Source of the DNA: Nesterenkonia salmonea
GTDB taxonomy: Bacteria > Actinomycetota > Actinomycetes > Actinomycetales > Micrococcaceae
Direction of reading: 5' to 3'
NCBI RefSeq assembly: GCF_005771525.1
Contig: NZ_VAVZ01000001.1
Location: 380-57,221 of the forward strand
Length of the DNA: 56,842 nt
Below, in pieces: positions 1 to 56,842 of the stretch (positions are counted from its first letter, which is position 1; each line of letters starts with the position of its first letter). Under the pieces are notes generated by a model that saw only the letters and a program-made list of their open reading frames with translations, ran no database searches and was not told the origin of the DNA. The position numbers and the translations under genes are program-made.

Positions 1-528
1 GTACTGCCGCGGTCGATGAGGTCCGTCGCCGGGTCCAACAGGAGACTGTGGGCCACCGTGGTCGCAAAGGCGACCCACTCTACGGGATCCGCCGAGTGCT
101 GCAATCAGGGGCCGAGAACCTCACACCCAACCAGACCCGACGCTTAGAGCGGGTCATCACCGCTGACCCGCGGCATGAAGAGGTGTTCCTGGCCTACCAA
201 TGCGCCCAAGAACTGCGCGCTGCCTACCAGCACCACGACCTGAAGGCCGGCAGAGTGATCGCGCTGAAGGTCCTCGACTCTTTCCACAGCTGCCCAGTAC
301 CGGAAATCGCCAGGCTCGGCAGAACCCTACGCCGCTGGCGCCAAGCATGCCTGGCCTACTTCACCACAGATCGCGCCAACAACGGTGGCACCGAATCGAT
401 CAATGGGCTCATCGAACTCGCCCGCCGCGTCGCCCGAGGCTTCCGCAACCGAGACAACTACCGACTCCGGATGCTGCTCATCGCAGGAGGCCTAGACGGC
501 CACCTCCCCACCTGAACTCCGAAGAGCC
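1..528 (+). mobile_element. ISL3-family insertion sequence, 3' end only
   Basis: The element enters from the left edge and ends at about position 528. The end is marked by CTCCGAAGAGCC (517-528), whose reverse complement GGCTCTTCGGAG has the GGCTCTTC look typical of ISL3 terminal repeats. To its right begins type I restriction hsdS coding sequence, read on the other strand and broken at this point. ISL3 elements usually make 8-bp target duplications; the outer copy would be 529-536, but the other end of the element is outside the window, so this cannot be tested here. Confidence 0.85.
3..515 (+). CDS. ISL3-family transposase, C-terminal part
   Basis: The reading frame is open to the left edge, so this is the last 170 residues or so of a transposase of roughly 400-440 residues. 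It carries the ISL3 (DDE_Tnp_ISL3) C-terminal features: RRRVQQ followed by GHRGRKGDPLY near the start, then LARLGRTLRRWR-like helices, and TDRANNGGTESINGLIEL, which contains the last acidic catalytic residue (E of TES), followed by RGFRNRDNYRLRML. A GTG at 48 is internal and not the true start. The stop lies 13 bases before the terminal repeat. It differs clearly in sequence from the transposase at the right edge, so these are two different ISL3 elements. Confidence 0.9.
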   Translation, partial: TAAVDEVRRRVQQETVGHRGRKGDPLYGIRRVLQSGAENLTPNQTRRLERVITADPRHEEVFLAYQCAQELRAAYQHHDLKAGRVIALKVLDSFHSCPVPEIARLGRTLRRWRQACLAYFTTDRANNGGTESINGLIELARRVARGFRNRDNYRLRMLLIAGGLDGHLPT

Positions 529-839
529 GGTTTCGTCCGGATTAGCACCGTGCGTTGACCTGGAGCGATACGAGCACCCTTCGGCACTTGGACAACAGGA
601 CCCACCGGGGCCTCCCTTGCGAGCAGGAGGTCGCCCTGTACTGGAGCGAGGCGACGTGTCCAGACCTCGAAAGTCTCTCTCGAAATGGACCTTGCTTTGG
701 AATAATCAATTCGATTTCCGCGCATCGCAGGAGTCCCTACTGCGTGATAATGTCCGGTTGATTCAATGGGCGCACTCTTGTGTTCACAATCCACGATATG
801 CGCGCACAGATCGCCCAGTTTAAAGACTCCGTTCGTCAA
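529..839 (-). pseudogene. hsdS: Type I restriction specificity subunit, 5' fragment cut by ISL3
   Basis: About 103 N-terminal residues of an HsdS protein remain. They start at a TTG (839-837) that overlaps the hsdM stop in a TTGA arrangement, and show the start of the first target-recognition domain (FKLGDLCAHIVDCEHKSAP, then GDLLLAREAPVGPV and GQRTVLIR). The homologous sequence stops at the ISL3 terminal repeat, and the frame then runs into element sequence and ends at 492. A normal HsdS is about 400 residues with two recognition domains, so the specificity subunit is destroyed here unless the rest lies beyond the element. Confidence 0.85.
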
Positions 840-2404
840 ACCAAGCCCTCCAACCGTTCGCGGATGGTTTGCTCGAGGGCGCGGCCGCGGTCGAACTCGG
901 CGTAGAGCTCACTTGTGAGACGTGCGATCTTCTCGTCAATTGGTTCGTCGTCGACTTCGGCCTCTTCGGCGCCGACGTAGCGTCCTGGCGTGAGCACGAA
1001 ATCATGCTTAGCGATTTCCTCTAGGCTTGCTGCTTTCACGAAGCCGGGAACGTCGCTGTACTTACCTTCCTTGTTTCTCCAGGCGTGGTAGGTATCGGAG
1101 ATCTTCGCGACGTCGTCATCATCGAGTACGCGCAACTTTCGGGAGGCCATGGTGCCGAGCTTGCGGGCATCGATGAACAGCACCTCGCCTTGGCGTTGGC
1201 GATGCCCGTTACCGTGCCGGTTCTTGGAGAAGAACCAAAGGCTCACCGGGATACCGGTGTTAAAGAAGAGACGGTCAGGCATCGCCACGATGCAGTCGAC
1301 TACTTCATCCTCCACCAGCTTACGGCGGATGTCACCCTCTCCCCCGGACTTGGAGGAAAGGCTGCCGTTTGCAAGCACAATTCCTGCAGTGCCGTTCGGC
1401 GCCAGGTGATGAATGAAGTGTTGGACCCAGGCGAAGTTCGAGTTGCCCTTGGGCGGCAGGCCGTACTTCCAACGCGGATCATCGGCCAGCTTGGGATGGA
1501 ACCAGTCATCCTGATTAAATGGCGGGTTCGCTATCACGAATTCCGCCTTCAGATCCGGGTGCAGATCCTCAGTGAAGGAATCTGCTGACTTGTTGCCCAG
1601 ATCGGCCTCGATACCGCGGATGGCCAAGTTCATTTTGGCGAGCTTCCACGTCGCGTGCGTGTACTCCTGCCCATAGATGCTGATGTCCCTCTGGTGGCCG
1701 CCATGAGCAGTGACAAATTCTGCTGACTGAACAAACATGCCCCCGGAACCGGAGGCAGGGTCATATACCCGCCCCGCGTAGGGCTCCAGCATCTCCACCA
1801 AGGTACGGACAACAGACCGTGGCGTGTAGAACGCACCTGCATCCTTACCCGTCTCTTTACCGGCAAACTGACCGAGGAAGTATTCGTACACACGGCCCAG
1901 GACGTCGTCGGACCCATGATCCTGTGAGGTTGCGAAGCCAATGTTCCCAATCAGGTCAACAAGCTGTCCGAGCCTGCCCTGATCCAGACCCTCGCGGGCG
2001 TAGTTCCTGGGAAGCACTCCACGCAGGGTGGTGTTCTCCTTCTCGATGAGGTCCATGGCGGAATCGATGAGTTCGCCGATGCCTGGCGTCTTGGCCCGTT
2101 CCTGCAGATACTCCCAGCGGGCGTCCTCGGGGACCCAGAAGACGTTGTGGGATGTGTATTCGTCCCGGTGTTCCAGAAACTGCTCCAGCCGCTCGGCCGG
2201 GATGCCCTCATCGCGGAGCTCGACCTCGAGGTGTTCGCGACGTTCGGTGAACCGGTCAGAGATGTACTTCAGGAAGATCAGCCCGAGCACCACATGCTTG
2301 TACTCGCTGGGCTCCTGGTTGCCGCGCAGCAGATCCGCTGCCTCCCAGAGCCGATGCTCGAGCGTTTTGCTGTCACTGTTCTTCTTGGTCTTTGCCACGA
2401 TCAT
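836..2404 (-). CDS. hsdM: Type I restriction-modification system, DNA N6-adenine methyltransferase subunit HsdM
   Basis: HsdM transfers a methyl group from SAM to adenine and forms the M2S complex with HsdS. The 522-residue length is normal for the family. An N-terminal helical HsdM_N region (EHRLWEAADLLRGN, then LIFLKYISDRF) is followed by the N6_Mtase domain: SAM-binding motif DPASGSGGMFVQ near residue 220 and catalytic motif IV NPPF near residue 290. The gene looks intact and is translationally coupled to hsdS by a 4-base overlap. Because hsdS is truncated and no hsdR is in the window, the enzyme probably has no DNA target unless another HsdS is available in trans. Confidence 0.93.
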   Translation of the reverse strand: MIVAKTKKNSDSKTLEHRLWEAADLLRGNQEPSEYKHVVLGLIFLKYISDRFTERREHLEVELRDEGIPAERLEQFLEHRDEYTSHNVFWVPEDARWEYLQERAKTPGIGELIDSAMDLIEKENTTLRGVLPRNYAREGLDQGRLGQLVDLIGNIGFATSQDHGSDDVLGRVYEYFLGQFAGKETGKDAGAFYTPRSVVRTLVEMLEPYAGRVYDPASGSGGMFVQSAEFVTAHGGHQRDISIYGQEYTHATWKLAKMNLAIRGIEADLGNKSADSFTEDLHPDLKAEFVIANPPFNQDDWFHPKLADDPRWKYGLPPKGNSNFAWVQHFIHHLAPNGTAGIVLANGSLSSKSGGEGDIRRKLVEDEVVDCIVAMPDRLFFNTGIPVSLWFFSKNRHGNGHRQRQGEVLFIDARKLGTMASRKLRVLDDDDVAKISDTYHAWRNKEGKYSDVPGFVKAASLEEIAKHDFVLTPGRYVGAEEAEVDDEPIDEKIARLTSELYAEFDRGRALEQTIRERLEGLV

Positions 2405-2476
2405 TCACCCTATCTGGAGGAGAGTAGATCCGCCCTGCCCGAAGACGAGTGGCTCCTCATACGGAATGCCTTCGGA

Positions 2477-2872
2477 TCACTGATCGCGGAGTTCTCGGCG
2501 TGCTTGACCGATGATGCGGTCACGGCGAAAGAGTCGGTCGAGGTGCTCCAACTGGGCGTCAACCTCAGATTGTCCAGCGGAGAACGACTCGAGGGTCTCA
2601 CGCTAGCGCTCCTCGAAGAGCGTCCAGTCCTTGGCCTCCAGGCTTGGAGCGACCTCCCTGAGCTCCTCAATGGCGCGCTGCGCCTCTGAGCCCTGAGCGT
2701 GGGCCTCGGCTGTGACGTCGGCGAGCAAGTTCAGCAGCGCCGACCGGTCCAGAACACCAGATTTCTCATCCTCATCACCGGAGATCCAGCTCAACCCGTA
2801 GAGCAGAAGGAGCAGAGCAAAGACCGACCCTATGGCCAAGAGCACTATCTCCCACCACTGGTCCATCCTCAT
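2477..2872 (-). pseudogene. Small single-pass membrane protein with coiled-coil tail, interrupted by an in-frame TAG
   Basis: Unrecognised family. An ATG at 2872 opens an 89-residue frame with one N-terminal membrane helix (EIVLLAIGSVFALLLLLYGL), then an acidic helical region, ending at TAG (2605-2603). Reading on in the same frame gives another 41 codons (RETLESFSAGQSEVDAQ..., rich in E, R, L and Q) to a TGA at 2479-2477. The continued segment has the same charged, heptad-like character, so the amber codon looks like a nonsense mutation in an originally 131-codon gene. The 89-residue product may still be made. It lies upstream of hsdM on the same strand; no functional link is evident. Confidence 0.5.
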
Positions 2873-2949
2873 CCCCCTAATGTGTCTGCACTGTGCATGT
2901 TCTCTGCACCGTGCTGCAAGAGTCTAGACGACTCTGCGTTACTCCTGGG

Positions 2950-3765
2950 CTACTCCTGCCCAAGATGCTTGCGGGCGAAGGCCAGAGACTCCGCGAGCAT
3001 GCGTTCGCGCTCTCCCACTTCGCGTGCAGACCGAGTGGTGACCTCCACAGCTACCGCACCCTGGAACCCGTTCCCACCGAAGTCGGGCTGGGCGATGTGC
3101 TCGATGGCCTCCACGACCCTCTGATTTCCGTGGCCGGGCACCAGGTGATCATCTTTGAAGCCGTTGGACCAGCCATCGGTCAGGTGCACATGGCGCAACC
3201 GGGATCCGAGTTTCCTCACTGCCTCATAGGAGTCGTCTTCTGCTGTGGCGGCGTGAGAGAAGTCCCAGGTCACATGCCTATAATCGTCGGCCACGGGATT
3301 CCAGTGCGGGAGGTACATGGTGGCTTCGCGGCCACCAGCACGCCACGGGTACATGTTCTCCACCGCAATCATCACCCCGGTGCGCTCCTCAATCCTTTGG
3401 ATCCCGGAGGCGAATTCGGAGGCATAGGTGCCCTGCCAGCGGAACGGAGGGTGAGCGACAACAACATCGCATCCAACCTCCTGGGCCAACAGCGCAGACT
3501 TACGGATCTTGTCCCACGCGGTGCCCCACACCTGCTGAGTGAGCAGCAGGGTAGGCGCGTGAATGGACTTCACGGGCATACCGAACCGCCAGGCCCATTC
3601 GTTGAGCACATCAGCCTGTTGGGTTTCGGCCCGGTGAGTGACCATGATCTCGACGCCGTCGTACCCCAGGTCCTCGGCGATCGAGAACGTCTCAGCAACC
3701 CCCATGGGGTAGACCGATGAAGACGACAGTGTCACGGGGATGCGCGGCAGCTCAGGCACTGGCAT
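2950..3765 (-). CDS. Sugar phosphate isomerase/epimerase family protein (xylose isomerase-like TIM barrel)
   Basis: A 271-residue protein of the AP endonuclease 2/xylose isomerase-like TIM-barrel superfamily. Likely metal- and substrate-binding positions are visible at strand ends: DGVEIMV, SIHAPT, VVVAHPPF, IAVENMYPW, WDFSHA, HVHLTDG and VAVEVTT. Members isomerise or epimerise sugar phosphates or related small polyols; the substrate cannot be read from the sequence. The start overlaps the end of the ppx gene by 14 bases, implying an operon topA-ppx-this gene. In many Micrococcaceae this gene sits beside Ppx/GppA. Confidence 0.8.
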   Translation of the reverse strand: MPVPELPRIPVTLSSSSVYPMGVAETFSIAEDLGYDGVEIMVTHRAETQQADVLNEWAWRFGMPVKSIHAPTLLLTQQVWGTAWDKIRKSALLAQEVGCDVVVAHPPFRWQGTYASEFASGIQRIEERTGVMIAVENMYPWRAGGREATMYLPHWNPVADDYRHVTWDFSHAATAEDDSYEAVRKLGSRLRHVHLTDGWSNGFKDDHLVPGHGNQRVVEAIEHIAQPDFGGNGFQGAVAVEVTTRSAREVGERERMLAESLAFARKHLGQE

Positions 3766-4813
3766 GCTCCACGGCGATCGCCTTCACATCCTTGTGCGTG
3801 GGACGGCGCAGATCTCGGGCAAGATCCACATGGCCTACGGCCGGCGCATGCGAAATCTCCACCTTGACCTCCCTGGCCAGAGTGTCCAGACGGCGCAGGA
3901 TCAGACCCTCACGCAGCGCCCACGGGCATATGGTCAGCTCCTCGATGCCAAAGGTTTTCATCGCGGTCTCAGCCACCAGTGCGCCTGCGAACACCTGATC
4001 GGCGCGCATCTCTGAGACCCCGGGGAGTTTGGCACGTTCCTTGGAGGACAGTTCCGCCAACTGCTTGACCAGTGGTTTGAGGTCCTTCAGCGATAACGTG
4101 CGGCGTACGTAGGGGCCTTCAGCTGAAGGCTCGGCACCGGTCAGCCGAGCCAGGGAGCGGAACGTCTTGGACGTGGCGGTGACTTCCAACTGCTGCTTCA
4201 GCTGTGGGAACTCACGCCGTGCAGCCTCAATTTCCTCACGCACATAGCTCTTGAGCTCTTTGACCTCGGTCTTGCTCGGTGGCGCGCCGTCTTCCATGGT
4301 GCTGGGCAGGAAGTCACGAGTCAGCCGTCCCGCACCGAGCGGAACCGACAATGCCGTGGACGGCATCTCATTCTGACCATAGGCCAGCTCCAAGGAACCG
4401 CCACCGATGTCGAAGTTCAGGATGTGACCTGCTGACCACCCGCGCCAACGGCGCACGGCGAAGAACGTCATGGCTGACTCTTGGGATCCAGTGAGTTCGG
4501 TCAGCTCAACATCGGCTGCCGCCTGAACACGGCTGATCACCTCAGCACCGTTAGGCGCCTCCCGAATGGCCGAGGTGCAGAAGCTGAGCATGTCCTCCGC
4601 CCGGTGCCGGGCAGCGAACCGGACCGCCTCAGAGATGAACCCGACCAGTTCCTGCTGGCCCTTCTCCGTGATGGCACCAGAGCTGTCCAGGAACTTCACC
4701 AGTGACAACGGGCGTTTATGTGAGGCGAACGCCTCGGGCTTGGCGCCGATATACGCATCCACCAGCAGCAGGTGCACCGTATTGGATCCGATGTCTAGCA
4801 CGCCGAGTCGCAT
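3752..4813 (-). CDS. Ppx/GppA phosphatase family protein
   Basis: A 353-residue single-module member of the exopolyphosphatase/guanosine pentaphosphate phosphatase family (actin-like ATPase fold). The N-terminal phosphate loop is GVLDIGSNTVHLLLVD and the second is LNFDIGGGSLELAYG. The protein is short compared with E. coli Ppx (513 residues), as usual for actinobacterial paralogues that hydrolyse short polyphosphate, pppGpp or related compounds. It lies 23 bases downstream of topA, overlaps the next gene, and is probably cotranscribed with both. Which substrate it uses cannot be decided here. Confidence 0.88.
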   Translation of the reverse strand: MRLGVLDIGSNTVHLLLVDAYIGAKPEAFASHKRPLSLVKFLDSSGAITEKGQQELVGFISEAVRFAARHRAEDMLSFCTSAIREAPNGAEVISRVQAAADVELTELTGSQESAMTFFAVRRWRGWSAGHILNFDIGGGSLELAYGQNEMPSTALSVPLGAGRLTRDFLPSTMEDGAPPSKTEVKELKSYVREEIEAARREFPQLKQQLEVTATSKTFRSLARLTGAEPSAEGPYVRRTLSLKDLKPLVKQLAELSSKERAKLPGVSEMRADQVFAGALVAETAMKTFGIEELTICPWALREGLILRRLDTLAREVKVEISHAPAVGHVDLARDLRRPTHKDVKAIAVEHASA

Positions 4814-4836
4814 GACGATACCCTCCGGGTGTTCCG

Positions 4837-7569
4837 CTAGGCCTTGGCCGCCGCGCGAGTGCGCCCGCCCGACGTCTTCTTCTTTGCTGGTCCCTGAGCG
4901 CGTTTCTCCGCAAGCAGCGAGTATGCCTGCTCTTTGGTCAGCTGCTCCAGGGAGACGCTGCGCGGCACTGTGGCGTTGGTTTCGCCATCAGTGACGTAGG
5001 GGCCGAACCGCCCATCTTTGACCACCACGGGCTTCTCAGTGGTGGGATCGTTGCCGAATTCCGCCAAGGGGGGCTTCGCCGCTCCACGGCCGCGCTGTTT
5101 AGGCTGGGCGTAGATCTTCCTCGCCTCATCCTCAGTAATGGTGAACAGCTGTTCCTCATCCTGCAGCGGACGCGTGTCGGAGCCCTTCTTGAGGTAGGGA
5201 CCGAACCGGCCGTTAAGAGCGAGGATCTCTTCCCCTGCCTCGTCAGTACCCACGGTGCGGGGCAGCGAGAGCAGCTTCAGGGCGTCGTCGATAGTGACTG
5301 TCTCCAGGGTCATCGACTTCAGCAGGCTGCCGGTGCGCGGCTTCTCCTTGGGCGGCTTCTTCTTAGGCTTAGGTTTGCCGTTCTTGTAGTACTCGGTGGG
5401 TATGGCATCCAACACTGCCTGGAGCTCTTCTTCCGTAGGCTCTGGGATGACCTCAGTGACGTACGGACCGTAGCGGCCGTCTTTGGCGACCACTTCACGC
5501 CCAGTCTCGGGGTTGGTGCCCAAAACACGTCCGGAGAGTGCGGCCTGTTCGAAGAGCTCCTCGGCCCGGGCTTTGGTGAGCTCATCAGGCGCCAGGTCAG
5601 CGGGGATGTTCGCCCGATCCAGCTTCAGCTCGCCCTGCTCATTGGCTTCACCGTCGGGATTTGGGCGCTCCAGGTACGGGCCGTAGCGGCCGACTCGGAC
5701 TTCCACACCTTCAGCGACCTCAATAGTGTTCACGGCCCGGGCGTCAATCTCTCCGAGGTTCTCGACCACATTCCGCAGGCCTTCTTCACCAGTGGACGCG
5801 CCCAGGTAAAATCCCTGGAGCCAAGCCTCACGCTCAATCGCCCCGCGTGCGATCTGGTCCAGGTCATCTTCCAACCGGGCGGTGAAGTCATAGTCTACGT
5901 ACTTGCCGAAGTGCTCTTCCAGCAGCCGGATCACACTGAACGCCGTCCACGAAGGGACCAGGGCTGAGCCGCGTTTGGTGACATATCCGCGGTCCATGAT
6001 CACCGAAATAGTCGGCGCATAAGTGGACGGGCGCCCGATCTCCCGCTTTTCCAACTCGGCGACGATCGTCGCTTCCGTATAGCGAGCAGGCGGGGACGTC
6101 TCATGGCCCTTGGCCTCAATATCCTCACTGGTGAGGTTCTGTCCCTCTTCCAGCTTGGGCAGGCGCTTATCTGCAGGCTTCGCAGAAGACTCGGAGGCGT
6201 GGTCGTTGTCCTTCATCTCTTCATACGCGGAGAGGAAACCGGGGAAAGTGATGACGGTGCCGGAGGCTCCGAAGGTCGCAGTCCGGCCGTCGGCGGCGCT
6301 GCCGGTGAGCCGCACACTGGCGGTGAATCCCTTGGCGTCGGCCATCTGGGAGGCGACGGTGCGCTTCCAGATGAGTTCGTAGAGCTTGAATTCGTCCGCG
6401 GAGAGCTCGTTCTTGACCTGCTTGGGGGTGCGGAAGGAGTCACCGGCTGGGCGGATCGCTTCGTGAGCCTCCTGGGCGGTCTCATTGCGGCGGCTGTACA
6501 CGCGCGGCTTCTCCGGCACGGAGTCCGCACCGTAGAGCTCACTGGCCTGCCGCCGGGCGGCGTTGAGAGCCTGGTTGGACAGGGTGGTGGAGTCGGTACG
6601 CATATAGGTGATGTAGCCGTTTTCATACAGCCGCTGAGCCACCTGCATCGTCACCCGGGAGGAGAACCGCAGACGCCGCGCCGCGTCCTGCTGCAGAGTC
6701 GAGGTGATGAACGGTGGCTGAGGCCTGCGCGTGTAGGGCTTGTCCTCCAGCGAGTCCACAGTGAACCGGCTGCCAGTGAGGCTATCAGCCAGAGACTCGG
6801 CATCGTCTTTACTGAGAACGACGACGTCGCGGCGAGACTTCTTCAGCTCACCTTGGTCTGTGAAGTCCGAACCAGTGGCAATACGGTCCCCGTTCACAGC
6901 GTTGAGCTTTGCGGTGAACGTTTCCGCGCTGTCCGTTGCGAAGGTGCCGGTGAGGTCCCAATAGTCTGCGGAGACGAACGCGAGGCGCTCACGCTCCCGG
7001 TCGACCACCATGCGGGTCGCCACTGACTGCACACGGCCGGCGGAGAGACCCTTACCCACCTTGCGCCACAGCACCGGAGAGATCTCGTAGCCGTAGAGCC
7101 GGTCAAGGATACGGCGAGTCTCCTGGGCGTCCACCAGGTGCGAGTCGATCTCGCGGGGATTCTCCATGGCCCGTTGGATGGCCTCTTTGGTGATCTCCGT
7201 GAATGTCAGCCGGTAGGTGGGCACTTTCGGCTTGAGGACCTCATAGAGGTGCCACGCGATCGCTTCACCTTCACGGTCGGCGTCAGTGGCGAGGTAGAGT
7301 TCGTCGGCCTCTTTGAGCTGCTTCTTCAGCTCACGGACCTTGGACTTCTTGGAATCGGAGACCACATAGTAGGGCTCGAACCCGTTATCAGGGTCCACAG
7401 CGAACTTGCCGAAGGGTCCCTTCTTCATATCCGCAGGGAGTTCTGAGGGCTGCGGCAGGTCACGAATGTGACCCGCTGAGGCGTCCACAATGAAGTCGTC
7501 GCCAAGGTACTTGGCGATCGAACGGGACTTGGCCGGGGACTCGACAATCACGAGCTTCTTGCCTGACAC
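4837..7569 (-). CDS. topA: DNA topoisomerase I
   Basis: Type IA topoisomerase that relaxes negative supercoils by transient single-strand cleavage; an essential housekeeping enzyme. The TOPRIM domain begins at once (KKLVIVESPAKS, later LATDADREGEAIAWHL), and the catalytic tyrosine sits in YITYMRTDST near residue 320. The C-terminus has four GR(Y/F)GPY repeats (YLERP, YVTEV, YLKKG, YVTDG), which replace zinc fingers in actinobacterial enzymes, and a short Lys/Arg-rich tail. I chose the GTG at 7569 because AGGAG lies 5 bases upstream and the protein then starts SGKKLVIVESPAKS; the longer open frame to 7773 is not TopA-like. Length 910 residues. Confidence 0.96.
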   Translation of the reverse strand: MSGKKLVIVESPAKSRSIAKYLGDDFIVDASAGHIRDLPQPSELPADMKKGPFGKFAVDPDNGFEPYYVVSDSKKSKVRELKKQLKEADELYLATDADREGEAIAWHLYEVLKPKVPTYRLTFTEITKEAIQRAMENPREIDSHLVDAQETRRILDRLYGYEISPVLWRKVGKGLSAGRVQSVATRMVVDRERERLAFVSADYWDLTGTFATDSAETFTAKLNAVNGDRIATGSDFTDQGELKKSRRDVVVLSKDDAESLADSLTGSRFTVDSLEDKPYTRRPQPPFITSTLQQDAARRLRFSSRVTMQVAQRLYENGYITYMRTDSTTLSNQALNAARRQASELYGADSVPEKPRVYSRRNETAQEAHEAIRPAGDSFRTPKQVKNELSADEFKLYELIWKRTVASQMADAKGFTASVRLTGSAADGRTATFGASGTVITFPGFLSAYEEMKDNDHASESSAKPADKRLPKLEEGQNLTSEDIEAKGHETSPPARYTEATIVAELEKREIGRPSTYAPTISVIMDRGYVTKRGSALVPSWTAFSVIRLLEEHFGKYVDYDFTARLEDDLDQIARGAIEREAWLQGFYLGASTGEEGLRNVVENLGEIDARAVNTIEVAEGVEVRVGRYGPYLERPNPDGEANEQGELKLDRANIPADLAPDELTKARAEELFEQAALSGRVLGTNPETGREVVAKDGRYGPYVTEVIPEPTEEELQAVLDAIPTEYYKNGKPKPKKKPPKEKPRTGSLLKSMTLETVTIDDALKLLSLPRTVGTDEAGEEILALNGRFGPYLKKGSDTRPLQDEEQLFTITEDEARKIYAQPKQRGRGAAKPPLAEFGNDPTTEKPVVVKDGRFGPYVTDGETNATVPRSVSLEQLTKEQAYSLLAEKRAQGPAKKKTSGGRTRAAAKA

Positions 7570-7669
7570 AGAACTCCTAGAGCGTTGGCACGTGCGTGCA
7601 GATGGCAGTCGGTGCGCCATCGAGTGCTCACTATAACAGCGGATGACTTTGCACAAGGGGCACCAACTC

Positions 7670-7698
7670 TTGACAGCGCAATACACCGAACTTAGCTT
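7670..7698 (+). promoter_or_regulatory. Sigma-70-type promoter for the lipoprotein pair
   Basis: A perfect -35 hexamer TTGACA (7670-7675), a 17-base spacer and a -10 TAGCTT (7693-7698, fits TAnnnT). Transcription would start near 7705, giving a leader of about 120 bases before the GTG of the first lipoprotein. The divergent topA gene starts about 100 bases to the left. Confidence 0.5.
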
Positions 7699-7825
7699 TA
7701 AAAAGCGATTCCTGAATGCAGCCCTGGCAGGAACATGACATGAGCTTGACGAGCTCCCACCGGGTGACGACACGTCCGGACAACCTTTTTCCTCATTCGC
7801 CCTCCCTCACTAGAAGGATCCGATC

Positions 7826-8986
7826 GTGTCCCGCATTCGCCGACAACTCACCCTATGTTCGGTCACCGCTGTCGCAGTTGCGCCACTGACGGCCTGCGGG
7901 GAAAACTACGATCCCTGCTGGCTAGATGCGGACACCGCGGCTTCGTTGTTCTCAGTCACGAGCATCCACCAGGCCCTTAATACTGAGGAGGCCACTGCGC
8001 GCACAAGCGGGTACACCCCCATTGGGGAGGCAGAAGCGCTGGGAGACACCGGCTGTGCCTACGAATTGAGCCCAGAGAGTCTGGGTCCTGATATCAGCGT
8101 TGTGCTGCACCGAGTGCCCATGAAGGACTGGGAAGAGCAGGTTGAAGCGGACCTGGCCCGGCCCTTTGATGAATACCTGCTGGAGGCTGAGGAAGACAGT
8201 GATCCCCGGGTGTTCGTGGAGGAATGGCGGGACGTGTCCATCGTGTACTCCTACGACACTGCCCGGATGATTCTGGATGAGCACCTCTGGTGGGCGCGCT
8301 ATACCTCCGACTCATCGATGCGTGGCGACCGAGGTTCTGATGCTGAGCCGCTGATGCGCTATGTGGCCGGAAGCCGGGGCGGCACCGACATCGCCGAATA
8401 CGAGGCGTGGTTGGAGGACGAGGCAGCGCAGATGGCCGCGGAAGCTGAGGCTGCTGCAGCTGAACAGGCGGAGCAGGACTACTCCGTAGGACATGCTGCC
8501 GGCCTTGAGGACGGCCAGTACGAGGCGATCCACGGCCATCCGCCCCAGCACTATCACCGCGGGCTCGCTGACCGCAGCGACGACTGGGTGCGCGGGTTCG
8601 AGGAGGGCAAGGCAGAAGCGCTGGCAGCTGGACCTCCGCCCGGCTCGCTTGGCGAAGGGGAATGGGCCGTTGATTGGGAGGATGAGTACGCTGAACTCTT
8701 CGACAACACGCAAGGACCATTCGACAGCATAGACCCAGACCAAGAAGAAATACCTGAAGACCTGTGGTCCGACGGCTATTTTATGGGGTTCGAGGACGGT
8801 TTCTATGATGCCGAGGATTTTGGTGACTGGATGCCCACCCAATCCCTATACGAGCCGTATGGCCTCGATGCAGGGGAATCGGCTGTCTACCGCGAGGGAT
8901 ACAGCGAAGGCTATCGCGAAGGGTTCATTCAAGGGTGGCTGGAATCCGGGAAACCTGAGTCTGATCTGCCGGTGGAGGCCCGCTGA
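7826..8986 (+). CDS. Acidic lipoprotein with glycine-every-fourth-residue (GX3) helical repeats
   Basis: A 386-residue putative lipoprotein: short basic N-terminus, hydrophobic segment and lipobox LTAC at about residues 21-24, then a globular Cys-containing domain resembling DUF3558-type actinobacterial lipoproteins. From about residue 215 on there are four clusters with Gly every fourth residue: VGHAAGLEDGQYEA, RGFEEGKAEAL, DGYFMGFEDGFYDA and REGYSEGYREGFIQGW. The protein is very acidic, as expected of an exported protein in a salt- or alkali-tolerant organism. GTG start with AGAAGGA 6 bases upstream. The stop overlaps the next lipoprotein gene (TGATG). Function unknown. Confidence 0.75.
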   Translation: MSRIRRQLTLCSVTAVAVAPLTACGENYDPCWLDADTAASLFSVTSIHQALNTEEATARTSGYTPIGEAEALGDTGCAYELSPESLGPDISVVLHRVPMKDWEEQVEADLARPFDEYLLEAEEDSDPRVFVEEWRDVSIVYSYDTARMILDEHLWWARYTSDSSMRGDRGSDAEPLMRYVAGSRGGTDIAEYEAWLEDEAAQMAAEAEAAAAEQAEQDYSVGHAAGLEDGQYEAIHGHPPQHYHRGLADRSDDWVRGFEEGKAEALAAGPPPGSLGEGEWAVDWEDEYAELFDNTQGPFDSIDPDQEEIPEDLWSDGYFMGFEDGFYDAEDFGDWMPTQSLYEPYGLDAGESAVYREGYSEGYREGFIQGWLESGKPESDLPVEAR

Positions 8987-9951
8987 TGCCGACATCTCAC
9001 CGAATGGGCATGGCTTTAGCGCTCACTGGGCTCACAGTCCTGAGTGGATGCTTCGGCGCTGAGGATTCCGCACAAAGCACTCCGGATTCCACCCAAACCC
9101 CTGCGCCGCCCCAGGAAACAGCCAGCAGTGCGACCGATGCTGACGCCGCTGTGGCCAGTGAAGAAGCCGACCATACCGAACCTACTGATGAGCCACCCAC
9201 CATCAGGGACGTCGACTTCGCAGAGCTGGAGTGGACGGAATGGGTCAACGAAGTCATTCTGACACCGTCTGAGGGAGCCGAGGGCTACCAATTTGAGGTT
9301 GGTGAGGAGGTTCACTACGCGGACGTCAATGGCGATGGTCACGACGACGCGATGGTCTCCCTGGGCCAGACCGACGAGCGCTGGGTGGAGGAGATCTGGT
9401 ACATCTGGGCCTGGGACCCAGACGCAGAAGTCGCTTATCAAGCGGGAGGACCCGTCGCCAGAGGCGCGAGCTGCGGAGACTATGTGGAGTCTGTAGCGGC
9501 CGGCGAGGATCACTTCATTATCGAAGAGCACCTCTGGCCGCAGAACGCCGACCACGACTGTGCAAGCACCCCGTCGATCCATGTCACACGGCATGTGGTG
9601 GTCGAAGACGACTGGCCGGTGATGGTCAGTCCAGTTCGGGCGCACGGCGGGATGTGTCCCCAGATCCTCGGCACTGATGACCTGTGGCCGGTCGAAGACT
9701 TTGAGTTCCGGACCTCACCGGATGATGCTGCAACTTTGGTGGGGGAACCTGAGCCCGCAGGCTTCTCGGAGGCCGATGTCTGGAGCAGACCATGGCTGTA
9801 CTACCCGAACTGGATGCTGGTCCATCTTGCCTACATGAACCCGGCTGACGGGCCGCCGGTGATTGAAGGGGACTACACCCCGTGTGGTTGGGTCTACCTC
9901 GAAGAAGATACCCGCCCCATTCCGCACGACCCCTATGTGCCCGAAGAGTAA
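8986..9951 (+). CDS. Acidic lipoprotein with Asp-rich calcium-loop motif
   Basis: A 321-residue putative lipoprotein with signal peptide and lipobox LSGC around residues 19-22, followed by a Ser/Thr/Pro/Glu-rich linker. The folded part contains YADVNGDGHDDAMVSL, a DxNxDGxxD loop like those of FG-GAP/VCBS repeats, with several Cys suited to extracytoplasmic disulfides. It overlaps the stop of the previous lipoprotein by one base (TGATG), so the two are translated together and probably work at the same cell-surface site. No enzymatic motif was recognised. Confidence 0.75.
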   Translation: MPTSHRMGMALALTGLTVLSGCFGAEDSAQSTPDSTQTPAPPQETASSATDADAAVASEEADHTEPTDEPPTIRDVDFAELEWTEWVNEVILTPSEGAEGYQFEVGEEVHYADVNGDGHDDAMVSLGQTDERWVEEIWYIWAWDPDAEVAYQAGGPVARGASCGDYVESVAAGEDHFIIEEHLWPQNADHDCASTPSIHVTRHVVVEDDWPVMVSPVRAHGGMCPQILGTDDLWPVEDFEFRTSPDDAATLVGEPEPAGFSEADVWSRPWLYYPNWMLVHLAYMNPADGPPVIEGDYTPCGWVYLEEDTRPIPHDPYVPEE

Positions 9952-10082
9952 GCCGTTGCCAAGACAGACATCAGCGAGCACCTCGACCCCTCCGTGTCAG
10001 AATCCCCTGTAAAGTGCTGACGAAATCAGCACACCACCGCACAGAGCGACTGGTGGTGGAAGCGTCAGTACCTTAACAGATA

Positions 10083-10630
10083 TTGGACAGATTCTGGATG
10101 ATCCAAGCCATTGCCTCAGTGCTTATCGTGGCAGTGTTGGTCGTATCGCTCTGGTTCAACCCCGGTCCGGAACATGCTGGCTTCACCATTGGGATAGTTT
10201 TGGTATCGGTTACTTCCGCGATCTTCCTTGGGAGCTTTCTGGCCAAAACGGCACCCCACGGTTGGTTTGTGATTTCGCACAGAACTGCCGGTCTTTTCCG
10301 TTTCGGGGCGCGTTGAGGTTCGGCCAGTTGCTCAGACGGCTGGGGTGGAATCGTGTCCTGCACGGTACATCCTCACCCGTTAGCTCTCCGTCCGATGTTG
10401 TCCATTTGGCTCCGAAACTGCGTGCCTCCGCTGCCGGTCACGCGGTGGGCGGTGTGCTGCATCTCGGGGCCGGGGTGGCAGCTCTGATAGTCGGCCAGGT
10501 GATGACTGCTGTGTGGATCCTAGTTGTGGCGGTGCCACTCCACACGTACCCGGTGATGCTGCAGCTGCTGCAGCTTCACCGCATGCAGCGGGTACTGATG
10601 GCCAGCCGAGCACGAGGGACAGAAGTCTGA
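10083..10630 (+). pseudogene. Small membrane protein broken by a frameshift, possibly CrtO-type acyltransferase
   Basis: Two overlapping frames join into one plausible protein of about 180 residues. The first (TTG 10083 or ATG 10098) has two membrane segments and runs GWFVISHRTAGLFRFG before stopping at 10316. The second, shifted, continues LRFGQLLRRLGWNRVL, has another membrane segment and ends HTYPVMLQLLQLHRMQRVL. Adding one G to the run GGGG (10305-10308) restores a single frame. The layout and the C-terminal YPVMLQ-R-RL pattern recall glycosyl-4,4'-diaponeurosporenoate acyltransferase (CrtO) proteins, but the match is only suggestive. A sequencing error in the homopolymer is as likely as true decay. 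Confidence 0.45.
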
Positions 10631-10649
10631 GCGCCCACTCACGGTGTCG

Positions 10650-12266
10650 CTAGCGGTCCAAGAACCCCTCGACATAGAGGTCATAGATCTCAGCTGCGAG
10701 CGAATCCTCGTCACCATCAGTAAGCGAGCAGACCGCAGTGATGAGCTGACCGGCGGTGTACTCACCGTCGGATGCGCCCATGAACCCTGCCGCGGCAGAA
10801 CTGATAGGGCGCGCTCGCCGCAGACCCGCACCCTGGCGGGCCATAATGACTTCCGGATGCTCGGCGCCGAACCGTTGGTACCGCTCCTCAGTGACTGTGT
10901 CCGGAACGGTGAGGGCAGCTTCAAGGACAGTGGCCAGCTCTTCCTGCGCACGGTGTGCGGTCTGAGCGATCACTGGACCTAATGGCTGCTGAATCTCCCC
11001 TGTGAGCTCCTCGAACCGCTGCCACCGACGGTGGGAGTCGGCACCCTGCAACCAGATGAACCCGAAACCGATCCTTCGCACACCCCGCGCGGCGAAGTCA
11101 GCGGCGTACTGCGCGTACCGGCGGCGGTATTCGGTGACCCCGCGCTCCTCAGAGGCGTCACGCAACCAGGTTTCGGCGTATTCCGGCGGGGACTGGGAGT
11201 CCCGCTGAATGAACCACCCGCTCAGGCCAGACTGTTCAACCCATGCCCTGGGCCGGGTGGACCAGGCGTCGTCGTCATGAGTGCTTTCCCAATTGCCGAG
11301 CAGTTGAGCTGTCCCTTGCGGGCTCAGGACCGCGGGGAGACCAGCGATGAGCTCCTGGATCAGCGCATCGCCTTCGCGCCCGCCATCGCGGTACATATAC
11401 CGGTCGGATTCAGTCTCCTCGGGCTGACGCGGGGTGATCACAAACGGCGGATTGGAGACCACTAACTCGAACCGCCGTCCGGCCACGGGCTCCAGCAGCG
11501 ACCCGTGCAGAAGCTCCACTCGATCCTCCAACCGGGCTGGATCCAGATCCAGCACAGGCGCATTGAGCCGCAGGTTGAAGCGAGCAAATTCCAGTGCGCG
11601 CTCGGAGAGATCCGTTCCCACCACATGTTCGGCATGGTCCAGTAGGTGCAGCAGCTGGATCCCGCAACCGGTGCCGATATCCAACGCCGTTGTCACCTGG
11701 CGGCGATGGGTGACCCCTGCCAAAGTCAGACTCGCCTGCCCGATGCCCAGCACGTGATCGTGCGGAAGCGCGCCCTGCAGCTGGTGGGAGCTGAGGTCGC
11801 TGCTGACCCACATATCCTGCATGCCGGCAGACGTCTCCACCTGGTATGGCTGCAGCTCACTGCGCGGCATCACCGCCCCGGTTGGCGTCACCTGGATGAG
11901 CTTCAGGCGCTCCAACCCGTGCACGCCCGTGCGGGGTAGCGCGGCCTCGACCTGATCGGCGGTGACAGGGCTGGCGACCAACCACAGGGCAGTGAGAACG
12001 GCCCGCTTCCACTGTGCCGATTGCTGCCGGGTGCCCTGGACGCGGCTGTCCTCAGCGCCGAGGAGGTCCGCGATACGCAGCTGACCAGGAACGACCTGCT
12101 CGCGGTGGAGCGCGGCCACCACATCTGCCCCCAAGAGCTCCACCAGGCCGTCATTGGTGAATCCGGCCTCCGTGAAGTCTGCACGCAGCGCTGCAATCAG
12201 AGGAAGTTCCTGGGATGCCGGCGGGGCAGGGCTCGGAGTCGCGGGGGCACTATGGGGGTGGGGCAT
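10650..12266 (-). CDS. Class I SAM-dependent methyltransferase with NPPF motif
   Basis: Three parts: an N-terminal domain of about 160 residues (DUF7059-like in related proteins), a Rossmann methyltransferase core and a C-terminal extension (DUF7782-like). SAM motif I is ALDIGTGCGIQLLHLL, motif II is VVGTDLSERAL, and the catalytic-type NPPF follows VVSN, as in HemK/RsmC-like N-methyltransferases that modify rRNA, protein or DNA. The substrate is unknown. The start is uncertain: the frame is open to a GTG at 12326, and I place it at ATG 12266 before a Pro/Ala-rich leader; neither has a convincing ribosome site. Confidence 0.82.
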   Translation of the reverse strand: MPHPHSAPATPSPAPPASQELPLIAALRADFTEAGFTNDGLVELLGADVVAALHREQVVPGQLRIADLLGAEDSRVQGTRQQSAQWKRAVLTALWLVASPVTADQVEAALPRTGVHGLERLKLIQVTPTGAVMPRSELQPYQVETSAGMQDMWVSSDLSSHQLQGALPHDHVLGIGQASLTLAGVTHRRQVTTALDIGTGCGIQLLHLLDHAEHVVGTDLSERALEFARFNLRLNAPVLDLDPARLEDRVELLHGSLLEPVAGRRFELVVSNPPFVITPRQPEETESDRYMYRDGGREGDALIQELIAGLPAVLSPQGTAQLLGNWESTHDDDAWSTRPRAWVEQSGLSGWFIQRDSQSPPEYAETWLRDASEERGVTEYRRRYAQYAADFAARGVRRIGFGFIWLQGADSHRRWQRFEELTGEIQQPLGPVIAQTAHRAQEELATVLEAALTVPDTVTEERYQRFGAEHPEVIMARQGAGLRRARPISSAAAGFMGASDGEYTAGQLITAVCSLTDGDEDSLAAEIYDLYVEGFLDR

Positions 12267-12338
12267 AGGGCTCAGCTTATGCGGCGCGGGCTGTGGCGGG
12301 GCGCTCGAGAGCCCGCCTGCGCCCACTCCGGTGCGATG

Positions 12339-12398
12339 TCAGGGCTTTGTTGGGAGTTCCGGGTCCTACAGGATGCTGAACTCCCAACAACCGCCTGA
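12339..12398. repeat. Palindromic intergenic repeat, copy 1
   Basis: A perfect 11-bp inverted repeat TGTTGGGAGTT (12348-12358) / AACTCCCAACA (12379-12389) with a 20-base loop, flanked by TCAGG (12339-12343) and CCTGA (12394-12398). Its reverse complement aligns without gaps over 60 bases to 54041-54100 (44 identities by my count), including an identical core CAGCATCCTGT. It lies between the methyltransferase and trhO genes, both leftward, so it would also be transcribed as a hairpin downstream of trhO. Confidence 0.65.
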
Positions 12399-12476
12399 AA
12401 AGCGCGGACAGACGCGCCGCGGGGCGTTGGGCGGAGGCACCGTCGGGGCTCAGGCGGGCAGAGGCAGCGCGGGGTA

Positions 12477-13439
12477 TCAGGCTGAAGTGAGGCGGCGCCT
12501 TTGTTTCCCCAGGTTTCCCTGGTTGGGGTGTCCGGGTTCCGCAGCCACCCGGGCGGTGCACACCTCACACCGGGTGGTGGCGGGGATGTGGCTACAGTCG
12601 GCGCAGTAGAGCTGCAGGTTTGAGCACCCGCGGTCTGCGCAGTTGAAGAAGCGCGAGGTCGCCGCTGAGCAGTTCACGCATTCGCCGAGGGTTTTGGCGT
12701 CCTCACTGAATCGGGTGTTCATGCGGCCGTCGAAGACGTAGAGCTCACCCTCCCAGTAGCCGGCGTCCTGGTAGGTCTCCCCGTAGCGGACGATCCCGCC
12801 GTCGATCTGGTAGACCTCCTCAAAGCCCCGGTCCTTCATGAGGGCGGAGAGCACCTCACAACGGATACCGCCGGTGCAGTAGGTGACCACCGGCTGGTCT
12901 TTGAGGTGGTCGTACTTACCGGAGTCCAGCTCTGTAATGAAGTCTCGGGTGGACTCAGTGTCGGGAACAACCGCGTTCTTGAATCGGCCGATCTGCGCCT
13001 CCATGGCGTTGCGTCCGTCGAAGAACGTCACCTCCACGCCTTCACGCTGCTTGGCCTCCACGAGTTCGTGGACCTGCTGGGGCTTCAGATGCTCACCGCC
13101 GCCGATGATCCCGTCCGCATTGACCTTGACCTGTTCAGGCACACCAAAGGCCACCAGCTCCGGGCGGACCTTCACACTCAGGCGCGGGAACTGATCTGCC
13201 GTGCCCTCGGACCATTTGAACTCGGTGCCGCGGAAGGGGCTGTAGCTGCGGGTCTGCTTGGCGTAGGACTTCACTGCGCTGAGCTCGCCGCCCACCGTGC
13301 CGTTGATGCCGTGTTCGGAGATGATGATGCGCCCCTTAAGCCCCAGCTCACGGCAAAGGGTCTGCTGCCAGAGCTTGACGGCCTCAGGGTCTTTGATGGG
13401 GGCAAACTTGTAGTACAAAACGATGCGGGACTCAGTCAC
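12477..13439 (-). CDS. trhO: Rhodanese-domain tRNA uridine 34 hydroxylase
   Basis: TrhO (YceA family) makes 5-hydroxyuridine at the wobble position of certain tRNAs without needing oxygen-dependent enzymes. The sequence shows the N-terminal UPF0176-like domain ([28 protein letters not shown]), the rhodanese loop with the active cysteine ([11 protein letters not shown]) near residue 190, and a C-terminal cluster of paired cysteines (CVNC, CADRGC, CADC, CEVC) that may bind zinc. I start at GTG 13439, where similarity begins; TACCCT seven bases upstream could be a -10 element for leaderless transcription, since no ribosome site is present. Length 320 residues. Confidence 0.9.
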
Positions 13440-13631
13440 GGTATTAAGGGTACGACGTCGCGGCTCACCGCATTTCACCGGAGCCTGAGTGGGCCTGCGC
13501 ACCAGATTGTTACGTTAGCCCCCTACCGGCACATGTGATCCTGCATATATGTTGGGTAGTGGACAGATATTGCCAGGGGGTCCAATCATTCAGCGTCAGC
13601 TAATGTAAGGAATCTCCCCGAAAGGCGCATC

Positions 13632-13701
13632 GCTCGGGTGACACGAGCAGGCATAGATGGTGACCCCGACCTGAGGACTATCTCCGGAGATTCTCTTCAG
13701 G
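13632..13701 (+). promoter_or_regulatory. Structured leader upstream of the GNAT gene
   Basis: Two hairpins lie in the 285-base gap before the acetyltransferase: GCTCG (13632-13636) / CGAGC (13644-13648), then CCTGAGGA (13670-13677) paired with TCTTCAGG (13694-13701, one G-U pair) enclosing the 12-base palindrome ATCTCCGGAGAT (13680-13691). The second hairpin ends 12 bases before the ribosome site GGAG. A possible -10 TAATGT lies near 13600. It may be a translational control element or attenuator; it matches no riboswitch consensus that I know. Confidence 0.35.
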
Positions 13702-13723
13702 CCGAGAACGAATGGAGCAAATA

Positions 13724-14431
13724 ATGACGTCCGAGCTGAGTGACTCGCTTGTCCAGACCTGGGTGACGGGATGGGCCCGCACCCATGGCTATGAAGTGCG
13801 ACATGAAGGCGCCGTGCATTCAGCCCGCCTGGGGCAAGATGCGGAGCAGTGGGAGTACGTGGTCTTCGATCCTGAGGAGACCGAACTGCGCAAAGTGGCC
13901 TCCGCAGTCAATAAGAGCCCCTCCAGGTTGCTCACAGTCATCGCAGAACCGAATTCAGACATCATGGGAGCCGAGGAGATCGACGGCCTGGAGCTCATCA
14001 GCGATGAGGAAAAGCTCATGGTGGTCGATATGGACACCCAGGATGTAGAGGATCCGATCACTCCTGAGTCCTACTCCACCAATCGCGAGGACTTCGACGG
14101 TTGGACCCTCTTCACGGTGAACCATGGGGAAGACGTTGCCGCCCGCGGTCGCATGGCGGTGGTCGACGACTACGTCATCCTGGACCGGATCTACACCTCC
14201 CCCGACTACCGGCGCCAGGGCTTGGGCACTTTTGTCACCCGCGCGCTGCTGGCAATTGCCCATGAGCACGACGTCTCTGAGGGCCTGCTGGTGGCCACCG
14301 GTGACGGCCAAGAGCTCTACGAGTACCTCGGGTGGACGCTGCTGGGCAATGTGCACGTCTTCGGGTCTCCGTCCGCCGAAGGCAAACCCCGTCCGTCCCA
14401 CTCACAGATTGACGACGACATCAACGAGTAG
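13724..14431 (+). CDS. GNAT-family N-acetyltransferase
   Basis: A 235-residue protein. The last third is a GNAT domain: acetyl-CoA pyrophosphate loop DYRRQGLGTFVTRALL (R-R-Q-G-L-G) and the typical YEYLGW strand near the end. The N-terminal 120 residues are not recognised. It probably transfers an acetyl group from acetyl-CoA to a small amine; the substrate is unknown. I prefer ATG 13724, with GGAG six bases upstream, over the in-frame ATG at 13712. A GC-rich hairpin follows the stop, and the gene appears to be monocistronic. Confidence 0.85.
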   Translation: MTSELSDSLVQTWVTGWARTHGYEVRHEGAVHSARLGQDAEQWEYVVFDPEETELRKVASAVNKSPSRLLTVIAEPNSDIMGAEEIDGLELISDEEKLMVVDMDTQDVEDPITPESYSTNREDFDGWTLFTVNHGEDVAARGRMAVVDDYVILDRIYTSPDYRRQGLGTFVTRALLAIAHEHDVSEGLLVATGDGQELYEYLGWTLLGNVHVFGSPSAEGKPRPSHSQIDDDINE

Positions 14432-14439
14432 GCCCGTCA

Positions 14440-14471
14440 GGCCGGCTGGGCACATTGTGGCGCAGCCGGCC
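14440..14471 (+). terminator. GC-rich hairpin terminator after the GNAT gene
   Basis: A perfect 9-bp stem GGCCGGCTG (14440-14448) / CAGCCGGCC (14463-14471) with a 14-base loop begins 9 bases after the stop codon. It has no T-run, as is common for actinobacterial terminators. Confidence 0.55.
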
Positions 14472-14652
14472 CCGTGGGGCAGGACGTTCTGACGGAACCT
14501 CCTGCCTGAACATAAATGGCCAAGGCGTGAACACTGCGCTAGAGTGGCATGTACTGCCACAGTTTTTTTGACACCGGCCGGATACGCGAGGCCTCGCCTC
14601 GGCCGCTCCTCCCCGTGGCAGCTTCATGTCCCACGACTGAAAGGAGCGGCGC

Positions 14653-15702
14653 ATGACCGCCCCCATTTCTCTTCAAGAACAGCTCGACGCCGGGCCCGTG
14701 ATCTGCGCCGAAGGGTTCCTCTTCGAGCTGGAACGCCGCGGCTACCTCACCGCTGGGGAGTTCGTCCCCGAGGTCGCCCTTGAACATCCCGAGGCGCTGC
14801 GCACCCTGCACGTCGACTTCCAGCGGGCTGGGTCCCACATTGTTGAGGCCTTCACGTACAACGGTCACAGGGAAAAGATGCGGGTCATCGGCAAAGAGGA
14901 CCTGCTCGAACCGCTGAACCGGGCAGCTTTGAAGATAGCCCGCGGCGTCGCCGATTCCCGTCCCGGTGACTTCATGGCTGGCAATATTTCCAATACCAAC
15001 ATCTGGGATCCCGCTGACGAGCAGAAACAGCGCGAAGTCCGCGCCATGTTCGATGAAATGGTCGGCTGGGCAGTGGAGGAAGGCGCCGATCTCATCATCG
15101 GGGAAACCTTCTACTACGCAGGGGAAGCTTTCGCGGCTTTGGAGGCCGCCAAGGCCTCTGGTCTCCCTGTGGTGCTGACACTGGCGCCTATGGCATTCGA
15201 AGAAATGGCCGACGGCGTAGGAGTGGTGGAGACCTGCCAGCGCCTGGAACAGGCTGGTGCTGATGTGGTGGGGCTCAACTGCTTCCGTGGGCCCGAGACC
15301 ATGATGCCCTGGCTGAAGGAAATCCGGGAAGTGGTCTCCTGCCATGTGGCGGCGCTGCCGATTCCCTACCGGACGACCACCCAGGAACCGACGTTTTTCA
15401 ACCTGTCGGATGTGCGCGCCTCAGTGCCTTCTCCACACGGTCGGACCTTCCCTACCGCCCTGGATCCGCTGATGATGAACCGCTATGAGGTCGGAGCCTT
15501 CGCCCGCGAGGCCTACGCTCTGGGGATCAACTACCTTGGGGTGTGCTGTGGAGCTTCCCCGATGCACATCAGGGAAGTCGCCGAGGCTGTAGGGCTGACG
15601 CCTCCGGCCAGCAGGTACTCCGAGAACATGAAGAATCACTTCATGTACGGCACACATGACCGGCTCCCGGAGAACATCTCCGCCCTGGGCTCCCGAGCCT
15701 GA
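14653..15702 (+). CDS. Homocysteine S-methyltransferase family protein (betaine-homocysteine methyltransferase-like)
   Basis: A 349-residue TIM-barrel enzyme of the homocysteine S-methyltransferase family, which transfers a methyl group from betaine, S-methylmethionine or another donor to homocysteine, giving methionine. The three zinc-binding cysteines are in place: VVGLNCFRG near residue 215, and the pair in GVCCGASP near residue 300. Total length and the closing YSENMKNHFMYGTHDRLPE favour the BHMT-like branch. ATG with GGAG seven bases upstream. The helicase gene begins 18 bases after the stop, so the two may be cotranscribed. Betaine is a common osmolyte in salt-tolerant actinobacteria. 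Confidence 0.88.
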   Translation: MTAPISLQEQLDAGPVICAEGFLFELERRGYLTAGEFVPEVALEHPEALRTLHVDFQRAGSHIVEAFTYNGHREKMRVIGKEDLLEPLNRAALKIARGVADSRPGDFMAGNISNTNIWDPADEQKQREVRAMFDEMVGWAVEEGADLIIGETFYYAGEAFAALEAAKASGLPVVLTLAPMAFEEMADGVGVVETCQRLEQAGADVVGLNCFRGPETMMPWLKEIREVVSCHVAALPIPYRTTTQEPTFFNLSDVRASVPSPHGRTFPTALDPLMMNRYEVGAFAREAYALGINYLGVCCGASPMHIREVAEAVGLTPPASRYSENMKNHFMYGTHDRLPENISALGSRA

Positions 15703-15720
15703 GGAGTCTACTCTGGTGCG

Positions 15721-18114
15721 GTGACCCACGACGACGCCTCATTCGTGCTGCTCCGCGCAGCGAGGCTTCCGCTGCGCGTCGGTGAAGGCTCGCCGATCAA
15801 ACGGATTCGCACACTGCCTGCCCGTGAGGCGTTGACGGCCCCATGGCCTGAGTGGGTTCCTGCTGAGCTGCGAGCCGCTTACCGGCAGGTGGGTGTGCCG
15901 CAGCTGTATTCGCACCAGAGACAGGCCGTTGACGCTCTGCACGCCGGCCGCCATGTGATCGTGGCGACCGGCACCGCTTCCGGCAAATCATTGGCCACAC
16001 AGCTCCCAGGACTGGCGGCGATCCTGGGGGTACGGCCCCAGTCGCCGCTCGTGACCGCGCATCCGACCGGCGAGGCCACCATCCTCTACCTCTCCCCCAC
16101 CAAAGCCTTGGCGGCCGATCAGCTTGATGCCCTGCAGGAACTGGCCGAAACGGTCGGGAAGGTGGGGCCCTCCGGTGGTATCCGACCTGCCACGTATGAC
16201 GGCGACACGGATCCGGAGGAGCGCCGCTGGGTGCGCCAACACGCAAATGTGGTGTTGACCAACCCCGATATGCTCAACGCCGGAATCCTGCCGAACCACC
16301 GAGGCTGGGCCCGGTTCCTGTCACGGCTGCGCTATGTGATTATCGATGAAGCACATACCGCCCGTGGCATCTTCGGTTCGCATACTGCGCTGCTGCTGCG
16401 CCGCCTGCGCCGCGCAGCGCGTTCCTATGGAGCCGACCCGGTGTTCACAGGGGCCTCGGCCACCAGCGGTGATCCGGCGTCGTCGTTCTCTCGCCTGATC
16501 GGTGAGGAGAGCACACAGGTGCTTCCCGTCACCGCCGATGGTTCACCGCACGGCCCGGTGGATGTGTACCTGTGGGAGTCCAGCCCTTCAGATAACACCG
16601 GCGACAATGATGCCCCGCTGAAGCGCAGCCTGACGGTTGAGGCCGCCGATGTCCTCTCCTCACTCATGGTTGCAGGACACCGAACCCTGGCCTTCATCAA
16701 GTCCCGCCGCGGAGCGGAAACGATTGCGGCCATTGCCCGGGATCACCTGGTGGAAGTGGACCCGGCGCTGAAGGACCGGGTGGCGACGTACCGCTCGGGG
16801 TACCTGAAGGAGGAGCGGCGGGAGTTGGAGGAGAATCTGCGCTCCGGGACGCTGCTGGGGGTGGCATCGACCCCGGCACTGGAATTGGGTATCGATATTT
16901 CGGGGCTTGACGCGGTGGTGATCGCGGGATGGCCCGGGACCAGGGCGGGGTTCTTCCAGCAGTTGGGCCGCGCGGGCCGGACCGCGGACACCACCCAGCG
17001 CAGTGCGGCGTTTTTCATTGCTGGTGATGACCCATTGGATGCCTACCTTTTGGAGAACCCTGAGGCGATCTTTGACACCCCTGTCGAGGATGCTGTCACT
17101 GACCCGTACAACCCTCATGTGGCTGCTCCGCATCTGTTGGCTGCGGCGCAGGAGCTGCCGCTGACGCCCGACGACGTGGCCGAGACTGGGCTCTTCGGTG
17201 GATTGGGTTGGCTGGTGAGCTCGCTGACGGATCAGGGACATTTACGACGCCGCCCGCGCGGATGGTTTTTTGCCCATGACAACGTCTCTGCGGCCTCCTG
17301 GGTGAAGATTCGTTCTGATGGGGATGGCCCGTACACAATCGTCAACGCTGAGGACGGGACCGTGGTGGGCGAGATGGGGTCTGCCCAGGTTCAGCCCCAG
17401 GCGCATCCGCAGGCGGTGTACGTCCATCAGGGGCGCAGCTTCATTGTTGAAGAACTGGACGTTGAGCAGAACGCTGTGCTGGTCAATCCGGCGAATCCGC
17501 CGTTCTACACTCAAGCGAGGGAGACCACCTCCATCTCTGTGATGGAGGACCTGGAGGATGAGTACTGGGGAGCATTCCAGTTGCACTTCGGCACAGTGGA
17601 GGTCACCAGCACGGTGGTGGGGTTTCAGCGCAAGGCCCTGGGGAGCTCGGAGGTGCTTTCCGATGAGCCGCTGGATCTGCCTCCCTCGACGCTCCGCACC
17701 CAGGCGATGTGGATCACCGCACCGGAAACAGCACTCCAGCAGGCTGGGGTGATTGTGGAGAATATCCCCGGTGCGCTTCATGCTGCCGAGCACGCCATGA
17801 TCGGGCTGCTTCCGCTGCTGACCAGCTCGGATCGATGGGACATCGGGGGTGTGTCCACTGCCCTGCACCGGGACACGGAGCTGCCGTCAATTTTCGTCTA
17901 TGACGGACATCCTGGCGGTGCTGGATTCGCCGAGCGGGGTTTCCGGACTGCCCGGGAGTGGATTGGGGCAACCGCCGGCGCTATCGATGCTTGCAGTTGC
18001 GCCGATGGTTGCCCAAGCTGCGTGCAGTCACCCAAATGCGGCAACCGGAACTCTCCGCTCCATAAACAAGGGGCATTGAACCTTCTCCGGGCCGTTCTCC
18101 ACGCCGCTGACTAG
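15721..18114 (+). CDS. DEAH-box helicase of the helicase/secretion neighbourhood (MrfA-like, DUF1998 C-terminus)
   Basis: A 797-residue superfamily 2 helicase. Motif I is ATGTASGKS near residue 85, motif II is DEAH (VIIDEAHTARG) near residue 210, and the C-terminal helicase motif is QQLGRAGRT near residue 420. The end carries the DUF1998-type four-cysteine cluster (CSCADGCPSC, then PKCGN), as in B. subtilis MrfA, a DNA-repair helicase for mitomycin lesions. In actinobacteria this gene normally lies directly beside the Tad operon (TIGR03817 type); here about 4.7 kb of other genes separates them. GTG start, 18 bases after the methyltransferase stop. Confidence 0.9.
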   Translation: MTHDDASFVLLRAARLPLRVGEGSPIKRIRTLPAREALTAPWPEWVPAELRAAYRQVGVPQLYSHQRQAVDALHAGRHVIVATGTASGKSLATQLPGLAAILGVRPQSPLVTAHPTGEATILYLSPTKALAADQLDALQELAETVGKVGPSGGIRPATYDGDTDPEERRWVRQHANVVLTNPDMLNAGILPNHRGWARFLSRLRYVIIDEAHTARGIFGSHTALLLRRLRRAARSYGADPVFTGASATSGDPASSFSRLIGEESTQVLPVTADGSPHGPVDVYLWESSPSDNTGDNDAPLKRSLTVEAADVLSSLMVAGHRTLAFIKSRRGAETIAAIARDHLVEVDPALKDRVATYRSGYLKEERRELEENLRSGTLLGVASTPALELGIDISGLDAVVIAGWPGTRAGFFQQLGRAGRTADTTQRSAAFFIAGDDPLDAYLLENPEAIFDTPVEDAVTDPYNPHVAAPHLLAAAQELPLTPDDVAETGLFGGLGWLVSSLTDQGHLRRRPRGWFFAHDNVSAASWVKIRSDGDGPYTIVNAEDGTVVGEMGSAQVQPQAHPQAVYVHQGRSFIVEELDVEQNAVLVNPANPPFYTQARETTSISVMEDLEDEYWGAFQLHFGTVEVTSTVVGFQRKALGSSEVLSDEPLDLPPSTLRTQAMWITAPETALQQAGVIVENIPGALHAAEHAMIGLLPLLTSSDRWDIGGVSTALHRDTELPSIFVYDGHPGGAGFAERGFRTAREWIGATAGAIDACSCADGCPSCVQSPKCGNRNSPLHKQGALNLLRAVLHAAD

Positions 18115-18152
18115 ACCCAGCCCAGGGGCAATCAGGCACGCCTCGGCCGCCC

Positions 18153-20120
18153 TCAGGCAGTGTCGGTGACACGGGGCAGGAAGATCCGCATAGTGGTGGG
18201 TCCGCGGCGAGCCCATGTCCGGTATGGGCGCATCACGGCGGTCAACGGCTCTGGATCCGTTGTCCCCGCCTGACCATATGGCCAGGACGGTGCAGCACTG
18301 AGCCGCTGAAGCCCGATACGCACACTGTCCTCACCCACAGGCGACGGAGCGATCGCGGGATCAAGACTGACCTCGTTGACGGTCGCTGGTGGAGTGTCCC
18401 CGGTATGCGGCGGTGCACCTTCCGCCGGCTCAATGTCGAGGTCTTCAAGGGCCATCACCCACGGGCCACGCTCCACCGCGCAGGTGCCGCGGACGGCGTC
18501 GATACGGGGGTCCGGGCAGACCAGACGAGGCTCACGCGGGAGGGTGAGGGTCAGCCTGTCACCGGGGGTGAACCGGCGGCGAACCTCAGCTCGGCCATCG
18601 GTCAGGCGCAGCGGTAGAGAGTCACCATGGAGTGTTAGGGACAGGCCTTCGGTTCCCTGCGCCCAGGCGGGGATGCGCAGTTCCAATGCCACTTCGGCGG
18701 CGGGTGCCTCGGTGACCTCCAGAACGATGCGATCACTCTGCGGGTAGGCCGTGCTCATCTGCACCTTCAAAGTTTCACCCAGCAGAGGGACCGCAAACTC
18801 CGCATCCGCGTACTGGTGAATCTGCAGTGCGTCACCCCGGGTGGTGGCAATGTAGAGATGAATCGACGCCAGAGTGCGGGCAATATTGGTGGGACAGCAA
18901 CTGGTGGCAAACCACGACTTGCGCAGACCAGATCCTCCCCCGGCATGCAACGCGTCGGAGTCATCCTGAGCCTCAGGCGCTGTGCGCAGATGGTGAGTAT
19001 TGGCGTAGAAGAACGCCCGGCCATCCTCCGCCGGGGAGACCAGGACGTTGTTCAGCAGAGTGCGTTCAATCAGCTCCGCGTACTCAGCTCCGCCGTGGGC
19101 AAGGAGCATCCGCCATGACAGCATCACGGATGCTACTCCGGCGCATGTTTCGGCGTAGGAAGTATCCGCCGGGAGCTGAAAGTCTTCACCGAACGCTTCC
19201 CCAATCTGCGTGGACCCCATGCCTCCGGTGATGTATGTCCGGGCTGCGACGGTGTTCTGCCACTGGGTGTGGACAGCTGAGGCGAGTTCGGCGTCGTCGC
19301 ACTCCAGTGCTACGTCTGCGGCACCACTGGCCAAGTAGAGGGCGCGGACAGCGTGCCCGGCCAGCACCTGCGTGTCACGAACGCGGATATCGTCCTGATA
19401 GTAGGTCCGGGTGCCGTTCTGCCAGGGTGTGAGTGTCTGGTCTCCGTGGCGCTCCACGAAGGTGCGGGCCATGTCCAGGTACTTCTGCTCTCCGGTGGCT
19501 CGCCCCAACTCGGCAAGTGCCATCTCGATCTCCGCGTGGCCGCATATCCCTGAGCGAGCTTGGGGTCCGGAGAATTCTGTGAGCACGTGGTCCGCCACTC
19601 GCCGGGCTACGTGAACGAGCTGATCATCGTGGCCGGTGCGGAGCCTGGCGACCGCGGCTTGAATCAGGTGGCCGAAGCAGTAGAGTTCGTGGCCCAATTC
19701 CATATCTGACCATCGTGGTTGTTGGCCCTTGCGGCCGAAATAGGTGTGCAGATAACCGTCAGGTTCCTGGGCTGCGGCAACGCGGGCCACCAGAGCGTGG
19801 TATTTCCGCTCCAGCTCATCATTGGGGTGCTGACCGAGGGTCCACGCCATGGCCTCCAGGATTTTGTAGGTTTCAGAGTCCACGAACCACATACCTGTGG
19901 CTTTGCCGGTCAGTGTCCCGGCGGCCGCCCGGTCAAAGTTAGCGAGCCACCCGTGGCGTTCCATCATGCCCAGAGCGTGATCGATGATCTCCTCCGCGGC
20001 CAGTTTCTGCAGGTCTCCCCAGAATCCTCCGGTGATACGCACCTGGTCCGGCGTAAGAGGGGTGAGTGCGGACCGGGTAGGCATCACAGGGCCGCCGAGG
20101 GCCGGGTCAAGTGTGGACAT
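18153..20120 (-). CDS. GH127 beta-L-arabinofuranosidase-type glycoside hydrolase
   Basis: A 655-residue glycoside hydrolase family 127 protein, predicted to release L-arabinofuranose from plant glycans or glycoprotein side chains. The (alpha/alpha)6 barrel starts with DQVRITGGFWGDLQ. The zinc and nucleophile cysteine motif is in SWFATSCCPTNIARTL around residues 400-415, and upstream TYAETCAGVASV supplies family-conserved Glu/Cys residues. No signal peptide, so it acts on imported oligosaccharides. ATG with GGAGA upstream. Sugar transporters are absent nearby, and the adjacent regulator is decayed. Its place between helicase and Tad genes marks it as inserted. Confidence 0.9.
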   Translation of the reverse strand: MSTLDPALGGPVMPTRSALTPLTPDQVRITGGFWGDLQKLAAEEIIDHALGMMERHGWLANFDRAAAGTLTGKATGMWFVDSETYKILEAMAWTLGQHPNDELERKYHALVARVAAAQEPDGYLHTYFGRKGQQPRWSDMELGHELYCFGHLIQAAVARLRTGHDDQLVHVARRVADHVLTEFSGPQARSGICGHAEIEMALAELGRATGEQKYLDMARTFVERHGDQTLTPWQNGTRTYYQDDIRVRDTQVLAGHAVRALYLASGAADVALECDDAELASAVHTQWQNTVAARTYITGGMGSTQIGEAFGEDFQLPADTSYAETCAGVASVMLSWRMLLAHGGAEYAELIERTLLNNVLVSPAEDGRAFFYANTHHLRTAPEAQDDSDALHAGGGSGLRKSWFATSCCPTNIARTLASIHLYIATTRGDALQIHQYADAEFAVPLLGETLKVQMSTAYPQSDRIVLEVTEAPAAEVALELRIPAWAQGTEGLSLTLHGDSLPLRLTDGRAEVRRRFTPGDRLTLTLPREPRLVCPDPRIDAVRGTCAVERGPWVMALEDLDIEPAEGAPPHTGDTPPATVNEVSLDPAIAPSPVGEDSVRIGLQRLSAAPSWPYGQAGTTDPEPLTAVMRPYRTWARRGPTTMRIFLPRVTDTA

Positions 20121-20497
20121 GCTGGTCTCCAGAAGTGGTCAGGTGGTTCTCGTTGTGGGTTTCGACTGTGCCACAGCCAGATCGCCAAGGCGGACCGGAG
20201 CAGCCAAACTACGATAGCCCTGGCGCTTCTCAGCGCTCACTAAGAGTGTAGTTCCGACTTCGCCGAGTGCAGCCTCGTCAGAGCCGAGGTGGCGCTGCTT
20301 CAGTGGGCCGGTTTTAGCCTCTGAGTTGCGCTTGCTCATCCCGACCGAAGTCGCGACCGCTTGAAACGCTACGACTCACACCTGGACCCGGTCCAAAGCT
20401 TCAGGGAGATGGGCCGACCATTCCGGAGGAGATTCTGCCGCAGGCGCCGAGCACGCCAGCCAAGGGGGATAGTCAATATGGCTCCAGCGCTGGTGCG
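20121..20497. other. Intergenic stretch with possible remnant of a regulator
   Basis: No intact gene is visible. On the minus strand a frame of about 66 residues (20339-20139) ends with LLVSAEKRQGYRSLAAPVRL, vaguely like the C-terminal end of a LacI-family repressor, a common partner of GH127 genes. The resemblance is weak and no helix-turn-helix remains. No convincing promoter was recognised. Confidence 0.2.
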
Positions 20498-20885
20498 GTG
20501 AGCCGGATGAAGGCTGAACACCTCGGGGCTCGGATCGGTGAGGCCATTCGTCGGCGAAGAAAAGACGCCCGTCTGACGCTTACCCGAGTGGCGCGCCGGG
20601 CGGACATCTCCGTGTCTCACCTGTCCAACATTGAAAACGGCCTTTCGATTGCTTCCTTGCCACTATTGGCCAAAGTCGCTGCGGCTCTGAACACCAGCCT
20701 GGCTGAGCGGACTCGACTGCTTCCTGACACTGCTAAGCGGTGCGGCTGTGGTCACTATCGACGGCACCGATTATTCGGTTCAGCTCGGTGACGCGCTCGA
20801 TGCTCGAAGTGTGCTGAGCGCGAGGATCCGAGTCACCGCAGAAGCCGACATTCTCGTCTCGACCACCCCGAGCTCGAGGTCCTAA
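20498..20885 (+). pseudogene. XRE-family regulator with cupin domain, internally deleted and frameshifted
   Basis: The N-terminus is a normal XRE helix-turn-helix (LTLTRVARRADISVSHLSNIENG, continuing into VAAALNTSLAE; residues about 25-70), starting at GTG 20498 or ATG 20507. The frame then loses similarity and stops near 20791. In the next frame a cupin C-terminus is readable from about 20724 to the TAA at 20883-20885: LLSGAAVVTIDGTDYSVQLG and then ADILVSTTPSSRS. Complete HTH-cupin regulators are about 180-200 residues, so the middle of the cupin has been deleted along with a change of frame. The product cannot sense a ligand normally. Confidence 0.7.
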
Positions 20886-20906
20886 CCCCTCACTTCACGG
20901 CCTGCT

Positions 20907-22688
20907 TCAGCGGCCTACGGCGTACCCTTGTGCTCCGCGTGGGTTGGCCCCGGCTCGCAGCCATTCACCGTCTTTTGCGACCGCGGAGAGGCGTCCCTCG
21001 GTCCATCCTCCACCAACTTTGAGCTCGTGTCCGCGGCGGCGAAGTTCCTCTAACACGGAGGCCGGGAAGCGGTCCTCGATCATCACCTGTCCAGGGAAGG
21101 ACTCCCGGGGATAGAACGAACTCGGCACATGGGTGGAGTGAAATGCGGGAGCGTCAATGGCCTCCTGGAGGTTCATGCCGCCGTGGACCACATTGAGGAG
21201 CAGCTGCAGATTCCACTGATCCTGGGAGTCACCTCCAGGGGTACCGAAGGCCATCCACGGTTTGCCATCACGCAGCGCAAAGGACGGTGACAAGGTTGTC
21301 CGGGGCCGGGCTCCGGGGCGCAGAGAATTTGGCAACCCGTCTTGGAGCCAAAACATCTGGGCTCGTGAGCTGAGGCAGAATCCCAGTTCGGGGATCGTGG
21401 GTGAGGCCTGCAGCCACCCGCCTGAGGGGGTCGCAGCGACCATCATTCCACCGGAGTCGACGACGTCGACGTGGCAGGTATCGCCGCGAGTGTCACCATT
21501 ATGAGCCACCGTCGGCTCCCCGACACCAGCGGCCTCTGCGCTAGGGCCCGCTTCAGGGTAATGAGGCAGCTGAGGTTGGCGGCCACCTGGGGCACCTGGA
21601 ATGAGCTCCAGTGACGCAGCATGGTCGTTGATGAGCGCGCGGCGTTGAATGGTGTACTCGGGGCTGAGGAGATCCTGCAGAGGGACGTCGGTGAAGCGAG
21701 GGTCGCCGTACCACGCCTCCCGGTCGGCGAAGGCCAATTTGCCGGTCTCCACCATCACATGGACCCAATCGGCGGAGCCTACCGGGACTGAATTCAGGGC
21801 GTAGCCCTCCAATAGAGCCAGCTGCTGGAGCATCACAGGTCCCTGCCCCCATGGGCCGGTCTTGCACACGGTGTAGTTCTGATAATCGAGCGTAGCCGGG
21901 GCTTCGACCTCGGCCTGCCATTCCGACATGTCCTGGCTGGTGAGCAGACCGTGGTGCCGGTGGCCGCTGGTGTCCTTGACCGGGTTGTCGCGGCAGAAGG
22001 ATTCGATGGCCTCTGCTACGAAGCCTGAATACCAGGCGTGTTGGGCGGCGTCGATCTGCTTTTCCCGGTCCCCACCGGCGGCTTCGGCCTCGTCGATGAG
22101 GCGGCTGAAGGTGCGAGCCAGGACGGTGTTGCGGAATCGGCTGTTGGGTTCGGGCACCTGGCCACCTGGCAGCCAGGTGGCCGCGGAGGTCGGCCAGTCT
22201 TTGGTGAACATCTCCTGCACGGTGGCAATGGTCCGCGAGACCCGGCTGAGCACCGGATGCCCCTGCTCAGCGAACTGGACTGCTGGGCTGAGAACCTCGC
22301 GCAAGCTCATGCTGCCGTGGCGTTGAAGCAGGGTCAGCCAGGCGCCGAATGCGCCGGGTACAACGGCTGAGAGAAGCCCGGTGCCCGGCATGATCTCCAG
22401 GCCCATCTCCTTCAACCGTGCCACGGTGGCGGCTTGGGGCGCGGTGCCTTGGCCGTTGATGACCTCGACTTTCTGTTCGGTTTCAGACCAGACGAGGATG
22501 GGCACCTCTCCCCCAGGGCCGTTGAGGTGGGGTTCCACCACTTGGAGGACGAACCCGGAGGCTACCGCGGCATCAGCGGCGTTGCCTCCGCGCTCGAGGA
22601 TGCTCATCCCGGTCTGGGAGGCCAGCCAGTGGGTGGAGGAGACCATTCCGAAGTCGCCAAGCAGTTCAGGTCGTGTTGACTCAAGCAT
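20907..22688 (-). CDS. ggt: Gamma-glutamyltransferase
   Basis: A 593-residue Ntn-hydrolase of the gamma-glutamyltranspeptidase family, which self-cleaves and transfers or hydrolyses gamma-glutamyl groups of glutathione-like compounds. The large-subunit start is recognisable (ERGGNAADAAVASGFVLQVVEP, substrate-binding NGPGG). The cleavage site and nucleophile Thr lie in RGDTCHVDVVD near residue 395, where most enzymes have TTH, and the oxyanion motif is GTPGGDSQDQW. No signal peptide, so it is likely cytoplasmic, as in YwrD-like proteins. I start at ATG 22688 (MLESTRPELLGDFGMVSSTHWL); TATGCT at -12 suggests a leaderless transcript. A palindrome lies just upstream. Confidence 0.88.
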   Translation of the reverse strand: MLESTRPELLGDFGMVSSTHWLASQTGMSILERGGNAADAAVASGFVLQVVEPHLNGPGGEVPILVWSETEQKVEVINGQGTAPQAATVARLKEMGLEIMPGTGLLSAVVPGAFGAWLTLLQRHGSMSLREVLSPAVQFAEQGHPVLSRVSRTIATVQEMFTKDWPTSAATWLPGGQVPEPNSRFRNTVLARTFSRLIDEAEAAGGDREKQIDAAQHAWYSGFVAEAIESFCRDNPVKDTSGHRHHGLLTSQDMSEWQAEVEAPATLDYQNYTVCKTGPWGQGPVMLQQLALLEGYALNSVPVGSADWVHVMVETGKLAFADREAWYGDPRFTDVPLQDLLSPEYTIQRRALINDHAASLELIPGAPGGRQPQLPHYPEAGPSAEAAGVGEPTVAHNGDTRGDTCHVDVVDSGGMMVAATPSGGWLQASPTIPELGFCLSSRAQMFWLQDGLPNSLRPGARPRTTLSPSFALRDGKPWMAFGTPGGDSQDQWNLQLLLNVVHGGMNLQEAIDAPAFHSTHVPSSFYPRESFPGQVMIEDRFPASVLEELRRRGHELKVGGGWTEGRLSAVAKDGEWLRAGANPRGAQGYAVGR

Positions 22689-22699
22689 GACACCAGCAT

Positions 22700-22716
22700 A
22701 GTTGCCTAAGTCAACT
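22700..22716 (-). promoter_or_regulatory. Palindromic operator upstream of ggt
   Basis: AGTTGCCTAAGTCAACT on the plus strand is a 17-bp near-perfect palindrome (arms AGTTG/CAACT, inner CT/AG). It sits immediately upstream of a likely -10 TATGCT whose end is 6 bases before the ggt ATG, the right place for a MarR- or GntR-type repressor. No intact regulator is adjacent. Confidence 0.5.
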
Positions 22717-22891
22717 ATCGGCTGGGTCGCTGTATTTAGGCGGACTTCTCCCCACGGCAAGGGGCACTGGGCCGACACTCCGGGGGTTCCACAGATGCCT
22801 ATGCTGCGGCTCGCTCAGTGCGCCGAGTCGGTCACCGTGGATTCAGCCGCTGCTGACCGGTATGCGGCATTCCCTCGGAAAGGAGAACTCC

Positions 22892-23083
22892 ATGAGCACC
22901 GGGTCAACACCGCGTTCCCTGGCCACACTTCATCAGGAGGAGGACGGGTTAGCGACAGCCGAATACGGGATCGTCATGCTGGCTGCTGTTGCCTTCGCCG
23001 GCCTGCTCACCGCTATCCTCACCTCGGAAACTGTCCGTGGGTGGCTTGAGGCGATCGTGCAGCAAGCACTCGGTGCCGGGTGA
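22892..23083 (+). CDS. Flp-pilin-like DUF4244 protein
   Basis: A 63-residue protein with the Flp/DUF4244 layout: short charged leader, GLATAEYGIVMLAAVAFAGLL with Gly before a Glu five residues into the hydrophobic stretch, as in prepilins cut by a prepilin peptidase, and a single membrane helix. It is the probable major subunit of the Tad-like pilus or pseudopilus. ATG 22892 is chosen because AAGGAG lies upstream at the right distance; the open frame starts earlier at 22862. First gene of a three-gene rightward operon. Confidence 0.85.
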   Translation: MSTGSTPRSLATLHQEEDGLATAEYGIVMLAAVAFAGLLTAILTSETVRGWLEAIVQQALGAG

Positions 23084-23098
23084 GGCTGGTCCCCACTG

Positions 23099-23488
23099 AT
23101 GGCACCACGAGGCAATCGCGCTGCCCCACAGTCGGAGCGAGGTTCAGTCACCGCTGAATTTGCCCTGGCCATACCTGGGGTGGTGCTTGTGCTGCTGTTG
23201 GTGATCTCTCTGGCGATGCAGGGTGCGGCACGGATAGCTCTTGAGGACGGAGCCCGTGCCGCAGCCAGGGAATTCGCCCGCGGACAGTCAGCTGAGGTCG
23301 CTGAGCAAGTAGCCCGGGAGACCGCCGGAGACCAGGTGACGGTGTCCGTCTCCTCCGACGGGCCCTACACCCATGTGGTACTCACTCAACCGGTGCGCAT
23401 ACTTGGGCTGATCGAGCTCGACGCCGAACAGGAAGCTGAAGCGTTCGCACGCACTGAACATCTCGCAGGTATCCGGGGGTCACAGTGA
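23099..23488 (+). CDS. TadE-family minor pilin
   Basis: A 129-residue TadE-like pseudopilin: SERGSVTAEFALAIPGVVLV shows the Gly-Ser-xx-Glu processing pattern followed by one membrane helix, and the rest is predicted to be exposed outside. Probable minor subunit or assembly factor of the Tad apparatus. It starts 15 bases after the DUF4244 gene and overlaps the next by GTGA, so the three are translationally coupled. Confidence 0.88.
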   Translation: MAPRGNRAAPQSERGSVTAEFALAIPGVVLVLLLVISLAMQGAARIALEDGARAAAREFARGQSAEVAEQVARETAGDQVTVSVSSDGPYTHVVLTQPVRILGLIELDAEQEAEAFARTEHLAGIRGSQ

Positions 23489-23883
23489 ACTTCTCTGCGC
23501 ACCGGGATCAGCGTGGATCCGGCACTGTGGCGGCGCTGGGGATCATCGCTGCGCTCATGATCCTCCTGGCCCTCGTCGTCCTCCTGGGAGCCGCTGCGGT
23601 GGCCAAGACACAGGCAGTACGCGCAGCTGACCTAGCGTCTTTGGCGGCGGCTGACACCGCGCGAGGACTCAGCACCGGCGATCCCTGCACGGTCGCTGAG
23701 CAGGTGGCCGTGCGGAACGGAGTGGTACTTCAGGACTGTGCTGTAGGCGGAGAGTTCCCCACCGAGGTGACTGTGACAGTGACCCGGGTTTTTGACGTGC
23801 CTGTGCTCTCTGCTGCACTTCCGCTACCACACCTCACCGCCACGGGAACATCACGTGCTGGGCCTCCGGAGGGTTTGCCTTAG
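23485..23883 (+). CDS. TadE-like protein of the helicase/secretion neighbourhood
   Basis: A 132-residue protein of the TIGR03816 type: N-terminal RGSGTVAALGIIAALMILLALV membrane helix preceded by a Gly-Ser processing-like motif, then an exposed domain with two Cys (DPCTVAEQ, LQDCAVG) that could form a disulfide. GTG start overlapping the tadE stop. It converges with tadC, leaving only 15 bases between the two stops. Confidence 0.85.
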   Translation: MNFSAHRDQRGSGTVAALGIIAALMILLALVVLLGAAAVAKTQAVRAADLASLAAADTARGLSTGDPCTVAEQVAVRNGVVLQDCAVGGEFPTEVTVTVTRVFDVPVLSAALPLPHLTATGTSRAGPPEGLP

Positions 23884-23898
23884 TGCCCGGGCATAGGA

Positions 23899-24480
23899 TC
23901 AGAAGCCCAGAGCCTCAGGGAGCATACTCACCACCACCGGCACCACTCCTACCAGGATGAACGCCGGCAAGAAACAGGCGCCTAGGGGAAGCATCATTTT
24001 CACCCCGAGTTTTTCCGCCGCGGCTTCTGCTGCGTGCCGAAGCTCCGCACGAGCTCTGCCCGCAGCGGCCCGGAGCATCCGAGCACTCGGAGCGCCTGTG
24101 GAGTAAGCAAAGCTCATATGATCACAGAAGGTCCGCAGTTGCGGGTACTCAGCGACCAGCTCTGCCGCTTGATCCCAGGAAGCACCTGCGGCGAGCGCGC
24201 GGTGAACACCCGCAAGTGGTTCTGCCCCTGGAACTGTTGAGGCCAACCGCGCAAGCGCGGCCTCTATCCCCACCCCTGCGGTCAGCAGTGCCGCGGTCAG
24301 ATCCAACAGAAGAGCAGCGTCGGCAGTTTCGCCCACTCCATCATCTTGACGACGCCGCGCACGCATTTTCTGCCTGAGCAGTGATATGCCTGTTGCGCCG
24401 CCTCGAGCAGTCGGAGGCAGGAGAAGCAGGGCCGCCACCCCGGCGACCACAGCTGACAGCACAGTCAAGAAGTTAGCCAT
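23899..24480 (-). CDS. tadC: Type II secretion F-family protein, TadC-like
   Basis: A 193-residue inner-membrane protein, half of the split platform of the Tad machine. An N-terminal membrane helix, a T2SSF helical domain (LLDLTAALLTAGVGIEAALA) and a C-terminal membrane pair (LGACFLPAFILVGVVPVVVS) are visible. It overlaps tadB by 8 bases (ATGGCTAA). Last gene of the leftward cpaE-tadA-tadB-tadC operon. Confidence 0.88.
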   Translation of the reverse strand: MANFLTVLSAVVAGVAALLLLPPTARGGATGISLLRQKMRARRRQDDGVGETADAALLLDLTAALLTAGVGIEAALARLASTVPGAEPLAGVHRALAAGASWDQAAELVAEYPQLRTFCDHMSFAYSTGAPSARMLRAAAGRARAELRHAAEAAAEKLGVKMMLPLGACFLPAFILVGVVPVVVSMLPEALGF

Positions 24481-25210
24481 GTCGCGTCACCACCCGGATC
24501 ATTCGGTGGCTCCAGAACCGACCCGCCACCAAGAACCCGAGCCCGGCGCACATGCACGCGAGACCGATAGTGCTGCCTAGCAGTGTGGCCAGAGGGTCGG
24601 CCCCCATGATCTGACCTAAGGCCAGCCCACCCAGGGGTAGCAGGCTGAGAATCATCTGGGTGAGCTTGGGTCCAGCGGTGGCAGTCTCCACAGCGGCGGC
24701 CAGCTCAGCCGACTCATCCACGGAGTCGGCCAGTTGCTCTACCAGCGAGGACAGCGGAGCGCCGGTCTGCTCGGAAAGCGCTGTGACAGCGACCAGTCTG
24801 TTGAGGAGGCGGTTCAGTTCTGGGTCTGTCCCCGCGTTTGCAGCAACATAGCGGCGCAGTCCCTCAGCGGTGCCGGTCCCTGATGCTTCTGAGGCGGCGA
24901 TGTGCGCACTGACCTGAGCCAGTGGATGATCGGGGTCTCTGCTTCGCCATGTCTGACGAAGGTCCGACCAGGCTTGACCCTCACCGCGGCCCGAGACCAG
25001 TAATGCGGAGAACTGTCGGAGCAGTTCTGCGACATCCTTGCGCATCTGTGCTGGTGTCCTTCTCCCTCGATGGGCCAGCTGTTGGGAGAGATCACGCAGC
25101 CGTGGAGTCATCCGGAAAGAGGAAGGGTGGCTTCTGGTGCGGGAGGGAGCTGCCACAAGGGCCGCGGCGGCTGCACACCCTGCAGCGGTGATGATCAGGA
25201 GCAGTCTCAT
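24473..25210 (-). CDS. tadB: Type II secretion F-family protein, TadB-like
   Basis: A 245-residue membrane protein with one N-terminal helix, a central T2SSF domain (VAELLRQFSALLVSGRGEGQ) and a C-terminal membrane pair, pairing with TadC as the assembly platform. I place the start at ATG 25210, where ATGA overlaps the tadA stop, and not at the earlier in-frame start at 25228. No frameshift or truncation seen. Confidence 0.88.
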   Translation of the reverse strand: MRLLLIITAAGCAAAAALVAAPSRTRSHPSSFRMTPRLRDLSQQLAHRGRRTPAQMRKDVAELLRQFSALLVSGRGEGQAWSDLRQTWRSRDPDHPLAQVSAHIAASEASGTGTAEGLRRYVAANAGTDPELNRLLNRLVAVTALSEQTGAPLSSLVEQLADSVDESAELAAAVETATAGPKLTQMILSLLPLGGLALGQIMGADPLATLLGSTIGLACMCAGLGFLVAGRFWSHRMIRVVTRHG

Positions 25211-26328
25211 CCCATCAGTTCCTCCCACGCTGGACCGTGTTCCACTCGGTCCCCTTGCGTGACGAGTGCCGGCACCATCGTGAGTTTGCCGTCGTCGTAG
25301 CGCAGGGACGACAGGGCCACCGGGCTCCTTCGTCCGGACCGGCGCTCCACGTGAACAACCGCGTCCAGTGCCGCTGCGGCTTGGATGGCGACAGTCTCCG
25401 GGCTGAGTCCTGCGAGCGCGCCCATGGCAATCAACCGGGCCGGCACAGCCTGCGGGGAGTTGGCGTGAACAGTTCCGCCGGCTCCTGCGTGTCCAGTGTT
25501 CATCGCGGTAAGAAAGTCACGGAGTTCTGCTCCGCGGCATTCTCCAACGATGAGCCGGTCAGGACGCATCCGCAGGGTCTCACGGACCAGTTGCCCCATA
25601 TCCACCCGTCCGGCGCCCTCGACGTTGCCCCCGCGGCTCTGCAGATGAAGAACATGAGGATGCGCCGGGGTCAGCTCCGTGGTGTCCTCGACCACCAGGA
25701 TGCGTTCGGTTCTGGAGACCTCACTGAGCATCGCGGCCAATAAGGATGTTTTTCCAGACCCTGTCGCGCCAGAGACGAGATAGTTCAGGCGTTTGCCGAC
25801 CAGGGTCCTCAGCGCACTTACCCACTGGTGCGCCCCGGGCCAATGGGTGGCAAGTGCCTCCAGGTCTGCGGTGGAGCTTCGAGCTACTCTGACGGAAATG
25901 AGCGTGCCCTCAACGGCGATTGGCGGAATCACCGCGTGGATCCGGCAGTTTTCTAGTTTGCCGTCAGCGCAGGGATGCCCCTCATCAAGCCGTCCACCGG
26001 CGATCGAGATCAGCCGGCGCGCCAGCGCCCGTGCCTGCTCCTCTGACTCGATGCGCACGCCGGTAAGCATCAGCCCGCGCTCCCCATCAGTCCATATCTG
26101 ACCCGCACCGTCGAGGACCACATCCGTGACCCCAGGTGCTTCCACGAACTGCTGCAATGGCCCTAGACCCACCAGTTCATCCCGCAGAGTTTTGACTAAC
26201 TGCGCAGTGGTCCCGGTGCCCAGCGCGAGGCCCTCAGCGCGGACCGCATCAGCGATCCGCTCTGCGGTCACCGGTTCGGCGGTCGAGGTCAGCCGCTCAC
26301 GAACAGCCTCAAGCTGCTCCTCACGCAT
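25207..26328 (-). CDS. tadA: TadA/CpaF-type secretion ATPase
   Basis: A 373-residue type IV/II secretion ATPase (TIGR03819 type) that powers pilus assembly. Walker A SGATGSGKTSLL near residue 190, Asp box ILVVEDTTELTP, Walker B RLIVGECRGAELRDF, and the His box GTVHANSP are all present and canonical. Start ATG 26328 overlaps the upstream cpaE-like gene by 8 bases; the frame is open to 26358 but coupling favours this ATG. Confidence 0.92.
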   Translation of the reverse strand: MREEQLEAVRERLTSTAEPVTAERIADAVRAEGLALGTGTTAQLVKTLRDELVGLGPLQQFVEAPGVTDVVLDGAGQIWTDGERGLMLTGVRIESEEQARALARRLISIAGGRLDEGHPCADGKLENCRIHAVIPPIAVEGTLISVRVARSSTADLEALATHWPGAHQWVSALRTLVGKRLNYLVSGATGSGKTSLLAAMLSEVSRTERILVVEDTTELTPAHPHVLHLQSRGGNVEGAGRVDMGQLVRETLRMRPDRLIVGECRGAELRDFLTAMNTGHAGAGGTVHANSPQAVPARLIAMGALAGLSPETVAIQAAAALDAVVHVERRSGRRSPVALSSLRYDDGKLTMVPALVTQGDRVEHGPAWEELMG

Positions 26329-27418
26329 CAGCCAACCCCACCCTCTGGAGGATCCCACTCACCAGGTCAGCGCCGCGGCGACTGCGAAGCACATTATAGG
26401 CATCATGAATCTCATCACTGCGGGCCAGCCACCTCTGCAACGGCAGGTCAGCAACTACTGGCACATCGAGCTCTGCCCGCACATCAGCTGCACTCCACCC
26501 TGGGGCAGCTGCGCCATTGACCGCGACCCAAGCTCGCCTCTGAGGGACAGCGCTGATGAGTTCCTGCGCGGCGTCAACACCGCGACGTGAGGCCCGCACG
26601 ATCACCAACATGTCATCGACCTGCTCGCCAAGGCTGGTGAGCGCCTCAGTCTGCTGGCCGCTGTCAATTACGACCACGTCGTACGCGCGCCTTCCCGCAA
26701 CTACGGCTGCTCGGAGACGGGAATCCGCGCGTGGAGCAGCGGCTGAGCCCGTCAGGAGACCAATGCCTTCCCATACCGGGACTGCTTCACGGAGCTGGGT
26801 CGCCGAGAGATCCCCTTCAACTGAGGTCAGCTCCTGCCAGTCAAGTGCGCCTCCGCTGAGTCGTCCCTCCCGACGGGCAGTGCGGGCCAGATCGGCTACT
26901 CCGCTACCCGGTCCCCCTGCGGAATCCACCATCAGAGGGCTCTGACCACGTGAAGCCAACTCCGCAGCGCAGAGATAAGCGAATGTGGTTGCTCCCACAC
27001 CCCCAGACGCACCCGCCACGGCAAGCACCCGCCCCTGAGATCGGTCGAGGACCTTGGTGGAGAGGTGCTCGGTGAGCCATTTCTCCCCTGTAGGCAGGGG
27101 TACCGGCCTCAGGCCTGGTGCCTCGGCAGCTGCCTGCCAGACTGATTCTGCGTCATGTCCCACCAGCAGGCACCGCTCAGCCAACACCGCGGTCCGTGGC
27201 ACCGTCTGAGCTGAGCAGAGGACCGCCACGGCAGCCTCGGCCGTAGCGCTTTGCACCTGGGACCACCGGCGGCAGATCTCTAGGCGCGCTCCGACCACTG
27301 CCGCGATCAGGGCTATGTCATCACGCAAGCGTTGGTCCTCGGCGATGAGGAGCAGCACCGGTTCCTCAGCCGACTCCGGGTGATATGGACGCGGGGTGGT
27401 TCGTCCGTTCCGTGTCAT
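26321..27418 (-). CDS. CpaE-like (Ssd-type) septum-site/pilus-localisation protein
   Basis: A 365-residue MinD/ParA-like protein of the TIGR03815 family (M. tuberculosis Ssd, Rv3660c). The N-terminal receiver-like half is followed by a P-loop AVAGASGGVGATTFAYL near residue 135, where the usual lysine is replaced by Ala, as is common in this branch; MVDSAGGPGSGVADL and VVVIDSGQ are the further MinD motifs. It is thought to position the Tad machine or influence septation. First gene of the leftward tad operon. Confidence 0.88.
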   Translation of the reverse strand: MTRNGRTTPRPYHPESAEEPVLLLIAEDQRLRDDIALIAAVVGARLEICRRWSQVQSATAEAAVAVLCSAQTVPRTAVLAERCLLVGHDAESVWQAAAEAPGLRPVPLPTGEKWLTEHLSTKVLDRSQGRVLAVAGASGGVGATTFAYLCAAELASRGQSPLMVDSAGGPGSGVADLARTARREGRLSGGALDWQELTSVEGDLSATQLREAVPVWEGIGLLTGSAAAPRADSRLRAAVVAGRRAYDVVVIDSGQQTEALTSLGEQVDDMLVIVRASRRGVDAAQELISAVPQRRAWVAVNGAAAPGWSAADVRAELDVPVVADLPLQRWLARSDEIHDAYNVLRSRRGADLVSGILQRVGLADA

Positions 27419-27555
27419 AGCACTCAGCGTGCTGCTGCACAGACATTCTTCCTACACGCAGCAGCCTCGCTGTGAAGCCTGCCGCGTGTCGTCTGGGGAC
27501 CACCCGGCCCTGTGGAGAACTCTCCTCGTCTGGCGCCCGCTACAGTCCTCCTCGG

Positions 27556-29148
27556 TCAGCCGGCGGCGAGGTCGCGCCGGGACATCAGCCCGACGGAGAG
27601 AACCAGCAGGGCACCTCCAGCCGCAGCCAGACTAAGGACCGCTGCGACATTGAGCTCATCCTGGGGCAACTGCCCCACCAGGTGGAGCGGTGAGATGCCT
27701 CGTGCCCACTCAGGAAGCTGCAGCGTCTCCGCCAGGAAACCGACTGTGGCGATCCAGCCCACCAAAAGCCACCCAAGAACAGACCAGCGGCTGCCTATCG
27801 AGCGCAGCAGGGCAGCCATCGCAGCCACAAACACCACCGGCACCGCGTACCCGAAACCCACTTCCATGGCCGTGCTGAACGCCGCTGACTCGGACAGCAC
27901 AGCCCAGGACACCAGCCCCAACGCCATGCAGCCCAGGAGCTGGACCGCTACCGCCGACGCTCCGACAACGGCCCACCATCCCAGCCACAGACGCTTGCGT
28001 GAGATCCGCGTGGCCAGCACAGTCCCCAGGCGCCCGCTGGATTCTTCCGATATCAGCCGACCCATACCCTGCACGGCTGTCGCTGTGGCCGCTAGGCAGA
28101 TGACCACCACTGCCAGACTGGTCACCACATCACTGCCGGAATCCACGCCCAGAGCCTCCAGCACGGTGGGGTCCGCTTCCACCAACTCAGCCATCTCCTG
28201 GGTCAAAATGCCGAACACCCCTCCCCACAGAATCGCCGTGACCGACCACGCGAGGATCGCAGTTCGGTTGAGCCGCCAGCTGAGGCCCATGGCTGTGCCG
28301 AGGCTCGCCCGCCCCCGTTCAGGTCCGGCAGGTGTAGCCAAAATTCCGGCCCCAAGGTCTCGCCGCACAGCAATTGCGCCGGCCCCAGCCACTAGCACTA
28401 CGGCGCTGACCAAGAATGCCGCCAGCGGCCATACCTGGGGTTCTCCGAACGGCCGAAACTCAGCGAACCATCCCAGAGGGCTCGCCCACACTGCGTCCCA
28501 CCCAGAACCGTCGATCAGCGCCCGGATCAGGAACGCGGCGGTCACAGCCGCAAGCCCAGCCAAATAGCCAGTGCGCGCAGATTGCGCCACCTGCCCTAGG
28601 ACGAGACCCAGACTGGCGAAGAACAACATAAGAGCGGCAGTGCCTACCGAGTACCAGCCTGCGCCGGCTAGGGGCAGGCCCACAGAAGCGGTGCCCGCGA
28701 AAGTCAAAATTCCTATGGCCGTCACCGTGAAGAGAACAATGAGTAATCCGGCGGCTAAGGGGCCCAGACGACCCACACGGGTAGCCGTCACCAGCTCAGT
28801 GCGCCCGGCCTCCTCCTCCCTGCGGGTATGCCGCAGCGCTAGATGCACCGCCAACAAAGGAAACAACAACTGACCGAGGAACCCCACCTCATAGGCAGTG
28901 ATGCCCCCAATGGTGTCTAGACCGTAGCCCCGCCCGTTGAACGCTTGGGAGGCCGGCGATTCACCGAGTGTGGCTTCGTACTGTTGCCTCTCCGCCAGGT
29001 TCGAGAAGAGAGAATCAATCGAGATGGCCACGGCTGTGATGAGTCCGGCAACCAGCAAGATCGTCCCGGCAACGCCCAACCAGCCCGATCGCAGGCCCAA
29101 GCGGAAGAGCCCCAGCGTCCCAGCCAACTGTGATGAGATACGACTCAT
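27556..29148 (-). CDS. ABC exporter permease (ABC-2 type, polyketide/antibiotic exporter family)
   Basis: A 530-residue membrane protein with about 12 predicted helices in two repeated halves, each starting with a helix such as GWLGVAGTILLVAGLITAVA or TAILAWSVTAILWGGVFG and a large exposed loop. This matches the large single-chain permeases paired with one ATPase in actinobacterial drug or lipid exporters (Rv1217c type). It overlaps the ATPase gene by 4 bases. The divergent TetR and its operators imply ligand-induced expression. Substrate unknown. Confidence 0.85.
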   Translation of the reverse strand: MSRISSQLAGTLGLFRLGLRSGWLGVAGTILLVAGLITAVAISIDSLFSNLAERQQYEATLGESPASQAFNGRGYGLDTIGGITAYEVGFLGQLLFPLLAVHLALRHTRREEEAGRTELVTATRVGRLGPLAAGLLIVLFTVTAIGILTFAGTASVGLPLAGAGWYSVGTAALMLFFASLGLVLGQVAQSARTGYLAGLAAVTAAFLIRALIDGSGWDAVWASPLGWFAEFRPFGEPQVWPLAAFLVSAVVLVAGAGAIAVRRDLGAGILATPAGPERGRASLGTAMGLSWRLNRTAILAWSVTAILWGGVFGILTQEMAELVEADPTVLEALGVDSGSDVVTSLAVVVICLAATATAVQGMGRLISEESSGRLGTVLATRISRKRLWLGWWAVVGASAVAVQLLGCMALGLVSWAVLSESAAFSTAMEVGFGYAVPVVFVAAMAALLRSIGSRWSVLGWLLVGWIATVGFLAETLQLPEWARGISPLHLVGQLPQDELNVAAVLSLAAAGGALLVLSVGLMSRRDLAAG

Positions 29149-30098
29149 GACTCTCCACCGGCTGGTTCGGCTGCCCCCACGCCCGGGCCGCTCTCCTGAT
29201 AGTGCTCTAGGAATAGCTGTTCCAAGCTCGGCGGGCGGACCACCAGGTCGGTCGGCTCAGCGGCGGTGACCGCTGCCACCGCCTGCGGCATTGCCGCATG
29301 GGTGGCGACCAAACGGATGCGCACCCCATGAGGGTGGTCCTCATACTGCAGATCGGTGACCCCATCGATACCCTCAAGTCCGGCGGGACGATGCCCGGTG
29401 GTGGCCTCCACCGTGGTCAACGTGCCAGAGCGCAACTCCTCCAGTGTTCCGGTGGACACGGTCGTCCCGGACCGGATGATGGTGACCCGGTCGCAGAGCG
29501 CTTCCACTTCAGCCAGAATATGACTGCTGAGCAGAACTGTCCGACCTTCTCGGTTGAGTTCTGCGATCACTTTCTGGAAGACCGATTCCATGAGCGGGTC
29601 CAACCCGGATGTGGGCTCATCGAGGATAAAAAGCTCGACGTCGCATGACAGCGCGGCGACCAGCGCTACTTTCTGCCGGTTCCCTTTGGAATATGCGCGG
29701 GCACGTTTTGTGGGGTCCAGTTCGAACCTCTCCACCAGCTCATCGCGGCGCTGGGAGTCCATGCTGCCTTGGAACCCGCCCAACAGGTCAATGCATTCAC
29801 CGCCCGTGAGTCCTGGCCACAGGGAGGTGTCCCCGGGAACATATGCCAGCCGTCCGTGAATCTCCACGGAATCTCGCCACGGGTGCAGCCCAAAAACATC
29901 GGCCTGCCCTTCATTCAGGCGCAATTGGCCCAGCAGCGCCCGGATGGTGGTCGATTTCCCCGACCCGTTGGGCCCCAAGAAGCCGTGCACCTCTCCTTCA
30001 GCGACATGCAAGTCAAGGCCGTCAAGAGCACGGAATGCGCCGAAGGTCTTGACGAGACCCTGCGCCTGCACCAGATTTTCTGACAGTGACTTTCTCAT
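29145..30098 (-). CDS. ABC exporter ATP-binding protein
   Basis: A 317-residue ATPase. Walker A GFLGPNGSGKSTTIRAL, signature YSKGNRQKVALVAAL (SKGNRQ variant of LSGGQ, usual in this subfamily), Walker B ELFILDEPTSGLDPLM and H-loop LLSSHILAEVEAL; the C-terminal 90 residues are the usual extension. I start at ATG 30098 (MRKSLSENLVQAQ), not the earlier frame opening. TAGAGT (30111-30106) seven bases upstream could be the -10 of a leaderless transcript; the operator repeats overlap it. Confidence 0.92.
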   Translation of the reverse strand: MRKSLSENLVQAQGLVKTFGAFRALDGLDLHVAEGEVHGFLGPNGSGKSTTIRALLGQLRLNEGQADVFGLHPWRDSVEIHGRLAYVPGDTSLWPGLTGGECIDLLGGFQGSMDSQRRDELVERFELDPTKRARAYSKGNRQKVALVAALSCDVELFILDEPTSGLDPLMESVFQKVIAELNREGRTVLLSSHILAEVEALCDRVTIIRSGTTVSTGTLEELRSGTLTTVEATTGHRPAGLEGIDGVTDLQYEDHPHGVRIRLVATHAAMPQAVAAVTAAEPTDLVVRPPSLEQLFLEHYQESGPGVGAAEPAGGES

Positions 30099-30136
30099 GA
30101 CAGTCACTCTACACGATAAGCTGACAGTGACTGTCA
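30081..30136. promoter_or_regulatory. TetR operator cluster between ABC exporter and tetR
   Basis: Three copies of one motif in 56 bases: TGACAGTGACT (30081-30091), TGACAGTCACT (30098-30108) and the perfect 15-bp palindrome TGACAGTGACTGTCA (30122-30136). They cover the start of the ATPase gene, its likely -10, and end four bases before the tetR ribosome site, so one repressor could close both divergent promoters. Confidence 0.75.
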
Positions 30137-30151
30137 ATTAAGGAGATGCGA

Positions 30152-30808
30152 ATGACGACGACGACGCCACCTACCTCCTCAGTCGACGCTCGCCAAGTAC
30201 CCCCACCACCTCCTCAGCCGTTGCGGGAGCGGAAACGAGCAGCGACTATGCGTCGCATCCAGAACACCGCGATGTCCCTGTTCGCCGAGCATGGTTTTGA
30301 CGCAGTCACCATTGAGCAGGTCAGCGAAGCTGCTGAAGCCTCACCCAGCACCGTGTACCGGTACTTCGGCACAAAAGAGGGCCTGGTCCTCCACGACGAG
30401 TTCGACAACCAAGTCTTTGCCGGCCTCGCGCACTTCATTAAGGAGGGCCTCTCCCCCTGGGATGCTGTGTATGCTGCACTTAATCTCATCCGAGAGGATC
30501 ACTTTGTCGAGGAGGCAGAGGCCACGTTGGCCAGGACCGAGCTTTTCTTCGCCAACCGCTCGATTCAGTCAGCGGCGTTCCTGCTGGTCGACGACACCGT
30601 CGAGGAACTCGGCCGAATGATTGCGGAGACAGGTTCGTGGTCGCAGGCTCAGGGCCGGGTGATCGCCAGTTCCATCATTTGGCCCCTCATCAGCATTCTA
30701 AAAAACTGGTACCACGACTCCGACCGGCCCTTCAGCGAGCACGTCGCGGAGGCGATGTCCACTCTTGCAGCCATGCGGCCGAGCAGTCCACAGGGACAGG
30801 AGACCTAG
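30152..30808 (+). CDS. TetR-family transcriptional regulator of the ABC exporter
   Basis: A 218-residue TetR protein. After a Pro-rich N-terminal tail comes the helix-turn-helix (AMSLFAEHGFDAVTIEQVSE, then ASPSTVYRYFGTKEGLV), followed by a helical ligand-binding domain. ATG 30152 has AAGGAG six bases upstream; the ATG at 30146 is too close. Divergent from the exporter genes with the operator cluster between, so it most likely represses both the exporter and itself. Its stop overlaps that of the convergent Nudix gene by three to four bases. Confidence 0.9.
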   Translation: MTTTTPPTSSVDARQVPPPPPQPLRERKRAATMRRIQNTAMSLFAEHGFDAVTIEQVSEAAEASPSTVYRYFGTKEGLVLHDEFDNQVFAGLAHFIKEGLSPWDAVYAALNLIREDHFVEEAEATLARTELFFANRSIQSAAFLLVDDTVEELGRMIAETGSWSQAQGRVIASSIIWPLISILKNWYHDSDRPFSEHVAEAMSTLAAMRPSSPQGQET

Positions 30809-31674
30809 CGGCGGCGTCGGAACTGCCGGGGATCAATCTCCCGTTCGCGGTCCCACTCCCCGGCCCACCCCAGACGCATCAGCATCCGGTCCAGCAGCGT
30901 TCCCGTGAAACCCCATACGAACGCTCCAGTCTCCTGGAAGGCGGAGGCCACCTCAGTCGCCTCAGCATGAGGCTGAGCGTTGATTGACGAATATCCGCCG
31001 TCCCCGGTGAGCCCGTAGAGGAACGCCGGTGAAGGCAGTCGTGGACCACGGTGCACCACCACAGCGGTATACCGGTGAGCAGGCTCCACCAGATCCGCCA
31101 CGCGAGTCCGCAGCACCCTGGAGACCTCTCCCGTCTGGGGGGCCAGCGGACCAGGGTCCTCAGCCACCGCGATCACGGGTGTGACGTTGAAGCCACTGGC
31201 CAAGATAGGCGCCACCGGCAGTGTGCCGAGCACAGTCGCTCGGTCAGGGTCCAGCCCCGTCTCCTCATGGGCCTCCCGCAGCGCAGTGCCCGGCAGGTCG
31301 GCATCCGACTCTTCGGCCCCGCCGCCGGGGAACGCGATCTGCCCGGGGTGCTTGGCCAGTTCCGGGCTGCGCTCGGTCAACAGCACGTGAGGCCCATCCT
31401 CCGACACCCAAAACAGGGCCAGCACCGCAGCTTCCCGGGACGTCTCTGTGATCTGCATATGCCGGTGGACTTCAGTTGAGGGAACACCCCACCACCACAC
31501 ACCCGACGACGCCTCCTGGGGGTTCTGCGCCGCGTAATCACTCCCGAGCCCCACCAGGCCCGTAAGTGAAGCTGTGAGTTCCTGGTGAGTCTGCGGCAAT
31601 CTGCCAGCGCCCTGGGCACCCAGGCCGGGGCCGGCGTCGTCGTGCTGAGGTGTATTCGGCGGTGTATCAGGCAC
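30805..31674 (-). CDS. CoA pyrophosphatase (Nudix hydrolase)
   Basis: A 289-residue Nudix hydrolase of the CoAse type, which splits CoA or acyl-CoA into phosphopantetheine and 3',5'-ADP. The Nudix box is read in AFPGGGAEESDAD followed by TALREAHEETGLD near residues 140-165. The open frame extends further upstream, but GTG 31674 overlaps the nth stop in the usual coupled way, so I use it. The nth-CoAse pair is conserved in actinobacteria (Rv3674c-Rv3672c). Confidence 0.85.
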   Translation of the reverse strand: MPDTPPNTPQHDDAGPGLGAQGAGRLPQTHQELTASLTGLVGLGSDYAAQNPQEASSGVWWWGVPSTEVHRHMQITETSREAAVLALFWVSEDGPHVLLTERSPELAKHPGQIAFPGGGAEESDADLPGTALREAHEETGLDPDRATVLGTLPVAPILASGFNVTPVIAVAEDPGPLAPQTGEVSRVLRTRVADLVEPAHRYTAVVVHRGPRLPSPAFLYGLTGDGGYSSINAQPHAEATEVASAFQETGAFVWGFTGTLLDRMLMRLGWAGEWDREREIDPRQFRRRR

Positions 31675-32446
31675 TGAGTGGGTACCCTTCAGCCTGGAGC
31701 TGGCGGCGTGTGAAGCCTGCCAAGAATTTCTGGTGCAGGTCTTCGCGCCCTGGGGCCAGCTCGTATTTGAGCAACTGCTGGGCGGCTTCGGCATCGGTCT
31801 CTCCGGCCCCGTAGCTGGGGCACAGATGCGCCACCGGGCAGGCGCCGCAGGCCGGTCGCCGTGAATGGCAGACCCGGCGGCCGTGATAGACCAGCCGCTG
31901 ACTCAGGTCCGTCCAGTCCTTGGGCTCGAACAGCTCTGCCACGGCGTATTCAACTTTGACCGGGTCAGTCTCCTCGGTCATGCCAAACCGCCTAGCGAGC
32001 CGCCCGAAGTGGGTGTCCACAGTCAGCCCTGGCCGACCGAATGCGCTGCCCAGCACTACGAAGGCGGTTTTGCGGCCTACCCCGGGGAGCTTGACCAACT
32101 CGTTGAGCTCGGCCGGGACTTCTCCCCCATGGTTTTCCACCAGTGCGGTGGACAGCCCCAGCAGTGACCGGGTCTTGGCCTGATAGAAGCCTGTGGGCCG
32201 AATCAGTTCGGCGAGTTCAGACTCATCAGCTGCGGCCATGGCGGCAGCGTCGGGGTAGCGGGAGAAGAGCTCTGGGGTGATGGAGTTGACCCGCACATCG
32301 GTGGTCTGCGCGGACAGGACGGTCGCCACCAGCAGCTCGAACGGGTTCCCGAAGTCGAGCTCTGCCACCGCATACGGGTAGGTCTCGCCCAGAATCCGGT
32401 TGATCTTGCGTACCCGGCGCTTTTTCCCGATCAGAGTCTTATCCAT
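31667..32446 (-). CDS. nth: Endonuclease III
   Basis: Base-excision repair DNA glycosylase/AP lyase for oxidised pyrimidines. Visible features: LLVATVLSAQTTDVRVN, the helix-hairpin-helix LVKLPGVGRKTAFVVL with catalytic Lys, the catalytic Asp in LTVDTHFGRLARR, and the [4Fe-4S] cluster C-x6-C-x2-C-x5-C (CHSRRPACGACPVAHLC). About 259 residues with an extra tail of some 40 residues after the cluster. Start uncertain between ATG 32446 (AGGA upstream) and 32455. Overlaps the CoA pyrophosphatase gene. Confidence 0.93.
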   Translation of the reverse strand: MDKTLIGKKRRVRKINRILGETYPYAVAELDFGNPFELLVATVLSAQTTDVRVNSITPELFSRYPDAAAMAAADESELAELIRPTGFYQAKTRSLLGLSTALVENHGGEVPAELNELVKLPGVGRKTAFVVLGSAFGRPGLTVDTHFGRLARRFGMTEETDPVKVEYAVAELFEPKDWTDLSQRLVYHGRRVCHSRRPACGACPVAHLCPSYGAGETDAEAAQQLLKYELAPGREDLHQKFLAGFTRRQLQAEGYPLSA

Positions 32447-32535
32447 TGAATCCATCCTAAGCGGCAGCTGAGGCGGTGACGCACGCGCCCGCCCATCACT
32501 GGTTGCCATTCATCGGCGCAAATCAACCGTTCATC

Positions 32536-32551
32536 TGTGATGCCGGCCACT
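32536..32551 (+). promoter_or_regulatory. Possible Crp/GlxR binding site upstream of acs
   Basis: TGTGATGCCGGCCACT matches the TGTGA-N6-TCACA consensus in one full half-site and three of five bases of the other. It lies 85 bases before the acs start. Acs genes are known Crp/GlxR targets in related actinobacteria, and a crp gene is in the window, but the second half-site is weak. Confidence 0.3.
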
Positions 32552-32635
32552 CTTTGAACATGTCCTCGCCTCATTGCTGGGTCCCGCGCTATTGTGAGCC
32601 TAGACACAGCCGTGAAGCTCAAGGAGGTACGTTTC

Positions 32636-34627
32636 ATGACCACCACACCTGATGCGGAAAGCGTTCAGACTTTCCCACCAAGCGATGTGTTCGCGCACGA
32701 CGCCGTAGCCACGGCCGAAAAATACGACGCCGCTAAGTCCGACCGACTCGGCTACTGGGCGGATCAGGCCCGGAGCACCCTGAGCTGGGACACTGACTTC
32801 ACCGAGACCCTTGACTGGTCAGAGGCACCATTTGCCAAGTGGTTCGTGGGTGGAGAGCTCAACGCTTCCTACAACTGTGTGGACCGGCATGTTGAAGCCG
32901 GCAACGGCAGCCGCGTGGCGCTTTACTTTGAAGGTGAGCCCGGCGACACCCGTGAGATCACCTACGCAGAGCTGAAGGACGAGGTATCGCGCACCGCCAA
33001 CGCCTTCGAATCCCTCGGAGTAGCCAAGGGCGACCGGGTCGCGATCTACATGCCGATGATCCCCGAAACCGTGGTCACCATGCTCGCCTGCGCCCGGATC
33101 GGAGCCATCCACTCGGTGGTCTTCGGCGGCTTCAGCGCAGATGCCCTGCGCTCCCGGGCGGACGACGCCGAGGCCAAACTGGTCGTGACCGCTGATGGCT
33201 CCTACCGGCGCGGCAAGCCTTCACCGCTGAAGCCCAACGTCGATCAGGCCCTGGCCAAGCCGGGGCACACAGTGCAGAACGTCGTCGTCGTTCAGCGCAA
33301 CGGCGAAAACGTGGACATCGAGTCCGGGCGCGACATTTGGTGGCATGACCTAGTGCCCCAGCAGTCCGCCGAGCACAGCTACGTTCCGCATGACGCTGAG
33401 CACCCGCTGTTCATCCTCTACACATCAGGCACCACAGGTAAGCCCAAGGGCATCCTGCACACCACCGGCGGCTACCTGACGCAGACCGCTGTCACCCACC
33501 GGGACAGCTTCGACCTCAAGCCCGAGCAGGACGTCTACTGGTGCTCCGCCGACGTCGGCTGGGTCACCGGGCACAGCTACATCGTCTACGGACCGATGGC
33601 CAATGGTTCCACCCAGGTGATCTACGAGGGCACACCCGACACTCCGCATAAGGGCCGGCTGTGGGAGATTGTGCAGAAGTACGGGGTCACCCAGTTCTAC
33701 ACAGCGCCCACCATGATCCGCACCTGCATGAAGTGGGGCCGCGAGATTCCCGACGAGTTCGACCTCAGCTCGCTGCGCGTGCTCGGCACCGTGGGTGAGG
33801 CCATCAACCCTGAGGCGTGGATGTGGTTCCGCGAGGTCATCGGCGCCAACAACGGGCCGGGCAAGCCTCCCAAGGAGCACCCAGCACCCATCGTGGACAC
33901 CTGGTGGCAGACCGAGACCGGCGCGCATATGATCGCACCGCTGCCCGGGGTCACACACACCAAACCAGGCTCTGCACAGACCCCCGTCCCAGGTGTGGAA
34001 GTCGGCGTGGTCAATGAAGAGGGCAAGCCCCTGGGCAACGGCGAGGCCGGCCTGCTGGTCATCAACGAACCATGGCCGGCAATGCTGCGCGGCATCTATA
34101 AGAACCCCGACCGCTATAAGGAGACCTACTGGTCCCGATTCGGCGATCTGTACTTCGCCGGGGACGGCGCCCGGTATGACGATGACGGCGACATCTGGCT
34201 TATGGGCCGTGTCGACGACGTCATGAACGTCTCCGGGCACCGCCTGTCCACCACGGAGATCGAATCCGCCCTGGTGGCGCACGAGGCCGTAGCTGAGGCT
34301 GCTGTGGTCGGTGCGAAGGACGCCACCACTGGTGAGGCTGTCGTCGCGTTCGTGATGCTGACCGGTTCAGCCTCGGACGCAACCGCCGACGTTGCGTCTT
34401 TGGAGCAGCAGCTGCGTCAGCACGTGGGTCACGAGATAGGCCCCATCGCGAAGCCGCGGAACGTGCTGGTAGTGCCAGAGCTGCCGAAGACGCGTTCGGG
34501 CAAGATCATGCGGCGCCTGCTGAAGAACGTCGCCAATGGTGATGAAGTCGGTGACGCATCGACCCTGGCCGATCCCTCCGTGATGGAGAAGATCGCCGAC
34601 GATATGCGCGCCAAACACGCCAGCTAA
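32636..34627 (+). CDS. acs: Acetyl-CoA synthetase
   Basis: AMP-forming acetate:CoA ligase, giving acetyl-CoA from acetate through acetyl-AMP. A 663-residue ANL enzyme with the P-loop [20 protein letters not shown] near residue 265, the acetate-pocket region [13 protein letters not shown], hinge [19 protein letters not shown], and the acetylation-site lysine in [13 protein letters not shown] near residue 625. ATG 32636 follows a near-perfect AAGGAGGT; the earlier frame start at 32594 is discarded. A strong hairpin lies after the stop. Confidence 0.97.
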
Positions 34628-34647
34628 CGACCCGACCCGCTCAAAAA

Positions 34648-34691
34648 CTGTGGGGCGCACGGAGGAATGAACCCCACTTTGCGCCCCACAG
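34648..34691 (+). terminator. Long hairpin after acs
   Basis: A perfect 12-bp stem CTGTGGGGCGCA (34648-34659) / TGCGCCCCACAG (34680-34691) with a 20-base loop that itself contains CCCCAC and can form an alternative pairing. It follows the acs stop by about 20 bases and precedes aroQ. No T-run; probably a factor-independent-like terminator or a processed RNA end. Confidence 0.6.
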
Positions 34692-34765
34692 TCGTCGAGT
34701 AGTCTGAGCACAAGCGCGCCGGGTTCCCGGTGATACCGCATATGAGTTGGGAAGCGAGCGAATTG

Positions 34766-35206
34766 ATGAGTGGTCGACTGCTGATTGTGCACGGGCCGAA
34801 CCTGAACCTGCTGGGCACCCGAGAGCCGGATGTTTACGGCACCGCCACATTGGAAGATGCCAATGATGTGTGCCGTGCAGCTGCTGAAGCCGGAGGGTTC
34901 GCCGTAGACATCGTGCAGTCCAACCACGAGGGCGCTCTGGTTGACGCCATCCAGGCCGCCCAAGGAACTGCTGTCGGCATTGTCATCAACCCGGCCGCAT
35001 ATACCCACACCTCGGTGGCGATCGCCGATGCGCTGGCCGCTGTGGGCCTACCCGTCGTGGAGGTGCACCTGTCCAATGTGCATGCCCGCGAACCGTTCCG
35101 CAGCCACTCCTACGTCTCTCCCCACGCTTCAGCGGTGATTGCCGGCGCGGGCATTCAGGGCTACCGCTTCGCAGTGGAGCACCTGGCCGCATTGCTCAGC
35201 GACTAA
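34766..35206 (+). CDS. aroQ: Type II 3-dehydroquinate dehydratase
   Basis: Third step of the shikimate pathway, dehydration of 3-dehydroquinate. A 146-residue type II enzyme: [19 protein letters not shown] with catalytic Tyr, [26 protein letters not shown] with the active-site Asn, and [15 protein letters not shown] with the conserved His. ATG 34766 gives the standard start [14 protein letters not shown]. It stands alone here, away from aroB/aroC, and is not part of the usual nth-marP cluster, so it was probably placed between acs and marP secondarily. Confidence 0.95.
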
Positions 35207-35374
35207 CTTTCCTGCCCTTCCGCTGGCCACGGTGTGGCCCACATCAGAGTTCCTAGGCGGATTACCCAGAGATATCAAAATGACCTGCCGCGATAGCGCT
35301 GTGTAAAAGCAGAAAGGCAGGGTCAAAGCGCTGAGTTGACTACGCAGAGGCTCCTGAAGGTCTGGGGGAGCTGC

Positions 35375-36556
35375 CTAGGACCGGTCGAGGCACTGGCCGG
35401 TGGACACCGTGTCAGTGAAGGCGTCTGGATTGGTCATGGCCTCGCCCGCGGCGTCGACTGTGACGGCGAAGCCCACAGCGTCGCCCTCCAAGGCACGTGC
35501 GAAGACGATTCCGGCGACGTTGCCGTCACGGTCTACCAGCGGCCCGCCGGAGTTCCCGCGCCGCACATCCGCGTTCAGCTGGTAGATCTCCAACTCTGAA
35601 GCCGAGGCACCGTAGATGTTGTTGACCTGTGAAACATCGCGCGCCTGCACCACCGCTGGCCCCGCCACGAACGGTCCACCTGAGGGGTAGCCCATGACGT
35701 ATCCGTCGGCATTGCGGTCCATCGCTCCACCCACCTGGGCCGGCGGGGCGTCCAAGGTGTCCACCGCCAGCAGCGCCAGGTCCTTGGATGTATCAAAATG
35801 CACTACTCGTGCTGTGGCGATCTGCCCGTCGGGCATCTCCACGGAAGGTTCGGAGACTCCCGCCACCACATGCGCATTGGTCATCACCCGATTGGGAGAA
35901 AGTGCCACACCGGAACCAAACTGAGACTGCCCGCACTGCTGCGCCACTCCGGTGATCCGGGCAACTGACTGCGTGGTGGCAGAAGCCGCCTCGGTCAGCT
36001 CCCCGGCAGCAGGGGCGTCCTCCGCCTCGGGAACCAGCAGTTGGGCGATTTCTGGGATGTCGGAGGCCAGAACGTGTGAGCGGACATCGGCGAACATGGA
36101 CTCCACCCGGTCAGGCATCGCCTGGTTGATGCCTTGAAGGACAGCGGACTGCTTCATGTGGTGGTTGACCTGCGGGAATCCCATAGCCTGGACCGAGAAG
36201 CTCAGCGCCGCAATCACCACGAAAGCCACTGCCAGGTTCACCACGGCACCTATCAGTGCGGAGACCGTTCTGATGGTTGGAGAGCGAAACATTCGCTGGA
36301 CCTCTGCGCCAGCAGCTGAACCCAGCGCATGACCTGCCACCACCAGCACGATCGCGCAACCGATCACGGCCACGACCCGCCAGGGTGAGTCAGGCATCCA
36401 CGCGGCCACAAGCGGGATCGAGAAAAAAGCGGCGGTCGCGCCAACCATGAAGCCTGCAGCGCCTCCGACAGTGGCCCAGACTCCGCGAGCGAACCCTGCG
36501 GCCACGAACACGAGCACCACAAACACCAGGATGAGGTCCAGTAAAGTCACGGTCAC
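35375..36556 (-). CDS. MarP-type membrane-anchored serine protease
   Basis: A 393-residue protein: four N-terminal membrane helices of the CvpA type (residues about 5-125), a linker, and a chymotrypsin-like periplasmic protease. The triad is His229 (TNAHVV), Asp259 (SKDLALL) and Ser336 (RRGNSGGPL); a Cys pair (QQCGQ, GQCLD) may form the disulfide known from MarP. MarP in M. tuberculosis protects against acid and activates the RipA hydrolase. GTG start at 36556, directly next to a DtxR-like box and divergent from crp. Confidence 0.9.
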   Translation of the reverse strand: MTVTLLDLILVFVVLVFVAAGFARGVWATVGGAAGFMVGATAAFFSIPLVAAWMPDSPWRVVAVIGCAIVLVVAGHALGSAAGAEVQRMFRSPTIRTVSALIGAVVNLAVAFVVIAALSFSVQAMGFPQVNHHMKQSAVLQGINQAMPDRVESMFADVRSHVLASDIPEIAQLLVPEAEDAPAAGELTEAASATTQSVARITGVAQQCGQSQFGSGVALSPNRVMTNAHVVAGVSEPSVEMPDGQIATARVVHFDTSKDLALLAVDTLDAPPAQVGGAMDRNADGYVMGYPSGGPFVAGPAVVQARDVSQVNNIYGASASELEIYQLNADVRRGNSGGPLVDRDGNVAGIVFARALEGDAVGFAVTVDAAGEAMTNPDAFTDTVSTGQCLDRS

Positions 36557-36575
36557 TTAGGTTAGCCTGACAGGA
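36557..36575. promoter_or_regulatory. DtxR/IdeR-like iron box between marP-type protease and crp
   Basis: TTAGGTTAGCCTGACAGGA matches 15 of 19 positions of the DtxR/IdeR consensus TTAGGTTAGSCTAACCTAA, the first 12 bases without a break. It abuts the protease start codon and lies 66 bases upstream of the crp ATG. An iron-loaded regulator bound here would block the protease promoter. Confidence 0.5.
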
Positions 36576-36640
36576 GTACAACCTGGTAACTTCTAACCCA
36601 AACCTAATGATTATCCACACACCTCACGAATGGAACGGTT

Positions 36641-37318
36641 ATGGATCTCGAAGTGCTACGCCGCGCTCCACTCTTCGCCACGCTCGATGACGATGTCTTC
36701 GTAGCACTCAGCAATAAGCTCGCGGAAGTGGAGCTCTCCCGTGGAGCATCTGTGTTCCACGAAGGCGATCAGGGCGACCAGCTTTATTTCATCGTCTCCG
36801 GCAAGATCAAGCTGGGACGCTCAACCTCCGATGGTCGCGAAAACCTCCTGGCAGTCCTCGGCCCTGGAGAGATCTTCGGCGAGATGGCGCTGTTCAATCC
36901 CGCACCCCGCACCGCAACCGCCACATCAGTTTCCGAGACTCGGCTGGCTGGCCTGAAGCACCAGGATCTCCGTGATCTGATCACTGACAACCCTGAGATT
37001 TCCGTGCAGCTGCTGCAGGCTCTTGCCAAGCGTCTGACGCGCACCAATGAGTCCCTGGCCGACTTGGTCTTCTCCGATGTGCCAGGCCGTGTGGCCAAGG
37101 CTCTGCTGGATCTGGCTGACCGCTTTGGCCGCCCTGCGCCTGACGGCATCCTGGTAGCTCATGAGCTCACTCAGGAGGAGCTGGCCCAGCTGGTGGGCGC
37201 CTCCCGTGAGACCGTCAACAAGGCTTTGGCTGAGTTCGTTCAGCGCGGATGGATGCGCCTGGAAGCTCGCGCGGTCGTCATCTTGGACATTCAGCGAATC
37301 CGCCAGCGCTCCCGGTAG
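36641..37318 (+). CDS. crp: Crp/Fnr-family global regulator (GlxR/Crp type)
   Basis: A 225-residue cAMP receptor protein homologue. The nucleotide-binding domain has FHEGDQGDQLYFIVSGKIKL and the phosphate-binding cassette FGEMALFNPAPRTATATS (residues about 85-105), and the C-terminal winged helix includes LTQEELAQLVGASRETVNKA as recognition helix. It matches mycobacterial Crp (Rv3676) and corynebacterial GlxR in length and motifs. Single gene, divergent from the protease, and convergent with the ATP-grasp cluster across a short GC hairpin. Confidence 0.95.
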   Translation: MDLEVLRRAPLFATLDDDVFVALSNKLAEVELSRGASVFHEGDQGDQLYFIVSGKIKLGRSTSDGRENLLAVLGPGEIFGEMALFNPAPRTATATSVSETRLAGLKHQDLRDLITDNPEISVQLLQALAKRLTRTNESLADLVFSDVPGRVAKALLDLADRFGRPAPDGILVAHELTQEELAQLVGASRETVNKALAEFVQRGWMRLEARAVVILDIQRIRQRSR

Positions 37319-37377
37319 GTTAAGGGGGCGGGGCAGTTCGCCCGCTCAGCCTCGCGTCGGTAGCAGGGTACCTCAAC

Positions 37378-38619
37378 TTACGAGGCGTCGGCCCAAGTGG
37401 CGTTGGCGTACTTCTTGCGGTACCTCACTGCGCGGACGGCCAACCATGCACGCCGCAGCAGTGACGTGTCCCCGCTGTAGTACAGCGGGTTCCTGACCTT
37501 TTTCTGCCGAATCATGCGGGCGACGTCGTCGCGGACTCCTGGGGCTGTGACGTACTTGCGCAGGATGTATTGCGGCACCACGGTGAAGAGCACGTCCTTG
37601 TCCACGAACGCGCACTCTCCGGGCTCGCGCCGCTTCCCGTGGATCAGGTCCTCCACGAGATATCCGGCGAGGTTGTGTCCCTGGGCTGTGGCGTACCAGC
37701 TGGAGCGCCCCTGCCGGACGTTGACCTCAAGTACCTTGAACGCCTGATCCCGGGAATCGTATTTGATGTCAAAGTTGGCGATCCCGGTGTACCCGATGGC
37801 CTCAAGGAACTCTTTGAGCTGTGTCATGACTTCTCGGTTGAACCGAGAGATGATCGCCGTGTAGTTGCCGATTGCAGAGGCTTCATGTTCCTGGAGCAGC
37901 ACCTGGCCGAAGTTCACGAACTCAGCGCGGCCTTCGGTGTTGAGGTAGAGCACCGAGTCCCAGATGAACGTGTCGTCGCCGGGGATGAAGTCTTGGATGA
38001 TCAGCGTGCCACGGTAGCCGGAGTCGCTGATACGGGCGACGACGCTGGCCACCTCTTCTGCGGAGTTGAGCCGGTAGACCTTCTCCTGCCCGGGGAACTT
38101 ATTGCGGTAGTACTCCACGCTGTTGCCTGGTTTGAGGATCACTGGGTATCGGGTGATCGTCTCCTGGAGCTCCTCAACAGGGTCCCCCACATGGTGAATG
38201 TGAGTCTCAGGGATCTCTAGGCCGTGCTGCTGCGCCAGGGGGTAGAAAGCGTCCTTGACGTGAAGGGCGTTCAGCAGGTCCTCGGTGGGGTAGTTAAACC
38301 TGTAGAGGTCCTTCAACTGGTCGGCATTTTCTATGATCAAACGCACGTAGTGATCACTGGTGCCCACCAGCAGCAGCGGAAGGCCTTCGCGTCGCAGGCT
38401 CTGCGCATAGTCACGCAGGGCAGGGACGAACACTTCAGGCTTGTCGAGGTCCTCGACGAAGGTAGTGCTGGAGATGATCGAGGAGTAGTGCGTGAAGCCC
38501 AACTGCACTTTCCCCACCACATGCGGCTTCACACCGTAGGCCTCATGGAAGGAGGCCGCCATATGGTACGCGTTGAGGTCTGTCCCGATAATGACCGGGA
38601 GGAAGTCGTGTTCAGCCAA
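37378..38619 (-). CDS. ATP-grasp ligase A, D-aspartate-ligase-like
   Basis: A 413-residue ATP-grasp enzyme resembling the D-aspartate ligase (Aslfm) that adds D-Asp to the lysine of the peptidoglycan precursor in Enterococcus. Family landmarks: PVIIGTDLNAYHMAASFHEAYG at the N-terminus, YPVILKPGNSVEYY, IIQDFIPGDDTFIWD, YTGIANFDIKYDSRD and the metal/phosphate motif LEVNVRQGRSSWY. Cytoplasmic. Last gene of a leftward cluster, overlapping ridA by 8 bases. It is a paralogue of ligase B at 39259. Acting on a different carboxylate/amine pair remains possible. Confidence 0.75.
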   Translation of the reverse strand: MAEHDFLPVIIGTDLNAYHMAASFHEAYGVKPHVVGKVQLGFTHYSSIISSTTFVEDLDKPEVFVPALRDYAQSLRREGLPLLLVGTSDHYVRLIIENADQLKDLYRFNYPTEDLLNALHVKDAFYPLAQQHGLEIPETHIHHVGDPVEELQETITRYPVILKPGNSVEYYRNKFPGQEKVYRLNSAEEVASVVARISDSGYRGTLIIQDFIPGDDTFIWDSVLYLNTEGRAEFVNFGQVLLQEHEASAIGNYTAIISRFNREVMTQLKEFLEAIGYTGIANFDIKYDSRDQAFKVLEVNVRQGRSSWYATAQGHNLAGYLVEDLIHGKRREPGECAFVDKDVLFTVVPQYILRKYVTAPGVRDDVARMIRQKKVRNPLYYSGDTSLLRRAWLAVRAVRYRKKYANATWADAS

Positions 38620-39070
38620 TGTGTGCGATCAGGTCCACTTCGACAGGTGTGTTCAGCGGCAGCACCGGAACCCCTACAGCACTGCGGGCGTGGACCCCTG
38701 CTTCGCCGAATGCTTGGCCCAGAATCTCAGACGCGCCGTTGATTACCTGAGGTTGACCGGTGAAGTCCGGGGCGGACGCCACGAACCCGCCTACTTTCGC
38801 AATCCGGACAATGCTGTCCAGGTCCACGACGGTTTTCAATGCAGCAATAAGGTTCAGGCCGCACTGTTTGGCCAGCTCGTAGGCCTGCTCTGGAGTGACC
38901 TCAGCGCCGACTTTGCCTTCGGCTGGGAGCTCACCGCCCACTAGGGGCAGTTGCCCGGAGACGTAGACAACCTTGTCGACGACGACCGCAGGCTGATAGT
39001 CAGCCACAGGCGGCACCACCTGGGGGACGGTGAGGCCCAGCGCGGAAAGACGTTCTTCTACCGTGGACAT
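38612..39070 (-). CDS. ridA: RidA-family protein (reactive imine/enamine deaminase)
   Basis: A 152-residue YjgF/YER057c/UK114 protein. Such proteins hydrolyse reactive enamine/imine intermediates from PLP enzymes and amino acid oxidases. VVYVSGQLPLVGGELP, IVRIAKVGGFVASAPDF and RSAVGVPVLPLNTPVEVDLIA are characteristic of the longer actinobacterial branch (Rv3678c type), where the canonical catalytic Arg near the C-terminus is replaced by Val/Leu residues. ATG 39070 has GGAG six bases upstream; the open frame begins earlier. It sits between DUF4177 and ligase A. Confidence 0.9.
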   Translation of the reverse strand: MSTVEERLSALGLTVPQVVPPVADYQPAVVVDKVVYVSGQLPLVGGELPAEGKVGAEVTPEQAYELAKQCGLNLIAALKTVVDLDSIVRIAKVGGFVASAPDFTGQPQVINGASEILGQAFGEAGVHARSAVGVPVLPLNTPVEVDLIAHIG

Positions 39071-39084
39071 TGCCGTCTCCTGAT

Positions 39085-39249
39085 CTACTGTTTGGGTCGC
39101 TTCAGGTATGCCACCGGGGCGTTGCCGTCCGGCCCAGGAAGAACTGTGACCAGTTCCCAGCCGTCGTCTCCCCACTGGTCAAGGATGCCCTTGGTGTTGT
39201 GAATAATGAGCGGAATAGTGGCGTACTCCCACTGTGTCATTTCAGCCAT
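39085..39249 (-). CDS. DUF4177-family microprotein
   Basis: A 54-residue protein: MAEMTQWEYATIPLI, then GILDQWGDDGWELVTVLPGP and a basic end AYLKRPKQ. The WEY...L..WG.DGWELV pattern is that of DUF4177 proteins, which in actinobacteria are usually encoded directly upstream of ridA near crp. It starts at ATG 39249 (or 39240), 9 bases after the ligase B stop, and ends 14 bases before the ridA start. Function unknown. Confidence 0.8.
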   Translation of the reverse strand: MAEMTQWEYATIPLIIHNTKGILDQWGDDGWELVTVLPGPDGNAPVAYLKRPKQ

Positions 39250-39258
39250 AGCCTCAGC

Positions 39259-40515
39259 CTAACTCAGACCGTCTCTCCACGTGGAGGCCGCGTACTTCTT
39301 TCCTTGACGGAAGTGCCGGCCGGCCAGGTAGGCGAGGCGTTTCGGTGAGCGGTCTGCCCGGTACCACAGGGGGTTGGTGGCTTTGCCCTGTTTGATGAGC
39401 CGGTTCACTTCACTGCGCACTTCTGGGTTGGTGACGTATTTGCGCAGGATGTAGCGCGGGGCCACGTGGAACAGCGCATCTCCCTCAGCCAGGGTCAGTT
39501 TTTTGCGCTGCCCGTATACGAGGTCGTCGACGAGGTATTTCATCACTGGGTGACCCAGGAGGGCGGTGTAGTAGCTGGATCGGCCGGGGCGGGCGTTGAT
39601 CTCCATGACCTTGTACTTGCGGTCGCGGGGGTCGAATTTGATGTCCACATTGGCCACACCGGTGTAGCCGACCGCTTCGAGGAAGTTCTTGTAGGTGAGC
39701 ATCAGAGATTCGTCGTACCGGGAGAGGATGGCGGTGTATGAGCCCACCAGGTGTGATTCGTGTTCCTGCAGAGCGACCCGACCCAAAGTCACCAACTCAC
39801 AGGTGCCCTCGGTGTTCACGTAGAGGACGGAGTCCCAAATATTGGTGTCGTCTCCGGGGATGAACTCTTGGATGATGAGTGCCCCGCGGTAATCGGAGGC
39901 TTCCACTGCGGCAACCACATCGGCGACCTCTTTGACGGTGGTGAGCCGGTAGACCTTCTTATGGCCAGCGATCTTGTGCTGGTTCATCCACCACTGGTTG
40001 GGGTTCGCCGGTTTGATGATGACCGGGAAGCGGTCCACTTCAAGCTCGAACGGTTCACCAATCTGGTGCACCTGAGTTTCCGGGATGTCCACTCCGTGTT
40101 CGGCAGCCATCTCGTAGAATCGCTGTTTGTCCATAAATTTCTGACGCACTGGCTCAGCTGGGGTGTTCATCAGGTAGTGCTCGGCAAGCACCTCCCGGTG
40201 GCGGCTGACCAGCTCCACGTAGATGTCAGTGCTGGGCACCAACAGCAGGGGCACCTGGTAGTCGGCACTGAGTTGCCGGGCCCGATCGGTGAGGATTCGG
40301 ACGAAGGCGTCGTCGTCGGTGATGTCCTCATGGAGTTCCATCGCCAGGATGGTGCTGTCCCATGTGAAGCCAAGTTTGATTTTCCCGATCATCAGCGGCT
40401 TGACGCCGTAGGTCTCGTGGAAGCTCCGGGCATGGGTGTAGCCGTGGATATTTGTGCCGAGGATGACCGGGAGGAACCCGGCCCTCTGGGCGGCCTGAAC
40501 ATCGTGTGAAGTCAC
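39259..40515 (-). CDS. ATP-grasp ligase B, D-aspartate-ligase-like paralogue
   Basis: A 418-residue paralogue of ligase A, collinear over the full length: FLPVILGTNIHGYTHARSFHETYG, FPVIIKPANPNQWWMN, IIQEFIPGDDTNIWDSVLY, YTGVANVDIKFDPRD, MEINARPGRSSYY. The putative substrate loop differs (NPNQWW against NSVEYY in A), as does the metal motif (NARPGRSS against NVRQGRSS), so different substrates are likely. GTG start with GAGG upstream. First gene of the leftward cluster B-DUF4177-ridA-A and divergent from the PBP gene. Confidence 0.75.
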   Translation of the reverse strand: MTSHDVQAAQRAGFLPVILGTNIHGYTHARSFHETYGVKPLMIGKIKLGFTWDSTILAMELHEDITDDDAFVRILTDRARQLSADYQVPLLLVPSTDIYVELVSRHREVLAEHYLMNTPAEPVRQKFMDKQRFYEMAAEHGVDIPETQVHQIGEPFELEVDRFPVIIKPANPNQWWMNQHKIAGHKKVYRLTTVKEVADVVAAVEASDYRGALIIQEFIPGDDTNIWDSVLYVNTEGTCELVTLGRVALQEHESHLVGSYTAILSRYDESLMLTYKNFLEAVGYTGVANVDIKFDPRDRKYKVMEINARPGRSSYYTALLGHPVMKYLVDDLVYGQRKKLTLAEGDALFHVAPRYILRKYVTNPEVRSEVNRLIKQGKATNPLWYRADRSPKRLAYLAGRHFRQGKKYAASTWRDGLS

Positions 40516-40674
40516 CGCCTCATGCTAACGGACTGCGCGGCTTCTGCTGATCGGCTGGGGCGAATCGCCGCAGTACCAGGTAGGCCGTTGCGATTCAGCC
40601 CCAGGTGACGGGCGTTCAGGTGAGGCTTGAGCCCTTACCGGGCGCGGTTTGACTGTCCCGATATCATATAGATC

Positions 40675-42924
40675 ATGGCTTCCCGCAAATCCCCTCTTTT
40701 TGACACGGCTACCACCGTGGGCAAAATCATGTCCTTCCTGGGTGTCAGCGCACTCTGTGGCCTTCTAGCAGCCGGTCTCGTCTTCCCCCTCGCAGCCACT
40801 GGTGGTGCCGCTGCATCAGCCGGAGGCGACATCCTCCACGAGGTCCCCGCGGAGCTTCAAGAGGAGCCACTGTCGACTCCTTCGCATATGTACGCCAGCG
40901 ATGGGGAGACACTCATCGCCACGTTCTACGCGGAGAATCGTGTGCCTGTTGACCTTGAAGACGTCTCACAGGAAATGAAGGACGCGATCATCGCCATTGA
41001 GGACGAGCGCTTCTACGACCACGGGGGCGTAGACGCGCAGGGCGTGGCACGCGCCGCAGTCCACAACTTCACTGCTTCTACTCAGCAGGGCGCCTCCACG
41101 CTTACCATGCAGTACGTCAACAATGTGCTGAACAACGCTGCGGTGGTTTCCGGTGAGGGTAACTTCTTGGCCGCGGGCATCCAGGAGAAGACATACGCCG
41201 ATAAATTGCGGGAAATGAAGCTTGCCGTCCAGGTCGAGCAGGAAATGACCAAGGACGAGATCCTCGAGGGCTACCTCAACATCGTGATGCTGGGCGGCCG
41301 AAACTACGGTGTGGAGGCCGCTGCGCAGTTCTACTGGGGCGTGTCCGCCTCAGAGCTGGATTACCAGCAGGCAGCCACATTGGCCGGGCTCGTTCAGGCT
41401 CCCAACTTCTACCGTCCGGACATCCAAGACAACGTGGAGCGTGCTGAAACTCGCCGCAACACGGTGCTGCGGAACATGTTGATCCACGACTTCATCACCG
41501 ACGATGAGTACGAGGAAGCGATAGCAATCGATCTCGGTGAAAGTTTGGAGATTCAGTCTAGCGAGGTCGGCTGTATCGCCGCTGAGTTCGGAGAGTACTT
41601 CTGCGACTACGCCATTCACGACTTCACACAAAATGAGGCATTCGGCGAAGATGAGCAGGAACGCGCAGAACTTCTGGCCCGTGGGGGTCTCCGGATTGTC
41701 ACGACGCTTGATCCGGATATGCAGCGCCAGGCCGAGGAAACCGTGATGGATCACCAGCCACGGGGCACCGAAGCAGCCGCGCTGCTCAACTCCATGGACC
41801 CAGAGACGGGCAACATCCTCGCGATGGCCCAGTCCACCACTTACGATCCGAACGACGAGAGTGACGACTGGAACTCCACGTCCCTCAATATGAATGCCGG
41901 CTCTTCACACGGCGGCAGCAACGGTTTCCAGGGGGGCTCCATCCTCAAACCGTTTGTTGCAGCAGCTTGGGTAGAAGAGGGCAATGACATGGACGACCGC
42001 GTCGACGCCGACCAAACTGAGTACGAATATGGCGAGCGGTGGCAGGCCAGTTGCATGCCTGGTGGTTCCGTGACGCTCCTGCAGGGTGAGGGCGATGAAG
42101 ACGTCTACTCAATCTCCAACGTGTTGGATGACACCGAACGTGAAATGACCGTGGACTGGGGCCTGTTCCACTCGATCAACACTGCCACAATGGCTACCGC
42201 GAACGACATGGATCTGTGCGCCATTACCGACCTCACAGATCGCCTCGGCATCCAAGGAACCAGCGAAGGCACTGAGCTTGGTCCGCTTCGCCCTGACACG
42301 CCTTCATTCGTTCTGGGGGCCGTCTCTGTGACCCCGCTGGTGATGAACCGTGCTTATGCGGCCTTCGCCAATGACGGAACCATCTGCACCCCTCGGTCAA
42401 TCCTCGAGGTCACTGACGCTCATGGCAACGAGTACGACCTGCCTGAGGCGGACTGCGAGGAGGTCGTTGACCCTGATGTCGTGGCACAGGTCAACGACAC
42501 GATGATCAACATTGCTGAGCAGAACCTCTACGTCGGCGAACGTGACGGTGACGCACCCTTCCCCATGGCTGGGAAGACGGGTACTAACCACACGGCCTCT
42601 GGCATGTCTTTCCAGGGTTACACCGAGGGTGTAGCCACCAGCGCCTATGTCACCAGGATCAACGACAACAGCTCACTGTGGTCTAACGGCAACGTGCCTG
42701 ACGAGACGTACGCCGGTACCATCGCCTTCCCGCTCTGGTACGACTACATGCGTGAAGTTGCACCCACTCGGGCCACTGGTGACTTCCCGGAGGCCAGGAA
42801 CTCTCCTTTCAATGAGCGGCGCTCCGGATATGGCGGTCGCTACGCGATGTCCGAGCTGGGCTCAGGCAGCGGAAGCAGCTCCAGCGACGACGACGATAAC
42901 GGCGACAACGACGATGACGACTGA
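40675..42924 (+). CDS. Class A penicillin-binding protein (transglycosylase/transpeptidase)
   Basis: A 749-residue bifunctional cell-wall synthase anchored by one N-terminal helix. The GT51 glycosyltransferase domain has IIAIEDERFYDHGGVDAQG and GASTLTMQYVNN, with the second Glu in GYLNIVMLG. The transpeptidase domain has the SxxK motif as GGSILKPF, the SxN motif in HSINTATM, and KTG in MAGKTGTNHTASG. The C-terminus is low-complexity Ser/Asp, with no PASTA domain. It corresponds to mycobacterial PonA2 by position. The metallophosphoesterase follows. Confidence 0.95.
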   Translation: MASRKSPLFDTATTVGKIMSFLGVSALCGLLAAGLVFPLAATGGAAASAGGDILHEVPAELQEEPLSTPSHMYASDGETLIATFYAENRVPVDLEDVSQEMKDAIIAIEDERFYDHGGVDAQGVARAAVHNFTASTQQGASTLTMQYVNNVLNNAAVVSGEGNFLAAGIQEKTYADKLREMKLAVQVEQEMTKDEILEGYLNIVMLGGRNYGVEAAAQFYWGVSASELDYQQAATLAGLVQAPNFYRPDIQDNVERAETRRNTVLRNMLIHDFITDDEYEEAIAIDLGESLEIQSSEVGCIAAEFGEYFCDYAIHDFTQNEAFGEDEQERAELLARGGLRIVTTLDPDMQRQAEETVMDHQPRGTEAAALLNSMDPETGNILAMAQSTTYDPNDESDDWNSTSLNMNAGSSHGGSNGFQGGSILKPFVAAAWVEEGNDMDDRVDADQTEYEYGERWQASCMPGGSVTLLQGEGDEDVYSISNVLDDTEREMTVDWGLFHSINTATMATANDMDLCAITDLTDRLGIQGTSEGTELGPLRPDTPSFVLGAVSVTPLVMNRAYAAFANDGTICTPRSILEVTDAHGNEYDLPEADCEEVVDPDVVAQVNDTMINIAEQNLYVGERDGDAPFPMAGKTGTNHTASGMSFQGYTEGVATSAYVTRINDNSSLWSNGNVPDETYAGTIAFPLWYDYMREVAPTRATGDFPEARNSPFNERRSGYGGRYAMSELGSGSGSSSSDDDDNGDNDDDD

Positions 42925-42965
42925 TCCTGCCCACCAGGCAGGACCGGTGGTGAGGGCGAGGACTC

Positions 42966-43871
42966 TTGATTCGTAGTCTCGGTGCCGCGGCAGGAGTCCT
43001 CGGAGCTGCGGGACTGGGCACGCTCATCTACGCCAACCGGGTGGAGCTCAACCGTTTTACTCTCCGGCAGGCCGAGGTGACGGTTCCGGGATTCGACGGG
43101 CAGCTGCGCCTGCTGCACATATCGGATATCCACTATGTTCCGGGCCAGTGGCAGAAGTACGACTGGCTGCAGAAACTCGCCACCCTTGAGCCTGATCTTG
43201 TGGTCAACACGGGGGACAACCTCTCCGACCGGCGCGCAATTCGGGAAGTCCTCAGTGCGTTGGAACCTCTCTTGGACGTGCCCGGCTGCTTCGTGCCGGG
43301 GTCCAACGACTACTACGCCCCGCGGTTGAAGAACCCGCTGAAGTACTTCACCGGGCCCTCCACGCTTCACCCGAATGCGAAGACTCTGCCCACCGAGGAG
43401 CTCTTCGGAGCATTCGAGGCCGCCGGCTGGGCCAATCTGACCAACGCCCACACCGCAGCGAGGATCGCCGGACTGGACCTGGAATTCTCCGGCGTTGATG
43501 ATCCGCATCTGGAGCTCGACGAGTTCACCGGCTGGCCCAATACTGAACCACAACTGCGGATCGGTGTTGCCCACGCCCCCCAAAGGCGGGTCCTGGAGAC
43601 ATTCGCCGATTCAGGTGCAGACCTTGTGCTGGCCGGACACACTCACGGTGGCCAGGTCTGCCTTCCGTCCCTCGGAAAGGGCAGCGGCCGGGCCCTGGTC
43701 ACCAACTGCGACCTCCCCGCCCGGCACGCACAAGGGCTGCACACTCTTCGCCGTTCAGACGGAGGACGCACCCACGTTCACGTCTCAGCAGGCCTCGGAA
43801 CTTCCGCCAAGGCCCCCGTCCGCCTCTTCTGTCCTCCTGAGGCAACGCTGCTCACCATTCAGGGCGGCTGA
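42966..43871 (+). CDS. Metallophosphoesterase
   Basis: A 301-residue calcineurin-like phosphoesterase tethered by an N-terminal hydrophobic helix (AAAGVLGAAGLGTLIYA). The dimetal motifs are in order: HISDIHYVPG, VVNTGDNLSD, PGSNDYY (GNHE variant), GVAHAPQR and LAGHTHGGQV. Rv3683 is the counterpart downstream of ponA2. Substrate unknown; a cell-envelope phosphoester is plausible. TTG start at 42966 preceded by GAGG; 41 bases after the PBP stop, so likely cotranscribed. Confidence 0.9.
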   Translation: MIRSLGAAAGVLGAAGLGTLIYANRVELNRFTLRQAEVTVPGFDGQLRLLHISDIHYVPGQWQKYDWLQKLATLEPDLVVNTGDNLSDRRAIREVLSALEPLLDVPGCFVPGSNDYYAPRLKNPLKYFTGPSTLHPNAKTLPTEELFGAFEAAGWANLTNAHTAARIAGLDLEFSGVDDPHLELDEFTGWPNTEPQLRIGVAHAPQRRVLETFADSGADLVLAGHTHGGQVCLPSLGKGSGRALVTNCDLPARHAQGLHTLRRSDGGRTHVHVSAGLGTSAKAPVRLFCPPEATLLTIQGG

Positions 43872-43881
43872 ACTCGACCGT

Positions 43882-43910
43882 TTGGTCATCCCGACCAATA
43901 GGAGTAAAGT
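43882..43910 (+). promoter_or_regulatory. Promoter with embedded palindrome for the heterodimeric ABC exporter
   Basis: TTGGTC (43882-43887), 17-base spacer, TAAAGT (43905-43910) forms a promoter whose start point would be only two or three bases before the ATG at 43920. TTGGTC and GACCAA (43893-43898) make an inverted repeat with a 5-base centre that covers the -35, a likely repressor site. Confidence 0.45.
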
Positions 43911-43919
43911 AGTTGCGGC

Positions 43920-45908
43920 ATGCAACCATCTGATCAGAAGAGCAGCGCGGATACGACTCCACAACGCGGTGCCCAAGAACGGGCGGCCCAAGAGCGAGTC
44001 GAGTCCGGTCAGCGCCGCACACTCATCCAGGCACTCGCACGCCTGACTCCCTACCTTGAGGGTCTGAAGCTGCGGTGGTTCTTCGGCATGCTCGCGGCCA
44101 TCGGCGCAGGCGTGATCGCACTCTCCGTTCCGGTCGTGCTGGGCGGACTGGTAGACGATATCGCGACCGTGGACGCCACAGCGGCTGTGGTCTGGACCGC
44201 GTTCGGCATTGTGCTCGGTCTCGGGGTGCTCGAGGCGTTCTTCGTGTTCCTCCGCCGGTTCTTTGTGATCCCTCCAGCATCTGACGCTGAGACGAATATG
44301 CGCGTGTCTCTGTTCTCACGGCTGATCCACCAATCCGCTTCTTTCCACGGAGCATGGGAAGCTGGCCAACTGCAGTCCCGGGCCATCGCCGACCTGAACA
44401 TGTTGCGCCGGTTCTTCGCCTTCGGCTCGCTCATGCTGGTCACCTCCTCCATCACCGTCCTGGTGGGCATCGGCGTGATGTTCAGCTGGTCGCCGATCCT
44501 CGGTGCCCTATTCCTATGCGCCGCAGTGCCGGTGATCGCACTCGGCCCAGCCTTCCGCAAGAAATTCATCCACTACTCCCGGTCCGCCCAAGATCAGGCC
44601 GGCGAGGTAGCCACCAAAGTCGAAGAGTCCGTCCACGGAATCCGGGTCCTCAAAGCCTTCGGGCGCGGTGACTGGGCCCGCTCCAGCTTCAAAGAAGAAG
44701 CAGCGACCCTGCGCGACCTCGAAGTCTCCAAGATGCGCACTCTGGCCAAGTTCCAGATGTTCATGGTCCTGCTCCCAGAAACAGTGCTCGCACTCTGCAT
44801 CTTCACAGGTCTGTACCTGGCCTCCCAAGGGGATATCACCCCCGGCTCCTTGGCCGGCTTCTTCGCCATGGCCGTGGTGCTGAAGCAGCCCATTGAAGGC
44901 ATCGGCATGCTTATTGGCATGGTCTTCATGGCCAAAACATCCATTGACCGCCATATCGACGTGATGGATATAGAACCCAACGTCGTCTCCCCTGAGGAGC
45001 CCACCACCTCTGCAGAGCGTGGACTTGTTGAACTGGAGAACGTCCACTTCCGCTACCCCGACGCCTCCGAGGACCTCATCAAGGGCGCCACCCTGAGGAT
45101 CGAACCGGGCGAAACTATGGCCTTGGTCTCCGCCACCGGCGGCGGAACCTCCACGCTTCTCAACCTGGTGCCACGGCTCTACGACGTCACAGGCGGCCGG
45201 GTACTCGTTGACGGCGTCGATGTCCGCGAGTACAGCCTGCCTGACCTGCGGTCCAGAATCGCGGTCGCGTTCGAGGACCCCACCCTGTTCTCCACCACAG
45301 TGAAGTCCAATGTCCTGCTGGGCACCGGGCACCACCGCAATGATGACAACCCGGGAGAAGGCGACCCCTCCCACCCGCACCGGGACAAAGCTCCGCGGCT
45401 CGACCAGCTCGATGAGGTGCTCACCGAGGCGCTGCACACTGCGGATGCCGAGTTCGTCCATGACCTTCCCGCAGGCCTGGACACCCGGATCGGCGAAGAG
45501 GGCATGAGCCTCTCGGGTGGTCAGCGTCAGCGCCTGGCCCTGGCCCGCGCCATTGCTGCGAAGCCTTCTGTCCTGCTGCTCGATGATCCGCTCTCCGCGC
45601 TGGATGTCCGCACCGAGGAACGCGTCACCGACCGTCTGCGCGAGGTCCTCAAAGGCACCACCACTCTTATTGTGGCTCACCGCCCTTCCACTGTGGCGAT
45701 GGCCGACCGGGTGGCCCTGCTGCACGAGGGCACAGTGGTTGACGTCGGCACCCACACTGAGCTGCTGGCGCGCAGCAGCACCTACGCCGGCATCATGCGA
45801 CCAGCCCCACCCAGCGGAGAAGAGCTGATGGACGCCATCCCCGCAGCACATGTGGACGACGCAGCCGCACCGGGTGCCCCTGCTGACTTTCAGGAGGTCC
45901 AACCATGA
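43920..45908 (+). CDS. ABC exporter half-transporter with degenerate ATP site (subunit 1)
   Basis: A 662-residue half-transporter: six membrane helices (residues about 45-340) and an ATPase domain. Walker A reads SATGGGTST (404-412): the invariant lysine is Thr410. Walker B is LLLDDPLSALD with Asp556 in place of the catalytic Glu. The signature LSGGQ (531-535) is intact, as is the H-loop LIVAHRPSTV. This is the pattern of the degenerate member of a heterodimeric exporter (TM287/288, LmrCD type), with an unusually far-degraded P-loop. Coupled to subunit 2 by ATGA. Substrate unknown; multidrug or lipid efflux is likely. Confidence 0.92.
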   Translation: MQPSDQKSSADTTPQRGAQERAAQERVESGQRRTLIQALARLTPYLEGLKLRWFFGMLAAIGAGVIALSVPVVLGGLVDDIATVDATAAVVWTAFGIVLGLGVLEAFFVFLRRFFVIPPASDAETNMRVSLFSRLIHQSASFHGAWEAGQLQSRAIADLNMLRRFFAFGSLMLVTSSITVLVGIGVMFSWSPILGALFLCAAVPVIALGPAFRKKFIHYSRSAQDQAGEVATKVEESVHGIRVLKAFGRGDWARSSFKEEAATLRDLEVSKMRTLAKFQMFMVLLPETVLALCIFTGLYLASQGDITPGSLAGFFAMAVVLKQPIEGIGMLIGMVFMAKTSIDRHIDVMDIEPNVVSPEEPTTSAERGLVELENVHFRYPDASEDLIKGATLRIEPGETMALVSATGGGTSTLLNLVPRLYDVTGGRVLVDGVDVREYSLPDLRSRIAVAFEDPTLFSTTVKSNVLLGTGHHRNDDNPGEGDPSHPHRDKAPRLDQLDEVLTEALHTADAEFVHDLPAGLDTRIGEEGMSLSGGQRQRLALARAIAAKPSVLLLDDPLSALDVRTEERVTDRLREVLKGTTTLIVAHRPSTVAMADRVALLHEGTVVDVGTHTELLARSSTYAGIMRPAPPSGEELMDAIPAAHVDDAAAPGAPADFQEVQP

Positions 45909-47818
45909 GTGAGCAGACCAGCAACGGCCGCGCCACGGCTGGCGATGACACCGCAGCACTTGACCTCTCCAAGATGACTCCCCCGCCTGAGCAAGACGAC
46001 TTCGCGCATTTGCGAGGCACCGCCGCTGAAGAGGATGTCACGTTCGACAAAGAGGAACGGAAGTTCATCCGGCGTCGTTCTCTTGCTCTTCTCTGGAAGG
46101 CCTCAGCCGGTGTTCGCGGCAAATTGCTGCTGACCGCCATCGCCGTGATCGTCTCCCAGGCAGCCCAGGCTGCCACCCCGTTCATTGCGGGTGGCCTGGC
46201 CATCGACTGGGGTTTGCCAAGGCTGATTGATGGTGACGCGACCGGGCTGTGGGTGCCGGCCGCGCTGTACCTGATCTGCGCTGTGACCGCGGGCAGCCTG
46301 CTCTACTGGTACACCCGCATGACGGCCGAAGCCTCGCAGACCATGTTGTACACGCTGCGTGATGAGGTTTTCCGGAAAACCCAGGCGCTGAGCCTGGACT
46401 TCCATGAGGACTACACCTCCGGGAAGGTGATCTCCCGGCAAACCTCCGACCTGGAAGCATTGCGCGAACTCCTCGATGGAGGCATCAACCAGCTGGTCCA
46501 GGGCATCATGTTCATGCTCTTCACCACCGTGTATATCTGGATCAGCGATATCCGCTCTGGGCTGGTGCTGCTGTGCGCAGTCATCCCCATCTACTTCCTG
46601 GGCCGCTGGTACCAGAAGAACGCCGAGGTCGCCTACCGGCGCACCCGCATTTCCTCAGCCCGAATGATCGTGCACTTCGTGGAGTCGATGACCGGGATCC
46701 GCGCAGTGCAGGCCTACCGCCGTGAGGACGCCCGGTCCCGTCAGTACCGGAAACTGGCCAAGATCTACCGCGATGACATGGTCCGCTCGATCGGGCTCTT
46801 CGGTGTGCTGCAGCCATCGCTGATGCTGATCGGTAACCTGTCGGTTGCCGCGGTGCTGCTGTGGGGCGGCTACCGGGTGCTGGAGGGTGACCTGGGTGCG
46901 GGCCTCCTGCTGGGCATTGTGCTCTCCACTAAGCGTGTCTTTCAGCCTCTGGACATGATCGCCATGTTCTACAACTCGCTGCAGTCGGCCACCGCCGCTT
47001 TGGAAAAAGTGTCCGGTCTTCTGGAGGAAACGCCCAACGTCCGCCAGGTGAAGGACCCCAGGCGGCTGCCTGACTGCGCAGGTGAGATCGAGTTCCGCGA
47101 CGCCGAGTTCAAGTACAGCGCCGACGGCCCGGTCGTGATGCAGAAGCTCGACCTGCACATCCCGGCAGGTCAAACATTGGCTGTGGTGGGGCGCACGGGC
47201 GCAGGAAAGTCCACCCTGGTGAAGCTGCTCGCCCGGTTCTACGACGTCACCTCAGGGTCACTGACCCTGGATGGGGTGGAGCTGCGGGAGCTCGCCGAGG
47301 ACGACCACCACCGGCATGTGGCCATGGTGACCCAGGAAGCGTTCCTGTTCTCCGGTTCCATCAGGGAGAACATCGCACTGTCCCAACCAGATGCCACCGA
47401 CGATCAGGTCATTGAGGCCGCCAAGGCGGTGGGCGCCCATGAGTTCATCATGAGCCTGCCTGAGGGCTATGACACTGATGTCAACAAACGCGGCGGGCGC
47501 ATTTCCGCCGGTCAGCGTCAGCTGGTGTCCTTCGCCAGGGCGTTCCTGGCTGACCCGGCTGTGCTGATCCTGGACGAGGCGACGTCGTCGTTGGATCTGC
47601 CCTCAGAGCAGCTGGTGCAGCAGGGGCTGGAACGCCTGCTGGGCAACCGGACTGCGCTGATCATCGCCCACCGACTCTCCACGGTGGCGATCGCTGACCG
47701 GGTGCTCGTGATCGACGAGGGACGCGTGGTGGAGGATGGTTCACCCGAGGATCTCATTGCCGCCGGCGGCTACTTCTCCAAGCTGCACTCGGCCTGGTCC
47801 GCGACCATGGGCTCGTAG
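45905..47818 (+). CDS. ABC exporter half-transporter with catalytic Walker motifs (subunit 2)
   Basis: A 637-residue half-transporter with six membrane helices and a canonical Walker A GRTGAGKST (Lys435) and Walker B LILDEATSSLD with catalytic Glu. Its signature is ISAGQ (533-537), with Gly to Ala, complementary to the defects of subunit 1. The consensus ATP site is therefore built from this subunit's Walker motifs and subunit 1's LSGGQ, and the degenerate site from the rest. The C-terminal peptide SAWSATMGS recurs as a scar at 49312-49341. Confidence 0.93.
   Translation: MSEQTSNGRATAGDDTAALDLSKMTPPPEQDDFAHLRGTAAEEDVTFDKEERKFIRRRSLALLWKASAGVRGKLLLTAIAVIVSQAAQAATPFIAGGLAIDWGLPRLIDGDATGLWVPAALYLICAVTAGSLLYWYTRMTAEASQTMLYTLRDEVFRKTQALSLDFHEDYTSGKVISRQTSDLEALRELLDGGINQLVQGIMFMLFTTVYIWISDIRSGLVLLCAVIPIYFLGRWYQKNAEVAYRRTRISSARMIVHFVESMTGIRAVQAYRREDARSRQYRKLAKIYRDDMVRSIGLFGVLQPSLMLIGNLSVAAVLLWGGYRVLEGDLGAGLLLGIVLSTKRVFQPLDMIAMFYNSLQSATAALEKVSGLLEETPNVRQVKDPRRLPDCAGEIEFRDAEFKYSADGPVVMQKLDLHIPAGQTLAVVGRTGAGKSTLVKLLARFYDVTSGSLTLDGVELRELAEDDHHRHVAMVTQEAFLFSGSIRENIALSQPDATDDQVIEAAKAVGAHEFIMSLPEGYDTDVNKRGGRISAGQRQLVSFARAFLADPAVLILDEATSSLDLPSEQLVQQGLERLLGNRTALIIAHRLSTVAIADRVLVIDEGRVVEDGSPEDLIAAGGYFSKLHSAWSATMGS
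47788..47816. repeat. Direct repeat, left copy (3' end of ABC subunit 2 gene)
   Basis: Twenty-nine bases matching 49311-49339 with three differences, all at third codon positions when read in the ABC frame (SAWSATMG). This copy is the functional gene end. Confidence 0.75.
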
Positions 47819-47823
47819 GCACC

Positions 47824-48417
47824 TCAGGAACCTCTGAGGAACCAGGCGTCCAGAATCTGCCGGACTCTTTCCGCCACTGCACCATGTTCCCCGGCTGGCG
47901 CCTTCGCAACCGGCAGGGCGAGCATCTGAACGGCCGAGAGCAGATCTACAGCCGTCACATGAGGTGCCAACTCCCCTGCTGCCGAGGCTGCGTCGAACAC
48001 TTCAGTGACAAGTTCCCGCAGATCCCGCCGGAGGGATTCAGCTTCCGCCTGAGCCTCGCCGGATGCAACAAGATCGATAATCACCGAGGCCTCTGATGCC
48101 TGCTGCTCAACAGTGCTCAGAAATACTGAGTACGGCGACGAGGAAACGGCAACGCGTCGCCTGATCTCCTGCAGATTCTGCTCAAAAACCGCGACTGCGA
48201 GCGCGAACCGATTCGGAAAGTGCCGATAGAGACTTCCCTGGCCTACTCCGGCACGCTTAGCTATCCGACTCAGCGGCACCGAAGCGCCATGAGCGATGAA
48301 CTCGGCCCTTCCTGCGTCAATAAGGGACTGACGATTCTCCGGACCCGCAAGGGGTCCTCGATTTTTTTGCAATCCCTGCGGTCTGTGCCGCGCTCGAGTA
48401 TTGCCTGCGCCATCCAT
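47824..48417 (-). CDS. TetR-family transcriptional regulator
   Basis: A 197-residue TetR protein with helix-turn-helix FIAHGASVPLSRIAKRAGVG then QGSLYRHFPNRFALA (residues about 40-75) and a helical ligand domain. The ATG at 48417 is preceded by TATGAT six bases upstream and CGGACA 17 bases before that, indicating a leaderless transcript. A 24-base palindrome covers the -35. It is divergent from the SDR gene, which it most likely controls together with itself. Its stop lies 6 bases after the ABC gene. Confidence 0.88.
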   Translation of the reverse strand: MDGAGNTRARHRPQGLQKNRGPLAGPENRQSLIDAGRAEFIAHGASVPLSRIAKRAGVGQGSLYRHFPNRFALAVAVFEQNLQEIRRRVAVSSSPYSVFLSTVEQQASEASVIIDLVASGEAQAEAESLRRDLRELVTEVFDAASAAGELAPHVTAVDLLSAVQMLALPVAKAPAGEHGAVAERVRQILDAWFLRGS

Positions 48418-48432
48418 ACGGATATCATAAAC

Positions 48433-48456
48433 CTACCGGACATTTCTGTCCGGTAG
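48433..48456. promoter_or_regulatory. Palindromic operator between tetR and SDR gene
   Basis: Perfect 10-bp arms CTACCGGACA (48433-48442) and TGTCCGGTAG (48447-48456) around TTTC. It overlaps the -35 of the leaderless tetR promoter and lies 56 bases before the SDR ATG, placed to repress both directions. Confidence 0.7.
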
Positions 48457-48511
48457 CACTTCGACACCACAACTCGCACCTGGCAGAGACAAGCGTGCGG
48501 AAAGGCTCATC

Positions 48512-49306
48512 ATGAACCTCACAGGCAAAGTCATCGCAGTCACTGGCGGAGGTGCCGGAATCGGGCGCGCCACGGTTCTAGGGCTTCTCTCCCGAGGCGC
48601 CAGGGTTGCAGCTATAGACCTCAATCCGGACGGGCTGAAGGAAACCGCTGATCTCGCTGCCGCCGACAAGCGGCTCACCCTGCATCCGCTGAACATTACT
48701 GACCGCGAGGATGTGCTGGCACTGCCTGACTCCATCCTCGAACAGCACGGCCAGGTCGACGGGCTGGTCAACATCGCCGGTGTTATTCAACCGTTCGTTC
48801 ACATCAAGGATCTGGACTTCGCGAAGATGGAGCAGGTGATGGACGTGAATTTCTGGGGCACAGTCAATACCGTCAAAGCATTTCTGCCCCAGCTGCTCAC
48901 CCGCCCGGAGGCGAGCCTGGTCAACGTCTCCAGTATGGGCGCGATCCTCCCTGTTCCCGGGCAGAGTGTCTACGGCGCTTCCAAGGCGGCAGTCAGCCTG
49001 CTGACCGAAGGGCTTTACGCGGAACTTCAAGACTCGGAGGTCCACGTGACTGAAGTGTTCCCGGGTGCCGTAGGGACTGAGATCACCAAAAATTCCGGTG
49101 TCACTCGCACCGGAGACTCCAATGAATCATCAACGCGGAAGATCACCTCTCCGGAGACCGCAGCGGAGAAGATCATCGAAGCAATGGAGAAACGCCGGTT
49201 CCGAGTGCATATCGGTAACGATGCGAAACTCTTCGACGCTCTCAGCCGGTTGATTCCGCAGCGTGCCATCGGGATGATCGCCAAGAAAATGAAGGACATC
49301 GTCTGA
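48512..49306 (+). CDS. Short-chain dehydrogenase/reductase
   Basis: A 264-residue classical SDR. NAD(P)-binding TGGGAGIGRATVLGLL, a following acidic residue in AIDLNPD that favours NAD, NIAGVIQ, catalytic Ser in NVSSMGAI and YxxxK in VYGASKAAVSLLTEGL, and PGAVGTEITKN after the active site. Substrate unknown; lipid or xenobiotic alcohols/ketones are usual for TetR-controlled SDRs. GGAAAGG lies six bases upstream of the ATG. Together with the tetR gene it forms an inserted cassette. Confidence 0.9.
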   Translation: MNLTGKVIAVTGGGAGIGRATVLGLLSRGARVAAIDLNPDGLKETADLAAADKRLTLHPLNITDREDVLALPDSILEQHGQVDGLVNIAGVIQPFVHIKDLDFAKMEQVMDVNFWGTVNTVKAFLPQLLTRPEASLVNVSSMGAILPVPGQSVYGASKAAVSLLTEGLYAELQDSEVHVTEVFPGAVGTEITKNSGVTRTGDSNESSTRKITSPETAAEKIIEAMEKRRFRVHIGNDAKLFDALSRLIPQRAIGMIAKKMKDIV

Positions 49307-49310
49307 GGAA

Positions 49311-49341
49311 CTCCGCCTGGTCCGCCACCATGGGCTCCTGA
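49311..49341 (+). repeat. Direct repeat, right copy: scar of an ABC exporter gene 3' end
   Basis: Read from 49312, the bases encode SAWSATMGS and a TGA, the same nine residues that end ABC subunit 2 (TAG at 47816-47818), with synonymous differences only. TCTGAGGAAC at 49302-49311 also recurs at 47833-47842. So the original neighbour of the ion-channel gene was an allele of the ABC gene end, and the tetR/SDR pair was placed between. Confidence 0.7.
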
Positions 49342-49375
49342 GCCCTTCCACCCAGCACCGGCTACCATAGGTTCA

Positions 49376-50335
49376 ATGTCAGACGCTCACTCCCCTGCCA
49401 CATCTGTGACCTCCACACCTCAGGTTCACTGGCGCCAACGGCTCGGCGAATGGGTGGAGTCCTCCACCGTCGAACGGTTTGTCATTGCCGTCATCCTGAT
49501 CAACGCAGTGGTGCTGGGCATGGAAACCTCGCCTGCGCTCATGGACGCCTTCGGTGGCGTGTTGATCGGGATCGACGCCGCCTGCCTTGCGATCTTTGTG
49601 CTGGAGATCGGGCTGAAGCTGGTGGCCTTCGGCTGGAGGTTCTTCCGCAACCCGTGGAACGTGTTCGACTTCATTGTGGTCGGCATCGCCCTGGTCCCGG
49701 CCGGCGCCGGGTTCGAGGTCCTGCGCACACTGCGGGTACTGCGCGTGCTGCGGCTGATCTCTGCACTGCCTCAGCTGCGCAAAGTGGTCAGCGCGCTACT
49801 GCACGCGGTGCCAGGGATCCTGTCCACTGGTGCTCTGCTGGCGCTGATCTTCTATGTGGCCTCGGTCATGGCCACCACGTTCTTCCGGGAGACGCTGCCG
49901 GAGTTCTTTGGCAGTTTCGGCGCATCATTGTTCAGCCTGTTCCAGATCGCCACACTCTCCAGCTGGGAGACTATCGTCCGGCCCGCCATGGATGAGCACC
50001 CTTGGGCGTGGGCGTTCTTCATCCCGTTCATCATCCTGGCGGCGTTCACCGCCCTGAACCTCATCATCGCGGTGATTGTGGACGCCATGAACACGCTGCA
50101 CGATATGCCCTCCGCCACCGTGGTCGCCTCATCCGATGATGAGCACGACGACGCCACCGCAGCTGAGTCCCGCAATGGTGTGGATTCCGGAGCGGGAGCC
50201 GCGGCTGGAGCCGGCGCTGGAGCTAAAGCCGGCGCGGCCGATGACCACCACCTGTTGTACCAGGAGATCAAGCAGCTGCGGGCCGACGTCGCCGAGCTGT
50301 CCTCTCAACTTCGAGGCGCTGACCGGCGCAGCTGA
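49376..50335 (+). CDS. Voltage-gated ion channel of the bacterial sodium channel type, unusual selectivity filter
   Basis: A 319-residue, six-helix channel (ion_trans family). S4 voltage sensor around residues 116-136 has Arg every third residue (LRTLRVLRVLRL). The pore loop reads FQIATLSSWETIVRP (filter at residues 193-198), where NavAb/NaChBac have TLESWS; the filter Glu is Ser and an extra Glu follows the Trp, and the segment is one residue shorter. The C-terminal tail has an Ala/Gly-rich linker and a coiled coil (YQEIKQLRADVAELSSQL) for tetramer assembly. Ion preference cannot be predicted. Confidence 0.88.
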   Translation: MSDAHSPATSVTSTPQVHWRQRLGEWVESSTVERFVIAVILINAVVLGMETSPALMDAFGGVLIGIDAACLAIFVLEIGLKLVAFGWRFFRNPWNVFDFIVVGIALVPAGAGFEVLRTLRVLRVLRLISALPQLRKVVSALLHAVPGILSTGALLALIFYVASVMATTFFRETLPEFFGSFGASLFSLFQIATLSSWETIVRPAMDEHPWAWAFFIPFIILAAFTALNLIIAVIVDAMNTLHDMPSATVVASSDDEHDDATAAESRNGVDSGAGAAAGAGAGAKAGAADDHHLLYQEIKQLRADVAELSSQLRGADRRS

Positions 50336-50526
50336 TACGACGGTACTGCCTGTGCCCTGTTCCTCCCATCGCCAGTGCCGCTGAGCCTGCTCACGGGCCC
50401 AAAACTGCAACACCGGATGGGAATCCCAGATTCACTAGTCCAAGAGTCCTACCGCATGTTGCGTCCGCGCGGTGTGCGCAGGTGCCAGCCCGCTAGATCA
50501 GGCGCCCGAGCTCAGAAGCCGGACTG

Positions 50527-51429
50527 CTAGATGAGGTGGTCGAGCTCGGAGCCCGTCAGGCGGCGGTATGCGTCCAGGTAGCGTTCCTGGGTGGCGGCGA
50601 CGATGTGCGCCGGGAGCTCCGGTGGGGCGTCGTCGGAGTTCCGGTCCCACCCGGATGCGTCACTGGTGAGCCAGTTGCGGACGAACTGCTTGTCGAAGCT
50701 GGGCTGCGCCTTGCCCGGCGCCCAGTCCTCTGCCGGCCAGAACCGCGAGGAGTCCGGGGTGAGCACCTCATCAGCGAGCACCAGGGCCCTCTGGGAATCG
50801 AGTCCGAACTCGAACTTGGTGTCGGCCAAGATGATCCCGGCGGCACGTGCCTTCGCCTCGGCGAGCGCGTACACCCGCAGGGCCGCATCGCGGAGCCGCC
50901 GCGCCAGGTCCGCACCGATGCTCTGCTGAAGCTGCTCGAAGCTGATGTTCTCATCGTGGTCACCCTGCTCAGCCTTAGTGGAGGGGGTGAATAGGGGCTC
51001 CGGCAGCGCGGACCCGTCGGTGAGCCCTTCGGGGAGCTCAATGCCGGTCACGGTGCCCGTCTCACGGTATTCGGCCAGACCGGAGCCGGTGAGGTAGCCG
51101 CGCACTATCGCTTCAGCTTCCACCATGTCCAGGGCACGCACGACGACGCCGCGGCCCGCGACTTCCTCCGGCACCTCAGTACTGACCAGGTGGTTTCCTA
51201 TTCCTTCAGCGGCCAGCTGCTCGAACCACCAGAGACTGAGCTGCGTGAGGATGATGCCTTTTCCGGGGATGCCGGGGCTGAGCACATGGTCATAGGCGCT
51301 GATCCGGTCGGTGGCGACCATGAGCAGGACGTCTTGGCCTTCCCATTGGGAGCCAGCTTCCGGAGTGTAGAGGTCACGGACCTTGCCGGAGCTCAGATGC
51401 CGCCAGCCCGGCAGGCCTGCAGCGGTCAC
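50527..51429 (-). CDS. purC: Phosphoribosylaminoimidazole-succinocarboxamide synthase
   Basis: SAICAR synthetase, the ATP-dependent joining of aspartate to CAIR in purine synthesis. About 300 residues, with SSGKVRDLY as N-terminal ATP site, TDRISAYDHV, RGYLTGSGLAEY, and ILADTKFEFG near the C-terminal third. GTG 51429 overlaps the purD stop (GTGA); the longer open frame is spurious. The C-terminus YRRLTGSELDHLI is intact. Probably cotranscribed from purD. Confidence 0.95.
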   Translation of the reverse strand: MTAAGLPGWRHLSSGKVRDLYTPEAGSQWEGQDVLLMVATDRISAYDHVLSPGIPGKGIILTQLSLWWFEQLAAEGIGNHLVSTEVPEEVAGRGVVVRALDMVEAEAIVRGYLTGSGLAEYRETGTVTGIELPEGLTDGSALPEPLFTPSTKAEQGDHDENISFEQLQQSIGADLARRLRDAALRVYALAEAKARAAGIILADTKFEFGLDSQRALVLADEVLTPDSSRFWPAEDWAPGKAQPSFDKQFVRNWLTSDASGWDRNSDDAPPELPAHIVAATQERYLDAYRRLTGSELDHLI

Positions 51430-52754
51430 TGGTGGTCCTGCCCTGGTGTGGGGCCGCCAGGGTTGATCTGGCCAGCGAGTGCTTTGGCTGCGATGTCGGT
51501 ACGGTGCTGGGCACCAGACCACTCAATACAGTTCACACCGGCGTAGGCGCGGTCTACTGCTTCGCGGAGCGTGCCTCCAGTGCCGACCACAGCGAGGACG
51601 CGTCCCCCGGCGGTGATGAGGTCTCCATCGTGTTCAGCGGTGCCAGCGTGGAGGACCGCCACTCCATCGAGTGCTTCAGCGTCTGCGATGCCTGTGATGA
51701 CATCTCCCTTGCGGGGGGCCTCGGGGTAGTTCTCGGCGGCGATCACCACATCGGCAGCGTAGCCGTTGGACCACTCCAGGTGACGGTCGGGGCCCAACTG
51801 GCCGGTGGCGGCGTCGAGCAGGAGCCCTCCCAGCGGAGTGGCGAGGCGTTCCAAAACGGCCTGGATCTCTGGGTCACCGAAGCGGGCGTTGAACTCCACC
51901 ACCCGGACACCTCGGGAGGTGATGGCCAGGCCGCAGTAGAGCACTCCGACGAAAGGCGTGCCGCGGCGGACCATTTCCTCGACCGTGGGGCGCGCGACCC
52001 GGTCCACCACGATTTCGGTGAAGTTCCGGGCCACTCCGCCATGGGTTTCGGTGTAACCCTCTAGCCAGTCCAGCGGTGTATAGGCGCCCATGCCGCCGGT
52101 GTTGGGGCCGGCGTCGTCGTTATAAATGCGTTTGAAGTCCTGGGCGGGAGAAAGGGGGACCAGGTTCTGGCCGTCGCAGATGACGAACAGGGAGACCTCG
52201 GGGCCGTCCAGGAACTCTTCGATGACTACGGTGCTTCCGCCGGTGAGGCAGGCTTCCGCGTGGGTTTGGGCCTCGTCGCGGTCTTCGGTGACCACCACGC
52301 CTTTGCCGGCGGCGAGTCCGTCATCTTTGACCACGTAGGGCGGTCCGAATCGGTTGAGCGCATCGGCGGCCTCGGCGGCTGTGCTGATGTGGATGGCTTC
52401 CGCTGTGGGGACGGCGGCGGCCGCCATGATCTCCTTGGCGAACGCTTTGGAGGCCTCCAGCTGGGCGGCGTCCTGGGAAGGGCCGAAGACGGGGATCCCG
52501 GCGGCGCGGACGGCGTCGGCGACTCCTGCAGCAAGGGGTGCTTCCGGTCCGATGACCACAAGATCGTAGGCACCTTCAACGGCGAGCGCGGCCACTGATT
52601 CGGGGTCTGTGGCCTCCACCGGACGGCAGGTCACATCCCGGGCGATTCCGGCGTTTCCTGGGGCGGCCTCCACTGTGGTGACGGCAGGGTCGCGCAGCAG
52701 CGCACGGGCAATGGCATGTTCTCGGCCTCCGGGGCCCACGACCAGAATCTTCAC
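51426..52754 (-). CDS. purD: Phosphoribosylamine-glycine ligase
   Basis: GAR synthetase, second step of purine biosynthesis. A 442-residue ATP-grasp enzyme: [15 protein letters not shown] at the N-terminus, [16 protein letters not shown] for ATP binding, [22 protein letters not shown], and [12 protein letters not shown] metal site. GTG start with AAGGA upstream. It leads the leftward purD-purC pair. Confidence 0.96.
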
Positions 52755-52988
52755 GGTTCCTTACCTTACCGCCCGGGCTTGAGCTTTGGGGTGCCTGTCG
52801 CGGGGCGAGCGTGACATTCGCATAGCACTACGACCTCACTGATGTGGACGGATCCCGGCCGGATGCTTGGCGGTTCATCACCGACATGGAGGTCACCCCG
52901 GCGCAGGAGCTGGACGCAGCGACTTACCGCTGAGGTGGACGCCGCCGCCAGCTGCGCAACTGGTGCGCCGAGCCGTATGGTGGAAGCC

Positions 52989-54017
52989 ATGAGCACTGAT
53001 GCTGCGCCTGCGCCACATACTGCCACTGCCGCTGAATCTGCCGAGTTGGCTGTCGTCACCCGTGCTGGTCTCGCGGAGTCCCGCCATGTGGGATCTGCAG
53101 TGCTGGTCGGACCGGAGGGTGAGGTGCTGAAACGGCTCGGCGCCCCGGAAAGCATTATGTTCCCGCGATCCTCGCTGAAACCTCTGCAGGCGTTGGCCTC
53201 GCTGCGCGCGGGCGCACTGGTGAGCCCCGAGGCAGTGGCTCTTGCGTGCGGCTCCCATGTGGGCTCACAACGCCACCAGGATGTGGCGGCCAGCGTCCTC
53301 GCAAAGGAGCGGCTGGATGAGTCCCACTTGAAGTGCCCGGTGGCGTATCCAGCCCGCAGTGCGGACCTGGAAGCACATATCCGGGCAGACAAGATTGAGA
53401 CTGCGCTGGCGTACAACTGCTCCGGCAAGCACGCTGTCTTCCTCGCTGCTACCCGGACACAGGGCTCACGCCTTGCGACCTACACCGACCCCGATCACCC
53501 CCTTCAGCTGATGGTCAATGAGGTCTACGCCGAGTACTGCGGTGAAGCGCCCACCACGCTGGGGGTCGACGGATGCGGCGCGCCGGCGGCGGCGATGAGC
53601 CTGACCGGCCTGGCCCGCGGCATCGGCAGGCTCAGCTCCGCGCTCACTCAGCGCGACGCCGAGGTGCACGCTTTCACCGTCGCCCAGGCCATGCTCGACT
53701 ACCCGTGGGCAGTCCGCGGCGTCGGCGAACCCGACACTGTGGTCATGGAACAGTTGGGCCTGATCACCAAGTCAGGTGCTGAGGGTGTGCTCGTTGTGGC
53801 AGCCCCGGATGGCACGACTGCCGCGGTGAAGACGCTCGACGGGTCCTCACGCCCGAACCACCTGGTGGCGCTGAGCCTGCTGGCCGCGGCCGGAAAGGTG
53901 GACCTCGATGACCTGGAGCGGACGTTGAAGATCCTGGTCAACCCCATCACCGGTGGGGCGGATAAGCGCCCAGCCGGTGGCCTGCGCTTATCAGAGTCTG
54001 TCACCGCGCAGCTCTGA
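52989..54017 (+). CDS. Asparaginase II-family protein
   Basis: A 342-residue member of PF06089 (Rhizobium etli-type asparaginase), which hydrolyses L-asparagine to aspartate and ammonia. Family segments: PRSSLKPLQALASL with the Ser-Ser-x-Lys-Pro motif, CGSHVGSQRHQ, YNCSGKHAVFLA, GVDGCGAPAAAMSL and ITKSGAEGVLVV, carrying the conserved Cys and Ser residues. No signal peptide. ATG 52989 is chosen; upstream codons of the frame are not protein-like. Divergent from purD across about 230 bases that hold no other clear gene. Confidence 0.85.
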   Translation: MSTDAAPAPHTATAAESAELAVVTRAGLAESRHVGSAVLVGPEGEVLKRLGAPESIMFPRSSLKPLQALASLRAGALVSPEAVALACGSHVGSQRHQDVAASVLAKERLDESHLKCPVAYPARSADLEAHIRADKIETALAYNCSGKHAVFLAATRTQGSRLATYTDPDHPLQLMVNEVYAEYCGEAPTTLGVDGCGAPAAAMSLTGLARGIGRLSSALTQRDAEVHAFTVAQAMLDYPWAVRGVGEPDTVVMEQLGLITKSGAEGVLVVAAPDGTTAAVKTLDGSSRPNHLVALSLLAAAGKVDLDDLERTLKILVNPITGGADKRPAGGLRLSESVTAQL

Positions 54018-54034
54018 CTCCCCTCCCCTCCCCC

Positions 54035-54100
54035 GGAAAATCAGGCTCCTGTTGGGTTGTCAGCATCCTGTGGGCACCTGATTTCCCAAAAACCACCTGA
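54035..54100. repeat. Palindromic intergenic repeat, copy 2
   Basis: GGAAAATCAGG (54035-54045) pairs with CCTGATTTCCC (54077-54087), and inside lie TGTTGGG (54050-54056) and CAGCATCCTGT (54061-54071). The 60 bases 54041-54100 align without gaps to the reverse complement of 12339-12398. It lies between the asparaginase and SCP-like genes. Confidence 0.65.
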
Positions 54101-54113
54101 TGAACGGAGAGTG

Positions 54114-54473
54114 ATGGCACGACGCCGCATCACCCACGAGGACGGACTAGCTGCCGTGGATGCCTGGAGACAGGGACGTGACGACCGCCGCACACTCGCC
54201 ACCGCCGTGCGCTACCTGCTAGAGGAGCTCAGTGAGCGCGTCCCCGGCGGTGCGGTTGAGGTGCGCGTTCCACCGTTCGGAGTCACGCAGTGCATCGCCG
54301 GGGCGGACCACTCACGGGGCACCCCACCCAATGTGGTGGAGTTCAGCCCCGCCACATGGCTGGAGTTGGCCACTGGGCGCACCAGTTGGGACAACGCCCG
54401 CGAAGCTGGGCTGATCAGTGCTTCCGGCACTAGGGCTGATCTCTCCGCCCAGCTACCACTGCAGCCCAGCTGA
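54114..54473 (+). CDS. Sterol carrier-family (SCP2-like) protein
   Basis: A 119-residue protein starting MARRRITHEDGLAAVDAW, typical of a small actinobacterial SCP-like family found near purine genes (MSMEG_5817/Rv0807 type). VEVRVPPFGVTQCIAG and VVEFSPATWLELATGRTSW match the SCP2 beta-sheet and helix. It may bind a lipid-like ligand; the role is unknown. ATG 54114 is preceded by GGAG; the longer frame would begin inside repeat copy 2. Confidence 0.75.
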   Translation: MARRRITHEDGLAAVDAWRQGRDDRRTLATAVRYLLEELSERVPGGAVEVRVPPFGVTQCIAGADHSRGTPPNVVEFSPATWLELATGRTSWDNAREAGLISASGTRADLSAQLPLQPS

Positions 54474-54484
54474 AGCTGCTCCGT

Positions 54485-56276
54485 TTACGCCCATGTGAGG
54501 GTGTTAGAGGACGCGATCAACGTCACCAGCAGTCCATTGATCAGCCCCGGAAGATACGGGTTGTTGGTCTCTCGGTAGATTTTTCGTGAGATCACCGTGC
54601 TGACCGGGAGAATCACTAAGAAAGTGAAGAGCCAGACAGTCGGCATATTTGCATCGGGGAAGGGCAGGAACCCGGTGCTGAAGAACCCGATGTACTGCAC
54701 CAGGAGGACGGCCACCACCGGAAGCACGCTGAAGAGTGCCAGCACCGTGGTGTTGACCCATTCTCGGTGCTTCTCTGAAGCGCCGATCCAGACGAAGTTG
54801 ATGGCGTTGGTAGCAATCGATGCGGCCACGAAGAAGATCAGCAACAGCGGAAGCGTGGGGAAGAGTGCTGTCCAGACAATGTCTGAGGGGAACGCTTTCA
54901 CGGCCAGAGTCCACAGTCGGAAGTCGGTCTTGAAGAAGTAGTCCGCAAGGAAGACTGTCGCGAACGATGAAGCCACCACAGCCACCGTCAACAAAACAGA
55001 CTTACCAGCATTTCCCAGTGACAGCGTGAGCCCACGCTCGGCGAGGCTGGTGCCCCGGCGACGCATGTAGAAAACGTAGAAGAGGCTCAGCAGCAACAGA
55101 GTGAAGAGCCCATTGGCCGCGGCCCACATTCCGATTCCATAGGGAGAACTCTGGGCCCATCCGCCGGAGCCCATAGTGAAGGAATCCACCGAGGTCAGAA
55201 TCGGGATATAGCTGACGGAAGCAAAAATTGCAGCCGCGCTGAGGGTTCCCCAGAGCCAGATCTTGCCGGTACGGTCGGTCTGCCGAATCCGCACTGGTTC
55301 AGCAACACGCAGCGAGCTGAAGAACGAGCTGCGGAGCAGCACCAGCGTCAAGCTCACCACGAAGATTCCAAAGCCGATGAGCCCAAGAGCGTTGAAGGCT
55401 GCTTTCCACTGCCACGTCTGCTGTTCGGAGGGAATCGGGTTAGGAGCCCCAAGGGCCTCTTCAAAGAACTTTATGGTGGAGTCAGTTGCCTGGTGTGAGA
55501 AGTGCGCCCAAGGGTGAGTGATAGCGGGGTTGTGGATGATGCGGAGAGCTTCTTCCCCGTCAACTTCCTCGGCGTAGAACTCACCAGGGTTGCGCAGACC
55601 GTCACCCGGCTCCTCACCGAAGTGCAAGAAGGACTGAGCGTTTCCGTGCTCGATGTAGTCACGCGCTGGTGTGGGGTTTCCTTCGGCATCGACGTCGCCG
55701 AAGAAGAATTCGTCGTACTGCGGAGCGATGACGCCGACATCTCGTGAACCGTACACGTTGGCGAATTCCTGCGTCTCCGGATCGATGTACTCCGCATCTG
55801 TGGAGTTGATCAGGACCGCGGAGATGAGATCAGTCTCCATCTGGTTGTCTATCATCACAGCGACGTTGCTCGACATTCCTCCCAGTGAGTGGCCGGTGAT
55901 GCCGATGCGCTCGGAGTCGACATAATCTATGCCCGAGAGCTCAGTGACTGCTTGGTACATCCCGGTGGTCAGTGTCTGGATATCAGAAACTGGCTCTGAC
56001 CAGCCGTGCGAGTACATATCCATAGAGAGCACCACGTAACCGCGGCGCGAGAGCTCCACGTAGTTCGCCTCCTGCATCTCACGGTTGTTGAACATCCCGT
56101 GGCTGACCACGATGCCGGGTGCTGGCTCCTCCGCTGACACTCCCTCAGGGACGAAGAGCAGTCCACTCATCGAGCCACCTTGGGATGTCTCCCACTGAAG
56201 ATCCTTGATCTGAACATCTCCACCGGAGGTCTGAGTGAAAGATGACCCTGCCGCGCTGATCAGCATCAGAATTAAT
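54485..56276 (-). pseudogene. Membrane-bound alpha/beta hydrolase, 5' end removed by ISL3
   Basis: The remaining 597 codons encode an extracytoplasmic alpha/beta hydrolase (VVSHGMFNNREMQ, nucleophile elbow GITGHSLGGMSS near residue 125, late His in ITHPWAHFSHQ) followed by about eight membrane helices. In frame upstream of ATG 56266 the codons read EPLILMLISAAGSS, the end of an N-terminal membrane anchor, before the ISL3 terminal repeat begins at 56277. The native start and first residues are lost. Translation from ATG 56266 could give a nearly full protein with a shortened anchor. Confidence 0.7.
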
Positions 56277-56842
56277 GGCTCATCCCAATCGGGGGTGTAG
56301 GAGTTGGGGTCTGAAGCCGCCGGTCTCGAGCAGGCTTCGGGCGATGTAGTTGGTCAGGTTGCGGAACCCGAGTGCGGAGCCGCGCAGGTGTTCGAGCCGT
56401 CCGTTGAGTGCCTCGGTCGGCCCGTTGCTGGTGCCGGGTCGTTCGAAGTAGGCGAGCACGTCGGCGGCTCGCTTCTTCAGGGTCCGGCCCAGGGTGGTGA
56501 GCTCGGTGAGCACCTTGGGGACGCCGGCGCTGAGGTCGGTGATCAGCTTCTCCATGAGCTCGCGGCCACGTTGCCGGTCCTCGTGGCGATAGGCGGCGAT
56601 CATCCGCTGGTAGACACCCCAGGTCGCCTCGACCTCGACGTGAGCGTCATCAACGAACAGCGCGCGTAGCCTGTCGCTCTGCTTGTCGGTGAGCAGGTCC
56701 GAGCCGGTGTGCAGCGTGCGCCGCGACTTGTAGAGCGGATCGTCCCTGAACCCACGGTGCCCGTGGATCGCGAGTTGGACCCGGCGCCGGCACCTGTCGA
56801 GGGCGTCACCGGCCAGGCGCACGAAGTGGAAGGGATCCATCA
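56277..56842 (-). mobile_element. ISL3-family insertion sequence, 3' end only
   Basis: The element begins at GGCTCATCCCAATCGGGG (56277 onward), an ISL3-type terminal repeat, and continues past the right edge. The transposase stop overlaps the repeat. The adjacent 56269-56276 would be its target duplication. It differs from the left-edge element in both repeat and protein sequence. Confidence 0.85.
56280..56842 (-). CDS. ISL3-family transposase, C-terminal part
   Basis: The last 187 or so residues of an ISL3 transposase, open to the right edge. MDPFHFVRLAGDALDRCRRR contains the DPFHVV-like catalytic segment, followed by HGHRGFRDDPLYKSRR, and TSNGPTEALNGRLEHLRGSA carries the final catalytic Glu, then GFRNLTNYIARSLLETGGF. 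The corresponding left-edge sequence differs strongly. Confidence 0.9.
   Translation of the reverse strand, partial: MDPFHFVRLAGDALDRCRRRVQLAIHGHRGFRDDPLYKSRRTLHTGSDLLTDKQSDRLRALFVDDAHVEVEATWGVYQRMIAAYRHEDRQRGRELMEKLITDLSAGVPKVLTELTTLGRTLKKRAADVLAYFERPGTSNGPTEALNGRLEHLRGSALGFRNLTNYIARSLLETGGFRPQLLHPRLG

Follow-up and report, generated by a model that had tools for sequence, protein, structure and literature searches.

The Nesterenkonia salmonea locus analyzed here carries two full-length paralogous ATP-grasp ligases, LigA and LigB, on either side of a DUF4177-ridA gene pair. We favor, with moderate confidence, an explanation in which LigA starts the peptidoglycan cross-bridge on lysine, its diverged copy LigB extends the bridge by another residue, and RidA and the DUF4177-like protein are bystanders. 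The window, the 56,842-nucleotide stretch of DNA that was analyzed, has the four genes on the reverse strand in the order ligB (39259-40515; GTG start, 418 aa), a DUF4177-like gene of the Sp36 family that is the old partner of ridA (39085-39249; 54 aa), the ridA-like gene (38612-39067; PF14588/PF01042, 151 aa counted from ATG), and ligA, an ATP-grasp ligase of the D-aspartate-ligase type (37378-38619; TTG start, 413 aa). They are divergent from a gene for a class A PBP (40675-42924, forward strand; PBP domains by HMM), in the layout that the first-pass annotation had described, and a crp-like regulator (36641-37318, forward strand) bounds the slot after ridA.

The TTG is the best-fitting start of ligA also in N. 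haasae (G007), N. sphaerica (G027), and N. natronophila. On these starts, ligB and the DUF4177-like gene are 9 bases apart and ridA and ligA overlap by 8 bases, in line with the earlier claim of overlap or spacings of 8-14 bases, but 17 bases separate the DUF4177-like gene from ridA. The ridA product is RidA-like by HMM (PF14588, 1.7e-21); the 54-aa protein scores 19.7 bits against the DUF4177 Pfam model, below the cut-off of 25 bits, and exceeds the Sp36_fam cut-off of NCBIfam. N. haasae, N. sphaerica, N. sedimenti (G020), N. muleiensis (G014), and N. natronophila share the block, with ligases that are 82-95% identical. Relative to these species, dN/dS ranges from 0.04 to 0.13 in LigA and from 0.05 to 0.15 in LigB; values against the more distant G003, N. 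ebinurensis (G006), and N. populi (G016) are 0.18-0.33. LigB is under purifying selection. Because the block is conserved in five Nesterenkonia species and dN/dS is low, the arrangement is not due to chance. A promoter and terminator scan yielded about as many candidates as shuffled sequence. Base composition gives no clear signal of recent acquisition (GC and GC3 of 0.595 and 0.807 for ligA and of 0.592 and 0.783 for ligB; window GC 0.625).

LigA and LigB are ~50% identical and are the sole two matches in the N. salmonea genome (G000) in a homology search. Alignment confirms the shared IPGDD, YTG[IV]AN, and GRSS motifs noted at first pass, as well as the differing loops, NSVEYY in LigA and NPNQWW in LigB, the latter with a 2-residue insertion. 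Residues K163, K180, D288, E298, N300, and R302 (LigA numbering), which we take to be the ATP/Mg residues of ATP-grasp ligases, do not vary across two alignments, of 70 and of 64 sequences, and are present in both proteins. LigB retains the invariant catalytic-core residues and is altered, clade-specifically, at 20 family-conserved positions, a degree of change that makes it likely, judging from the alignments, that LigB handles a different building block. Counting against this, some of the 20 changes are conservative (I95V, I250V, and V299I), and counting in a similar way gives 12 clade-specific changes for variant LigA.

HMM searches return only weak generic ATP-grasp matches for both ligases. 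LigA has no match over any curated cut-off in Pfam or NCBIfam, carbamoyl-phosphate synthase included, while LigB is barely over the gathering scores of the generic Pfam models ATP-grasp_3 and CPSase_L_D2, each covering part of the protein, and far under every NCBIfam cut-off. Assignment to carbamoyl-phosphate synthase or another named ligase was rejected because similarity is weak and partial; the affinity to carbamoyl-phosphate ligases that the first-pass annotation had said would speak against its proposal is limited to this. Relatives carry database names, which are not experiments, of D-aspartate ligase, carboxylate-amine ligase, ATP-grasp protein, or hypothetical protein. Those labeled D-aspartate ligase are so named by NCBI or JGI, and two of the NCBI-labeled proteins (P0229 and P0269) are inside the ligase tree.

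The ligase tree has 78 rows, for which 38 of the 288 database proteins retrieved were taken; the broken LigB of N. pannonica (G015) and the truncated ligase of G001 were left out, and the program issued a long-branch warning. LigA (16 rows; support of 100/99) and LigB (13 rows; 100/100) each form a group, and the two are together in one group near proteins of Planococcus, Enterococcus timonensis, and lactobacilli. How LigA, LigB, and the N. marinintestina (G013) type branch relative to one another is poorly supported (88/94), which counts against the favored explanation. Members of the LigB clade were seen only in part of Nesterenkonia and among metagenome proteins; 9 of the 30 Nesterenkonia genomes have LigB. 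A ligase fills the slot after ridA in 25 of 29 Nesterenkonia genomes: window-type LigA in nine, variant LigA in four, the N. alba (G002) type in one, the N. marinintestina type in one, and type C in ten. In four Nesterenkonia, the slot between ridA and crp is empty. That unlike types of ligase occupy the same slot indicates that an old gene pair has been a site where ligases entered and replaced one another. We suggest that ligA and ligB were likewise inserted beside the older DUF4177-ridA pair, which would be a site of bridge-ligase exchange with RidA and the DUF4177-like protein as bystanders.

The first-pass annotation had instead linked RidA to the ligases, as an enzyme that clears imines arising in D-amino acid metabolism. 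The tight spacing and common direction of the genes are consistent with RidA and the DUF4177-like protein working with the ligases, as is the presence of a ligase straight after ridA in most Nesterenkonia genomes. However, all 20 other genera sampled have PBP-DUF4177-ridA without a ligase in the 1.5 kb viewed on either side of ridA; 12 of these carry a ligase at another genomic site and in eight none was found, with at most six candidates scored per genome. Together with the four Nesterenkonia with an empty slot, and with unlike ligases sharing the slot in others, this pattern makes such a partnership highly improbable, and that part of the earlier proposal falls. The gene ridA is close enough to ligA for co-transcription, but a functional tie is probably lacking. 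In the other genera sampled, the PBP gene adjoins the DUF4177 gene, and the gap between ridA and crp has either almost nothing or ~1 kb of different sequence, which in the single locus inspected reads as a Nudix-type gene. The window thus has the same backbone order of PBP, DUF4177, ridA, and crp as the ponA2-DUF4177-ridA-crp region of actinobacteria, a version of which is presumably in Mycobacterium tuberculosis, but differs in having ligases on both sides of DUF4177-ridA.

The type of ligase in the slot sorts with presence of FemX. Among 26 of 30 genomes with at least 90% completeness (G008, G010, G015, and G028 were left out, and N. natronophila was outside the FemX search), an orthologous FemX, defined by at least 56% identity at the best match, is missing from all nine with window-type LigA and present in all 17 with other ligase types; this amounts to three independent contrasts only and is not significant (p 0.25). 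When the trait is the absence of any PF02388 match, two contrasts agree and one is without difference (p 0.5). The genome of N. salmonea, which is 98.5% complete, has no match to PF02388 or to a Nesterenkonia FemX. Its tandem PF13480 proteins were rejected as a hidden FemX, as they are sited among polysaccharide-type genes. A distant Fem protein (31-34% identity), present in N. haasae and G017, might serve in place of FemX. LigB was also considered, and rejected, as a correlate of FemX absence: it co-occurs with FemX in G003, N. ebinurensis, and N. populi, and so is no simple replacement for FemX.

We infer the reactions, their substrates, and the order of addition. LigA and LigB would be cytoplasmic ligases that build the cross-bridge. 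LigA, as kin of D-aspartate-type ligases of Bacillota, is predicted to form an acyl phosphate on a carboxyl of an acidic amino acid, probably the D form, and to join the activated residue directly to the epsilon-amine of the stem-peptide lysine, thereby replacing the route of FemX plus a type C ligase in other Nesterenkonia. In other Micrococcaceae, a distant relative of the ligases has FemX no more than 200 bases away in 12 of 20 regions and in 7 of 12 genera sampled; five of the 20 regions are incomplete owing to a contig end or short span (L137, L138, L140, L148, and L152), and FemX could be missed there. These pairs, which we take to belong to A4alpha-type bridges, involve the same ligase family in the same bacterial family, but with a single ligase resembling type C2, whereas N. 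salmonea carries two ligases and its genome yielded no FemX.

Among Bacillota relatives, an alanine-racemase-type gene is upstream in 5 of 5 loci scanned and asnB is downstream in 4 of 4 scanned; of the 13 Bacillota-type MAG loci, L018-L020 were left out and L012, L014, L016, L017, and L021 were judged by gene size only. The neighbors, with FemX on the one hand and racemase and asparagine synthase on the other, support the cross-bridge role proposed at first pass. Since the racemase is of the alanine-racemase rather than the RacD type, its presence does not prove D-Asp. The locus in the window has no racemase gene, and the second MurI-like racemase of the genome is unlinked. Asp/Glu racemases were rejected as a marker for LigB because PF01177 matches in 29 of 30 genomes and no LigB pattern is apparent by eye. 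The D-Asp bridge of Lactococcus lactis is made by racD, aslA, and asnH (PMC4155827), and bridges with D-residues are assigned to ATP-grasp ligases and those with Gly or L-residues to Fem proteins (PMC2922099). The likeness of LigA and LigB to AslA of L. lactis and Aslfm of Enterococcus faecium is in their kind, as ATP-grasp carboxylate-amine ligases, in the database names of some relatives, and in the racemase and asparagine synthase beside Bacillota relatives, although that racemase differs in type. The locus in the window differs in having two paralogues, one altered at conserved positions, and no adjoining racemase or asnH.

For LigB, whose substrate pocket appears altered, the most likely role is addition of a second residue onto the amine left by LigA, making successive addition by the two ligases plausible. 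It is also possible, though unlikely, that both are bridge ligases acting one at a time, with LigB used under another condition or on another acceptor. Three genomes (G005, G011, and G025) with LigA alone and no Fem, the co-occurrence of LigB with FemX, and changes in LigB that fit an altered acceptor as well as an altered donor are consistent with this, but selection on LigB is about as strong as on LigA and ligB adjoins the PBP gene in 9 of 9 ligB genomes as well as at the N. natronophila locus, a pattern that speaks for steady use. More doubtful is that LigB arose by duplication in place and acts outside the bridge, forming another peptide as an osmolyte, polymer modification, or small metabolite. 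Its clade-specific changes and generic HMM matches would allow for this. Relatives that are 50-54% identical also occur in Oceanobacillus, Virgibacillus, and Paenibacillus, genera that we assume to have direct meso-DAP links and hence no bridge, a point that also weighs against the favored explanation. Yet the locus is without biosynthetic neighbors, the place of ligB beside the PBP gene is conserved, and the kin of LigB are ligases with a bridge-type context.

A bolder extension of successive addition, which we regard as speculative and rather improbable, is that LigB, once a ligase for acidic D-amino acids, has come to add a neutral residue, for example glycine, independently of tRNA. FemX-less Nesterenkonia would then make a Gly-containing two-residue bridge by ATP-grasp ligases alone, and the slot after ridA would be a site where whole bridge chemistries are swapped. 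A Gly-adding ATP-grasp bridge ligase, if true, would contradict the rule by which addition of Gly depends on Fem and tRNA.

The literature surveyed gave no activity or wall composition for any LigB-bearing species and no paper naming the ligases responsible for A4-type walls in Actinomycetota; passages of PMC5288335, PMC8875376, PMC6113628, PMC4786123, and PMC4698737 do not give the bridge of LigB-bearing species. Gene content yields sharp predictions of bridge composition, and bridge type could become readable from genomes. Bacterial taxonomy has long relied on bridge type as a marker. The absence of FemX in some species, the exchange of ligases in one slot, and a changed paralogue provide natural comparisons among cultured Nesterenkonia species. 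In N. populi, FemX ends 7 bases from ligA.

The slot that follows ridA and is bounded by crp is a place of ligase exchange in Nesterenkonia. In the window, ligB (39259-40515), a gene for a DUF4177-like protein of 54 aa (39085-39249), ridA (38612-39067), and ligA (37378-38619) lie on the minus strand, with 9 bases between the first pair, 17 bases between the second, and an 8-base overlap of ridA and ligA. Divergent from ligB is a class A PBP gene (40675-42924); at the other end, ligA is convergent with a crp-like gene (36641-37318). The two ATP-grasp ligases are 50% identical and are the sole family matches in a search of their own genome (3.28 Mb, 98.5% complete). A ligase gene follows ridA on the same strand in 25 of the 29 Nesterenkonia genomes in which the region was seen: window-type LigA in nine, the LigA variant in four, the alba type in one, the marinintestina type in one, and type C in ten. 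Just 100-233 bases separate ridA from crp in genomes G001, G008, G021, and G029; G008 and G021 have a ligase <1 kb from FemX, away from the slot. Genome G010 (79% complete) has no match for a ligase or ridA. N. ebinurensis (G006) encodes three ligases in one cluster (L061:8356-12930), ordered ligA variant, ridA, DUF4177, type C, and ligB, and has FemX elsewhere in the genome; the cluster is an apparent intermediate of ligase displacement. LigB is found in 9 of 30 Nesterenkonia genomes (broken in G015) and in a locus of N. natronophila, and the PBP gene adjoins it every time.

The first-pass annotation had inferred that RidA works with the ligases, clearing imines from D-amino acid metabolism. 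Gene order in the other genera sampled argues otherwise. When one genome each of 20 other genera was sampled (12 with a ligase elsewhere and 8 with none found), PBP, DUF4177, and ridA were together in all 20, followed by crp in 19, and none of the 20 had a ligase in the 1.5-kb flanks of ridA. RidA is probably a bystander, and because the arrangement occurs without a ligase in these genera, the DUF4177–ridA pair is old and the ligases arrived later. In locus L161 of another Micrococcaceae genus, the space between ridA and crp is taken by a gene (1934-2935) that resembles a Nudix-type hydrolase rather than a ligase.

Among 26 Nesterenkonia genomes at least 90% complete, orthologous FemX is absent from all nine whose LigA is of the window type (at least 73% identity) and present in all 17 others (56-100% identity). 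Seven of the nine lack any PF02388 match; G007 (N. haasae) and G017 have a distant Fem alone (31-34%), branching far outside; the distant Fem proteins of G007, G017, and G028 together make up a deep clade. The locus tree gave only three independent contrasts, which all agreed with expectation (P = 0.25), and with absence of any PF02388 match as the trait, two agreed and one showed no difference. The association is suggestive without reaching significance. The distribution of LigB does not follow that of FemX. In N. haasae, the distant Fem-family gene overlaps a flippase-like gene (L087:9746-12348).

Three features of gene context argue for a role of the ligases in the peptidoglycan cross-bridge: FemX near the ligase in other Micrococcaceae, FemX beside ligA in N. 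populi, and the racemase and asparagine synthase genes around the ligase in Bacillota MAGs. Across Micrococcaceae, a ligase match is present in 94 of 295 genomes and 13 of 31 genera; among the matches listed, none is a second full-length copy outside Nesterenkonia. In 20 regions from 12 other genera of the family, FemX is ≤200 bases from the ligase in 12 (seven genera) and not seen near it in eight, with 5 of the 20 regions being short. In N. populi (G016), FemX and ligA share a strand, and the end of a FemX gene is 7 bases away from ligA. D-residue bridges are attributed to ATP-grasp ligases, and Gly and L-residue bridges to Fem enzymes (PMC2922099). The bridge of N. jeotgali CD08_7 is given as L-Lys-Gly-D-Asp (PMC5288335), and the available text of the literature searched yielded no wall data for LigB-bearing species. 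We propose that LigA may join an acidic, probably D-, residue straight to lysine, a direct addition that would make FemX dispensable, and that LigB would add one further residue. If so, the Fem-less genomes with LigA only (G005, G011, and G025) would carry a bridge of one residue, and the bridge of the window's species would be longer. Should Gly be part of the bridge in FemX-less species, LigA or LigB must add it without tRNA.

Relative to 40 non-LigB sequences, LigB differs at 20 positions that are at least 85% conserved in the former and have the family residue in none of 15 LigB sequences. Examples are R93 to E, N16 to H, G86-T87 to P-S, Y170 to W, N252 to S, Q303 to P, and N316 to P; some of the 20 are conservative (I95V, I250V, and V299I). 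By a similar count, the LigA variant has 12 clade-specific changes. The alignment also places a 2-residue insertion in LigB within the loop flagged by the first-pass annotation. K163, K180, D288, E298, N300, and R302 of LigA are retained. By analogy with other ATP-grasp ligases, the 20 positions may line the substrate pocket, which has probably changed in LigB. For both genes, dN/dS is 0.04-0.15 against five close species and 0.18-0.33 against G003, G006, and G016.

Pfam and NCBIfam hold no specific model for either ligase; matches are weak and generic. At E 1e-5, searches with LigA found 1335 relatives and those with LigB 334; the best 120 of each are mostly nameless, the rest being called carboxylate-amine ligase, D-aspartate ligase, ATP-grasp protein, or hypothetical protein. 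In a midpoint-rooted tree of 78 sequences with long branches flagged, LigA forms a group of 16 rows (support 100/99), LigB one of 13 (100/100; 15 rows, 100/99, with the N. alba ligase), and type C, from other Nesterenkonia, a separate one of 15 (100/100). The LigA and LigB groups, with a few further sequences, cluster in the vicinity of Planococcus, Enterococcus timonensis, and lactobacilli, and the branching order among LigA, LigB, and the N. marinintestina type is weakly supported (88/94). The link to Aslfm/AslA is drawn from database names and gene context. Among the best 120 of 1335, LigA relatives that are 50-54% identical occur in Oceanobacillus (P0075), Virgibacillus (P0229), and Paenibacillus alkaliterrae (P0119), genera with direct meso-DAP cross-links, which weakens the case for a cross-bridge role.

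Distant loci in Bacillota MAGs have the order alanine-racemase-type gene, ligase, and asparagine synthase, with Alr identified by HMM in 5 of 5 scanned and AsnB in 4 of 4; in locus L011, no gene of such size and strand adjoins the ligase. In L. lactis, racD, aslA, and asnH make the D-Asp bridge (PMC4155827), but the racemase of the MAG loci is of another type than racD. The three genes are followed, at about 9,090-11,450 in L013 and, by gene size, in L014, L016, L017, and L021, by those for an ABC transporter ATPase (by HMM in L013, L014, and L017) and a ∼531-540-aa protein, which in L013, the one scanned, is without a Pfam or NCBIfam match.

Elsewhere in the window's genome, C52 encodes two tandem PF13480 (GNAT/Fem-like) proteins (L092:4544-6936) amid polysaccharide-type genes, with neighbors resembling a PIG-L-type deacetylase, a glycosyltransferase, and a polysaccharide deacetylase. 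C75 carries the gene of a second MurI-like racemase (L093:7312-7986), which is short (224 aa) and unlinked to the ligases, beside a gene that reads as an Lrp-type regulator.
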